A stretch of DNA of 46,421 nucleotides from Azoarcus sp. (lineage in GTDB: Bacteria > Pseudomonadota > Gammaproteobacteria > Burkholderiales > Rhodocyclaceae): positions 1-46,421 of the forward strand of contig JAIRXQ010000078.1 of the NCBI GenBank assembly GCA_031268195.1. Direction: 5' to 3'. Within the stretch, counting starts at the first letter, position 1; each line of letters opens with the position of its first letter. Position numbers and translations under genes: made by a program. Shown here one piece after another: positions 1 through 46,421 of the stretch. The notes beneath the pieces were generated by a model. The model made no database searches, was not told where the DNA came from, and saw only the letters and a program-made list of their open reading frames with translations.

Positions 1-149
1 TGGAAGCGGTAACGTAGTATCCACGAGGCTTTTCCAGTCGCGGCACTGGAAGCCGTTGCATAAAAAGTCAGTCCGTCGCCGATGCTTCGGTCGGTGGGTG
101 CTGCACGCAACCAAGCGTGTAGCGTCTTCTCGGTTATAACCCTTGCCAT
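1..149 (-). CDS. Tyrosine recombinase/integrase, N-terminal fragment (cut by window edge)
   Basis: Reading leftward from the ATG at 149 gives 49 codons with no stop up to the window edge. The protein starts MARVITEKTLHAWLRAAP and continues with GDGLTFYAT and SWILRYRF. This matches the arm-type DNA-binding N-terminal domain (DUF4102-like) of phage and island integrases, whose usual pattern is a start rich in L/T, then GDGxGLxL, then a SWxxRYR(F) strand. The catalytic R-H-R-Y domain would lie outside the window to the left. The gene points away from yicC. Three 12-bp repeats lie 32-90 bp upstream of its start, as expected for integrase arm sites. Family is seen; the attachment site and the element's cargo are not visible. 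Confidence 0.82.
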   Translation of the reverse strand, partial: MARVITEKTLHAWLRAAPTDRSIGDGLTFYATASSAATGKASWILRYRF

Positions 150-180
150 GGAACGATTCCTGTAGTGTCATAGGCATATC

Positions 181-239
181 TGTGGGGGAAATTCAGCCAA
201 TGGGCCAGGAGGAAAAATTCCCCCACAAATTCCCCCACA
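181..239. repeat. Three 12-bp repeats upstream of the integrase (putative arm-type sites)
   Basis: AATTCCCCCACA occurs twice in tandem at 216-227 and 228-239. A near-identical inverted copy (TGTGGGGGAA followed by ATT) is at 181-193. Short direct and inverted repeats just upstream of an integrase gene are typical of the arm sites bound by the integrase N-terminal domain, which is the domain visible here. They could instead be operator sites for an excisionase or repressor. No core att duplication can be tested because the far end of the element is outside the window. Confidence 0.6.
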
Positions 240-356
240 CCAAGCATGCGCTACGTTGGAATCGTGTGATGCGCAGTAAACCGTTGCAAGACGATAACAA
301 GTTGAATTCGTGGCTATTTCGCTTTCAAGCGATACGCCTCCGACCGCCAGGAACCC

Positions 357-1223
357 CTACTCCAGATTTTGCACCTGCTCTCGAATCTGCTCGATCTGCA
401 CCTTCAGTTCCATCGCCACGCCAGTCATGTCGGTGGCGGGTGATTTCGAGGCGAGGGTGTTCGCTTCCCGGTTCAGTTCCTGCATCAGAAAATCGAGGCG
501 TTTGCCGGAGGCGCCGCCGGTTTTGAGGATGCGGTCGATTTCGCCGAGATGCGCGGTGAGCCGGGAGAGTTCTTCGTCGACGTCGATGCGGGCGGCGTAG
601 AGGACGACTTCCTGCACGATGCGCTCCTCGTCGGCGCTGCTGAGGACCTCTTGCAGACGCTGGGTGAGGCGGGCGCGGTATTCTTCGACGATGGCGGGCA
701 TGCGCGGCGCGGCGATGGCGACGAGTTCGCGCATGCGGGCGGTGCGCTCGCGGATGACGGCGGCGAGTTTTTCGCCCTCGCGCTGGCGGGTGGCGATGAG
801 TTCGTCGAGCGCGGCGCAGCCCAGCTCGACGATGGCCGGCTGTAGCTGCTCGAAGCCGGGGCTGTCGTCGGCCAGCATGCCGGGCCAGCGCAGGAGATCG
901 GCCACGGACAACGGTCTGGCGTCGGAAAATTGTTGGCGCACGGTACGCTGGGCGGCGTCCAGGCGCGCGAGCAGCGCGGCATTGACCGTGATGTCGCGCG
1001 GCGTGGTTTCGATCGTTTGCAGGTTGAGGCGGCATTCGACTTTGCCGCGTTTGAGCTTCGCACTGATGAGCTCACGCAACAGTGGCTCGGCGGCGCGCAG
1101 CTCGTCGATGACGCGAAAATTGAGATCGAGATAGCGTGAATTGACGCTACGCAGCTCAAGATGCAGGCTGGCATTACCCAGCTCAAGGCTCTGTGCTGCA
1201 AAACCTGTCATGCTGTAAATCAT
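357..1223 (-). CDS. yicC: YicC family endoribonuclease
   Basis: This 288-aa protein begins MIYSMTGFAAQ, the conserved YicC start, and ends EQVQNLE, the conserved YicC C-terminus. The N-terminal YicC domain covers roughly residues 1-155. The C-terminal DUF1732 domain covers roughly 205-288 and contains the conserved KRLDFLMQELNREANT stretch. E. coli YicC is reported to act as an endoribonuclease on small and messenger RNAs. Length is normal and the frame is intact. It is divergent from the kinase gene that follows. Its 3' end faces an integrase element that starts only about 120 bp away, so the end of this gene may be the insertion target; the stop codon is TAG at 357-359. Confidence 0.93.
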   Translation of the reverse strand: MIYSMTGFAAQSLELGNASLHLELRSVNSRYLDLNFRVIDELRAAEPLLRELISAKLKRGKVECRLNLQTIETTPRDITVNAALLARLDAAQRTVRQQFSDARPLSVADLLRWPGMLADDSPGFEQLQPAIVELGCAALDELIATRQREGEKLAAVIRERTARMRELVAIAAPRMPAIVEEYRARLTQRLQEVLSSADEERIVQEVVLYAARIDVDEELSRLTAHLGEIDRILKTGGASGKRLDFLMQELNREANTLASKSPATDMTGVAMELKVQIEQIREQVQNLE

Positions 1224-1319
1224 GGAAATGACCTCGAAGGTGCCCCGGGAACGGTGTGGGATCGGCTAAACTCATCGCCTTCACGTCAATGCCCACGAAG
1301 AGACAATCCTAGCGTTCTC

Positions 1320-2288
1320 ATGGCCTCTCAAGCAAACAGCGCGCTACCCTCCGGCTTCCAGCTCGACCGCTACCGGGTCGAGCGGCAGCTCTCGCTGGGT
1401 GGCTTTTCCATCGTCTATCTGGCCTACGATACCGACGGCACACCGGTGGCGATCAAAGAATATCTGCCCAACTCGCTTGCCCTGCGCAAGAGCGGGCAGA
1501 TCGAGCCGCAGGTGCCCGCGGACAACATGCCCGCCTTCCGCTACGGGATGAAGTGCTTCTTCGAGGAAGGCCGCTCGCTTGCTCGCCTGCAACATCCGAA
1601 CGTGGTGCGCGTGCTCAATTTCTTCCGCGCCAACAGTACGGTGTATATGGTGATGCAGTTCGAGCGTGGACGGACGTTGCACGATTACATCCAGCGCCAT
1701 CGCGGGCAGGTTTCGGAACGCTTCATCCGCAATGTTTTCATCCGCATGCTGAACGGCCTGCGCGAAGTGCACGCCCACAAGCTGCTGCATCTGGACATCA
1801 AGCCCTCGAACATCTACCTGCGCGCCGACGGCACCCCGGTGCTGCTCGACTTCGGCGCCGCGCGGCAAACGCTGGCGCAGGAACAGCCGATGCTCAAACC
1901 CATGTATACCCCCGGTTTCGCCTCGCCGGAGCATTACGCGAACCGCGAACGGCTGGGGCCGTGGAGCGACATCTACAGCGTGGGCGCGAGCATGCACACC
2001 TGTATCGCGGGCACCGCGCCGCCCCGCTCGGATGAGCGCGTCAAAAAAGACACCTTCATCCCGCTGGCGAAAAGCTATACCGGGAAATATTCTCCGCAGC
2101 TGCTCGAGCTGATCGACTGGTGCTTGCTGCTCGATCCATTGCAGCGCCCGCAAAGCGTCTACACCCTCCAAAAAGAACTCGGGCAGAAACCTCAAATCGA
2201 GGAAGAGCCCACTCCCCCCAGCCGGCTTGGCAGCCTGATTTCCATGTTCAGGTCCTCGGTCGGCAAGAGCAAAGAGGCGCCGCCATGA
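1320..2288 (+). CDS. Serine/threonine protein kinase (Hanks type)
   Basis: A 322-aa protein if the ATG at 1320 is used; the frame is open further upstream, but homology to kinases begins right after this ATG. Motifs seen: glycine loop LSLGGFSIVY (about 24-33), beta-3 lysine in VAIKEYL (K46), catalytic loop HLDIKPSN (D159; HLD replaces the usual HRD), DFG in LLDFGAA (D177), and an APE-like element in GFASPEHY. There is no transmembrane segment, and the tail after about residue 285 is short, so this is a cytoplasmic kinase. Its stop overlaps the start of a PP2C phosphatase gene by 4 bp, so the two should form a reversible phosphorylation pair. The substrate is unknown; similar pairs control type VI secretion or cell division in other bacteria. 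Confidence 0.88.
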   Translation: MASQANSALPSGFQLDRYRVERQLSLGGFSIVYLAYDTDGTPVAIKEYLPNSLALRKSGQIEPQVPADNMPAFRYGMKCFFEEGRSLARLQHPNVVRVLNFFRANSTVYMVMQFERGRTLHDYIQRHRGQVSERFIRNVFIRMLNGLREVHAHKLLHLDIKPSNIYLRADGTPVLLDFGAARQTLAQEQPMLKPMYTPGFASPEHYANRERLGPWSDIYSVGASMHTCIAGTAPPRSDERVKKDTFIPLAKSYTGKYSPQLLELIDWCLLLDPLQRPQSVYTLQKELGQKPQIEEEPTPPSRLGSLISMFRSSVGKSKEAPP

Positions 2289-3211
2289 AGTTCACCATTT
2301 TTCAGGAAAGCCGCATCGGACGCCGCAAGAACAATCAAGACCGCATCGCACACTGCTATTCGCGCGACTCTTTGCTGATGGTGCTGGCCGATGGCATGGG
2401 CGGCCACCTGCACGGCGAAGTCGCATCGCAAATCGCGGTGCAGTACATGACACATGTTTTTCAGCGCGAGGCACAGCCCAAGCTCTCCGACCCGGCCATG
2501 TTCCTGTCGCGCGAACTGTCGCTGGCGCACCACGCCATCCTCGACTACGCACGGGAAAAAAGTCTGCGCGAAGCGCCGCGCACCACGGTGGTGGCCTGCG
2601 TGGTGCAAGACGGCCACGCCTGCTGGGCGCACGCGGGCGATTCGCGCCTGTACCTGCTGCGCGGCAACCGCATCCACCTCCAGACGCACGACCACTCGCG
2701 CGTCCAGCTGATGATGGATCAGGGCTTGCTCGACGTGAAAAGCGCCGCCACGCACCCGAACCGCAACCGCGTCTATTCCTGTCTCGGCGGCACGCATCTG
2801 CCGCAGCTCGAATTCTCGCGCCGCACGCCGCTGCAACCGGGCGATGTGATCGCGCTGTGCACCGATGGCGTGTGGGGGCCGCTCGGCGGCGAAGGCATCC
2901 TGCGCGCCCTGAACACCGACAGCCCGATGATCGCCGTGCCGCGCACCCTCACCGAAGCCGAGGATCTCGCGGGCGCGACTTGCGACAATCTCTCGCTCAT
3001 CGCAATGGTCTGGCGTGAAGGCGCGGGCGAGGAAGACGACATCCCCGATGTGGTGTCGACGCAGACGATGGCGATGAGCGATTTCACCACGCGCATGGAC
3101 ACCTTCAACAAGCACACACGCCCCTCGGCCAGCGACATGATGCTCTCCGACGACGACATCGAGCTCGCCATTCAGGAAATCAACGCCGCCATCCAGAAAT
3201 TCAGCAAATGA
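2285..3211 (+). CDS. PP2C-family serine/threonine phosphatase
   Basis: A 308-aa protein beginning [19 protein letters not shown]; the ATG overlaps the kinase stop (ATGA at 2285-2288). PP2C metal-binding motifs are in order: NNQD near residue 18, LADGMGGH near 38, HAGDSRLYL near 118, LCTDGVWG near 195 and CDNLSLIAM near 240. These provide the aspartates that bind Mn2+/Mg2+. The catalytic domain ends near residue 245. The remaining ~60 residues are a polar tail ([17 protein letters not shown] onward) not part of the canonical domain, possibly a regulatory or phospho-accepting region. It is predicted to dephosphorylate targets of the upstream kinase. The gene overlaps rph by 4 bp, so it belongs to a longer operon. 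Confidence 0.88.
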
Positions 3212-3957
3212 CCGCCGCCACGCTTTCAGCCGATTTCCAGCGCCCAAGCGGGCGCGCCCCCGCCGATCTGCGCCCCGTGCGCATCGCCCGCCACTACACG
3301 CGCCACGCCGAAGGCTCGGTGCTGGTCGAATTCGGGGAAACCAGGGTGCTCGTCACCGCCAGCGTCGAGGACGGCGTTCCCGGCTTTCTCAAAGGGCGCG
3401 GCGAAGGCTGGCTCACGGCGGAATACGGCATGTTGCCGCGCGCCACCCACACCCGCGGCGCGCGCGAAGCCGCCAAGGGCAGGCAGAGCGGACGCACGCA
3501 GGAAATCCAGCGCCTCATCGGGCGCAGCCTGCGCGCCGTGGTCGATCTCGCTGCATTGGGCGAGCGGCAGATCATCATCGACTGCGACGTGCTGCAAGCC
3601 GACGGCGGCACCCGCACCGCTTCCATCAACGGCGCGACCGTCGCGGTGCACGATGCGCTCACCCGGCTCGTGGATGGCGGCAAGCTTGCGGCGCACCCCA
3701 TGCGTGAGCTGGTCGCGGCAGTGTCAGTCGGCATCGTGCGAGGCGTGCCGGTGCTCGATCTCGATTACCCGGAAGATTCCGCCTGCGACACCGACATGAA
3801 CGTGGTGATGACTGCCGGTGGCGGCATCGTCGAAGTGCAGGGCACGGCGGAAGGCGCGCCTTTTTCGCGCCGGGCGCTCACCGCGCTGCTCGATCTGGCC
3901 GGCGCGGGCATCGCGCAGCTCATCGCCATACAGCGCGCCGCGCTCGCCGGAGCCTGA
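3208..3957 (+). CDS. rph: Ribonuclease PH
   Basis: A 249-aa phosphorolytic 3'-5' exoribonuclease that trims tRNA 3' ends. Recognisable blocks are [13 protein letters not shown] (12-24), [19 protein letters not shown] (67-85), the [19 protein letters not shown] segment and [16 protein letters not shown] near residue 190, which holds the catalytic aspartates. It is about ten residues longer than the E. coli enzyme because of an N-terminal extension before RPSGR. The start overlaps the phosphatase stop (ATGA), and rdgB follows one base after its own stop codon. Confidence 0.95.
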
Positions 3958-3958
3958 C

Positions 3959-4561
3959 ATGACAAAGCAGCTGGTGCTGGCGAGCAACAACGCCAAAAAA
4001 GCCCAAGAGATGCAAACCCTGCTCGCCCCGCTTGGCCTGGAGGTGATCCCGCAAGCGAGACTCGGCGTGGGCGAGGCCGACGAACCGTTTTTCACCTTCA
4101 TCGAAAACGCCCTCGCCAAAGCGCGCCACGCCGCCCAGGCCACCGGCCTGCCCGCCATCGCGGACGACTCCGGCCTGTGCGTCGCCACCCTCGGCGGCGC
4201 GCCCGGCGTCCATTCCGCCCGCTTCGCCGGCGAGCCGAAATCCGACGCGCGCAACAACCAGTACCTGCTCGAAAAACTCGCGAACCTGCCTGAATCCCAA
4301 CGTGGCGCCTGGTACTACTGCTGCCTCGTCCTCGTCCGCCACCCCGCCGACCCCTGCCCGCTCGTCGCCGATGGGCAATGGCACGGCGCGATCCTCACCG
4401 CCCCACGCGGCGCGGGCGGCTTCGGCTACGACCCGCTGTTCTGGCTGCCGGAACTGAAACAAAGCGCCGCGGAATTGGCGGCAGCAGACAAGAACGCGAT
4501 CAGTCATCGCGGAATCGCAATGCAAAAGTTGCTGGAGAGGCTGCAAAAACAGCCCCTGTAA
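3959..4561 (+). CDS. rdgB: RdgB/HAM1 non-canonical purine NTP pyrophosphatase
   Basis: A 200-aa enzyme that hydrolyses dITP, ITP and XTP to monophosphates, keeping deaminated purines out of DNA. The N-terminus LVLASNNAKKAQEM gives the SNNxxK substrate-binding motif. FIENALAKARHAA, IADDSGLCV and GAPGVHSARFAG are the conserved active-site blocks, and GFGYDPLFW and SHRG lie near the C-terminus. The ATG at 3959 is chosen because homology starts there; the frame is open further upstream inside rph. It immediately follows rph, a common arrangement. Confidence 0.95.
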   Translation: MTKQLVLASNNAKKAQEMQTLLAPLGLEVIPQARLGVGEADEPFFTFIENALAKARHAAQATGLPAIADDSGLCVATLGGAPGVHSARFAGEPKSDARNNQYLLEKLANLPESQRGAWYYCCLVLVRHPADPCPLVADGQWHGAILTAPRGAGGFGYDPLFWLPELKQSAAELAAADKNAISHRGIAMQKLLERLQKQPL

Positions 4562-4608
4562 GCGGGCAAGCATTCGGTGCTCCCTGACACACACCCGTGA
4601 CTGGAACA

Positions 4609-5823
4609 ATGCAAGCGTCGTCGCTTTACTCTAGTGGCCACGATGATGGGAATGCGCCGCTGCGCGGCGGCCCCGGCCTGTCCATTCAACCGCCGCCGCT
4701 GGCGCTTTACGTGCATTTCCCCTGGTGCGTGCGCAAATGTCCGTACTGCGACTTCAATTCGCATGCGCCGCACGGCGGGGAGATTCCATTCGCAGCGTGG
4801 GTGGATGCGGTGCTGGGAGATCTCGAAGCGAGTTTGCCGCAGGTTTGGGGGCGGCGGCTCGTGAGTGTATTCATCGGCGGCGGAACGCCCAGCCTGCTTC
4901 CGGCGCGGGAATTGGAACGACTGCTCGATGCGCTGCGGGCGCGGTTGCGGCTCGTGCCGGGGGCGGAAATCACGCTGGAGGCCAATCCGGGGACGGTGGA
5001 GGCGGCGCGGTTTCGGGCGTTTTACGCGGCGGGGGTGAATCGGCTCTCGCTGGGGGTGCAAAGCTTCGACGACAGGGCGCTTGCAAGCATCGGGCGCATT
5101 CACGACGGGCGCGCGGCGCGGGTGGCGGCCGCGGCGGCGAGCGCCACGTTCGAGCGTGTCAATCTCGATCTGATCTATGCGCTGCCCGGCCAGACGACGG
5201 CGATCGCGATGGCGGACGTGGAAACAGCGCTCGGATTCGGCGGCGGGCATCTGTCCTGCTACCAGCTGACGCTGGAGCCGAACACGCCGTTCGCCCACGA
5301 CCCGCCTGCGCGGCCGGACGAAGATGCCGCCGCTGACATGGAGGACGCCATCGCCGCGCGGCTGGCGGAGGCCGGATTCGGGCACTACGAAGTTTCCGCT
5401 TTCGCCCGTGACGGGCAATGCTGCGCGCACAACCTCAACTACTGGACGTTCGGGGATTACCTCGGCCTGGGGCCGGGCGCGCACGGCAAGATCACGACGG
5501 CGGACGGCGTAGTGCGCGAGATGCGGCACAAGCACCCGGCGCGCTATCTGGAAGGCGCGGCGCGCGGCGATTTCGTGCAGGAACGGCGCACGGTGGGCGC
5601 GGCGGAGCTGCCCTTCGAATTCATGATGAACGCGCTGCGCCTGCGCGCAGGCGTGCCGGCGGCGCTGTTCGCCGAACGCACCGGCCTGCCGGACACGACG
5701 ATCAGCGCCGAACGGACGCGGGCGGTGGAGGCGGGCCTGCTCGATCCCGATCCCCTGCGGCTATGCCCGACGGCACGCGGGCGGCGCTTTCTCAACGATC
5801 TGCTGCAAATCTTCTTACCGTAA
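4609..5823 (+). CDS. hemW: HemW-type radical SAM heme chaperone
   Basis: A 404-aa protein related to oxygen-independent coproporphyrinogen III oxidase. The radical SAM motif CVRKCPYC (Cys 40, 44, 47 from the ATG at 4609) is followed by DFNSH; HemN proper has CxxxCxxCxC, and the missing fourth Cys places this in the HemW branch, which binds and delivers heme. FIGGGTPSLL and LEANPGTV are conserved SAM-binding blocks, and RLSLGVQSF is typical. The HemN C-terminal domain is present (EFMMNALRLRAGV). A GTG at 4597 would add four residues. It is preceded by a 47-bp gap from rdgB and probably shares its transcript. Confidence 0.92.
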   Translation: MQASSLYSSGHDDGNAPLRGGPGLSIQPPPLALYVHFPWCVRKCPYCDFNSHAPHGGEIPFAAWVDAVLGDLEASLPQVWGRRLVSVFIGGGTPSLLPARELERLLDALRARLRLVPGAEITLEANPGTVEAARFRAFYAAGVNRLSLGVQSFDDRALASIGRIHDGRAARVAAAAASATFERVNLDLIYALPGQTTAIAMADVETALGFGGGHLSCYQLTLEPNTPFAHDPPARPDEDAAADMEDAIAARLAEAGFGHYEVSAFARDGQCCAHNLNYWTFGDYLGLGPGAHGKITTADGVVREMRHKHPARYLEGAARGDFVQERRTVGAAELPFEFMMNALRLRAGVPAALFAERTGLPDTTISAERTRAVEAGLLDPDPLRLCPTARGRRFLNDLLQIFLP

Positions 5824-5930
5824 GTCAAACGAGAACATTCTGACAGCCACGCACGCGCTTGCATCCTAAAATCAGGAGACGCGGGGCGCATGGCTGCTTT
5901 TCTCGCGACTATAAGAGGGAGTTCCAATCA

Positions 5931-8900
5931 ATGACGTCATGGCGGGAAGAAGGGACGGATGCGTCCGTCGTGGATGTCGTCATCCCCATTCGTAGCGGGT
6001 GCGAGGCCGCGCAACGCTGCCTCGCCTCACTGCACGCGGCCTCCTGCCATACGGCGCGCGAGATTGTCGTCGTCGATGACGCAACAGAGGACGCAATGCT
6101 GGCGCACTGGCTCGAAGCCGAGGCCGATGCACGGCGCATCCGGCTGCTGCGCAACGCGGAACGCACGGGATTCGCCGCTTCGGCCAACCGGGGCATGGCT
6201 TTGCACCCCGAACGTGACATCGTGTTGCTGGCGCCCGATATCATCGTCGCGGACGGCTGGCTCGACCGCCTCGTGGCCTGCGCGCACGCCCAGGCCGATA
6301 TCGGCACGGTGACGCCGTTTTGCGACGAAGCCTCGCAATGCACCTATCCGTTCACGGGTTGGGCAAGCGGACTGCCCGGCACGCTGGGGCTGGCCGCGCT
6401 CGATGCAATCTTTGCCGGGGTCAATGCCGGGCAATGGCTGGAGCTGCCCGCGGCGGAAAAATTCTGCATGCTGATCCGCCGCGCCTGCCTCGATGCGGTC
6501 GGCTACCTCGATGCCGGGCATTTCGGGCAGGGCTGCGGCGAGGACCAGGATTTTTCCCGCCGCGCCGCCGCGGTCGGCTGGCACAACGCGCTGGCCGCCA
6601 ACGTATTCGTGCATCGCGCCCACGAAACGCCGCCTGACCCCGCCTTGTTCGAAGCGCAGAACGATGCCGCGTGCACGCTGGCGGCGCTGTATCCCGATTA
6701 CGAAGCCGTGACACACGAATTCACGCAACGCGACCCGGCGGCCGGGCTGCGGGCGCGGGTCGACCGGGCGCGCGCCGCGCTCGGCGGCTCCGAATTCGCG
6801 GCGGCGATGGACGAGCGGGCGCAGCTGCGCGCCGCCCGCGCTAGCGCCACGAGTGTGCCGCTGAACCCGCCGCGCCCGGTCGTGCTGCATATCGTGCATC
6901 GCAAGCACGACACGCGCCGCTGGGTGGACGACTACTGCGCTGCCGATGTCGATTGCCGCAATCTGGTGTTGTACGGGCGCGGCTCGCGCAACGAAGCCTC
7001 CACCGAGCTGGCGCTCATCGACCCCGAACTGGGCACGGCGCCGCTCCTGACATGGACGCTGGAGAACCCGATCCGCGCCACGGCCATCGAACATCCGGAA
7101 TATGCCGCGATCCTGCGCTGGATTTGCCTCACTTTCGAGGTGCGCGCCGTGCTGGTGTCGTCGCTGATCGGCCATTCGCTCGATCTGCTACAGCTCGATG
7201 CCTCCGTGGTACTGATCGCGCACGATCTCTACCCGCTCTGCCCGGCGCTGTCCGCGACCTTCGGCTCGCCCTGCACCCATTGCGGCGAGAAGGAACTGAA
7301 ACGCTGCCTGCGCGAGAATCCCTACAACGTTTTCTGGCATGTGGACGATCCGCGCTACTGGCAAACCTTGCGCACAGCGTTCGCGGCGCGGCTGGCGGCC
7401 GACAACGTGCACATCGTCGCGCCGGACGAAGACGCGCACGCCCGCTGCGCGGCGCTGTTCCCGAGCCTCGCCGCACGGCGCTGGACGTGCATTCCGCACG
7501 GGTTGAGCGCGGCGTTCGCGCGCGGCCCATCGCTGCCCGAACCCGATTTCAGCAACGCCGCCGTGCAAGCCGCGCAAGCCGACGAACCGCGCCGCCTGCG
7601 GGTGCTGCTGCCCGGTCGTCTCCTGCCGCACGAAGGCTTGTGGCTGTGGCGGGAGATTTGCGACGAATTGCGCACCTTCGCGGACGTGCTGCTGCTCGGT
7701 TGCGGTGAATTCGGCCTGCCGTCCGCCAACTACACCGGCATCGAAGTCATCCCCGAATGCGCCGTCGACGAACTGCCCGCGCAGGTGGCGCGCTGGCAGC
7801 CCGATTGCGCCCTGCTGCTCGCGGTGTTGCCGGAGAGCTTCGCCTACACGCTGGCCGAAATGCAGGCACTCGCGGTGCCGGTGGTGGCCACGAGGGTCGG
7901 CTCCTACGTCGAACGCATCGACAGCGGCTGGAACGGCTTTTTGGTCGAACCGGAAACCAAAACCATCCTCGACATGCTGCACGCCCTCGACCACGCCCGC
8001 GAGCGCCTCGCGACCGTGGTCGACATCCTGCGCTTCAGCCCGGTGCGCACGACCTTCGACATGGTGGCCGACTACCGCCGCCTGCTGCCCGAACTGGATG
8101 CCCCCGCCGGGGGCGCGCCGGAGAACCTGCTCGCCACACTCGGCAAGCGCGTGCAGGGACAAGACGAAATCGCCCGCCTGCAAGATTTATTGCGGACGCG
8201 CGACGAAGAAGCGCGGACGCGCGCCCTCAACCAGCGGCGGCTGGAAACGATGGTCGGCGCGCTGGCGGCGCAACACGCGGCCATCCTGCATTCGCCGTCA
8301 TGGAAAGCAAGCGCCCCCGTGCGCGCGCTGGAACGGTTGTGGGACAACGTGTGCCACAAATTTGCGCCGATCGTGGAAAACATGCCGCCGCACGTCATCC
8401 GCGCCCGCGGCGAACAGCGCCTTGCGCCGCGTACGAACGCGATGCCCGCGCCGATCCTGCGTTCGCGGGCCTCGGCGCGTTACTGGCTGTGCGAGGCCAT
8501 CGGCGTGCCCGATAGCGCCATCGTCATCGCCGGGGGCGGCGACGATCTGCCCGCGCGCGCCCTGCAAAATTTCGTCGCGCTGGCCGATATCGTCACCCGC
8601 CGCAACACCCGCGCCTGCTTTGTCTGGTGCGGACGGCTCGATGATTTATGCGCCGACGACGCGCTCGTCCTGAAGCTGCTGCGCGAGGTGCGCGACCTGT
8701 TCGTGCTCGACGGCCAGCTCGACGCGGAAGTGTTCGCCGGAGCCGACGTACTGCTGCTGCCAACCGGCGCGGCGCACGACAACACCACGCGCCGCGTGAT
8801 GGCGGGCGTGCCGCACGTCGAACTGCCGGCGCAGGGCGACCCCGAAAGCGCGGATGGCGTTCCCGCCGCCACGGTCACACAATTGTTGCAATACTGCGAG

Positions 8901-8936
8901 GGAACGGAAGAAACTTACGCGCTACAAGAATGTTGA
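5931..8936 (+). CDS. Large multidomain glycosyltransferase (GT2 + GT4-like + C-terminal GT-like)
   Basis: A 1001-aa protein. The ATG at 5931 has a clear ribosome site, AGAGGGAG, 9 bp upstream. Residues ~14-260 form a GT2 fold: VVDVVIPIRSG, IVVVDDATED, NRGMAL, and LAPDIIVADGWLDRL where the DXD-type motif sits. Residues ~310-750 look like a GT4/GT-B module (LRVLLPGRLLPHEGL; SFAYTLAEMQALAVPVVATRVGSYVE) with an unusual Cys-rich patch (CPALSATFGSPCTHCGEKEL) near residue 440. A heptad-like stretch (~750-800) leads to a third region (~850-980) with another GT-B-like C-terminus. There is no signal peptide or membrane span. Probably makes surface polysaccharide; the acceptor is unknown. It stands alone between hemW and gmk, both housekeeping genes. 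Confidence 0.8.
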   Translation: MTSWREEGTDASVVDVVIPIRSGCEAAQRCLASLHAASCHTAREIVVVDDATEDAMLAHWLEAEADARRIRLLRNAERTGFAASANRGMALHPERDIVLLAPDIIVADGWLDRLVACAHAQADIGTVTPFCDEASQCTYPFTGWASGLPGTLGLAALDAIFAGVNAGQWLELPAAEKFCMLIRRACLDAVGYLDAGHFGQGCGEDQDFSRRAAAVGWHNALAANVFVHRAHETPPDPALFEAQNDAACTLAALYPDYEAVTHEFTQRDPAAGLRARVDRARAALGGSEFAAAMDERAQLRAARASATSVPLNPPRPVVLHIVHRKHDTRRWVDDYCAADVDCRNLVLYGRGSRNEASTELALIDPELGTAPLLTWTLENPIRATAIEHPEYAAILRWICLTFEVRAVLVSSLIGHSLDLLQLDASVVLIAHDLYPLCPALSATFGSPCTHCGEKELKRCLRENPYNVFWHVDDPRYWQTLRTAFAARLAADNVHIVAPDEDAHARCAALFPSLAARRWTCIPHGLSAAFARGPSLPEPDFSNAAVQAAQADEPRRLRVLLPGRLLPHEGLWLWREICDELRTFADVLLLGCGEFGLPSANYTGIEVIPECAVDELPAQVARWQPDCALLLAVLPESFAYTLAEMQALAVPVVATRVGSYVERIDSGWNGFLVEPETKTILDMLHALDHARERLATVVDILRFSPVRTTFDMVADYRRLLPELDAPAGGAPENLLATLGKRVQGQDEIARLQDLLRTRDEEARTRALNQRRLETMVGALAAQHAAILHSPSWKASAPVRALERLWDNVCHKFAPIVENMPPHVIRARGEQRLAPRTNAMPAPILRSRASARYWLCEAIGVPDSAIVIAGGGDDLPARALQNFVALADIVTRRNTRACFVWCGRLDDLCADDALVLKLLREVRDLFVLDGQLDAEVFAGADVLLLPTGAAHDNTTRRVMAGVPHVELPAQGDPESADGVPAATVTQLLQYCEGTEETYALQEC

Positions 8937-8952
8937 ACGAGGTTCCTCACGC

Positions 8953-9567
8953 ATGTCCGGCACGCTTTTCACCGTCTCCGCCCCCTCCGGCGCGGGCAAG
9001 ACCACGCTGGTACACCGTCTGCTCGAACGCGATCCCGGCCTGAAACTGTCGGTGTCCTACGCCACGCGCGCGCCGCGCCAGGGCGAAGAAAACGGGCGCG
9101 AATACCATTTCGTTTCCGCCAAACACTTCCGCGAACTCGTCGAAGCGGGCGAATTCGTGGAATGGGCCGAAGTGCACGGCAACTGCTACGGCACCTCGCG
9201 CACATGGCTTGTCGAGCAACTCGCGCAAGGCCGCGACACCCTGCTGGAAATCGACTGGCAGGGCGCGGCGCAAGTACGGGCCGCGTTTCCCGAAGCGATC
9301 AGCGTTTTCGTGCTGCCGCCCTCGCTGGAAGCGCTCGAATCCCGCCTGCGCGGACGCGGCACCGACAGCGAGGCAGTCATCGCCACCCGCTTGCGCGCCG
9401 CGCGCAACGAAATGCAGCATGTCGCGGATTTCGCCTACGTTATAATCAACGAACACTTGCCGTCGGCGGTCGATGACCTCGCGGCGATCGTGCGGGCGGC
9501 GCGCCTGCGTTACGCCAGCCAGCACAAGCGTCATCCCCGTCATTTCGAGTTCCTCGCCCAGCATTGA
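8953..9567 (+). CDS. gmk: Guanylate kinase
   Basis: A 204-aa enzyme that converts GMP to GDP with ATP. The P-loop [11 protein letters not shown] is at residues ~8-18. The GMP-binding block [20 protein letters not shown] and the lid-region sequence [18 protein letters not shown] follow. The ATG at 8953 is chosen because the family starts about five residues before the P-loop; GAGG lies about 12 bp upstream. It is followed by rpoZ and spoT in the conserved gmk-rpoZ-spoT order, linking nucleotide pools to the stringent response. Confidence 0.96.
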
Positions 9568-9583
9568 AAGGATCATATCCATC

Positions 9584-9799
9584 ATGGCCCGTGTCACCAT
9601 CGAAGCCTGCCTGAAAAGAATTCCCAACCGTTTCCAATTGACGCTGGTCGGTGCATATCGCGCCCGCCAGATCACCATCGGCGGCACGCCGCAGATCGAA
9701 GTCGGCGCCACCGACCGCGACAAGCCCACCGTCATCGCGCTCAAGGAAATCGAAGCGGGCAAGGTCGGGCTGGAAATGCTCAATCGCGGTCAGGCGTAA
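9584..9799 (+). CDS. rpoZ: RNA polymerase omega subunit
   Basis: A 71-aa protein beginning [19 protein letters not shown], the proteobacterial omega signature, and continuing RARQI and [14 protein letters not shown]. It helps assemble core RNA polymerase and contributes to a ppGpp-binding site. The ribosome site GAAAGGA lies about 12 bp upstream. Only 16 bp separate it from gmk and 21 bp from spoT. Confidence 0.95.
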
Positions 9800-9820
9800 A
9801 GGCCGGCAAGGGGATGTCTC

Positions 9821-12154
9821 ATGGAGTCCGCCCATGCGCACCCCCCTGAAGCCGCAGCCCCTGTAGCCGCTGCATCTGGCGAAGCACCCGGCGAAGCGCC
9901 CGGCGCGTCCGGCAGCGCCGAAACCCCGGAATTCCTCGCCCGCCAGGACGACGACGGCGCGCCTTCCGAACCCGCCGACCCGCTTTTCACGCTGCTGAAG
10001 GCGAAACTCACCGCCTACCTCAAAGCCGAAGAAATCGTCCGCGTCGACTCCGCCTACCATTTCGCCGCCGAAGCACACGGCGGCCAGACACGCAAAAGCG
10101 GCGAACTGTATATCGTCCATCCGCTCGCCGTCGCCTCCATCGTCGCGGACTGGCATCTCGATTCGCAGGCGCTGTGCGCGGCGCTGCTGCACGATGTCGT
10201 CGAGGACACGTACATTTCCAAGGCCGAAATCGCGGAACGCTTCGGCCAGGCCGCCGCCGATCTCGTCGACGGCCTCTCCAAGCTGGACAAGCTCAAGTTC
10301 CGCTCACACGAAGAAGCGCAGGCGGCCAATTTCTACAAAATGCTGCTGGCGATGAGCGCCGATTTGCGCGTCATCCTCATCAAACTCGCGGATCGCCTGC
10401 ACAACATGCGCACGCTGTTCGTGATGCGCCCCGACAAACGCCGCCGCATCGCCGCCGAAACGCTGGAGATTTATGCCCCCATCGCCCGCCGCCTCGGGCT
10501 GGACGGCATCTTTCAGGAGCTGGAAGACCTCTCCTTCGTCAATAAATACCCCTGGCGGCATCGCGTGCTCGCCCGCGCCGTCGCCGCCGAGCGCGGCAAC
10601 CGCAAGAAGCTGCTTGCGCAGTTGCAGGACGGCATCGAACAACGCCTGCCGCAATGGGGCGTCGAGTGCGAGGTACAGGGGCGTGAAAAGCGCCTGTACA
10701 GCATCTATCGCAAGATGGAAGAACGTCTTGCCGAAGCGCACCGCAACAACGCCTACACCACGGGTGAAAAGCGCCGCGCCTTCTCGCACGTCTACGACAT
10801 CCACGGCTTTCGCCTCATCGTGTCCGACGTGTCCGCCTGTTACCTCGCGCTCGGCGCGCTGCACTCGATCTACCAGCCCTATCCGGGCCGCTTCAAGGAT
10901 TACATCGCCATCCCGCGCGAAAACGGCTACCGCAGCCTGCACACCACCTTGATCGGCCCCGGCGGGGTACTGGCCGAAGTGCAGATCCGCACGCGCGACA
11001 TGCACCGCATCGCAGAGTCCGGCGTCGCCGCGCACTGGCTCTACAAGGACGACGACAAGAGCATCAACGAATTGCAGCAGCAAACCCACGCCTGGCTGCA
11101 ATCCCTGCTCGATCTGCAAATGAACTCGGGCGGCGCCTCCGAATTTCTCGAACAGGTGAAGGTGAATCTGTTCCCCGGCGAAGTCTTCGTCATCTCGCCC
11201 AAGGGCCGCATCTTCACCCTGCCCAACGGCTCGACGCCGGTCGATTTCGCCTACGCCGTGCACACCGACGTCGGGCATCGCTGCGTCGGCTGCCGCATCA
11301 ATTCCGACCACCAGCCGCTCAACACCGAACTGCAAAGCGGCGATCAGGTGGAAATCATCACCTCGGCCTACCCGAGCCCCAATCCCGCATGGCTCTCCTA
11401 CGTACGCACCGGGCGGGCGCGGGCGCGGATTCGCCATTTCCTCAAGAGCAAACAGCAGGACGAAGCCATGAGCCTTGGCGAGCGCCTGCTCAATCTCGCC
11501 CTGCGCCCGCACGGCTACACCGTCGATAAAATCGCGCCCGCCGCGTGGGAACGTTTTCTGCGCGACCGGGGCGTCGCCAGCATCCGCGACATCTACGCCG
11601 ACATCGGGCTCGGCAACCGCATGCCGGTGGCGGTGACGCGCCGCCTCCTGCTCGCGCAAGAGCGCGTGGGCGGACTCACCGGCGCGCATGAAGGCACCAC
11701 GATGCCGCGCCTCAAAATCCACGGCGGCGAGGGTGGCGCCATGCACCTTGCGCGCTGCTGCCAGCCGATTCCGGGCGATCCCGTGGTCGGCGTCATCCGC
11801 CGCGGCCACGGCCTGGAAATCCACTTGCAGGATTGCTCCATCGTCACCCGCATGCGCAACAACCTCGGCCGCTGGGTCGATGCGGACTGGGAGCCGGACG
11901 AAGTACGCCTGTTCGATGTCACCATCCGCATCCAGTGCAAACCCGGCCACGGCATGCTGGTACGCATCGCCAACGCCATCGCCGCCGACGACTGCAACAT
12001 CCAGAGCGCCGTGATGGATCAGGGCGAAGCACCCTACGTCAATTTGCTCATGACCTTGCAGGTGCACGACCGCCTGCATCTGGCAAAAGTGATGCGCAAG
12101 GTCAGGGTGGTGCCGGAAGTGGTGAAAATTGCGCGGGTGAGGCCGGGAGGCTGA
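9821..12154 (+). CDS. spoT: Bifunctional (p)ppGpp synthetase/hydrolase
   Basis: A 777-aa RelA/SpoT homologue, with an Ala/Pro-rich extension over the first ~50 residues. The hydrolase HD domain is intact: HPLAVASIVADW, LLHDVVEDT and LADRLHNMRTL (about 95-205). The synthetase domain contains YDIHGFRLIV and RFKDYIAIPRENGYRSLHT; the RFKD sequence is the RxKD form found in bifunctional enzymes rather than the ExDD form of monofunctional RelA. A TGS domain (FPGEVFVISPKGRIFTLP), a CC-containing zinc-finger region (HLARCCQPIPGDPVVG) and a C-terminal ACT domain (FDVTIRIQCKPGHGMLVRI) follow. The start has AAGGGGA 8-14 bp upstream. It is the third gene of gmk-rpoZ-spoT. Confidence 0.95.
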   Translation: MESAHAHPPEAAAPVAAASGEAPGEAPGASGSAETPEFLARQDDDGAPSEPADPLFTLLKAKLTAYLKAEEIVRVDSAYHFAAEAHGGQTRKSGELYIVHPLAVASIVADWHLDSQALCAALLHDVVEDTYISKAEIAERFGQAAADLVDGLSKLDKLKFRSHEEAQAANFYKMLLAMSADLRVILIKLADRLHNMRTLFVMRPDKRRRIAAETLEIYAPIARRLGLDGIFQELEDLSFVNKYPWRHRVLARAVAAERGNRKKLLAQLQDGIEQRLPQWGVECEVQGREKRLYSIYRKMEERLAEAHRNNAYTTGEKRRAFSHVYDIHGFRLIVSDVSACYLALGALHSIYQPYPGRFKDYIAIPRENGYRSLHTTLIGPGGVLAEVQIRTRDMHRIAESGVAAHWLYKDDDKSINELQQQTHAWLQSLLDLQMNSGGASEFLEQVKVNLFPGEVFVISPKGRIFTLPNGSTPVDFAYAVHTDVGHRCVGCRINSDHQPLNTELQSGDQVEIITSAYPSPNPAWLSYVRTGRARARIRHFLKSKQQDEAMSLGERLLNLALRPHGYTVDKIAPAAWERFLRDRGVASIRDIYADIGLGNRMPVAVTRRLLLAQERVGGLTGAHEGTTMPRLKIHGGEGGAMHLARCCQPIPGDPVVGVIRRGHGLEIHLQDCSIVTRMRNNLGRWVDADWEPDEVRLFDVTIRIQCKPGHGMLVRIANAIAADDCNIQSAVMDQGEAPYVNLLMTLQVHDRLHLAKVMRKVRVVPEVVKIARVRPGG

Positions 12155-12222
12155 GCCCCCCCCGTGCCTGCCGGGCCGCGTAAATGATTCGGCATCCTTA
12201 TCCGACATTTGCCGCCCGCCCC

Positions 12223-12251
12223 TCGAACCGGCGGGCACAACCCGGTAAAAT
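12223..12251 (+). promoter_or_regulatory. Weak sigma70-like promoter candidate upstream of glyQ
   Basis: TCGAAC at 12223-12228 and TAAAAT at 12246-12251 are separated by 17 bp, 40 bp before the glyQ start. The spoT stop is 137 bp upstream of glyQ, so an independent promoter is reasonable. The -35 match is only four of six, so this is tentative. Confidence 0.3.
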
Positions 12252-12290
12252 CCGCGCTTCCCACATTCGATCAACCCCGCGCCCGCAACC

Positions 12291-13223
12291 ATGCCCAACG
12301 CAAAACCGAGCTTTCAGGAAATCATCCTCACCCTCCAGCAGTTCTGGAGCCGCCAGGGCTGCGCCCTGCTGCAACCCTATGACATGGAAGTCGGCGCGGG
12401 CACCAGCCACACCGCCACCTTCCTGCGCGCCATCGGGCCGGAGCCGTGGAAGGCCGCCTACGTGCAGCCGTCACGCCGCCCCAAGGACGGGCGCTACGGC
12501 GAGAACCCCAACCGGATGCAGCATTACTACCAATATCAGGTGGTGCTCAAACCCGCCCCGGCCAACATTCTTGAGCTGTACCTCGGTTCGCTCGAAGCCC
12601 TCGGCTTCGAGCTCAAGAAAAACGATGTGCGTTTCGTCGAGGACGACTGGGAAAATCCCACGCTCGGCGCGTGGGGCCTGGGTTGGGAAGTGTGGATGAA
12701 CGGCATGGAAGTCACGCAATTCACCTACTTTCAGCAAGTCGGCGGCATCGACTGCAAACCGATCACCGGCGAGATCACCTACGGACTGGAACGGCTGGCG
12801 ATGTACCTGCAAGGCGTGGAAAACGTCTATGACCTCGTGTGGACGGACGGGCTCACCTACGGCGATGTCTATCACCAGAACGAAGTCGAGCAATCCGCCT
12901 ACAACTTCGAGCATTCCGACGTCGAATTTCTTTTCAAAGCGTTCGATGCCTTCGAGAAAGAGGCCAAAATCCTGATGGCCGCGCAACTGGCGCTCCCCGC
13001 CTACGAACAGGTGCTGAAAGCCGCGCACACCTTCAACCTGCTCGATGCGCGCGGCGCAATCTCCGTCACCGAGCGCGCCGCCTACATCGGCCGCATCCGC
13101 CACCTTGCGCGCAGCGTCGCGCAAAGCTACCTCGATGCCCGCGCCCGCCTCGGATTCCCGATGGCGCAAAAGGAGCGCGCCCAAGAAGTGCTGGCGCAAC
13201 GGGCGGCAAAGCAGGCGGCGTAA
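12291..13223 (+). CDS. glyQ: Glycyl-tRNA synthetase alpha subunit
   Basis: A 310-aa subunit of the heterotetrameric bacterial glycyl-tRNA synthetase; it carries the aminoacylation site. The family blocks are [48 protein letters not shown] and [14 protein letters not shown]. It is full length with an ordinary C-terminus ([18 protein letters not shown]). The partner beta subunit gene starts 160 bp downstream, with a strong hairpin between them. The window also carries a tRNA-Gly gene at 22393-22467, one of its likely substrates. Confidence 0.97.
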
Positions 13224-13240
13224 ACCGGACCGCCATCGAA

Positions 13241-13265
13241 GCGCGCCGCCGCCGAGGCGGCGCGC
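13241..13265 (+). other. Perfect GC hairpin between glyQ and glyS
   Basis: GCGCGCCGCC (13241-13250) and GGCGGCGCGC (13256-13265) form a perfect 10-bp stem with a 5-nt loop, 17 bp after the glyQ stop. There is no T-run on either side, so it is not a canonical intrinsic terminator. It could attenuate readthrough, stabilise the glyQ 3' end, or simply be a GC-rich coincidence. Confidence 0.5.
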
Positions 13266-13383
13266 ATCATGATGCGCCAGATGCGATCAGCTCAGCGCCC
13301 GTTCGAGCATCGCCAACGAAATGGGCAATACCAGTAGATGCCAGAACCGATAAAATGCGGACCAGCCTTTCACACTATTCAAC

Positions 13384-15522
13384 ATGACTTCTGAAAACCT
13401 GCTGCTGGAAATTTTCGTCGAAGAACTGCCGCCCAGGGCGTTGAAGAATCTGGGTGAAGCCTTCGCCTCGGCACTGGCCGCCTCGCTCGCGCGCGACGGA
13501 CTGGCTGGCGCCGATGCCCTCGTCACCGCTTATGCCACGCCGCGCCGCCTGGCGGTACACGTCACGAACGTGCTCGCTGCCGCGGCCGACAAGCCCGTGA
13601 CGCAGAAGCTGATGCCCGTTTCGGTCGGGCTGGACGCGGCGGGGAATGCCACGCCCGCGCTGTTGAAAAAACTCGCCGCGCTGGGCGCGGAAGCCAGCGC
13701 GGTCGCCGGACTGCGGCGCGAGGGAGAGGGCAAGGCGGAAACGCTCTATCTCGACAGCATCGCCCGGGGCGCGACGCTGGCGGCAGGTCTACAGACGGCG
13801 CTGGAAGCGGCGCTCGCGGCACTGCCGATTCCGAAAGTGATGAGCTACCAGTTGGCCGACGGCTGGACGAGCGTCCATTTCGTGCGCCCGGCGCACGCGC
13901 TCGTTGCTCTGCACGGCGCGCAAGTGGTGCCGGTGGCCGTGCTCGGCTTGACGGCGGGCAACGCGACGCACGGGCATCGCTTCGAGGCGAGCGCCGATCC
14001 TGTTCTCATCGCGCACGCCGACGCGTACGCCAAAACCTTGTTCGAGCAGGGCGCGGTGATCGCATCGTTTGCCGAGCGCCGCACCGAGATCGCGCGTCAG
14101 TTGGCCGCCGCCGCGCAAAAGGCCGGGGCGGATTTGCATCCGATCGAGGATGAAGCGTTGCTGGACGAAGTGACCGCGCTGGTGGAGCGGCCCAATGTGC
14201 TGATTGGCCAATTCGAGCCGGAATTCCTCGCCGTGCCGCAGGAATGCCTGATTCTGACGATGAAGGCGAACCAGAAGTATTTCCCGCTGCTGGATGCGGG
14301 CGGCAAGCTGGCGAATCGATTCCTCGTGGTCAGCAATCTCACCCCGGGCGACCCGAGCGCCATCATCGGGGGCAACGAACGCGTGGTGCGGCCAAGGCTG
14401 GCCGATGCCAAATTCTTTTTCGACCAGGATCGCAAAAAAACACTGGAATCGCGCCTGCCGCTGCTGGCGAAAGTGGTTTATCACAACAAACTCGGCAGCC
14501 AGGGCCAGCGTAGCGAACGGGTGGTGACCATTGTCAACGCCATTGTCAACGCTATTGCCCGCGCCATTGCGGAGCAGCCCGGCGGCAGCGAATCGGCCCG
14601 TCAGGCAGCATCCGCCGCGCGGCTCGCCAAAGCCGATCTCCTGACCGACATGGTCGGCGAATTCCCCGAACTGCAAGGCACGATGGGGCGCTACTACGCG
14701 CTAAACGACGGTTTGGCGCCGGAAGTGGCTGATGCCATCGAAGATCACTACAAACCGCGTTTCGCGGGCGACGCGCTGCCGCGCGGCAAGGCAGGCATCG
14801 TGGTGGCGCTGGCCGACAAGCTGGAGACGCTCGCCGGGATGTTCGGCATCGGGCAAGCGCCCACGGGCGACAAAGACCCGTTCTCGCTGCGGCGGCACGC
14901 AATCGGCGTCATTCGCATGCTGATGGAAAGCGATCTGGATCTGGCGCTGGACGAGGCCATCGCCGCCGCCAACGCCGCTTTTACGGCGATCGACGGATTC
15001 ACGCCCGCGGGCGTGCCATTGCGCGATTTCATCTACGAGCGCCTGGTGGGACTCTTGCGCGAACAGGGCTACACCGCGCACGAAATCGATGCCGTCGTCA
15101 GCCTCCAGCCGCAACACCTCGATGAAATTCCCAGGCGCCTCGCCGCGGTACGCGCTTTCTCCGCGCTGCCGCAGGCCGAAGCGCTCGCCGCCGCGAACAA
15201 GCGCGTCGGCAATATCCTCAAGAAAACCACTGGCGACGCGGGCGATGTGATCGATGCCGCGCTGTTGCGGGAAGACGCTGAACAGGCGCTTGCTCGCGCC
15301 CTCGACGACATTGCGCCCAGGGCCGATGCCGCATTTGGCGCGGGCGACTACACCGCCTCGCTCAAAACCCTGGCCGCCCTGCGCGCGCCGGTCGACGAAT
15401 TCTTCGACAAAGTGATGGTCAACGCCGAGGAAGCGGCCCTGCGCGCCAACCGGCTGGCGCTGCTAAAGCGCCTGCGCAGCGCAATGAACCGCGTTGCCGA
15501 CCTCTCGAAGCTATCGGGTTGA
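13384..15522 (+). CDS. glyS: Glycyl-tRNA synthetase beta subunit
   Basis: A 712-aa beta subunit that binds tRNA-Gly. Blocks include LLLEIFVEELPPRALKNL at the start, VRPAHALVALHG, GHRFEA, PQECLILTMKANQKYFPL, NLTPGDPSAIIGGNERVVRPRLADAKFF and LTDMVGEFPELQGTMGRYYA, plus the HD-like and anticodon-binding C-terminal half (DPFSLRRHAIGVIRML). An in-frame repeat IVNA-IVNA-IARA, encoded by 12-bp tandem units at 14530-14565, sits in a variable region and adds a little length. The reading frame is intact. Confidence 0.97.
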   Translation: MTSENLLLEIFVEELPPRALKNLGEAFASALAASLARDGLAGADALVTAYATPRRLAVHVTNVLAAAADKPVTQKLMPVSVGLDAAGNATPALLKKLAALGAEASAVAGLRREGEGKAETLYLDSIARGATLAAGLQTALEAALAALPIPKVMSYQLADGWTSVHFVRPAHALVALHGAQVVPVAVLGLTAGNATHGHRFEASADPVLIAHADAYAKTLFEQGAVIASFAERRTEIARQLAAAAQKAGADLHPIEDEALLDEVTALVERPNVLIGQFEPEFLAVPQECLILTMKANQKYFPLLDAGGKLANRFLVVSNLTPGDPSAIIGGNERVVRPRLADAKFFFDQDRKKTLESRLPLLAKVVYHNKLGSQGQRSERVVTIVNAIVNAIARAIAEQPGGSESARQAASAARLAKADLLTDMVGEFPELQGTMGRYYALNDGLAPEVADAIEDHYKPRFAGDALPRGKAGIVVALADKLETLAGMFGIGQAPTGDKDPFSLRRHAIGVIRMLMESDLDLALDEAIAAANAAFTAIDGFTPAGVPLRDFIYERLVGLLREQGYTAHEIDAVVSLQPQHLDEIPRRLAAVRAFSALPQAEALAAANKRVGNILKKTTGDAGDVIDAALLREDAEQALARALDDIAPRADAAFGAGDYTASLKTLAALRAPVDEFFDKVMVNAEEAALRANRLALLKRLRSAMNRVADLSKLSG

Positions 15523-15547
15523 CCCGGCACATCGAGGCGAAAAAACC

Positions 15548-16081
15548 ATGAACCTCATCATTCTCGACCGCGACGGCGTCATCAACTACGACTCCGAACA
15601 GTTCATCAAATCGCCCGACGAATGGCGGCCGATTCCCGGCTCGCTCGAAGCCATCGCGCTGCTCAACCGCTGGGGCTGGCGCGTGGTGGTGGCCTCCAAC
15701 CAGTCGGGCGTCGGGCGCGGGCTGTTCGACATGGACACCCTGAACGCCATCCACGACAAGATGGTGAAAGCTTTGGCGCAAGTGGGCGGACGGCTCGATG
15801 CCATTTTCTTCTGTCCGCACCCGGCGGATTCCACCTGCAATTGCCGCAAACCCAAGCCGGGGATGCTCATCGAAATCGGCGAACGCTTCAATGCCGACCT
15901 GCAAGGCGTGCCGGTGGTCGGAGACAGCCTGCGCGACCTGCAAGCGGGCGTGGCCGTCGGCGGGCTGCCGTATCTGGTGCTGACCGGCAAAGGGCAAAAG
16001 ACACGCGACGACCCGCAACGGCCCAAGCAGACGGTGATTTGCGACGATCTCGCCGCAGTCGCGGCGCAGCTGACCGCCTGA
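15548..16081 (+). CDS. gmhB: D-glycero-beta-D-manno-heptose 1,7-bisphosphate 7-phosphatase
   Basis: A 177-aa HAD-family phosphatase of the ADP-heptose pathway. The nucleophile motif LDRDGVIN is at residues ~5-12, ASNQSG is HAD motif II, and the zinc-binding loop CPHPADSTCNCRKPKPG carries the Cys/His ligands typical of GmhB. VVGDSLRDLQ gives the acidic motif near residue 122. The ATG at 15548 is used because homology begins there. It supplies heptose-1-phosphate for rfaE-type adenylylation; rfaE1 and hldD of the same pathway lie at 39043-41018. It sits between glyS and plsC, with plsC starting 7 bp after it. Confidence 0.95.
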   Translation: MNLIILDRDGVINYDSEQFIKSPDEWRPIPGSLEAIALLNRWGWRVVVASNQSGVGRGLFDMDTLNAIHDKMVKALAQVGGRLDAIFFCPHPADSTCNCRKPKPGMLIEIGERFNADLQGVPVVGDSLRDLQAGVAVGGLPYLVLTGKGQKTRDDPQRPKQTVICDDLAAVAAQLTA

Positions 16082-16088
16082 TGCCGCC

Positions 16089-16847
16089 ATGATTTACGTG
16101 CGCTCGTTCATGTTCCTCATCGCCGCCTCGTTGATCACGGGTTTTTACGGCATTCTGGGCCTCTGCAGCCTGTGCATCGGCGCAAAACCGCTCACCCGCC
16201 ACCGCTGGGTCACCAGCTGGGTGCCGGCGATGATGTGGGCGGTGCGGCATCTGCTCAACATCGAGTACCGCGTCATCGGGCGCGAGAACCTTCCTCCCGG
16301 CCCGGCAGTGATCGTCTCCAAGCACCAGTCGGCGTGGGAAACCATCGGTTTGCAGATGATCTTTCCGCCGCTGGCGTTCATCCTCAAGCGCGAATTGCTG
16401 TGGATTCCCTTCCTGGGCTGGGCGCTGGCGAGCATTCGCTCCATCGCTATCGACCGCAAGGCAGGCAAGGACGCGCTCTCGCAAGTGCTCGAACAGGGGC
16501 GCGAGCGCCTGAAAGAAGGTCTGTGGGTCGCGGTGTTCCCGGAAGGCACGCGCACGCCGCCGGGCGCGCGCGGGCGCTACAAGCCGGGCGGCGCCTTCCT
16601 CGCCAAGCGCGCGGGCGTGCCGGTGGTGCCGGTGGCGCACAACGCAGGTGAATTCTGGCGGCGGCAAGCCTTTTTGAAATACCCTGGCGAAATCACGGTC
16701 AGCATCGGCCCTGCCATCGGCGTCAAAGGCATCAAGGTCGAGGAAATCAACCGGCGCTCGAAAGAATGGATCGAAAACGAGATGACGCGCCTTTTTCCGC
16801 ATCATTTCCGCGCCGGGGAAAACGCGCAGGACAGCGAGGCAGCCTGA
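16089..16847 (+). CDS. plsC: 1-acyl-sn-glycerol-3-phosphate acyltransferase (PlsC family)
   Basis: A 252-aa membrane-associated acyltransferase making phosphatidic acid from lysophosphatidate. A hydrophobic segment spans residues ~3-32. The catalytic box is KHQSAWE (near residue 78), an HX4E version of the usual HX4D. Further boxes are the glycerol-phosphate-binding VFPEGTRTPPG near 155 and VPVVPVAHNAG near 178. It lies directly after gmhB and ends just before a convergent transporter gene. Other lysophospholipid acyltransferases share this domain, so the exact acyl acceptor is inferred. Confidence 0.9.
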   Translation: MIYVRSFMFLIAASLITGFYGILGLCSLCIGAKPLTRHRWVTSWVPAMMWAVRHLLNIEYRVIGRENLPPGPAVIVSKHQSAWETIGLQMIFPPLAFILKRELLWIPFLGWALASIRSIAIDRKAGKDALSQVLEQGRERLKEGLWVAVFPEGTRTPPGARGRYKPGGAFLAKRAGVPVVPVAHNAGEFWRRQAFLKYPGEITVSIGPAIGVKGIKVEEINRRSKEWIENEMTRLFPHHFRAGENAQDSEAA

Positions 16848-16859
16848 CGGCAGGCCCGT

Positions 16860-17780
16860 TCAGCCCCTCTTTTTCTGGCGCGACACCACCCACACACCGC
16901 CAATCACCAAGACCGCCCCCCAGAACTGATTCCAGCCAAACGGCTCATCGAGGATCATCCAGCCGAGCGCAATCGTGATGACCGGCCCCATCGTGCTGGT
17001 CATCGACACCGGCCCCGCGCCGATGCGCCGGATGGCTTCCGACACCATCCACACCGGCGCGACCGTCGATACCGCCACCATCACCAGAATGATCGCCCAC
17101 ACCTGCCAGGGCTGCTGGTAGAGCAGATCGACGGGCCGCAGCGCCAGGAACTGCGCGACGCTGAAAAGGCACGCGAACGACGACGCCCACGCCGTCACCC
17201 TCAACGCACCGAGCCGCCCGACCACCATGCCGTTGCCGATCAAATAGAGCGCATAAGCGATCGCACCCGCAAAAACCAGCGCGCTGCCAAGCAGCACCTC
17301 GTGTCCGGCCTCGCCGCTCACACTGAAGTCGTGTCCGACGGCGAGCGCGATGCCCGCGTAGCACAGCGCCAGGGCCGCGACCGTTTTCGCGGTAAGCGGC
17401 TTCTTGAGGAACAGCGCGGAGATCACGATGACCATCGTCGGATAGAGGAACAAAATCAACCGCTCCAGCCCGGCGGAAATATGGTTGAGTCCGAGAAAAT
17501 CGAGGTAGCTCGACAGGTAGTAGCCGGTAAAGCCGAGCCAGATCATCCACAGCCAGTCGCGCCCGCTCATCGCGCCGCGCTGCCCCTGCCGCGCGAACAG
17601 GCCGAGCAGCAAATAGCACGGCAAGGCCAACGCCATGCGCATGCCAAGCACGGTTTCAGCATCGACGCCGTAGCGATAGACGAGCTTGACGAGGATCGCC
17701 TTGAACGAAAAGCCGACGGCGCCGAGCAGAGCGAATAGAATGCCAGCTTTGTATGTCGAGGACGAAATGGAACGGCTCAA
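16860..17780 (-). CDS. EamA/DMT-superfamily transporter
   Basis: A 306-aa integral membrane protein with about ten hydrophobic segments arranged as two EamA repeats. The first repeat starts AGILFALLGAVGFSFKAILVK. The second starts near LLGSALVFAGAIAYALYLIG and ends in VAPVWMVSEAIRRIGAGP and GWMILDEPFGWNQFWGAVLVIGGV, the typical end of the second repeat. The start appears to be TTG at 17780, with GGGAG 6 bp upstream and no suitable ATG nearby. The substrate cannot be told; this family exports metabolites and amino acids. It is transcribed toward plsC and diverges from the ABC transporter. Confidence 0.87.
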   Translation of the reverse strand: MSRSISSSTYKAGILFALLGAVGFSFKAILVKLVYRYGVDAETVLGMRMALALPCYLLLGLFARQGQRGAMSGRDWLWMIWLGFTGYYLSSYLDFLGLNHISAGLERLILFLYPTMVIVISALFLKKPLTAKTVAALALCYAGIALAVGHDFSVSGEAGHEVLLGSALVFAGAIAYALYLIGNGMVVGRLGALRVTAWASSFACLFSVAQFLALRPVDLLYQQPWQVWAIILVMVAVSTVAPVWMVSEAIRRIGAGPVSMTSTMGPVITIALGWMILDEPFGWNQFWGAVLVIGGVWVVSRQKKRG

Positions 17781-18043
17781 GGTAGGCTCCCGAAGACTGA
17801 GCGCGCATGCTACAACCTTTTTGGCCTGCTCCGCCCGCGCTTCATGATGCTGCCCCGTTCCCTGCCCGATATGGGGCGCAATCCGGCTTGCGCCGCTTTT
17901 TTGCCCGCATGCGCGGCGGGGAGGTTCGCCACCCGGATTCAGGCCGTGGCCGCCTTGGGGATGCAGGCCGTGGCCGTCCTGGGGATGCGCTTTTTCCCGG
18001 CCTCCGCAAGGGCCGATAGATTCGAGGCCACAGGGCAGGCATC
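17781..18043. other. Divergent intergenic region with a 24-bp tandem repeat
   Basis: This 263-bp gap separates the EamA gene and the ABC permease gene. It contains two tandem 24-bp units, 17940-17963 and 17964-17987, each starting CAGGCCGTGGCCG and ending TGGGGATG, with two mismatches. I looked for a cobalamin riboswitch because a BtuC/FecCD gene follows, but could not assemble the conserved core or B12 box with confidence. No convincing coding potential is seen in either direction. Confidence 0.5.
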
Positions 18044-19039
18044 ATGAAAAACACTCGCCGCCTGCGCGCTCATCCGCTTGCCGTGCTCGCGCTGCTGGCG
18101 CTCGCCGCATTGGTGCTGGCGCTTTCAGTGGGCAGCATCGTGGTGTCGCCCGCCGACATCATCGTGGCGCTCTTCGGCAGCGAGGGCGGCACGGGTGCGA
18201 CGGTGGTACGCGAGTTGCGGCTGGCGCGGGCGCTGGCGTGCTTTGCCTGCGGCGGGCTGCTGGCGCTGGCCGGGACGCTGATGCAGGTGTTGCTGCGCAA
18301 TCCCTTGGCCGATCCGTACATTCTCGGCGTCTCCGGCGGCGCGGCGGTGGGGGCGCTGGCGGCCATCGTGCTCGGGCTGGCCTCGCCGTGGATGGAGGCC
18401 GGGGCGCTCGCCGGAGCGCTGGCGGCGATGCTCACGGTGTTCGGCCTCGCGCACGGCGACGGCAGCTGGACGCAGACGCGGCTGTTGCTGACCGGCGTCA
18501 TCGTCGCCGCCGGATGCGGCGCGGCGATCACCCTGATGCTGGCGCTCGCGCCCGCCGCGCAGGTGCAGTCGATGCTGTTCTGGCTGATGGGCGACGCCAG
18601 CGGCGCGAACAATCCGTGGCCCGCGCTGGCCGTGCTGGCCGTGGGGCTGGCCGCGGCGCTGCCGTTTGGCCGCGACCTCAACGTTCTGGCACGCGGCCAG
18701 TTGAGCGCCCGCGCGCTCGGCGTCGACACGCGGCGGCTGCGGCGCGGCCTGTACGTGCTGGCTTCGCTGTTCACCGCCGTGGCGGTCACGCTGCTCGGCA
18801 CCGTCGGCTTTGTCGGGCTCGTGGTGCCGCATCTGGTACGCCTCGTGCTCGGCAACGACCAGCGCATACTGATGCCCGCGGCGGTCCTAGCGGGCGGGGC
18901 GCTCCTGAGCATCGCGGATACGCTGGCGCGCACCGTGCTCGCGCCGCGCCAGTTGCCGGTGGGCGTGCTCACGGTGCTGATCGGCGTGCCGGTGTTCCTC
19001 TTTTTGCTGGCACGACAGGCGCGCGCGGGCGAAAGATGA
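18044..19039 (+). CDS. FecCD/BtuC-family ABC transporter permease
   Basis: A 331-aa inner-membrane permease with roughly ten hydrophobic segments. Family landmarks: LRLARALACFACGGLLALAG, MQVLLRNPLADPYILGVSGGA near residues 80-100, the LFWLMGDASGAN loop, LGVDTRRLRRGL and GFVGLVVPHLVRLVLGNDQR, ending LPVGVLTVLIGVPVFLFLL. The family imports ferric siderophores, heme or vitamin B12. The stop overlaps the ATPase start by 4 bp. A B12-dependent radical SAM gene follows, which hints at cobalamin, but no periplasmic binding protein is in the window, so the substrate is unresolved. Confidence 0.9.
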   Translation: MKNTRRLRAHPLAVLALLALAALVLALSVGSIVVSPADIIVALFGSEGGTGATVVRELRLARALACFACGGLLALAGTLMQVLLRNPLADPYILGVSGGAAVGALAAIVLGLASPWMEAGALAGALAAMLTVFGLAHGDGSWTQTRLLLTGVIVAAGCGAAITLMLALAPAAQVQSMLFWLMGDASGANNPWPALAVLAVGLAAALPFGRDLNVLARGQLSARALGVDTRRLRRGLYVLASLFTAVAVTLLGTVGFVGLVVPHLVRLVLGNDQRILMPAAVLAGGALLSIADTLARTVLAPRQLPVGVLTVLIGVPVFLFLLARQARAGER

Positions 19040-19875
19040 ACATCCTTGCCCTGCCCGCGGCACTCGCCTGCCCGACGCCGTGGGACGATGCTTCGCTCCC
19101 CCTGCTCACCGCGCGCGGGCTGGCGCTGCAACGCGGCGGGCGCGAACTGTGCTGCCCCTTCGAGCTTGATGTGCGCGCCGGGCAATGCGTGGCGATCCTC
19201 GGCCGCAACGGCGCGGGCAAAACGACACTGCTGCACGCGCTCGCCGGACTGCACGGCGAAGGCAGCGCGCTCGCCCTCTCCGGCGAAGTGCGCTTCGGCC
19301 AACGTCCGGCCGCCCATTGGCCAGCGCGGCAGGCGGCGCGTTTTCGCGGCCTGCTGCCGCAACGCCAGCCCCTGCCCTTCGCCGCCAACGTGCTGGAGAC
19401 GGTGCTGGTCGGCCGCCATCCCCATCTTGGCCGTTGGGAGCGGGAGAGCGACGCGGACACCGCCATCGCCCACGCCGCCCTCGCCGCCGTCGGCCTCGCG
19501 GGGTTCGACGAGCGCGACCTGCGCACCCTCTCCGGCGGCGAACGGCAACGCGTCACACTGGCGGCGCTGCTTGCGCAAACCCCGCGCCTGTTCCTGCTCG
19601 ATGAGCCGCTGAATCATCTCGATCTGCATCACCGCATCGCCGTGCTCGAACTGCTCGCCGCCCTCGCCGCCTCCGGGCGCGGCGTGGCGATGGTGCTGCA
19701 CGACCTCGAACTCGCCGCCCGCTACGCCGACACCATCGTCCTGCTCGATGGCGATGGCGGCGTCACCGTCGGCCCGACCGCCGGGGTGCTCACCCCGCAA
19801 CGCCTGAGCCACGCCTTCGGCCACCCCTTGCGGCGGTTCGAAATCGAGGGCAGGGCGGTTTTCCTGCCAGAGTGA
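19036..19875 (+). CDS. ABC transporter ATPase (FecE/BtuD/HmuV type)
   Basis: A 279-aa ATPase. Walker A is LGRNGAGKTTLL (about 55-66), the Q-loop region is FRGLLPQRQ, the signature is LSGGERQRVTLA and Walker B is LFLLDEPLNHLDLHH, followed by the H-loop MVLHDLE. The N-terminus carries about 20 extra residues before the domain. The start codon overlaps the permease stop (ATGA), so the two subunits are translationally coupled. Together they form a metallo-organic importer whose binding protein and outer-membrane receptor must lie elsewhere. Confidence 0.9.
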   Translation: MNILALPAALACPTPWDDASLPLLTARGLALQRGGRELCCPFELDVRAGQCVAILGRNGAGKTTLLHALAGLHGEGSALALSGEVRFGQRPAAHWPARQAARFRGLLPQRQPLPFAANVLETVLVGRHPHLGRWERESDADTAIAHAALAAVGLAGFDERDLRTLSGGERQRVTLAALLAQTPRLFLLDEPLNHLDLHHRIAVLELLAALAASGRGVAMVLHDLELAARYADTIVLLDGDGGVTVGPTAGVLTPQRLSHAFGHPLRRFEIEGRAVFLPE

Positions 19876-19890
19876 GCCTTCGTCCGTACA

Positions 19891-19924
19891 ATTGGCGTTT
19901 CATCCTGATTGGCATTTCATCCTG
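19891..19924 (+). repeat. 17-bp tandem duplication before the radical SAM gene
   Basis: ATTGGCGTTTCATCCTG (19891-19907) is followed immediately by ATTGGCATTTCATCCTG (19908-19924), differing at one base. The pair ends 12 bp before the chosen start of the radical SAM gene, so it sits in the leader or promoter. It may be a recent slippage duplication or a paired binding site. Confidence 0.7.
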
Positions 19925-19936
19925 CGAGCCGCCCCC

Positions 19937-21613
19937 ATGCGCGTGACCTTCGTCCAACCTGCCGGTTTCAACTTCGTGCCCGGTCAAGCCGATTTCACCG
20001 TGCTCGCCAACCGCATGGCCCCGATCGGCATCCTGCAACTGGCGGCATGGCTGGAGAAACACGGCCATACCGCGCACGTGCACGATTGCCTCGGCCCATT
20101 CGCGCCGCGCGGCATCGCAGCCAACGCCGAGGCAGTGCTCGCCACCGAGCCCGATCTGATCGGCTTTTCCGCCGCCACGTCGAACTTCATGGACGCCGTC
20201 GACATGGCCGCTTACATCCGGCGCAAGCGTCCGCAGGCGCGGATCGTTTTCGGCAACGTGCATGTGACCGCCATCGGCGCACCGATTCTCGATCTTTTCC
20301 CGGAAATCGACTGCCTGTGCATCGGAGAGGGCGAAGGCGCGATACTCGATCTTGCCAACGGCGCCGCACCGCGCGAGGTACCGAATCTCATCTACCGCGA
20401 CGAGGCGGGAGGCGTGCACATCAATCCGCGGCGCGCGCGCATCCTCGATCTCGACGAACTGCCGTTCCCGGCCTACGAAAAACTCGCCGGCTTCCCGCAC
20501 GGCTACCACCTGCCGCTGTTCTCGTACGAAAAACGCTGGGGCGCGACGATGATTACCTCGCGCGGCTGCCCCTACACCTGCTCGTTCTGCGACCGCACCG
20601 TGTTCGAGCGCCTCTACAAGTACAACTCGCCGCAATACGTCTTCGAGCACTTCCGCTACCTGCGCGACCGTTTCGGCGTGCATCACATCAACATCTACGA
20701 CGACCTGTTTACCGCCAGCGCCAAGCGCACACGCGAATTGTGCGAATTGCTGATCGCCCATCCGCTCGGCGTGAATTTCAACTGCGCCATCCGCACGGGG
20801 CATACCGATGCCGAATTGCTCGCGCTGCTCAAGCGCGCGGGCGCGCTGATGGTGTCGATGGGCGTCGAATCGGCCGACCCCGCGATGATGGAGCGGCACA
20901 AGGCGGGCGTCTCGCTCGAGGCCGTGCGCGAGACAGTCGAGCAAATCCACGCCGCCGGACTGCGCGCCAAGGGGCTGTTCATTTTCGGGCTGCCGGGCGA
21001 GACGCCGGAGACGTTCAGAAAAACGAGCGATTTCATCCTCGGACTCGATCTCGACGACATGAACATGACCAAGTTCTGTCCGCTCTACGGCGCGCCACTA
21101 TGGGATGAATGCGTCGCGGGCCGCGAGGGGGATTTCGACGAGGACTGGCGGCTGATGAACTGCATGAACTTCGTCTACAAGCCCGCCGCCTTCGCCTCGC
21201 GTGCGGAGATGGATGCGCTCTACAACTGGCACATCCAGCGCTTCTACAACAGCAAGCCGTACCGCCGCCGCTTCGCGCACAACCTGTGGGGGCACCGTTG
21301 GAGCTTGTGGCATCTGATCCGCCATCTGCCGAAAACCATTCAGGCGCACCGCTATTTCAGCGCCAACAAAGCCCGCTTCGAGGCCGAGCGCCGCGAATTC
21401 GCGCCACACCCCCGCCAGCCGCGCGGACTCACGCCGTTCCTGAGCCCAGAACTGCGCGCCGACGCGGTGGTGGCGCTGGCGGACACGCAAGGCGGCAGGC
21501 GGAACAAAATGAACCGGAAATCGGCGGCTCCAGACTTTGACGAAGGCATGCCCATCCCCCAGAAAACGAAGCGCTCCGAAAGCCTCCGCGACACCGCCGC
21601 GCGTGGCGGATGA
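19937..21613 (+). CDS. B12-binding-domain radical SAM protein
   Basis: A 558-aa protein. Residues ~1-140 are a cobalamin-binding Rossmann fold (MRVTFVQPAGF; LIGFSAATSNFMDAV; ARIVFGNVHVTAIG). The radical SAM cluster is SRGCPYTCSFCDR near residue 205. IYDDLFTASAKRTRELCELL, VSMGVESADPAMMERHKAGV and GLFIFGLPGETPETF are typical of the BchE-like group. The N-terminal domain lacks the DxHxxG motif that coordinates B12 base-off, which is common in this class. The last ~45 residues after VVALADTQGG are polar and may be a frame extension. The ATG at 19937 is preferred over an open upstream extension. The substrate is unknown; the adjoining ABC importer could supply the cofactor. Confidence 0.85.
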   Translation: MRVTFVQPAGFNFVPGQADFTVLANRMAPIGILQLAAWLEKHGHTAHVHDCLGPFAPRGIAANAEAVLATEPDLIGFSAATSNFMDAVDMAAYIRRKRPQARIVFGNVHVTAIGAPILDLFPEIDCLCIGEGEGAILDLANGAAPREVPNLIYRDEAGGVHINPRRARILDLDELPFPAYEKLAGFPHGYHLPLFSYEKRWGATMITSRGCPYTCSFCDRTVFERLYKYNSPQYVFEHFRYLRDRFGVHHINIYDDLFTASAKRTRELCELLIAHPLGVNFNCAIRTGHTDAELLALLKRAGALMVSMGVESADPAMMERHKAGVSLEAVRETVEQIHAAGLRAKGLFIFGLPGETPETFRKTSDFILGLDLDDMNMTKFCPLYGAPLWDECVAGREGDFDEDWRLMNCMNFVYKPAAFASRAEMDALYNWHIQRFYNSKPYRRRFAHNLWGHRWSLWHLIRHLPKTIQAHRYFSANKARFEAERREFAPHPRQPRGLTPFLSPELRADAVVALADTQGGRRNKMNRKSAAPDFDEGMPIPQKTKRSESLRDTAARGG

Positions 21614-21638
21614 GCGAATTGCCCGGCGGGACGAGGGG

Positions 21639-21678
21639 GGATGAGGAGACGAAGAGACGAAGAGGCGGAGGGACGGAG
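21639..21678 (+). repeat. Five degenerate purine-rich octamers
   Basis: Five consecutive 8-mers, GGATGAGG, AGACGAAG, AGACGAAG, AGGCGGAG and GGACGGAG, follow the pattern RGRYGRRG. Their purine strand is the plus strand. The array begins 25 bp after the radical SAM stop codon. Confidence 0.6.
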
Positions 21679-21876
21679 GAAAAGCGTGAGGAAAGCGCCG
21701 CTTTTGGAACACGAGCGAGCCCCGCAACCTTCCCTGCGATGCGGCAATATTCACGCTGGGCCTCGTTTCGGGCGAAACCTAAAGTGAGCAGCGTCTACAC
21801 TTTAATCGTGACGGGCATGAGCAGATGCTCGCCGCTGCAACATCCTCAAGTGTTGAAAGGCATGACCCGCAGCAAA

Positions 21877-21910
21877 ACGCGGCCCGTTATCTCGCGGGCC
21901 GCGTCCTTTT
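21877..21910 (+). terminator. Rho-independent terminator, possibly bidirectional
   Basis: ACGCGGCCCG (21877-21886) pairs perfectly with CGGGCCGCGT (21895-21904) around an 8-nt loop and is followed by CCTTTT. Read leftward, the stem is followed by TTTTGCTG, so it may stop transcription both ways. It lies 264 bp after the radical SAM gene and about 490 bp after the 3' end of the minus-strand tRNAs, so it could serve either. Confidence 0.7.
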
Positions 21911-22021
21911 CAACGTCGGACGGAAACTACAGGACCTGGCCTTGGCACCGCCAGCGCGGCGGCCGCGCGTTACCGGCAAGCGTACCGGTTCAGCCCCACC
22001 GCCCGACACGAAGCCTTCGTC

Positions 22022-22246
22022 ATGAGCCCGCTGGACAACGTGCTGGAAGTGTGGCTCGACAGCGACCTCAGCCCAGCATGCCAGGTCGGCACACTGGCGC
22101 ATGACCGCGGCCAGATCCGCTTCCACTACGACCGCGGCTGACTGAACGACCCTCGGGCTTTCGCACTTGATCCGGATGGCGCCGACATCAACCTGACGGC
22201 GGGGGGCTTCTCGGCCCACACGGAGTTTCGTACATCCATAGACTGA
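22022..22246 (+). pseudogene. Broken hipA toxin, N-terminal fragment
   Basis: The reading frame from ATG 22022 gives LEVWLDSD, then VGTLAHDRGQIRFHYDRG, an in-frame TGA at 22139-22141, then LNDPRAFALDPDG and a final stop at 22244-22246. This matches the HipA N-terminal domain, whose pattern is VGTL..DRG.IRF.YD..WL.DP.AFAL.P. The TGA sits where the conserved Trp codon (TGG) belongs, so it looks like a nonsense mutation. The HipA kinase domain (over 300 residues) is absent, as is any recognisable HipB antitoxin, so this is a relic and not a working toxin-antitoxin pair. Confidence 0.75.
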
Positions 22247-22392
22247 GCCGGATCGACCGCAGAAGCGTGAGTCACCCCGTCGCCGTGACGGTGGCCTGCT
22301 CATGGATGATCGGCATAGTCCGCTCCGTGACATCGTGCAGCCCCATACGACACGCCATCGCGAGGCCAATCGCCAAAGCCAATCGAGTGGAT

Positions 22393-22467
22393 TGGAGCGG
22401 GTGAAGGGAGTCGAACCCTCGTCATCAGCTTGGGAAGCTGAGGTAATGGCCGTTATACGACACCCGC
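22393..22467 (-). tRNA. tRNA-Gly (UCC)
   Basis: Read on the minus strand, the gene starts GCGGGTG at 22467 and its acceptor partner CACCCGC is followed by T and an encoded CCA (22393-22395). The anticodon loop CTTCCCAA carries TCC, flanked by the stem CTCAG/CTGAT. The T loop GTTCGACTC is standard. It lies 13 bp after tRNA-Met on the same strand, so the two are probably cotranscribed. Confidence 0.95.
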
Positions 22468-22480
22468 GCGCAGGGGTGGA

Positions 22481-22557
<77 letters not shown>

Positions 22558-22655
22558 GCGACTGCGAAGAACCGGGGATTTTAGGCATCGGGCCTTGGGG
22601 CGTCAAGGAAAGCTGTAGTACCCTATGCCGCTTTCCGCGTTGGATTCCGGGTGGC

Positions 22656-24014
22656 ATGAAGAAGCTCTATATCCGCACTTTCGGCTGCCAGATGAACGAG
22701 TACGACTCCGGCAAGATGGCCGACGTGCTCGGTGCGTGCGAGGCGTATCAGCGCACGGACAGGCCCGAGGAGGCGGACGTTATTTTGTTCAATACCTGTT
22801 CGGTGCGCGAGAAGGCGCAGGAGCGGGTGTTTCACGACCTGGGGCGCGTGCGCGCGCTCAAGGCGGCGCGCCCGGAGATCATCGTCGGCGTGGGCGGCTG
22901 CGTGGCGAGCCAGGAAGGCGAGGCCATCGTGAAACGCGCGCCGTATGTGGACGTGGTGTTCGGGCCGCAGACGCTGCACCGGCTGCCGCAGCTGATCGCA
23001 CGGCGCAAGGAGAGCGGCAGGCCGCAGGTGGATGTGTCGTTCCCGGCGGACGAGAAGTTCGACGCCCTGCCAAGCGCGCGCGAGGACGGGGCGGCGGCCT
23101 TCGTGTCGATCATGGAGGGATGCTCCAAGTACTGCACGTATTGTGTCGTGCCTTTCACGCGCGGCGAAGAAATCTCGCGCCCGCTCGAGGATGTGCTCGC
23201 GGAAATCTCGGCGCTGGCCGCGCGCGGGGTGCGGGAAGTGACGCTGCTTGGGCAAAACGTCAATGCGTGGCGTGGCGCGCTGGAGAAAGACGGTGGCGGC
23301 GAGGTCGGCGATTTCGCGTTTTTGCTCGAATGTGTGCAGGCCGTGGCGGGCATCGAACGCATCCGCTTCACGAGCTCGCATCCGCGTGAGATGACGCCCC
23401 GGCTGATCGAGGCTTTCGCGCGCCTGCCAAAGCTCGCGCCACAATTGCATCTGCCGGTGCAATCCGGCTCCGGGCGCGTGCTGGCGGCGATGAAGCGCGG
23501 CTACACGGTGCTGGAATACAAGTCCGTCGTGCGGCGGCTACGCGCGGCGCGGCCCGGTCTGTCCCTGAGCACGGATTTCATCGTCGGCTTTCCGGGCGAA
23601 AGCGAGGCGGATTTCGAAAAGACGATGCAGCTGATCGACGAGGTCGGCTTCGATGGCGCGTTCAGTTTCGTTTATAGCGCCCGCCCCGGCACGCCCGCCG
23701 CCGACATGGAAGACCCGCTGCCGCAGGAGACGAAACTGGCGTGGCTCGCGCGCCTGCAAACGCGCATCGACGAGCAGGCGCAGGAGATCTCGCGGGCGAT
23801 GGTCGGCGGCATCGAGCGCGTGCTCGTCGAAGGCCCGGCAAAGAAGAACGAGGCGGAACTGAGCGGACGCACGGCCAACAACCGCGTGGTGAATTTCCCC
23901 GCGCCGCCACATGCGCATGCACGGCTCATCGGCCAGTTTGTCGACGTCGAGATCGTGACCGCGATGCCACACAGTCTGCGCGGCAAACTCGCACTGAAGG
24001 AGGAACGCGCGTGA
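22656..24014 (+). CDS. miaB: tRNA-2-methylthio-N6-dimethylallyladenosine synthase
   Basis: A 452-aa methylthiotransferase that adds the ms2 group to i6A37 in tRNAs reading UNN codons. The N-terminal UPF0004 domain begins [18 protein letters not shown], with cluster cysteines at C11, in FNTCSVRE and in GVGGCVAS. The radical SAM motif CSKYCTYC is near residue 154, followed by [10 protein letters not shown]-terminal TRAM domain ends at LKEERA. It is full length. phoH starts within its stop codon (GTGA overlap), beginning the miaB-phoH-ybeY-corC-lnt operon. Confidence 0.97.
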
Positions 24015-24955
24015 CGACAGCGCTGGCATTTTCGCTGGAGCCGGTCGATAACGCGCGGCTGGCGCGGCTGTGCGGGCCGCTCGACGAGAACCTGCGCCAG
24101 ATCGAGAATGCTTTCGATGTCGCTATCGCCCGACGCGGCGCGTTTTTCAGTGTGCAGGGGCGTGATGCCAGGCGGGGTGAAGCGGCGTTGCGTCGTCTCT
24201 ATGCACAGGCCGACCACGACTTGCTGCGCGAGGACGTACAGCTCGATCTCGTCGAACTGGCGAAGCAGGAGGAAACGCCCGCTGACGCGCCGGTTCTCGT
24301 CACCCGCCGCGCTGATCTGCACGGGCGCACACCGCGCCAGCTCGAATACCTCCGCAACATCCAGGATCACGACATCACCTTCGGCATCGGCCCGGCGGGG
24401 ACGGGCAAGACTTACCTTGCGGTGGCAAGCGCCATCGACGCCTTCGAGCGCAATCTGGTCGAGCGCATCATCCTGACCCGCCCGGCGGTGGAGGCGGGCG
24501 AGCGGCTCGGCTTCCTGCCCGGCGATCTGGCGCAGAAGGTCGATCCTTATTTGCGGCCGCTCTACGATGCGCTTTACGACCTGCTCGGCTTCGAGCGCGT
24601 CGGAAAGCTCTTCGAGCGCGGCGCCATCGAGGTCGCGCCGCTCGCTTTCATGCGCGGGCGCACACTCAACAATGCTTTTATCATTCTCGACGAAGCGCAG
24701 AACACCTCGCCCGAGCAGATGAAGATGTTTTTGACCAGGATCGGCTTTGGCGCAAAGGTGGTGGTCACTGGCGATCTCACGCAGGCCGATCTGCCGCGCG
24801 GCACGAAAAGCGGCTTGGCGCAGGCGCGAGAATTGCTGCGGCAGGTGCGCGGGCTGGCGTTTACCGAATTCGGCAAAGAGGACGTGGTGCGTCACCCGCT
24901 GGTGGCGCGCATCGTCGAGGCTTACGACAATGGCGACGCGCATGGCAACGGATAA
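24011..24955 (+). CDS. ybeZ: PhoH-like ATPase (YbeZ)
   Basis: A 314-aa PhoH-family nucleotide-binding protein. A GTG start at 24011 overlaps the miaB stop by 4 bp. Walker A is [13 protein letters not shown] near residue 127, followed by [19 protein letters not shown], and Walker B is [30 protein letters not shown] is also diagnostic. The N-terminal ~110 residues form the KH-like domain that distinguishes YbeZ from shorter PhoH proteins. It works with the RNase YbeY encoded next, in ribosome quality control. Confidence 0.94.
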
Positions 24956-25442
24956 AAAAAAGTCCGCCCGGCGGCCCATGCTCACACTCACGGTGCAACG
25001 GGCGCTCGCGGGCGCGGATCGCGGCGGCGCTCCGTTGCGCGCGCAACTCCTGCGCTGGGCGCGGGCGGTGTTGTTGCGTGATGTCACGCTCACTGTGCGG
25101 TTGGTCGGAGAGCACGAAGGCCGCGCGCTCAACCACAGCTTTCGCGGCAAGGACGCCGCAACCAACGTGCTGACCTTCGTCTATGGCGAGGATGCTTCGT
25201 TTAGCGCCGCGCCGCTGGCCGGGGACATCGTGCTGTGCGCGCCAGTGGTGGCGCGCGAGGCCGCGGAGCAAGGCAAGGCGCTGGAGGCGCATTACGCACA
25301 TCTGCTCATACACGGCATGTTGCATCTGCAAGGGTTCGACCACGAAACGCAGGCCGAAGCCGAGAATATGGAAGCGCACGAACGCGGGATTTTGCGTACA
25401 CTCGGCTTCGATGACCCTTACCAAGATGGCGATGGACAGTAG
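24942..25442 (+). CDS. ybeY: Endoribonuclease YbeY (16S rRNA maturation)
   Basis: A 166-aa protein with the zinc-binding signature HGMLHLQGFDHET near residue 114, where three histidines bind the metal. RALNHSFRGKDAATNVLTF is the other conserved block. It processes the 3' end of 16S rRNA and takes part in ribosome quality control. Starts are possible at 24930, 24942 and 24978; the last would remove a Lys-rich lead-in ([11 protein letters not shown]). I chose 24942, which overlaps the phoH end by 14 bp. Confidence 0.93.
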   Translation: MATDKKKSARRPMLTLTVQRALAGADRGGAPLRAQLLRWARAVLLRDVTLTVRLVGEHEGRALNHSFRGKDAATNVLTFVYGEDASFSAAPLAGDIVLCAPVVAREAAEQGKALEAHYAHLLIHGMLHLQGFDHETQAEAENMEAHERGILRTLGFDDPYQDGDGQ

Positions 25443-26274
25443 TTCTTCCTCCGACAAACCGACCCTGCTGGAACGCCTGTCGGCCCTGCTCGCGCCAGAG
25501 CCGGAAGATCGTGACGAGCTCGTGGCGCTGCTGCGCGCCGCGCACGAACGCAAACTGATCGAGGCCGACGCGCTCTCGATCATCGAAGGCGCGCTGCAAA
25601 TGACCGACATGCGCGTGCGCGACATCATGGTGCCGCGCGCGCAAATGGATGTGCTGCACATCGACGATTCGATGGACACCGTTGCCGCCTTTGCGGTAAA
25701 AACGGCGCACTCGCGCTTTCCGGTGATCGGCGGCGACAAGGACGACGTGGTGGGCATCCTGCTCGCCAAGGATCTGCTGCGCTATTTCGCCGGAGGCGCC
25801 GTGAAACTGCGCGACATGCTGCGTCCGGCGGTGTTCATCCCGGAGTCCAAGCCGCTCAACGTGTTGCTGCGGGAATTCCGCCTGAGCCACAACCACATGG
25901 CGATCGTCGTCGATGAATACGGCGGCGTCGCCGGGCTCGTCACCATCGAGGACGTGCTGGAGCAGATCGTCGGAGAAATCGAGGACGAATACGATTTCGA
26001 CGACAGCAGCGGCAACATCGTGCCCGACTACGGCGGCCGTTTCCGCGTCAAGGCGACGACGCCCATCGGGGATTTCAACGGTGCATTTGCCACCACTTTC
26101 AGCGACGAGGAAGTCGACACCGTCGCCGGTCTGCTGATCCGCCACCTCGGGCGCCTGCCGCGCCGGAGCGAAGCCACCGTCATCGATGGCCTGCGCTTTC
26201 ATGTCCTGCGCGCCGACAGCCGCCGCATCCACACGCTCTTGATCGACCGCGAAACCGGCGACGGGGCCGCATGA
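25426..26274 (+). CDS. corC: CorC/HlyC-family CBS-domain protein
   Basis: A 282-aa cytoplasmic protein. A pair of CBS domains (about residues 60-185; VRDIMVPRAQMDVLHID, then LRPAVFIPESKPLNVLLREF) is followed by a CorC_HlyC domain (about 205-280; VPDYGGRFRVKA, IRHLGRLPRRSE). It has been linked to Mg2+/Co2+ efflux. It lacks the DUF21 membrane domain of the longer paralogues. An alternative start at 25432 would drop two residues; either start overlaps ybeY. The stop overlaps the lnt start by 4 bp. Confidence 0.92.
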   Translation: MAMDSSSSSDKPTLLERLSALLAPEPEDRDELVALLRAAHERKLIEADALSIIEGALQMTDMRVRDIMVPRAQMDVLHIDDSMDTVAAFAVKTAHSRFPVIGGDKDDVVGILLAKDLLRYFAGGAVKLRDMLRPAVFIPESKPLNVLLREFRLSHNHMAIVVDEYGGVAGLVTIEDVLEQIVGEIEDEYDFDDSSGNIVPDYGGRFRVKATTPIGDFNGAFATTFSDEEVDTVAGLLIRHLGRLPRRSEATVIDGLRFHVLRADSRRIHTLLIDRETGDGAA

Positions 26275-27755
26275 ACTTCCTGCTCGCCCTCCTCTCCGGC
26301 GCGCTGGCCGTGCCCGCTTTCGCGCCGTTGGAGTGGTGGCCCTTCGCGTTCCTCAGCCTGATGGGGCTGGCGCTGCTGCTGGAGCGTGCCCCCTCCGCCC
26401 GCGCCGGATTCGGCCTCGGCCTCGCATGGGGACTCGGCTGTTTCGCGGCGGGCGTGTCGTGGATTTACGTGGCGCTCGAACGCTACGGCGGCATGCAGCC
26501 GCTGCTGGCCGGCTTCGCCATCTTGCTGTTCTGCGCCTTCCTCGCGCTTTATCCGGCGCTGTGCGCGCTACTTTATGTGCGCTTGCGGCGCGGTGGCCTG
26601 TTCCGGCGCGCGGCGCTGTTCGCCGCACTGTGGCTCATCTCCGAATGGCTGCGCGGCACGGTATTCACCGGCTTTCCGTGGCTTGCCATCGGCTACAGTC
26701 AAACACCGCCCAGCCTGCTCGCGGGCTTTTTTCCGCTCATCGGCGTCTACGGCGTCGGCGGGCTGACGGCGTTCATCGCCGGCTTGCTGGGACTGAGCGT
26801 GGCGCACGTCCGTGCGGGGACGCACAGTGCACCCGCGCGCATGCCCGCCATTGCAATCGTGCTCGTCTGCGGCGCGGGCTTCGCGCTGGCTCAGTACCCG
26901 TGGGCCGAGCCCGATGGCGAGCCGCTCACGGTGTCGCTGCTCCAACCCAATGTCGAGCCGACGTTCAAGTGGGACCCGGACAATTTCAACGACGTGTTGC
27001 GCATCAACGCCGATCTGGTCGCGCAGGCGCGCGGCGCGCTCGTCGTCCTGCCCGAAACCGCGCTCCCCGCGCCGCTCGATCGCCTGCCCGATGGCTATCT
27101 CGGCCATCTCGCCAATCTGGTCGACGGGCGCGGCGCCTCGCTGGTCACAGGCGTTTTCACCCATGAAAACGGCCATTATCAAAACGCCGCCCTGACGCTT
27201 GGCGCGGGCGGCGGCCAGCGCTACGCCAAGCATCATCTCGTGCCCTTCGGGGAATACTCGCCGCCACTGTTCGGCTGGTTCTATCGCCTCGTCGACATTC
27301 CGATGTCGCAGCAGCTCCCCGGCGCGGCGAATCAGGCGCCGCTCGAACTGCAAGGCCGCCACATCGCGCTCGACATCTGCTATGAAGACATCTTCGGCGC
27401 GGAACTCGCCACCGCCCTGCCACGCGCCGGGCTCATGCTCAATCTCTCGAACCTTGCCTGGTACGGCGACTCCTTTGCGCAGCCACAGCACCTGCAAATC
27501 GCCCGCGTCCGCGCCATGGAAAGCGGCCGCCCCATGCTGCGCGCCACCAATACCGGCATGACGGCGCTGGCGCTGCCGAATGGAAAAGTGGAAGCCATGT
27601 TGCCCGCGTTTACACGCGGCGTGCTGGAGACGAGCGTCACCGCCTACCGCGGCGCAACCCCGTTCGGGCGGTGGGGCGACTGGCCCGCGCTCGTCGTGGC
27701 GTTAGGGGCGCTCGTGCTTTCGCTGCCGAGGCGAAAGCGCATTCCTGCCGCTTGA
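26271..27755 (+). CDS. lnt: Apolipoprotein N-acyltransferase
   Basis: A 494-aa inner-membrane enzyme that adds the third acyl chain to outer-membrane lipoproteins. About six N-terminal hydrophobic segments are followed by a periplasmic nitrilase domain (about 215-470). The catalytic triad is seen as Glu in VVLPETALPAPLDR, Lys in YAKHHLVPFGEY and Cys in ALDICYEDIFG. A final C-terminal hydrophobic segment (WPALVVALGALVLSL) ends before RRKR. It is the last gene of the miaB operon. Confidence 0.96.
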   Translation: MNFLLALLSGALAVPAFAPLEWWPFAFLSLMGLALLLERAPSARAGFGLGLAWGLGCFAAGVSWIYVALERYGGMQPLLAGFAILLFCAFLALYPALCALLYVRLRRGGLFRRAALFAALWLISEWLRGTVFTGFPWLAIGYSQTPPSLLAGFFPLIGVYGVGGLTAFIAGLLGLSVAHVRAGTHSAPARMPAIAIVLVCGAGFALAQYPWAEPDGEPLTVSLLQPNVEPTFKWDPDNFNDVLRINADLVAQARGALVVLPETALPAPLDRLPDGYLGHLANLVDGRGASLVTGVFTHENGHYQNAALTLGAGGGQRYAKHHLVPFGEYSPPLFGWFYRLVDIPMSQQLPGAANQAPLELQGRHIALDICYEDIFGAELATALPRAGLMLNLSNLAWYGDSFAQPQHLQIARVRAMESGRPMLRATNTGMTALALPNGKVEAMLPAFTRGVLETSVTAYRGATPFGRWGDWPALVVALGALVLSLPRRKRIPAA

Positions 27756-27865
27756 TTTGGCCTCCGTGCCTTGCGCACTTCCCCCATTTTCTGACAGAAT
27801 AGAAAGTTACCTTGCTCCACCGTCTCCGCATAACGGGGGGCTGACATCAACCAAAAGGAGTCCCG

Positions 27866-28273
27866 ATGCGACATTATGAAATCGTGTTCATCGTGCACCC
27901 GGATCAGTCCGAACAGGTGCCCGCGATGATCGAACGCTACAAGGGCATCGTCACCGCCCACAACGGCCAGATCCACCGGCTGGAGGACTGGGGCCGGCGG
28001 CAGATGACCTACCCGATCCAGAAGGTGCACAAAGCCCACTACGTGCTCATGAACATCGAGATCGACGACGAAACGCTCGCCGAACTCGAACACGCCTTCA
28101 AGTTCAACGACGCCGTGCTGCGCCATCTCACGATCAAGATGAAGAAAGCCATCACCGTGCCCTCGCCGATGATGAAGGAAGAGAAATCGCGCTCGCTCAC
28201 CGATGCGCCGCCCACGGAAAGCGACGCCGAATCGCCCGCCGAGGCCGAGCCCATCGAGGCGGCTTCGGCCTGA
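27866..28273 (+). CDS. rpsF: 30S ribosomal protein S6
   Basis: A 135-aa protein beginning [17 protein letters not shown], with [19 protein letters not shown] typical of S6. The core ends near residue 100; the remainder is an acidic, low-complexity tail ([10 protein letters not shown]), as is common in proteobacterial S6. An AAAGGAG ribosome site lies 7 bp upstream. A 110-bp leader separates it from lnt. It starts the rpsF-priB-rpsR-rplI operon. Confidence 0.97.
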
Positions 28274-28274
28274 G

Positions 28275-28589
28275 GTGTCGACGGAAGCGGCCAACGAGCT
28301 GCGGCTGGCGGCGCGCATCGTCGAGGTTTCGGCCTTGCGGCGCACCCCGGCGGGAGTACCGGTCGTGACCTGCGTGCTGGCGCACGAATCCCGGCGAATC
28401 GAAGCGGGAATCGAACGCGAAGTGAGGCTGGAACTGGAAACGATGGCCATCGGCGCACTGGCTGAAAAGCTGGCCGGGGCAACGCCCGGGGCGAGCGTCG
28501 AGGCAAGCGGATTTCTCGCGGCGAAAAGCGCGCGCACGCATAAGCCGGTGCTGCATCTGAACATAATCGAATTCATGGAAGGAACCTGA
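28275..28589 (+). CDS. priB: Primosomal replication protein N
   Basis: A 104-aa OB-fold single-strand DNA-binding protein of the PriA primosome, used to restart stalled forks. Its blocks are [33 protein letters not shown] and the C-terminal [11 protein letters not shown]. The start is GTG at 28275, one base after the rpsF stop codon, so translation is probably coupled; the open frame upstream runs inside rpsF. Position between rpsF and rpsR confirms the call. Confidence 0.93.
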
Positions 28590-28591
28590 AA

Positions 28592-28867
28592 ATGGCTTTC
28601 AAACCGAAGTCCAAGTTCAAGAAAAAAGAAGATCGCGGCGGTCGCGGTCTGTTCAAGCGTCGCAAATTCTGCCGTTTCACGGCCGAGAAGATCGAAGAAG
28701 TCGACTACAAGGACGTGGAAATCCTGAAAGACTTCATCACCGAGAACGCCAAGATCATGCCGGCGCGCATCACCGGCACCAAGGCGGGCTATCAGCGCCA
28801 GTTGTCCGTGGCGGTCAAGCGCGCCCGTTTCCTGGCGTTGCTGCCGTACACCGACCTGCACCTGTAA
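28592..28867 (+). CDS. rpsR: 30S ribosomal protein S18
   Basis: A 91-aa basic protein with [21 protein letters not shown], the S18 signature, and [19 protein letters not shown] before [13 protein letters not shown]. It forms a heterodimer with S6, encoded upstream. The N-terminus is Lys-rich ([14 protein letters not shown]). It lies two bases after the priB stop. Confidence 0.97.
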
Positions 28868-28880
28868 GGAGAGCCGAATC

Positions 28881-29330
28881 ATGCAAATCATTCTGCTCGA
28901 CAAGGTCGGCAAGCTCGGCTCGCTGGGTGACATGGTCAAAGTCAAGGACGGCTACGCCCGCAATTACCTGATTCCGCAAGGGCTGGCCAAACGCGCCACC
29001 GAAGCCAACAAGGCAGAATTCGAAGCGCGCCGCGCCGAACTCGAAAAGGTTCAGGCCGACAAACTCGCGGATGCGCAAGCCAAGGGCGCCAAGCTCGAAG
29101 GGCTGACGATCCAGATCGTGCGCAAGGCGGGCATGGATGGACGCCTGTTCGGTTCGGTGAGCAACATCGACGTCGCCGAGGCGCTCGCCGCGCAAGGCTT
29201 CGACATCGAACGCAGCGCCATCCGCATGCCCGACGGCCATCTGAAGGACGTGGGCGACAAACAGATCGACATCGCATTGCACGCCGACGTGGTGGTGCCG
29301 GTCACCGTGTCGGTGCTGGGCGAGCAATAA
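28881..29330 (+). CDS. rplI: 50S ribosomal protein L9
   Basis: A 149-aa protein starting [20 protein letters not shown], followed by [15 protein letters not shown], the L9 N-terminal domain. A long charged helix ([21 protein letters not shown]) joins it to the C-terminal rRNA-binding domain. It ends the operon and is followed by a strong intrinsic terminator. Confidence 0.97.
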
Positions 29331-29350
29331 GCGCCTTCGCGCCACAGTAC

Positions 29351-29384
29351 CGAAGGGCCGCCTTCAAGGCGGCCCTTCGTTTTT
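29351..29384 (+). terminator. Strong intrinsic terminator after rplI
   Basis: CGAAGGGCCGCC (29351-29362) pairs perfectly with GGCGGCCCTTCG (29368-29379) over 12 bp, with a TTCAA loop and a five-T run (29380-29384). It lies 21 bp after the rplI stop and isolates the ribosomal operon from msbA. Confidence 0.93.
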
Positions 29385-29507
29385 CCGGACGCGCGAGCGT
29401 TGCCACTACGCGACGTTACGCACCGCGACGCCTTCCCGCACGCGGGCGGGCGCGATCCCCCATGTTAGTATCGTCCGGTTCAAATCCAGCCTTTTAGCCG
29501 GCCCCGC

Positions 29508-31301
29508 ATGTCGACCGCCGCCCCTTCCAGCCTGAAAATTTATTTACGCCTGCTCGGTTACGTCCGCCCGTACATGGGGCAGTTCGCCATCAGCATCTTT
29601 GGTTTCGTCATCTTCGCCGCCGCGCAACCAACGCTTGCCGCCGTGCTCAAATATTTTGTCGACGGACTCGTCGACCCGGCGAAAGCAGTGCTGCACGGTG
29701 TGCCGCTATTGGATGGACTCGCCCTGATGCACGCGGTGCCGCTGGCGATCGTCGGCATCGCCATCTGGCAGGGCATCGGCTCTTATCTCGGCAATTACTT
29801 CATCGCCCGCGTCTCGCTCGGGCTGGTGCACGACTTGCGTCTGGCACTATTCAACAAGCTGCTGCGGCTGCCAAACACCTGGTTCGATCACAACAATTCC
29901 GGGCGCCTGATTTCGCGCATCACCTATGACGTCACCATGGTCACGGGCGCGGCCACCGACGCAATCAAGGTGACGATCCGCGAAGGGCTGACGGTGGTGT
30001 TCCTGTTCGGCTACCTGCTGTGGATGAACTGGCGGCTGACCATGGTGATGCTGGCAATCCTGCCGGTCATCGGCGCGCTGGTGGGCAAAGCGAGCCGCAA
30101 GTTCCGCAAGCAAGCCAAGCAAATCCAGATCGCGATGGGCGATGTCACCCACGTCGCATCCGAAACCATCCAGGGCTATCGCGTCGTGCGCAGCTTCGGC
30201 GGCGAGGCGTACGAATCGGAACGCTTCCTGCGCGCCAGCACCGACAACACCAACAAACAGTTGCGCATGGTGCGCACCGGCGCGACTTATACCCCGACGT
30301 TGCAGCTGGTCATTTTCTCCGCAATGGCCGTGGTGCTGTTTCTGGTGTTGTGGCTGCGCGGCGAGGCGACGGCGGGCGATCTCGTCGCCTACATCACCGC
30401 CGCCGGGCTGCTACCCAAGCCGATTCGCCAATTGTCGGAAATCAGCTCCACGATTCAGAAAGGCGTCGCGGGAGCGGAGAGTATTTTCGCGCAACTCGAC
30501 GAGCCTTCCGAACCCGACGGCGGCACGGTCGAGATCGAGCGCGTGCAAGGGCATATCGTGGTGCGCGATCTGATCTTCAACTACCCCGGCCACGCGCAAA
30601 GAGTGCTCGACGGACTGGATTTCGAGATCGAACCAGGCCGCATGGTGGCGCTGGTCGGGCGCTCCGGCAGCGGCAAATCGACGCTCGCCAGCCTGATTCC
30701 GCGTTTCTACTCACACACGCAGGGACAAATCCTGATCGACGGCATCGATGTCGCCGACTACACCCTGCTCAACCTGCGCCACCATATCGCGCTGGTGACA
30801 CAGCAAGTGACGCTGTTCAACGGCAGCGTGGCCGACAACATCGCCTATGGCGAACTGGTGGGCGCCTCGCGCACCGAGATCGAGCGCGTGGCCGAAGCCG
30901 CCAATGCGCGCGAGTTCATCGACCGCCTGCCAGAGGGGTTCGACACCCAGATCGGCGAAAACGGCATCACCCTGTCCGGCGGCCAGCGCCAGCGTCTGGC
31001 GATCGCCCGCGCGCTGCTCAAAGATGCACCGATTCTGATTCTCGACGAAGCAACCTCGTCACTCGACACTGAATCCGAACGCCATATCCAGGGCGCGCTC
31101 GACTTCGCCGCCAAGGGGCGCACGACGCTGGTAATCGCACACCGGCTGTCTACGATCGAGCGCGCCGACCTGATCCTGGTGATGGACCAGGGGCGCATCG
31201 TCGAACGCGGCACCCACGCCGAACTGCTCGCGGCAGGCGGACATTACGCCAAGCTGCACGCCATGCAGTTCAGCGAAAAAAACAGCGAAGAAGACGCTTA
31301 A
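29508..31301 (+). CDS. msbA: Lipid A export ABC transporter MsbA
   Basis: A 597-aa half-transporter with fused membrane and ATPase domains, which flips lipid A-core across the inner membrane. Six hydrophobic segments lie in residues ~15-300, including the coupling region WFDHNNSGRLISRITYD. The ATPase has Walker A VGRSGSGKSTLA (about 384-395), the LVTQQVTLFNGSV Q-loop region, LSGGQRQRLAIARALL and ILILDEATSSLD. It converges on the LPS core cluster, fitting its role. The start follows a 177-bp gap after rplI and its terminator. Confidence 0.93.
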   Translation: MSTAAPSSLKIYLRLLGYVRPYMGQFAISIFGFVIFAAAQPTLAAVLKYFVDGLVDPAKAVLHGVPLLDGLALMHAVPLAIVGIAIWQGIGSYLGNYFIARVSLGLVHDLRLALFNKLLRLPNTWFDHNNSGRLISRITYDVTMVTGAATDAIKVTIREGLTVVFLFGYLLWMNWRLTMVMLAILPVIGALVGKASRKFRKQAKQIQIAMGDVTHVASETIQGYRVVRSFGGEAYESERFLRASTDNTNKQLRMVRTGATYTPTLQLVIFSAMAVVLFLVLWLRGEATAGDLVAYITAAGLLPKPIRQLSEISSTIQKGVAGAESIFAQLDEPSEPDGGTVEIERVQGHIVVRDLIFNYPGHAQRVLDGLDFEIEPGRMVALVGRSGSGKSTLASLIPRFYSHTQGQILIDGIDVADYTLLNLRHHIALVTQQVTLFNGSVADNIAYGELVGASRTEIERVAEAANAREFIDRLPEGFDTQIGENGITLSGGQRQRLAIARALLKDAPILILDEATSSLDTESERHIQGALDFAAKGRTTLVIAHRLSTIERADLILVMDQGRIVERGTHAELLAAGGHYAKLHAMQFSEKNSEEDA

Positions 31302-31333
31302 AAACACTTAAGCTGCATCCCGCGCCTGAACGA

Positions 31334-32791
31334 TCATTGATGGTGATTTGGCGGCAGGTGTTCATCCAGCCAGCACCGCAGTCCACTACCCGCAGGCCAG
31401 TTGGCCAACAAGCGGGCGCGGTCGCGCCGCCAGGCGCGCGCATAGGCGTAGGCGCTGGCGTGCCGGGTCATAGCGTCGAGATCGATGACCGCAATGCGGC
31501 GTCTGGCCTCATCCCACAGCAAGTTGGTGGCCTTGAAGTCACCGTGACTGATGCGCCAGACATGCAACATGGCGACGAACTGCAACAACGCTTCGCCCTC
31601 GGCCTGCGGCGGCGCGGCGGCTTCGACATAGGGCGCCAAATGCTCGATCAGATTGCGTCCCGGATGAAAATCCGTCACGAGCCAGGCGCGGCGACGCAAG
31701 GGGCCAAGGCGCTCCTCGATCAATGCGCGCGGCAGCGGCGTATCGATGCCGAGAAAGTGCAGGCGGTGCCCCGCGCGCCAGGCATGCCAAGCCCGGCTCG
31801 GCCGCCAGGCGCGAGAAAAGGCATGAACGTTGTTCTTGATGTTATAGCGCTTGATCACCAGACTCATGCCGTCGTAATCAACCCTGGCGACCGTGGCCGT
31901 GCCGCCATCCTTAAAGGGCGCGCCAGCCGTGGCGAGCACTTGATCCGGGTCCGCGAGCAGCGGCTCGAACCGCGCGGCATCGTGGCGTGCCACCGCCGTA
32001 AAGCGGCGAAAATCGTGCCGCACGTCGACCAACGTACAAGGACGCAAAGTTTTGCACAGGTAGTCCGCAAGCAGGCGTTGGCGCTGCCTGACAATCAACG
32101 GCGCCAGCACGGCGGGGGCCGGAGCGTGGTGCTCATTGCGATCGCGATAGGCCGCCAACAGTACGGCAAGCGGCACATCCTGCGGCAATTCGGCAAGGAA
32201 TTGCGCCAAATTGGCATTGGCCTCGCGCGCGGGCAAAGGCGTCGCGCGACGGCGCACGGCGTCGCCGTCGATCAGCCGCACCGCGCCCGCGCCGATGAGA
32301 AAGTTGCCGGGATGCATGTCGTTGTGGACGAGCCCATGACCGTGCAGCAAACCGATGCACGCACAAGCGGCTTGCAGCGTCGCGTTCACATCAGCGTTGC
32401 CGGTGGCCAGTTCGTCGGTCAGGCTGTGCGCATCGGGCACGAAGGCGGTGAGCAGATAACGCCCGCCGCCTGCGAACGTGCCCGCGGCAAGTAGCTGCGT
32501 GGTGGGAACGCCGGCCTCGGCCAGCGCCGTCAGGCCATCGCGTTCGCGCCGCCAGTGACGCACGCTGCCAGCGGCGATGAACAGCTTGGCCAGCACCCGC
32601 TGCCCGTTCCAAAGCCCTTCGCCCACGATGCGTTTGCCTGGCAGCACGCGCAAAAGGCGCAGCAAATCGAGCCGGCCACTCTCATCGAGCAGCAACACGC
32701 ACGGACAAGGCGGCGCACGACGCGCGGCGACGAGATCGACGGCAGTCGAAAAAGGAACTTGCTCGGTTTTTTTCGGGGCTGCGCCGCTCAT
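31334..32791 (-). CDS. Tandem-domain LPS kinase-like protein (two kinase folds in one chain)
   Basis: A 485-aa cytoplasmic protein with two RfaP/InaA-type kinase domains. Domain 1 (~30-230) has a Lys in RVLAKLF, catalytic VHNDMHPGNFL and metal motif LIDGDAV. Domain 2 (~260-480) has VIKRYN, catalytic ISHGDFKATNLL and VIDLDAM. Both retain the expected Lys, Asp and Asn, so neither looks dead. The ATG at 32791 overlaps the neighbouring kinase stop by 4 bp; the open frame further upstream is a shadow of that gene. It is the last gene of the waa cluster. Its size and place recall the 474-aa kinase-like protein after waaP in Pseudomonas aeruginosa (from memory). Substrate unknown; core sugar phosphorylation is inferred. 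Confidence 0.82.
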   Translation of the reverse strand: MSGAAPKKTEQVPFSTAVDLVAARRAPPCPCVLLLDESGRLDLLRLLRVLPGKRIVGEGLWNGQRVLAKLFIAAGSVRHWRRERDGLTALAEAGVPTTQLLAAGTFAGGGRYLLTAFVPDAHSLTDELATGNADVNATLQAACACIGLLHGHGLVHNDMHPGNFLIGAGAVRLIDGDAVRRRATPLPAREANANLAQFLAELPQDVPLAVLLAAYRDRNEHHAPAPAVLAPLIVRQRQRLLADYLCKTLRPCTLVDVRHDFRRFTAVARHDAARFEPLLADPDQVLATAGAPFKDGGTATVARVDYDGMSLVIKRYNIKNNVHAFSRAWRPSRAWHAWRAGHRLHFLGIDTPLPRALIEERLGPLRRRAWLVTDFHPGRNLIEHLAPYVEAAAPPQAEGEALLQFVAMLHVWRISHGDFKATNLLWDEARRRIAVIDLDAMTRHASAYAYARAWRRDRARLLANWPAGSGLRCWLDEHLPPNHHQ

Positions 32792-33531
32792 TCCCGCCCC
32801 TCGAAAAAGCACAGGACGCGCCGAATCATGGCCTTGTCGGCGCTGCTCAGCCGGGCGCGGCCGGTATAGGCATGGAAAAAGCGCAGCCGCCAGGTGCGGG
32901 ACAGCGCGTACCGGGCAACCTTGTCGAGACAGGCCAGATCCTTGACGATGCGATAGCGCAGGAAAGGTCCGAACCAATGCTCTCCGCCCGGACAATCGAT
33001 CAAATAGAGATTGGGGCCGTCGTCGACCAGCAGATTGCGCCATTTGAGATCGTTGTGCACGAAGCCCCGTTCATGCAGCGTGCGCGCGATGTGCGCGATC
33101 TGCGGCACGATCATGGCAAGCCAGTCACGCAGGCGCAGGCGTGGATCGTTGTCGCGGGCCAGGCAGGCGAGATCGGCCGTCCCGGCCAGTTCGCGGGTAA
33201 TCACCGCGCCACGCACGAACGCGCCCAAACGCCGCTCCAGCCCGTACGCAGCCACAGGTGCGCAGGGGATGCCCCACGCCGCGAAAGCGAGCAGATTTTC
33301 CCACTCGGCTTGCACCCTCGGACGAGCCAGCCAGCGCCGAAATGGATTCTTACCGGCGCGATGGTAACGTTTGACGTAATAGCGCACGCCGCCAATGGCG
33401 ACACGGATCATCTCGCTTTGGGGATCGTGCGAAATGTCTTCCCCTTGCAGCGCGAACACAGCATCGAGTGATGCGAAAGCCCGCGCCGTCTCACCCCTAC
33501 CGTAAGGAGGCAGCAGGCGCCAGACGCTCAT
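32788..33531 (-). CDS. LPS core kinase-like protein (WapP/InaA family)
   Basis: A 247-aa protein kinase-like fold. Motifs: Lys in VRYYVKRYHRAG, Glu in QAEWENLLAF, catalytic loop FVHNDLKWRNLLV and metal motif YLIDCPGG, where IDC replaces the usual DFG. Residues ~195-245 are a helical tail. It starts at 33531 and overlaps both neighbours by 4 bp, so it is part of the waa operon. Likely a second core heptose or sugar kinase acting after RfaP; the site is unknown. Confidence 0.82.
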   Translation of the reverse strand: MSVWRLLPPYGRGETARAFASLDAVFALQGEDISHDPQSEMIRVAIGGVRYYVKRYHRAGKNPFRRWLARPRVQAEWENLLAFAAWGIPCAPVAAYGLERRLGAFVRGAVITRELAGTADLACLARDNDPRLRLRDWLAMIVPQIAHIARTLHERGFVHNDLKWRNLLVDDGPNLYLIDCPGGEHWFGPFLRYRIVKDLACLDKVARYALSRTWRLRFFHAYTGRARLSSADKAMIRRVLCFFEGRE

Positions 33532-34361
33532 GGCGCGGTCTCCTGCGTGACGGCGGGCGCGAATTTGCGCTGGTAACGCTCGGCCAGCCGCGCACCCTCG
33601 TGTTTGAGCCACGCGAACAGCGGCGCTTCGCGGCGCAGCGTTTCGCGCAACGGTGCCGCGAAATAAAGGCGGGCGAAACGCAACAGATCGCGCCGGGTGA
33701 GGCCAATTTCCAGTACCGAAAAATAAAGCGAGGCCAGATCCTTGTTCCGCCAGCGTTGCGGCAGGCCGCGCGCATGAAGCTGGCCGCGGTGCAGGTCGAT
33801 CAACGACAAGCGAAACGCCTCCGGCGCGGGGGGCGGGTCGGTGTGCAGCAGGAAATGGCAGATGTAGAGATCGCGGTGGTTCATGCCGCCGCCGTGCATC
33901 TTGCGCACCATCTCCGCCACGCGGGCGATGAGGGCGCGTTTGAGTTTCAGGGCGGGCGGGCGGCGCGGCCAGTCGCGGCAGTAATCTTCCAGGCTGACGG
34001 TGGGCGTGAGCGCTTCGGTGACGATGAATGATTGCCGCCGCGCCGGGTCGAGGCCGCGTTCGCCGAACGCAGCGATGCGCATGGTGGCGACGCCCAGCTC
34101 ACTCAGGCGCTTGATGGCGTGGTATTCATTGCGCGCCCCCAGCACGGGCAGGCGCAGATAAAGCAGGTTTTTGAAAACCTCGCGCCAGCCGACGCCGTGA
34201 TGCGCCTTGACGAAGTAACCGCGCCCGTCGACTTCGATGCGCAAAGTACGTCGTCCGGCCAGTTCGCGGAACACTTCACCCTGCAAGGCTTCGACGGCGG
34301 CGAACGGGTCTTGTCCAACCCACAGGCGGTCGAAAGGCGGATGCAGGATGACTTCGTTCAT
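33528..34361 (-). CDS. rfaP: Lipopolysaccharide core heptose(I) kinase
   Basis: A 277-aa WaaP/RfaP kinase that phosphorylates heptose I of the inner core, important for outer-membrane integrity. Motifs: VDGRGYFVKAHHGVGW with the nucleotide-binding Lys, Glu in ARNEYHAIKRL, catalytic NHRDLYICHFLLH and metal motif LIDLHRGQ. The start ATG at 34361 overlaps the waaG stop by 4 bp. Length and motif spacing match WaaP. It lies directly after waaG, its usual partner. Confidence 0.94.
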   Translation of the reverse strand: MNEVILHPPFDRLWVGQDPFAAVEALQGEVFRELAGRRTLRIEVDGRGYFVKAHHGVGWREVFKNLLYLRLPVLGARNEYHAIKRLSELGVATMRIAAFGERGLDPARRQSFIVTEALTPTVSLEDYCRDWPRRPPALKLKRALIARVAEMVRKMHGGGMNHRDLYICHFLLHTDPPPAPEAFRLSLIDLHRGQLHARGLPQRWRNKDLASLYFSVLEIGLTRRDLLRFARLYFAAPLRETLRREAPLFAWLKHEGARLAERYQRKFAPAVTQETAP

Positions 34362-35500
34362 ACGGCACGCTCCGGGTGAGGCGGCAAGGCGCCAAGAATG
34401 AGATCGGCGGCACGTTCGGGCAAGCTGTAAATATCGGCGTGCGCGGCGAAAGCAAGCGCATTGGCGGCATGGCGCGCGCGCGCCGCACGATTGCCGAGCA
34501 TGCCCGCGAGCGCGGCATCGAGCGCTTCCTGCGCGAAAGGTGAAGCAATGATACAACCAGCGTCGGCTTTCGCGACGTAGTGCGCGTAGCCGCACACATC
34601 GGTGACGAGTACCGGCAGCCCGGTCGCCATCGCTTCGAGCAGCACGGTGCCGGTGTTTTCGTAGTAGGCAGGATGGATGAGCAGATCGGCGCCCAGCAGG
34701 AAGCGGGGAATATCGCCGCGCCCGCGCAGGATGTTGACCCGTCCGCCCAGACCGAGCGCCTCGCTCTGGCGCAGGAAAGGGCGTGCTTCATCATCTCCGA
34801 TGGCGATCAGGCGGGTGCGCTGGCGCAAGGCTTCGGGCAGCGCAACCAGCGCCTGGATGCTGCGATCCAGCCCCTTGGTCTTGAAACCGGAACCGATCTG
34901 CACCAACAGCAAATCGTCGTCACCCAGGCCGAATTCGGCGCGAAACGCCGCGCGAATGGCGGCCGCATCCGGCGGCGCGCGGCGGTCGGGATCGATGCCG
35001 GGCGGCAGCATGTGGAAACGCGCCGCCGGCGTGCCGTAATGCTTGCTGAAAAACGGTTGTTGCACGCTGGAAATCATCAGGATTTCGGTGCGGCTCTCCG
35101 GAGCGAACACCGCACGCTCGCAGGCCGAAAAATGGCGGTAGCGCATGCCGTAGCGGTAAAACGGGCTTCGCAGCGTGCGTGCTTTTTCCTCGAAACACGG
35201 GTCGGCGGCGTAATAGACATCCAGCCCCGGCATCTTGTTGAAACCGACGACACGGTCGACGGGCCGCCGCACGAGCTCGGCGGCCACCCACGCGCTGAAC
35301 TTGCGGTAGCGGCAATGGTTGGCCCAAGCGCGCACCGGCACGAACACCACTTCGAACCCCGGCGGCACATTGCCGCGCCATTCGAGGGTGTAAATACGGA
35401 CGTCGTGGCCGCGCGCCTGGCAAACGCACGCGATGCGCAGGAAATCGCGTTGCAGGCCGCCGAAGGGAAAGTACTTGTAGAGACAGAAAGCGAGTCGCAT
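34358..35500 (-). CDS. waaG: LPS core glucosyltransferase I (GT4)
   Basis: A 380-aa GT-B enzyme that adds the first hexose to inner-core heptose II. The N-terminus MRLAFCLYKYFPFGGLQRDF is typical of WaaG. The mid-domain RVVGFNKMPGLDVYYAADPCF is also diagnostic. The C-terminal donor-binding half has QIGSGFKTKGLDRSI, the GT4 ExxxxxxE motif in ENTGTVLLEAMATGLPVL and VCGYAHYV. The ATG at 35500 is preferred; a GTG two codons earlier is possible. It lies 9 bp after waaC and overlaps rfaP by 4 bp. Confidence 0.94.
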   Translation of the reverse strand: MRLAFCLYKYFPFGGLQRDFLRIACVCQARGHDVRIYTLEWRGNVPPGFEVVFVPVRAWANHCRYRKFSAWVAAELVRRPVDRVVGFNKMPGLDVYYAADPCFEEKARTLRSPFYRYGMRYRHFSACERAVFAPESRTEILMISSVQQPFFSKHYGTPAARFHMLPPGIDPDRRAPPDAAAIRAAFRAEFGLGDDDLLLVQIGSGFKTKGLDRSIQALVALPEALRQRTRLIAIGDDEARPFLRQSEALGLGGRVNILRGRGDIPRFLLGADLLIHPAYYENTGTVLLEAMATGLPVLVTDVCGYAHYVAKADAGCIIASPFAQEALDAALAGMLGNRAARARHAANALAFAAHADIYSLPERAADLILGALPPHPERAV

Positions 35501-35509
35501 GGGCACAGT

Positions 35510-36598
35510 TTACCGGTTCAGCAATCGCGCCAACGCTTCCCAGACGCGCGCGGGCGGCAGACGGGCAAAACAGGGCGGCTCGACGCGGGGTTCGTCACCC
35601 GCCGCAACGCGTAGCGGACACGTTTTTTTCAGGCACGGCGCGCATTTGAGATCGGAGGCGAGCCGCATCTGTCGTCCCCACGCCCCCGTGAAAGCGGGAT
35701 TCGTGGGGCCAAACAACGACAGCGCGGGCACCCCGAGCGAGGCCGCAAGATGGCCAAGCCCGGTGTCGACGGCAACACACCCGGCCGCCGCCACGAGTTC
35801 GGCGGCCACCCCCGCGAGCGTCAGCTTCGGTAGCACGCACACGCCATCGCGCCCGGCGGCGATGCGCTCGGCGCGCTCGCGCTCGGTGGCGCTTGCCCAC
35901 GGCAAGCGCACCTGAAAACCTGCCGTGAGCGCAAGTCCGGCGAGTTCGCGCCAGTATTGCTCCGGCCAATGCTTTGTCGGCCATGTCGTGCCGTGCAAAA
36001 AGACGAAGCGAGGCACCTCCTCGAAACCGGTCTTGGAGCGCATGCCGTGCGCCCCGATCCGTTCCCGATCCAGCCCATACGTTGCCGCATCCGCGCTGTC
36101 CGCGCCATCGTCGTCGCCCACCGCGTTCGCTGGCAGCTCGTAGCCGAGCGCGGCGGCGAACAATTCGCGCACGCGCCGCACCGCATGCCGGCCCCACGGC
36201 ACGGCGTGGCGATGCGCGTAAGCGAAACTCGCCAGCGGCTCGCGCGCCGAGCGGCGATCCAACCCGTGCAGCGGGCCGCGCGCCTTGCGCGCCAGCCACG
36301 CGCTTTTCAGCAAACCTTGCGCATCGAGCACGAGATCGTATTCAACGGCATCCAGCGCGGCGCGAAACGCGCGCCATTCCCTGCGCGTCGCGGCGGCAAA
36401 CGGCTGCCGCCGCCAGCGCCGCAACGCCACCGGCAGCACACGCTCGACCGCTGGATGCCACGCTGGAATCTCCGCGAACGCCTCCTCCACCACCCAATCG
36501 AAACGGATGCCGGGCAAGGCGCGCGCCGCGTCGGTGATGGCGGGCAAAGTGTGAATGACATCGCCCAGCGAGGAGGTCTTGACGACGAGGACACGCAT
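35510..36598 (-). CDS. waaC: LPS heptosyltransferase I
   Basis: A 362-aa GT9 enzyme that transfers the first heptose from ADP-heptose to Kdo2-lipid A. The N-terminal VLVVKTSSLGDVIHTLPAI is the heptosyltransferase signature, and LVLDAQGLLKSAWLARKA is typical of WaaC. The donor site is near FLHGTTWPTKHWPE and VAVDTGLGHLAASLGVPALSLFGPTNP. A C-terminal cysteine group (CAPCLKKTC) is common. The ATG at 36598 is used because homology begins there. Upstream lies the inserted Tai4/Tae4 pair, so its transcription may now run through accessory DNA or depend on a promoter in the 191-bp gap before it. Confidence 0.95.
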   Translation of the reverse strand: MRVLVVKTSSLGDVIHTLPAITDAARALPGIRFDWVVEEAFAEIPAWHPAVERVLPVALRRWRRQPFAAATRREWRAFRAALDAVEYDLVLDAQGLLKSAWLARKARGPLHGLDRRSAREPLASFAYAHRHAVPWGRHAVRRVRELFAAALGYELPANAVGDDDGADSADAATYGLDRERIGAHGMRSKTGFEEVPRFVFLHGTTWPTKHWPEQYWRELAGLALTAGFQVRLPWASATERERAERIAAGRDGVCVLPKLTLAGVAAELVAAAGCVAVDTGLGHLAASLGVPALSLFGPTNPAFTGAWGRQMRLASDLKCAPCLKKTCPLRVAAGDEPRVEPPCFARLPPARVWEALARLLNR

Positions 36599-36789
36599 GC
36601 TCAGTACACCGCGGCAGGGGCAAGGGATGAAAGGCGGCAATCAGAGCGCCCCGCCACGGGCCGGAGTCCGCCCGCGCTGGGGCGCCATCCTTCGTCAGGG
36701 GACCAACGCATCAGTGTGCTGCCTCGGGAAGTTCTGGGCAATGCCGCGCGCGCAGAGATTTTTGGGTGCAGGCCGTGGCACATGCCGTG

Positions 36790-37224
36790 TCATCGCCGCC
36801 GATTTCTGTCTTCAAGCATTCTAGTGACGAGATTGTCCAGTTCGATGCTGTGGAATAGATCAATGCATTTCATCGTATTGAGCTCAGCGGGTTCGATGCC
36901 GAGGTCGAAGTGTCCGCTGTATTTTTTTGCGATGTATTTCTTCACCAGCAAAATGAGTTCGTCCCGTTCTTCGAGACGTATATTCCCGAACTCAAAATAC
37001 CCCGCCGCCGACATGGCGGCATCATGCCTGGCATCGCCATCGTCTTTGATGATATTTGCGAAGCATATGCTCAAGACCCAGTTTTTCAGAGAGTCGCGCG
37101 GCGAATAAGTATCGGTTTGCGGCTGGGAATAATTCGCTGCGGACCGGTCTTCGGCAAAAGCACCGCCGGAAAGCAGTACTGCCACCACGAAAAACAGCAC
37201 GGTATTTTTCAGGGCAACATCCAT
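36790..37224 (-). CDS. tai4: Tai4-family type VI amidase immunity protein
   Basis: A 144-aa periplasmic protein. A Sec signal peptide is clear: basic start, hydrophobic core LFFVVAVLLSGG, cleavage after AFA near residue 24. The mature part has the Tai4 pattern ICFANIIKDDGDARHDAAMSA, then GYFEFG, then LVKKYIAKKYSGH and a conserved Cys in MKCIDLFHS. Tai4 dimers bind Tae4 in the periplasm and block its active site, protecting the cell from its own or a sibling's effector. The start overlaps the end of tae4 by 16 bp, so the two are coupled. GC is below that of neighbouring genes, suggesting acquisition. Confidence 0.85.
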   Translation of the reverse strand: MDVALKNTVLFFVVAVLLSGGAFAEDRSAANYSQPQTDTYSPRDSLKNWVLSICFANIIKDDGDARHDAAMSAAGYFEFGNIRLEERDELILLVKKYIAKKYSGHFDLGIEPAELNTMKCIDLFHSIELDNLVTRMLEDRNRRR

Positions 37225-37709
37225 AGGGATGCCTCTCCCGGTATGAACGCGCCGTTATCCGGGTCGTTTGCAAGGTGGCAGGAATCGGAACATCGGGCAC
37301 CATCCCACAAAGTGACGTGTCCCCCCGCATTGCCCCAACCTTTTCCCTGAACGACGAGAATACCCTGCATGCCACTGAAATCAGACGGTTGCGGCACACA
37401 TCTTACTGCCTTGTCCAGTGCGCCGAAAGCGCCGCGCAAATACGATTTCATGTCCTGCACACGGAAGATGTACCATTGCCCGTCACCACCGCTTACCGTT
37501 GCGTAGTCAGGCGCACGGTGGATGGTAAAACCCGTTTTATTAAGCACATAGCTCATGCGAATAGGGCAGGCATTCGCAAATCCTCCTTCCTTCTCGGGCA
37601 TGTCGATGTTGTGCTTCACCTTGCCACCGATAATGTCCCCAACGATCCTTACGGGTACGTTGACCTGCATAAATACATGCCATGCATTATCAAATGTCGG
37701 CCTTGGCAT
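37209..37709 (-). CDS. tae4: Tae4-family type VI secretion amidase effector
   Basis: A 166-aa NlpC/P60-type peptidoglycan amidase delivered by a type VI system; family members cleave the gamma-D-Glu-mDAP bond in target cell walls. MPRPTFDNAW starts the protein, and VGGxI-like VGDIIGGKVKHNI follows. The catalytic Cys48 lies in NACPIRMSYVLN and His131 in GGHVTLWDG. Cys140 and Cys144 (CSDSC) are the likely disulfide. DGQWYIFRVQDMKSYL and NDPDNGAFIPGEASLWMLP complete the match. The start has AAGGA 7 bp upstream. There is no signal peptide, as expected. No other type VI gene is in the window. It sits between waaF and waaC. Confidence 0.92.
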   Translation of the reverse strand: MPRPTFDNAWHVFMQVNVPVRIVGDIIGGKVKHNIDMPEKEGGFANACPIRMSYVLNKTGFTIHRAPDYATVSGGDGQWYIFRVQDMKSYLRGAFGALDKAVRCVPQPSDFSGMQGILVVQGKGWGNAGGHVTLWDGARCSDSCHLANDPDNGAFIPGEASLWMLP

Positions 37710-37974
37710 TCCATTTTCCTTGATATGGCAATTGATTTTAAAGCGGCACTTTAGCATGCCTGTGTAGGGCAATCAATGTGGACTTCGTTGCAGCATCCAT
37801 ATCATTTTATGCATGCCATTGTAGTACAAATGTTTGGACTACGGTGTACCGTTCTGACAGCCCGGGGGGGCAGAAATATTCCATTGTGGCAGCCGCCCAT
37901 CTGCTTGTCGGCAGGTGCAAAACTGCGCGAAGCACAGAAAAGCGCGGGCCTGACGCAGCATCCATGCCGGATTG

Positions 37975-39030
37975 TCATTCCTCGCTTGCGGAGCGGGATG
38001 GCGGTTTTTCCCCCTCGATGAACGGTTCCAGCGCCGCGAGCACGCGCGTCGGCTCGATGGCGGTCAGACAGCGGGTGTGTCCGTCCGGGCAGTGGCGCGC
38101 GAAACAGGGCGCGCACGCCAGCCGCAACGATTCGATGGCAACGCGGTTGCCAAGGGGCGGCGTGTGTTCGGGACTGGATGAGCCGAAAATCGCCACCAAC
38201 GGCACATCGAGCGCGGCGGCGACGTGCATGAGGCCGGAGTCGTTGGTCACGGCGGCGCGGGCGAGTGCGAGGAGATCGATCGCGTCGCCAAGCGAGGTGC
38301 GGCCGGTGAAATCGATCGCCTCCGGGGTGGCGGCGGCGATCGGGCGCGCCGCTTCGCGGTCTTTTCCCGATCCCAGTACCCAGATCTGCAAGCCGCGCGC
38401 GGCAAGCGCGCGGGCGAGTTCGGCGTAGTGCGCGGGCGGCCATTGCTTGGCGGGGCCGTACTCCGCGCCGGGCATGAAAGCGATGACCGGACGCACCAGC
38501 TCGAACCCGAAGCGCGCGGCGAGCGCCGCTTGATTAGCCGCATCGGCAGCCAGACGCGGCACGGGAAAAGCGGGTGTTGCGGGCGCGGCCGCGCGCGGCT
38601 GGCCGAGGGCGACGAAACGCTGCACGGTCATCGGCAACAGGGCGCGGTCGAGCGGGCGCATGTCGTTCAACAAACCGTAGCGCACCTCGCCCCGGAAGCC
38701 GGTGCGCTGCGGGATGCCCGCGAAAAACGGCACGAGCGCCGACTTGAAGGAGCCGGGCAGGACGATGGCCTGATCGTAGCCTTCGCGCGCGAGTTCGCGC
38801 CCAAGCCGCCAGCGCGCGCCCAAACCGAGCTGTCCGTGTCCGAGCGGCATCGCCACGCCATGCCGCACTTGCGGCATGCGCGCGATGATCGGCAGCGACC
38901 AAGACGGAGCAAGCACATCGATGGCGAGGCCGCCGTCTTGTTCACCGCGCGGTTTCAGGCTCATGAACAGGCTTTGCGCCATCACCATGTCGCCCACCCA
39001 GGACGGCCCCACCACCAGAATTTTGCGCAT
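37975..39030 (-). CDS. waaF: LPS heptosyltransferase II
   Basis: A 351-aa GT9 enzyme adding the second heptose. The start MRKILVVGPSWVGDMVMAQSL is the WaaF signature. ALVPFFAGIPQRTGFRGEVRYGLLND, MPGAEYGPAKQWP, LTND-like VTNDSGLMHVAAALDVPLVAIFGSSSP and the Cys-rich CAPCFARHCPDGHTRC are diagnostic. It starts 12 bp after hldD. The C-terminal tail (EKPPSRSASEE) is short and polar. Downstream, 265 bp separate it from tae4. Confidence 0.95.
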   Translation of the reverse strand: MRKILVVGPSWVGDMVMAQSLFMSLKPRGEQDGGLAIDVLAPSWSLPIIARMPQVRHGVAMPLGHGQLGLGARWRLGRELAREGYDQAIVLPGSFKSALVPFFAGIPQRTGFRGEVRYGLLNDMRPLDRALLPMTVQRFVALGQPRAAAPATPAFPVPRLAADAANQAALAARFGFELVRPVIAFMPGAEYGPAKQWPPAHYAELARALAARGLQIWVLGSGKDREAARPIAAATPEAIDFTGRTSLGDAIDLLALARAAVTNDSGLMHVAAALDVPLVAIFGSSSPEHTPPLGNRVAIESLRLACAPCFARHCPDGHTRCLTAIEPTRVLAALEPFIEGEKPPSRSASEE

Positions 39031-39042
39031 CGCGGCCCGCTT

Positions 39043-40008
39043 CTACTCGCGGTGCAGCCAGTCGAGGTAACGTTTGACGCCGGTGGCAACATCGACGAAC
39101 GCGTATTCGCAGCCCGCCGCGCGCAGGGCGGACAGATCGGCCTCCGTAAAGCTCTGGTAGCGTCCCTTGAGCGTCTCGGGGAAGGGGATGTAGTCGATGC
39201 CGCCGAAACTTGCGTCGTCGCGCCGTTCGCGGTGCCAGTCGATGGCAGCGCGCGCCACATCGTTGAAGCTCTGCGCCCGCCCGGTGCCGACATTGAAGAT
39301 GCCCGTGACGCGCGGATGATCGAACAGCCATAGATTGAGCGCCACCACATCGTCGACATAGACGAAATCACGCCGCTGCTCGCCCGGCCCGTAGCCATCG
39401 GAACCCTCGAACAGCCGCAGCCGCCCGGCCTCGTGCAACTGATTGCTGAAATGGAAAGCCACGCTCGCCATCGAACCCTTGTGCTGCTCGCGCGGGCCAT
39501 AGACGTTGAAATAGCGCAGCCCCGCCACCTGGCTGTCGATGCCGCGCCAGCGGGCGCGCAGGTAGCCATCGAACAGAAACTTGGAATAGGCGTACATATT
39601 GAGCGGATGCTCGAATTCGCGCGTTTCCCGAAAGGTTGGCCCCATGCCGTAGACCGAGGCCGAAGACGCGTAGATGAACGGCGTTTTCCGCCCCACGCAC
39701 CACGCGAGCAGCGCTTTGGAATACTCGAAATTCACCTTCATCACGAAGCGTCCGTCCCACTCGGTCGTGGAAGAACACGCGCCTTCGTGGAACACCGCCT
39801 CGACCATGCCAAAGCCGTCGCCCCGCTCCAGCCGGGCGAGGAAATCGTCCTTGTCGAGATAGTCGCGGATGTCGGCGTCGGCCAGATTCAGGCACTTGTG
39901 ACCGTCGCTCAAATCGTCGACCACGAGGATGTCGTTGATGCCGCGCGCATTCAGCCCCTGCACGATGTTACTGCCGATGAAACCGGCCCCACCGGTGACG
40001 ATGATCAT
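39043..40008 (-). CDS. hldD: ADP-L-glycero-D-manno-heptose 6-epimerase
   Basis: A 321-aa short-chain dehydrogenase-type epimerase that makes ADP-L,D-heptose. The Rossmann motif [11 protein letters not shown] (about 4-14), VVDDLSDG and the catalytic YxxxK in [10 protein letters not shown] near residue 139 are clear. [14 protein letters not shown] is highly specific to HldD. It starts 68 bp after the rfaE1 stop, with a 7-bp repeat array in that gap, and is followed closely by waaF, the user of its product. Confidence 0.97.
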
Positions 40009-40043
40009 GATCGCTCCCCTTTTTCGCGTTCGCTTTGTTCGTT

Positions 40044-40070
40044 CGTGCTTCGTGCTTCGTGCTTCGTGCT
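40044..40070. repeat. 7-bp microsatellite (CGTGCTT)3 plus partial unit
   Basis: Three perfect CGTGCTT units (40044-40050, 40051-40057, 40058-40064) and a fourth of six bases (40065-40070). It lies between the rfaE1 stop (40077) and the hldD start (40008) on the minus strand, so unit gain or loss would alter the spacing between the two genes but not a coding frame. Confidence 0.85.
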
Positions 40071-40076
40071 ATTTCG

Positions 40077-41018
40077 CTATTCGATCGCCGCCAGCAGCTC
40101 GGCGCGGCTCACGGTGGCGGTGCCGAGTTTGCCGACCACGCTGCCCGCCGCGACGTTGGCGAGCCGGGTAGCGTGCGGCAGATCCAGCCCACAGGCCAGA
40201 CACGCGCCGAGCATCGCGACCACAGTATCGCCCGCGCCAGTGACATCGAACACCTCGCGGGCGCGCGCCGGCAGATCGAGCGCGGACTCGCCCCGTTGCA
40301 GCAACGTCATGCCGCGCTCGGAGCGCGTGATGAGCAGCGCCTCCAGCCCCAGTTCGTCGCGCAACGCCTCGCCACGTTCGCGCAGCGCACGCTCATCGGG
40401 ACAACGGCCGACCACAGCCTCGAATTCGCTCATGTTCGGCGTGATGACCGAGGCGTCACGATAACAGGTGAAATCCGCGCCTTTCGGATCGACCACCACC
40501 GGCAGCCCTTCGCTGCGCGCCGCCGAGATCAGGGCCGCGACCTTGGCGAGCGTGCCCTTGCCGTAGTCGGAGAGCACCACCGCGCCCGCCCCCGCGAGCA
40601 ACGCACCGAAATTGCGTTCGATGCCCTCCGAATCCGCACGGGCGAAATCGCTCTCGAAATCGAGCCGGATCAATTGCTGATGGCGGCTGATGACCCGCAG
40701 CTTGGTGATCGTCGGATGTCCCGGCACATCGACCAGCCCGCAATGCACCGCCCCTTGCGAGAGCTTCTCGAACAGCAGCCGCGCCGCCTCGTCCTGCCCG
40801 ACCAGCCCGACCAGCCACGTCACCACGCCGAGGCCCGCCGCGTTGAGCGCCACGTTGCCCGCACCGCCGACGCGATATTCGTCATCTTCCACCTTCACCA
40901 CCGGCACCGGCGCTTCCGGCGAAATGCGATGCGTGGGGCCGTACCAATAGCGGTCGAGCATGACATCGCCCGCAACGACGAGGCGAGCGGCGGAAAAATC
41001 AGGAAGGGAAACAATCAT
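40077..41018 (-). CDS. rfaE1: D-glycero-beta-D-manno-heptose-7-phosphate kinase (RfaE domain I)
   Basis: A 313-aa ribokinase-family enzyme that phosphorylates heptose-7-phosphate. The N-terminal [27 protein letters not shown] is characteristic of RfaE1. [15 protein letters not shown] and the C-terminal [16 protein letters not shown], with the catalytic Asp, confirm the fold. There is no cytidylyltransferase domain, so the adenylyltransferase (RfaE2) is a separate gene outside the window, as is usual in betaproteobacteria. The ATG at 41018 is chosen because homology begins there. It leads the minus-strand heptose/LPS cluster. Confidence 0.94.
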
Positions 41019-41113
41019 GGCCGAAGTCTTGAGAGCCGAAGAACGCAGATTATCCCACGAAGCCCGCCGCATCGCCCTCACGAGCACGTCTCGGAGACTA
41101 TTCGTGCCTGGAA

Positions 41114-41143
41114 TTGGCTTCGATCGGCCTCCGTGGCTAGAAT
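41114..41143 (+). promoter_or_regulatory. Sigma70-like promoter candidate
   Basis: TTGGCT (41114-41119) and TAGAAT (41138-41143) are 18 bp apart, 42 bp before the ATG at 41186. The matches are four of six and five of six. This is the divergent gap between rfaE1 and the 316-aa gene, so a promoter is expected here. Confidence 0.45.
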
Positions 41144-41185
41144 GCTTCCGTTCTGGCACCCATTGGCCGGCATGCGGGATTTCCG

Positions 41186-42136
41186 ATGAGACTTCTTTCC
41201 ATTTTCGCCTTGTTGTTTCTGCTCTCCATGCTGCTGCACACCCGCGAGCAGGAACAGCGGGAACAAGCCAATGCGGGCGAAGTGGCAGCGGTGACACAGG
41301 AGGCGGCCGAGGCCGGGGCAGCGCCCCCGCCGCCGATGCAGGAAGATTTCTCCGCCCTCATCTTCAAGCCGCCCTACCCGGTCGGACATTTCGATTTCGT
41401 GCGCGAATACAGCTTCGGTTCGCTGGAGGCCGAGTTGAAGAATTTGATCGTCGCGGAAAACCGCTACACGATCACCAATCATTTCTGCGTCGTCGGCTAC
41501 CAGATCCCGCGCGCCCCGAACAATAAGAGAGCCCCCGCGCTGCGCAAGGAAGTGGTGGTGTACTGGCGCGAGGACAAGATTCTCTACCGCTGGAACGGCG
41601 GCGATCCAAAAGCGGCGGAGAGGGACTTCTATTCCGCCCGCACCATCCTGTTCAACTCGCGCGGCATCTCGCTCGATACCGCTGCGCCGGACGACGAAGG
41701 GCTGTCGGCGAAAAGCGAAACGGCGAGCTTCCGGGAAAACGCCGAAAACGTCGTGGCCGACTGCGAACGGCACGGCAAACAATACGCCATCGCACCCTTC
41801 GCGCCGCCGCCGCGCGGGTTCACCGCGCCACCGCCGCCGACCGCGCCGCGCCCCGCCGCAAACCCGCCCGCCGCCGACCGCGCCCCTGCCACCGCCCCTG
41901 CCCCCGCGCCGCGCCGCGCCGCCGCGCCGGACACCCCGCCTGCCGCGCGCACCCCCGCCTCCCGCACTCAAGAGCCGACCATCCGCGCATGGACGCCACC
42001 GCCACCGGAAGCGGCGCCCTCCACGCCCACACCCGCGCCCGCCCCGGCGCATTCGTCCGAACCTGATCCACTCTCGACGCTGCTCACACCCGATCCCAAA
42101 CCGGCCGCACCGCCGCCCGCCCCCGCCGCGCCTTAA
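41186..42136 (+). CDS. Uncharacterised membrane-anchored or secreted protein with Pro/Ala-rich tail
   Basis: A 316-aa protein I do not recognise. Residues ~3-17 are hydrophobic ([15 protein letters not shown]), an uncleaved anchor or signal. A charged spacer follows. A compact domain spans ~55-205, with aromatic-rich segments such as FIVA-type [43 protein letters not shown] and a second Cys in [11 protein letters not shown], which could pair with the first. From ~210 to the end it is Pro/Ala-rich ([17 protein letters not shown]), like a wall-spanning linker. Its stop overlaps the convergent cbiX stop by 4 bp. Probably a cell-envelope protein; no function is assigned. Confidence 0.75.
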
Positions 42137-42507
42137 ATTTCGCCGTCCGCTTGCGCCGCGGCATGCGCGACGATGGCCGCGATCACTTCCGGCGCTTCGC
42201 CCGCCGCCGCCGCCAATCGAACATCACACGCCGAATGGCGGCCGCGCAGCTCGTCGAGCAGGGCGGGCAGGTCGCGTTTGAGGTGCACACCCTGAGCGAG
42301 GAAAACCGGCACGACCACGACGCACGTCGCACCGCGCGCCACCAGCGCGGCCACGGCCTCGGCCAGCGTTGGCAGCATGAATTCGAGAAACGCCACCTCG
42401 ATTGCAAGCTCCGGGCGCGCTCGTGCGAGCCTCGCGCGTACCCGTTCGAGCGGCTCGGCCCAGACCGGATCGCGCGCACCATGACCGAGCAGGACGAGCG
42501 CCGTCAT
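42133..42507 (-). CDS. cbiX: Short CbiX/SirB-type chelatase
   Basis: A 124-aa protein, the size of the small homodimeric CbiX (CbiXS) chelatases that insert Co2+ into sirohydrochlorin or Fe2+ for siroheme. LLGHGARDPVWAEP carries the catalytic His near residue 8, and VVVVPVFLAQGVHLKRDLP carries the second conserved His. The ATG at 42507 overlaps the tcdA stop by 4 bp. Metal specificity cannot be told from sequence. Confidence 0.88.
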   Translation of the reverse strand: MTALVLLGHGARDPVWAEPLERVRARLARARPELAIEVAFLEFMLPTLAEAVAALVARGATCVVVVPVFLAQGVHLKRDLPALLDELRGRHSACDVRLAAAAGEAPEVIAAIVAHAAAQADGEI

Positions 42508-43337
42508 GACCGTTTCCGCAACAAATGCTCGATGACGCAGGCCGCGATGAACAACCCGACGCTGGCCGTCATCGCCATGCTCGAACCGTAACCGGCGCAT
42601 GACAAACCTTGCGGGCCGCCGCCCGCACGCCCTTCGCACGCATCGGGGCGGCGCAGGCGCTCATCCGAATACACCGCCTCGATGCCAAAATCGCCGCCTC
42701 CGGCGCGCGGAAAACCGTATTCGCGCCGCAGCCGCGCCCGCACTTTCGAGAGCAGCGGGTCTTGCACGGTGCGAGCGAGATCGTCCACCCGAATGCGGCG
42801 CGGATCGCATTTGCCGCCCGCGCCGCCCGCCATCAGCACGGGCAGGCGACGGTCACGGCAAAACGCGGCAATGGCAGCCTTGGCACGCACCTCGTCGATG
42901 GCATCGACCACCACGTCGGTGCCATGCAGCAAATCCGCAACGTTTTCGGGCGTCACGAAATCCTCCACCATCTCCACCCGGCAGTGCGGGTCGATGCCGT
43001 AGACGCGCGCGGCCATCGCCGTCACCTTGGCTTGCCCAAGCGTATCGTCGAGGGCGTGAATCTGCCGGTTGATGTTGGATTCGGCCACATTGTCAGGATC
43101 GATCAGCCTGAGCATGCCGACGCCGCTACGCGCCAGCGCCTCGATCACCCATGACCCAACGCCGCCAATGCCGACCACGGCCACCCGCGCCGCCGCAAGG
43201 CATGCGAGCGTCCCCGCGCCGTAGAGCCGTTCGATGCCCCCGAAACGGCGGGCAGGGTCGACGGCAACAGCGCCGGAGAGCGTGGAGCCGGCAAGGATGG
43301 AAACGGAAGAAAGATCGGACACGGCACAAAAAAACAA
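42504..43337 (-). CDS. tcdA: tRNA threonylcarbamoyladenosine dehydratase
   Basis: A 277-aa E1-like enzyme that cyclises t6A37 to ct6A in tRNAs reading ANN codons. RRFGGIERLYG, the adenylation-site motif VVGIGGVGSWVIEALARSG, LIDPDNVAESNINRQ and VVDAIDEVRAKAA are typical. The C-terminal GYGSSMAMTASVGLFIAACVI is the TcdA ending with a membrane-interacting helix. The TTG start at 43337 has a poor ribosome site; a GTG at 43322 is an equally possible start. It overlaps cbiX by 4 bp. Confidence 0.93.
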   Translation of the reverse strand: MFFCAVSDLSSVSILAGSTLSGAVAVDPARRFGGIERLYGAGTLACLAAARVAVVGIGGVGSWVIEALARSGVGMLRLIDPDNVAESNINRQIHALDDTLGQAKVTAMAARVYGIDPHCRVEMVEDFVTPENVADLLHGTDVVVDAIDEVRAKAAIAAFCRDRRLPVLMAGGAGGKCDPRRIRVDDLARTVQDPLLSKVRARLRREYGFPRAGGGDFGIEAVYSDERLRRPDACEGRAGGGPQGLSCAGYGSSMAMTASVGLFIAACVIEHLLRKRS

Positions 43338-43403
43338 GGGCGGAAACCGGGGCGATGTTACCCCGATCCACCACCCTTATCCGGTTTCGTCCATGCGCCG
43401 CCG

Positions 43404-44414
43404 TCAGGCGACGGCGGCCTCGGCCAGATCGTCCTCCTGCGCATTGAACGCATCGAGCGCGGCAGCGTCCTGCCGGGCGTCGAGCCACCCCCCCAAACCC
43501 TGCGCGTTCAGGTCAAGGTCGGGGCGCAACAGATTGAGCGAAATTTTCTCGTTGACCGCCCACCGCTGGCGCGCGCATTCCTCGCGCACGAGTTCGTCCA
43601 GTCCCGCGAGGATTTGCACGTGGCGCGCAATACCGCTGCCGTGCGCGGCCCGCGCCAGCGCAACTTGAGCGTGGATCAAGCGACACAGATCGCCCGCCAG
43701 CCGCTCGACCCCGGCCACGCGGCCGTAGTGCGCCAAGAACATCTGCTGCGGCCCGTGTGCGAGCATGCGTTCGATGGAACCCAGCATCGCGTCCGGGTCG
43801 AATTGTCCCGACGCGGTGGTCGGGAACACAAAAGAGCGTCCGCCGACATCGAATTCGCGGTAAGACACACCAAAGGCGTCGCCAGTGAAAAAGGCGCACG
43901 CGAGCTCATCCCAGATCACGATATGACGGCGCGTATGGCCAGGCGCATCGAACACGCGCAGCGTGCGCTCACCCAGCGGCAGCGTCATGCCATCGTGCGT
44001 CGCCACGATGCGGTGCTCGTCCAGCGGCGTGAGCCGCCCGTAGAGCCGGAAAGTCTGCTCCGCGCCGTAGACCGCGACCGTCTTTTCCCACAATGCCGCC
44101 GGATCGGCCAAATAGAGCGCATCGCCCGGGTGCACCGCCACGCGCGCATGCGGCAGCGCGCACATCAGACTGCCCGCGCCACCAACGCGATCGAGGTGCA
44201 AATGGGTCAGGATCACCCAATCGACCATCTCCGGCGCAATGTCCAGCCCGGCCAGCGCGGCCAGGATGTGCGGCACCGAAGCATTGCTGCCAGTATCGAT
44301 CACCGCCACCCTGCCGTGATCGACGATGAAATAAGCGGCGGCCAGCCGCGGTTGGCTGCCATGGCCGGAATCAGCCATGTAAATGCCGTCTGGATAACAT
44401 ACCACACTTTTCAT
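43404..44414 (-). CDS. Metallo-beta-lactamase-fold hydrolase
   Basis: A 336-aa protein. The ATG at 44414 is chosen because AAGGAG lies 5 bp upstream; earlier in-frame ATGs exist. The MBL motif is LTHLHLDRVGG, where an Arg takes the place of the usual second-metal His in HxHxDH. Other ligands are visible: His in APGHTRRH, Asp in FFTGDAFG and a late His in FLAHYGRV. The last ~110 residues form a helical domain. Related enzymes hydrolyse thioesters or lactones; the substrate is not evident. A TATAAT box lies 33 bp upstream. Confidence 0.85.
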   Translation of the reverse strand: MKSVVCYPDGIYMADSGHGSQPRLAAAYFIVDHGRVAVIDTGSNASVPHILAALAGLDIAPEMVDWVILTHLHLDRVGGAGSLMCALPHARVAVHPGDALYLADPAALWEKTVAVYGAEQTFRLYGRLTPLDEHRIVATHDGMTLPLGERTLRVFDAPGHTRRHIVIWDELACAFFTGDAFGVSYREFDVGGRSFVFPTTASGQFDPDAMLGSIERMLAHGPQQMFLAHYGRVAGVERLAGDLCRLIHAQVALARAAHGSGIARHVQILAGLDELVREECARQRWAVNEKISLNLLRPDLDLNAQGLGGWLDARQDAAALDAFNAQEDDLAEAAVA

Positions 44415-44446
44415 ACGAACTCCTTCGGCAATTTTTATCATCACCG

Positions 44447-44452
44447 ATTATA
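44447..44452 (-). promoter_or_regulatory. Consensus -10 box upstream of the MBL-fold gene
   Basis: TATAAT on the minus strand, 33 bp before the ATG at 44414. No good -35 lies at 16-18 bp, so it may depend on an activator. It lies in the divergent gap shared with patB. Confidence 0.4.
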
Positions 44453-44550
44453 CATATGGCAAACACCAGCGCGCCAGTGACATGGCGGCATGAAACATGT
44501 CACGCCACACGTTACACTTCCGACCTTGCACGAAAGCGGAGTTTTTTCAC

Positions 44551-45735
44551 ATGGAGTTCAATTTTGACTGGCAGGCCGACAGGCGGAATCTTCCCGGTCT
44601 GAAATGGGGGCGCTATACCGGAAAAGACGTCTTGCCACTCTGGGTAGCCGACATGGATTTCGCCGCGCCCGCGCCAGTGCTGGAGGCACTCGCCAATCGC
44701 ATATCGCATGGCATATTCGGATATACTCACCCATGGCCATCGCTCATCGACGCCGTGGTCGAAGCGCTGGCGCGCGACCATGATTGGCGTATAGATCCAG
44801 ACTGGCTGGTCTGGCTCCCCGGCGTGGTCAGCGGCTTCAACGTCGCCTGTCGCGCCATCGGCTCGGCAGGCGACGGCGTGTTGACCGCCACACCGATCTA
44901 CCCTCCATTTTTCACCGCCCCCACCAACCAGGACCGCCGCCTCGTGTGCGCGCCGCTCGTGCTGGAGGCGGAAAGCGCCCGCTGGCAATGGGATCGCGCC
45001 GCAACCGTTGCCGCCATCGACGCGCGCACGCGCCTTCTCATGCTCTGCAACCCACACAACCCCGTGGGCCGCGTATTCGACGAAGACGAACTACGCTGGA
45101 TCGCAGCGCTCGCCGCCGAGCACGACCTGATCGTATGCAGCGACGAAATCCATTGCGGGCTCGTGCTCGACTCCGACAAAAAACACCGCCCCATCGCCGC
45201 CCTCGGCGCGGACATCGCCCGCCGCAGCATCACCTTGATGGCCCCGTCGAAAACATGGAACATTCCCGCGCTCTACTGCGCCATCGCCATCATTCCCGAC
45301 GCCGCCCTGCGCGAGCGCTTCCAGCGCGCCATGAACGGCATCGTTCCCGACATCAACGTACTCGGCTTCGTCGCCGCCGAAGCCGCCTACCGCCACGGCG
45401 ACCCGTGGCGGCGCGCCCTCATCGATTACCTGCGCGGCAACCGCGACCGCGTGCTCGAAGCCGTCGCGGCCATGCCCGGCCTGAAAACCACGCCGCCCGA
45501 AGCCACCTATCTCGCCTGGATCGACTGTCGCGACAGCGGCCTGGAAAACCCCGCCGCGCGCTTCGAGGCGGGCGGCGTCGGCCTGTCGGACGGCCGCGCC
45601 TTCGGCGCACCGGGCTTCGTACGCCTCAACTTCGGTTGCAGCCGCGCAACGCTCGATGAAGCATTGGCCAGAATGACGCGGGCGCTGCAAAAAGGTAATC
45701 ACAAAAAACCATTGCGCCCCCCATCTCCAAAGTAG
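44551..45735 (+). CDS. patB: PatB/MalY-type PLP-dependent cystathionine beta-lyase
   Basis: A 394-aa fold-type I aminotransferase. MEFNFDWQADRRNLPGLKW starts it; LPLWVADMDFAAPAPV and GIFGYTHPW are typical of PatB/MalY. LCNPHNPVGRVF and CSDEIHCGLVL hold cofactor contacts, and the PLP Lys lies in MAPSKTWNIPAL. The C-terminal FVRLNFGCSRATLDEAL carries the substrate carboxylate Arg. The start has CGGAG 10 bp upstream. Family members cleave C-S bonds in cystathionine or cysteine conjugates. It diverges from the MBL gene. Confidence 0.92.
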   Translation: MEFNFDWQADRRNLPGLKWGRYTGKDVLPLWVADMDFAAPAPVLEALANRISHGIFGYTHPWPSLIDAVVEALARDHDWRIDPDWLVWLPGVVSGFNVACRAIGSAGDGVLTATPIYPPFFTAPTNQDRRLVCAPLVLEAESARWQWDRAATVAAIDARTRLLMLCNPHNPVGRVFDEDELRWIAALAAEHDLIVCSDEIHCGLVLDSDKKHRPIAALGADIARRSITLMAPSKTWNIPALYCAIAIIPDAALRERFQRAMNGIVPDINVLGFVAAEAAYRHGDPWRRALIDYLRGNRDRVLEAVAAMPGLKTTPPEATYLAWIDCRDSGLENPAARFEAGGVGLSDGRAFGAPGFVRLNFGCSRATLDEALARMTRALQKGNHKKPLRPPSPK

Positions 45736-45839
45736 TACGATGCCAACCGATTTTCTCTCCTATCAAAGCATCTTCGATAAATGACGGGTGACTTATGAAA
45801 CAAGCACATACAATGCTTACAGCATATTCAAATAGTCTA

Positions 45840-45861
45840 CCCCCCCCCTCCCCCCCCCCCC
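45840..45861 (+). repeat. Homopolymeric C9-T-C12 tract upstream of the hemagglutinin gene
   Basis: Nine C (45840-45848), one T (45849) and twelve C (45850-45861) in a row, inside an otherwise AT-rich 213-bp gap (45736-45948) after patB. It lies 87 bp before the ATG at 45949. An upstream ATG at 45795 reads through the tract and stops at 45873-45875; losing one C would join it in frame to the downstream gene. GAATAA just after the tract could be a -10. Such tracts are typical of phase-variable surface genes. No patB terminator is evident. Confidence 0.85.
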
Positions 45862-45948
45862 GCATTCCATTTGAATAACCTCCCCGCATCCGCGCCGCAC
45901 CTCGCATCAGAGGCGCGCAGCGCCCCCGGCTTTCTCCCGCCGCGCTGG

Positions 45949-46421
45949 ATGCGCTGGATCGCGCGGCTACTGATCCTCACCCTCAGCACACAGCCGGCCC
46001 TGTCTTTTGCGCAAACCTCTCTAGCGCAGACCTCACCGGCGCAAACCACCCAGGCCAGCGCCCCCCTCGGCGGCACACTCAAACACACCGGCAACAACGT
46101 CCCCGTCATCGACATTGCCGCGCCCAACCGCGCTGGCGTCTCGCACAACCAGTACCAAACCTACAACGTCGGCCGCGAAGGGCTCATCCTCAACAACATT
46201 GCCAACCGCGCCGCGCCCACGCAGCTGGGCGGCTGGATCGGCGCCAACCCGAAGCTCGCCGGCGGCGCGGCGCGCCTCATCCTCAACGAAGTCATCGGCC
46301 CACAACGCAGCCTGCTGCTGGGCCCCACCGAAATCGCCGGGCAGGCCGCGCACCTCATCCTCGCCAACCCGCACGGCATCACCTGCAACGGCTGCGGCTT
46401 TCTCAACACCCCGCGCGCCAC
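45949..46421 (+). CDS. Filamentous hemagglutinin/CdiA-like TpsA exoprotein, N-terminus (cut by window edge)
   Basis: The first 157 residues of a two-partner secretion exoprotein. From ATG 45949 there is a clean signal peptide: MRWIAR, hydrophobic LLILTL, cleavage at ALSFA/QT near residue 21. The TPS domain follows, with GVSHNQYQTYNVGREGLILN, TQLGGWI, NEVIGPQRS, LLGPTEIAGQAAHLILANP and HGITCNGCGFLNTPRA, close to the CdiA/FhaB consensus (NPNGI and CxxCGFxNTP). The protein would be exported by a TpsB/CdiB pore and is usually thousands of residues long. Whether it ends in a toxin domain is not visible. The ribosome site before 45949 is weak, leaving the start open. Confidence 0.88.
   Translation, partial: MRWIARLLILTLSTQPALSFAQTSLAQTSPAQTTQASAPLGGTLKHTGNNVPVIDIAAPNRAGVSHNQYQTYNVGREGLILNNIANRAAPTQLGGWIGANPKLAGGAARLILNEVIGPQRSLLLGPTEIAGQAAHLILANPHGITCNGCGFLNTPRA

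What the first reader, a model, noticed from the sequence alone, without database searches (positions are those of the whole stretch)
45780..46060. Poly-C tract poised to phase-switch a CdiA/FhaB-like exoprotein
C9-T-C12 sits just before a TPS-domain adhesin or contact-toxin gene. Two readings fit the sequence. (a) Translational: ATG 45795 is in frame 0 and the adhesin in frame 1; deletion of one C (or gain of two) fuses them with no stop between, adding about 50 residues before the signal peptide, while the present length stops at 45873. (b) Transcriptional: the tract lies where a -35/activator spacer would be, with GAATAA after it, as in the C-stretch promoters of Bordetella fim genes. Either would give ON/OFF surface variants.
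Basis: partly seen in the sequence, partly recalled or inferred. Interest (0 to 1): 0.8.

Follow-up and report, generated by a model that had tools for sequence, protein, structure and literature searches.

The report
Repeat-switched family of secreted surface proteins
A run of about twenty cytosines sits between the likely start codon and the export signal of a large secreted surface protein gene, at a place where runs of other lengths sit in sister genes of the same bacterium, so the gene is probably a reversible on/off switch that is read as off in this assembly.

Summary
C9-T-C12 lies at 45840-45861, after ATG 45795 and before the signal peptide of a TPS-domain exoprotein (TpsA) cut by the contig end. 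It belongs to a gene family: the genome has at least 11 copies of the same 5' cassette (promoter-like motif, ribosome site, ATG, leader). Eight are assembled through the tract, with tracts of 6 to 22 bases, and all 8 are out of frame with the exoprotein. The two tract-free relatives with an intact ATG (own contig C54; sister species G014) are in frame, which supports ATG 45795 as start codon. In sister species G008, (CGGT)9 takes the same position. Out-of-frame copies still show purifying selection (pN/pS 0.25-0.37). Option (b), a promoter spacer, is disfavoured, because promoter-like motif and start codon lie upstream of the tract. The kind is known (fhaB G-tract, autB AAGC repeats); the expanded family of separately switched TpsA genes, with another repeat unit in a sister species, is the unusual part. 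No length change within a strain could be observed: each species is one draft assembly, and long tracts assemble poorly.

The parts
45712..45741 (+). promoter-like motif TTGCGC-18 nt-TACGAT
   Evidence: same place in all 11 own cassettes; C54 has TTGCAC-18-TAGGAT, G010:C23 TTGCAC-18-TAGAAT (sequences printed, motif read by eye). A strict sigma-70 scan found no site, so it rests on cross-copy conservation.
45781..45798 (+). five-codon mini-ORF MTGDL whose stop overlaps the leader ATG (ATGA)
   Evidence: same arrangement in 20 of 21 cassettes examined; in the other (G010:C23) a 13-codon upstream ORF ends at the same base
45786..45794 (+). Shine-Dalgarno-like GGGTGACTT directly before ATG 45795
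   Evidence: read by eye; GGGTGACTT in all 11 own cassettes, GGGTGG type in G008 and G014
45795..45878 (+). leader ORF from ATG through the tract to stop TAA 45876-45878, out of frame with the exoprotein at the assembled length
45840..45861 (+). C9-T-C12 tract, the proposed slippage switch
   Evidence: variable in length among copies
45871..46421 (+). exoprotein frame after the tract: signal peptide (core about 45949-46014, by eye) then TPS secretion domain, cut by the contig end
   Evidence: Pfam PF05860 residues 53-182; TIGR01901
44497..45735 (+). upstream neighbour: PatB-family C-S lyase, not a TpsB
   Evidence: TIGR04350 E 1.6e-130

Best explanation
The tract is a simple-sequence contingency switch acting on translation. 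Transcription starts just after the promoter-like motif (about 45748) and ribosomes start at ATG 45795. The tract length decides whether they reach the signal peptide and TPS domain in frame (ON) or stop after about 27 codons (OFF). Slippage of DNA polymerase on the C run changes the length reversibly. The genome carries at least 11 such cassettes at different loci, so each TpsA would switch independently, most being OFF at any time. Shown: position, frames, the multi-copy family, differing tract lengths, in-frame tract-free relatives, purifying selection. Inferred: slippage in living cells, the promoter, ON/OFF protein levels, surface export by a TpsB.
For: Eleven own cassettes plus the diverged tract-free C54. 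Eight assembled tracts: C9TC12, C2AC11, C8AC, C7, C8, C8, C6, C8; 8 of 8 out of frame (7 of 8 also by the signal-peptide motif; C51 by the GCA anchor only, as its contig ends before that motif). Tract-free C54 and G014:C18 are in frame from ATG. G008:C127 has (CGGT)9 at the same place and is out of frame; G010:C23 has C14, out of frame. pN/pS among out-of-frame C78, C53 and C64 is 0.25, 0.37 and 0.30. Indels outside the tract between ATG and the TPS domain were 3, 9 and 15 nt. A C14 follows an ATG before a FeoB-like frame (by eye) in G004.
Against: No in-frame allele was seen in 10 of 10 tract copies with an intact ATG and a readable downstream frame, although a third are expected (nominal chance about 0.017, but the copies are related). 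The leader is variable, without codon-position bias (variable columns 5, 5, 3 at positions 1, 2, 3). C11 runs occur in 19 of 21 genus genomes; of those fetched, several lie beside intergenic repeats at contig ends, so a long C run is not by itself a sign of a switch. Tract lengths come from draft assemblies, with poly-G artefacts suspected at two related sites. No reads or second isolate of the strain were available.
Confidence: 0.75

Rival explanations
1. The exoprotein starts after the tract (TTG 45871 or an internal ATG near the signal peptide). The ATG 45795 ORF is a leader peptide whose stop lies at or near TTG, so translation is coupled and all lengths express; the tract only tunes the level.
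For: All 8 own assembled tract copies are out of frame, yet the three that could be compared show purifying selection. In one length class the leader stop TGA overlaps TTG: C18, C74, C14, C64, C51. A homologue without this leader exists in G020 (MTSRDLYPAPPGLLPPKGMR).
Against: No Shine-Dalgarno before TTG 45871 (by eye). TTG is absent there in G010:C23 and C54. The tract-free relatives with ATG are in frame with it.
Confidence: 0.13
2. The tract is a promoter spacer like the C-stretch of Bordetella fim genes and changes transcription.
For: GAATAA follows the tract, and C-stretch promoters are known in Bordetella (PMC1891110, passages).
Against: Shared promoter-like motif, ribosome site and start codon lie upstream of the tract; GAATAA is absent from G008 and G014; tract-free relatives keep one frame.
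Confidence: 0.05
3. Neutral slippage or assembly error in degenerate, silent copies.
For: Poly-G runs at C30 and G010:C93 look like sequencing artefacts. The start codon is ATA in three cassettes of other species (G014:C49, G014:C144, G010:C91). No ON copy was found.
Against: Purifying selection; repeats at one position in three species with two different repeat units.
Confidence: 0.07

Closest known systems
fhaB homopolymeric G-tract of Bordetella pertussis (PMC7446907, passages seen)
   Same: TPS exoprotein gene switched by frameshift in a homopolymer run; 49 of 49 isolates sequenced there were allele mixtures
   Different: there the G10 tract is about 1.08 kb inside the gene; here the C tract lies before the signal peptide and the genome has at least 11 cassettes
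autB and autA of Neisseria meningitidis (PMC5118866, passages seen)
   Same: repeat just after the start codon in the signal-sequence region; autB is strongly OFF-biased
   Different: classical autotransporters with AAGC repeats
hmw1A of nontypeable Haemophilus influenzae (PMC8262952, abstract and outline seen)
   Same: phase-variable TPS adhesin
   Different: heptamer repeat downstream of a promoter changes expression level, not frame
opa genes of Neisseria (recalled, from no call)
   Same: about a dozen similar surface-protein genes, each with its own repeat in the leader
   Different: outer membrane beta-barrels with CTCTT repeats, not TPS exoproteins
Bordetella fim2/fim3/fimX C-stretch promoters (PMC1891110, passages seen)
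   Same: poly-C tract of variable length
   Different: tract lies in the promoter; here it lies after the start codon

Membership tests
simple-sequence contingency locus (translational) | repeat tract longer than chance at the 5' end of a coding region | tested here: met
simple-sequence contingency locus (translational) | tract length differs among related copies and sets the frame | tested here: met
   paralogues and sister species; not within one strain
simple-sequence contingency locus (translational) | reversible length change in a clonal population with ON/OFF expression | not testable with these tools
   no reads or isolates of the strain
two-partner secretion exoprotein (TpsA) | N-terminal TPS domain after a signal peptide | tested here: met
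   PF05860 E 3e-29, TIGR01901; signal peptide judged by eye
two-partner secretion exoprotein (TpsA) | TpsB partner | tested here: inconclusive
   the genome has one full ShlB match beside C54 and eight partial ones at contig ends; linkage to the window copy cannot be seen, as the contig ends
extended signal peptide region (ESPR) | match to a known N-terminal extension profile | tested here: not met
   no Pfam match at E 0.01 for the two leaders scanned, C54 and G014:C18
CdiA contact-dependent inhibition | C-terminal toxin with immunity gene | tested here: inconclusive
   the gene is cut; contig C34 ends in a fragment 69% alike to C53 residues 331-384, followed by a C-terminal region without Pfam match and a CPCC protein gene (PF14206)
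Bordetella fim-type C-stretch promoter | tract in the promoter, upstream of the start codon | tested here: not met
   tract lies downstream of ATG 45795 and its ribosome site; that ATG is the start is itself inferred

The most novel reading that the evidence does not exclude
An opa-like repertoire made of two-partner secretion exoproteins: at least 11 similar 5' cassettes scattered in one genome, each with its own slippage tract set before the signal peptide, held mostly OFF, possibly with different C-terminal domains, and with the repeat unit itself differing (C run or CGGT) between species while its position is kept.
Probability: 0.4. Interest if true: 0.65.

Novelty: new variant of a known kind. 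Interest (0 to 1): 0.5.

Why it matters
Slipped-strand switching of single TPS adhesins is known. A genome with at least 11 separately switched copies could show many combinations of large surface proteins or contact toxins from one clone. The position of the repeat is kept while its unit differs between sister species, which makes it possible to ask whether selection keeps the switch itself. The OFF bias resembles autB and raises the question of what such cells gain by rare expression.

Tried and rejected
Promoter-spacer reading: rejected on position. A sigma-70 consensus scan found no site in 45500-46100, and the best-scoring hexamer pairs of the script mostly differ from the motif I describe, which rests on cross-copy conservation read by eye. 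The ATG inside the TAGAATG-like motif was considered as the real start: it is in frame with the leader start in the 4 G008 cassettes, G014:C18 and C49, and G010:C91, but it ends at -10 in 8 of the 11 own cassettes, and C54 has none there, so not preferred. ESPR: no Pfam match. Codon-position bias in the leader: none; the post-tract counts include misaligned columns and are not used; one search recounted the first 80 bases (2, 2, 4 at positions 1, 2, 3; too few). Cross-species pN/pS (0.86 and 0.83) looked near saturation and is not used; the within-genome part failed and was redone. Poly-G runs at C30 and G010:C93 were considered as inverted switches and judged likely artefacts, not proved. In one search the C51 frame came from a missing anchor; it was re-derived. 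Naming the organism failed: the genome-contig scan gave 36 loci, nearly all Pseudomonas, and says records near the window's genome may be left out; a viral contigs pattern scan gave 0; plasmids gave 101 records, the ten listed matching only the TPS part. Paper searches listed no paper whose title or abstract start describes a repeat-switched multi-copy TpsA family; of 34 and 53 I saw 20 of 65 and 12 of 77 rows, and this library only. Passages of PMC6211672, PMC539331, PMC11868660 and PMC5422565 were also seen.

Full report
What is there. The window is the whole contig C78 of a 2.53 Mb, 87-contig genome. At 45840-45861 stands C9-T-C12. Upstream lies ATG 45795, preceded by GGGTGACTT. Downstream the exoprotein frame runs through a signal peptide into a TPS domain (PF05860, E 3e-29; TIGR01901) and is cut by the contig end. 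From ATG the present frame stops at TAA 45876-45878 after 27 codons, so the assembled copy is OFF if ATG 45795 is the start.

Is it more than chance. Outside the tract the longest C or G run in the window is 8; the expected number of runs of 12 or more in the genome, extended from the window, is about 0.08, and 0 of 40 order-3 simulations gave a comparable 22-mer. In the own genome 18 C/G runs reach 9 bases (overlapping rows merged by hand). The only three of 11 or more belong to this gene family; one of them (C30) is a G run at a contig end that I think is an artefact. Against uniqueness: 19 of 21 genomes of the genus hold a C11 or longer run somewhere, and of the 13 stretches I fetched in other species none shows this cassette; several are intergenic repeats at contig ends.

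A gene family. A DNA search with the 5' region found 11 cassettes in the own genome (C78, C18, C53, C49, C74, C14, C64, C51, C7, C30, C72) and promoter-only remnants on C46, C52 and C3; the diverged tract-free copy is C54. Eight of the 11 contigs end in the leader, in the tract or within about 60 codons after it (C7, C72, C30, C51, C49, C74, C14, C18); C64, C78 and C53 end further in. Near-identical repeats break short-read assemblies in this way (read type inferred). The genome also has one TpsB gene with a full ShlB match, beside C54, and eight partial ones, each within 14 bases of a contig end and followed by different sequence. Inference: about 8 to 11 tpsA-tpsB loci broken up or collapsed in assembly.

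Frames. Eight own copies are assembled through the tract: lengths 22, 14, 10, 7, 8, 8, 6, 8, and 8 of 8 are out of frame (7 of 8 also by the signal-peptide motif). In sister species G010:C23 (C14) and G008:C127 ((CGGT)9) are out of frame too; G010:C91 (C8) has ATA in place of the ATG and is also out of frame. Not judged: G010:C93, a chimeric contig end, and G010:C14, which ends in its C run; G008:C5, which ends just after its repeat, and G008:C136 and C73, which end before it; own C7, C30 and C72. The tract-free copies with ATG, C54 and G014:C18, are both in frame; tract-free G014:C49 is in frame but has ATA; G014:C144 also has ATA and ends before the motif. So where the tract is absent the ATG frame is the exoprotein frame, and where a repeat is present the frame varies with its length. 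The absence of any ON copy in 10 (8 own, G008:C127, G010:C23) differs from the third expected; the copies are related, so the nominal 0.017 overstates it. A published case, autB, is also strongly OFF-biased (PMC5118866, passages).

Selection. Between out-of-frame copies pN/pS is 0.25 (C78-C53, 178 codons), 0.37 (C78-C64, 164) and 0.30 (C53-C64, 159). Genes that had long been silent would not be expected to keep this. Indels between ATG and the TPS domain but outside the tract are 3, 9 and 15 bases in the own genome, and G014:C18 and C49 differ by 3. C64 also lacks 4 bases next to the tract, which I count with the tract. The leader is variable, most of all in C14, without codon-position bias.

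Promoter and start. TTGCRC-18-TACGAT lies with 53 bases between it and the ATG in all 11 own cassettes, TTGCAC-18-TAGGAT at the same distance in C54, TTGCAC-18-TAGAAT with 44 bases in G010:C23, and TAGAAT-like boxes with 64 bases in G008 and G014 (sequences, read by eye; distances agree). The tract is thus probably transcribed and lies after the start codon. This is not the Bordetella fim arrangement, where the C-stretch is in the promoter (PMC1891110, passages).

Relatives. In 40 other TPS loci that I picked from those fetched, all without this cassette (29 of the same family, 5 from named records of other groups, 6 of the genus), only two have a homopolymer of 8 or more within 500 bases before or 100 after the match start (other repeat types not checked). 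Several N-termini there are of the MNKxxYRIIFN type recalled for ESPR, others short. DNA searches for the cassette were made in the 21 genus genomes only; I accept it in 4 of 21 (G000, G008, G010, G014), with a possible decayed relative in G007:C239. Short weak hits in other genomes were not counted; those of G017, G009, G006 and G015 looked coincidental, those of G002, G003 and G011 were not inspected. The same-family search was by protein only (37 of 199 genomes with a TPS match).

What the protein does. Unknown in detail. C53 reads 409 codons with only TPS-type matches; the G008 copy also has a filamentous-haemagglutinin repeat match. Contig C34 ends with a piece like C53 residues 331-384, then a C-terminal region without Pfam match and a CPCC-family gene. 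This resembles the tpsC cassettes of meningococcus (PMC5472700, passages) and hints at contact-toxin exchange, but it is one case at a contig end.

Verdict. Reading (a) at about 0.75. Known kind, unusual scale.

Noticed in passing
window 45781-45798: A five-codon mini-ORF ends with its stop overlapping the leader ATG in 20 of 21 cassettes; where the ATG has become ATA the overlapping stop is kept as TAA. It may couple translation or serve as a leader peptide.
   Followed up: partly
L079 (C46), L080 (C52), L083 (C3): Promoter-only remnants of the cassette; several copies are flanked by a shared repeat (CAATCGGGTGA...GACGAGTCCGTAGCTGATGAAGAGACGAGGCTGGC) in either orientation, suggesting that the cassettes have moved.
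   Followed up: no
L224 position 1543 (G004:C27): C14 soon after an ATG before a FeoB-like frame (by eye) in a sister species: another possible poly-C switch.
   Followed up: no
L227 (G007:C2): Very long C runs, broken by a few other bases, before a frame that looks like a TonB-dependent receptor (by eye), at a contig end.
   Followed up: no
L218-L220, L228-L230 (G005, G002): Long C runs beside intergenic CTCTCCCC...GGGAGAGGG repeats at contig ends in sister species, some followed by G runs.
   Followed up: no
window 40042-40070: Four perfect copies of the heptamer TTCGTGC between an hldE-like and an hldD-like gene (ADP-heptose synthesis, recognised by eye).
   Followed up: partly
L077 (C30) and L003 (G010:C93): Poly-G in place of the expected poly-C after the leader, likely a two-colour sequencing artefact, but an inversion is not excluded.
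   Followed up: partly
L261 (C34:52500-54858): A possible tpsC-like C-terminal cassette with a CPCC-family neighbour at a contig end.
   Followed up: partly
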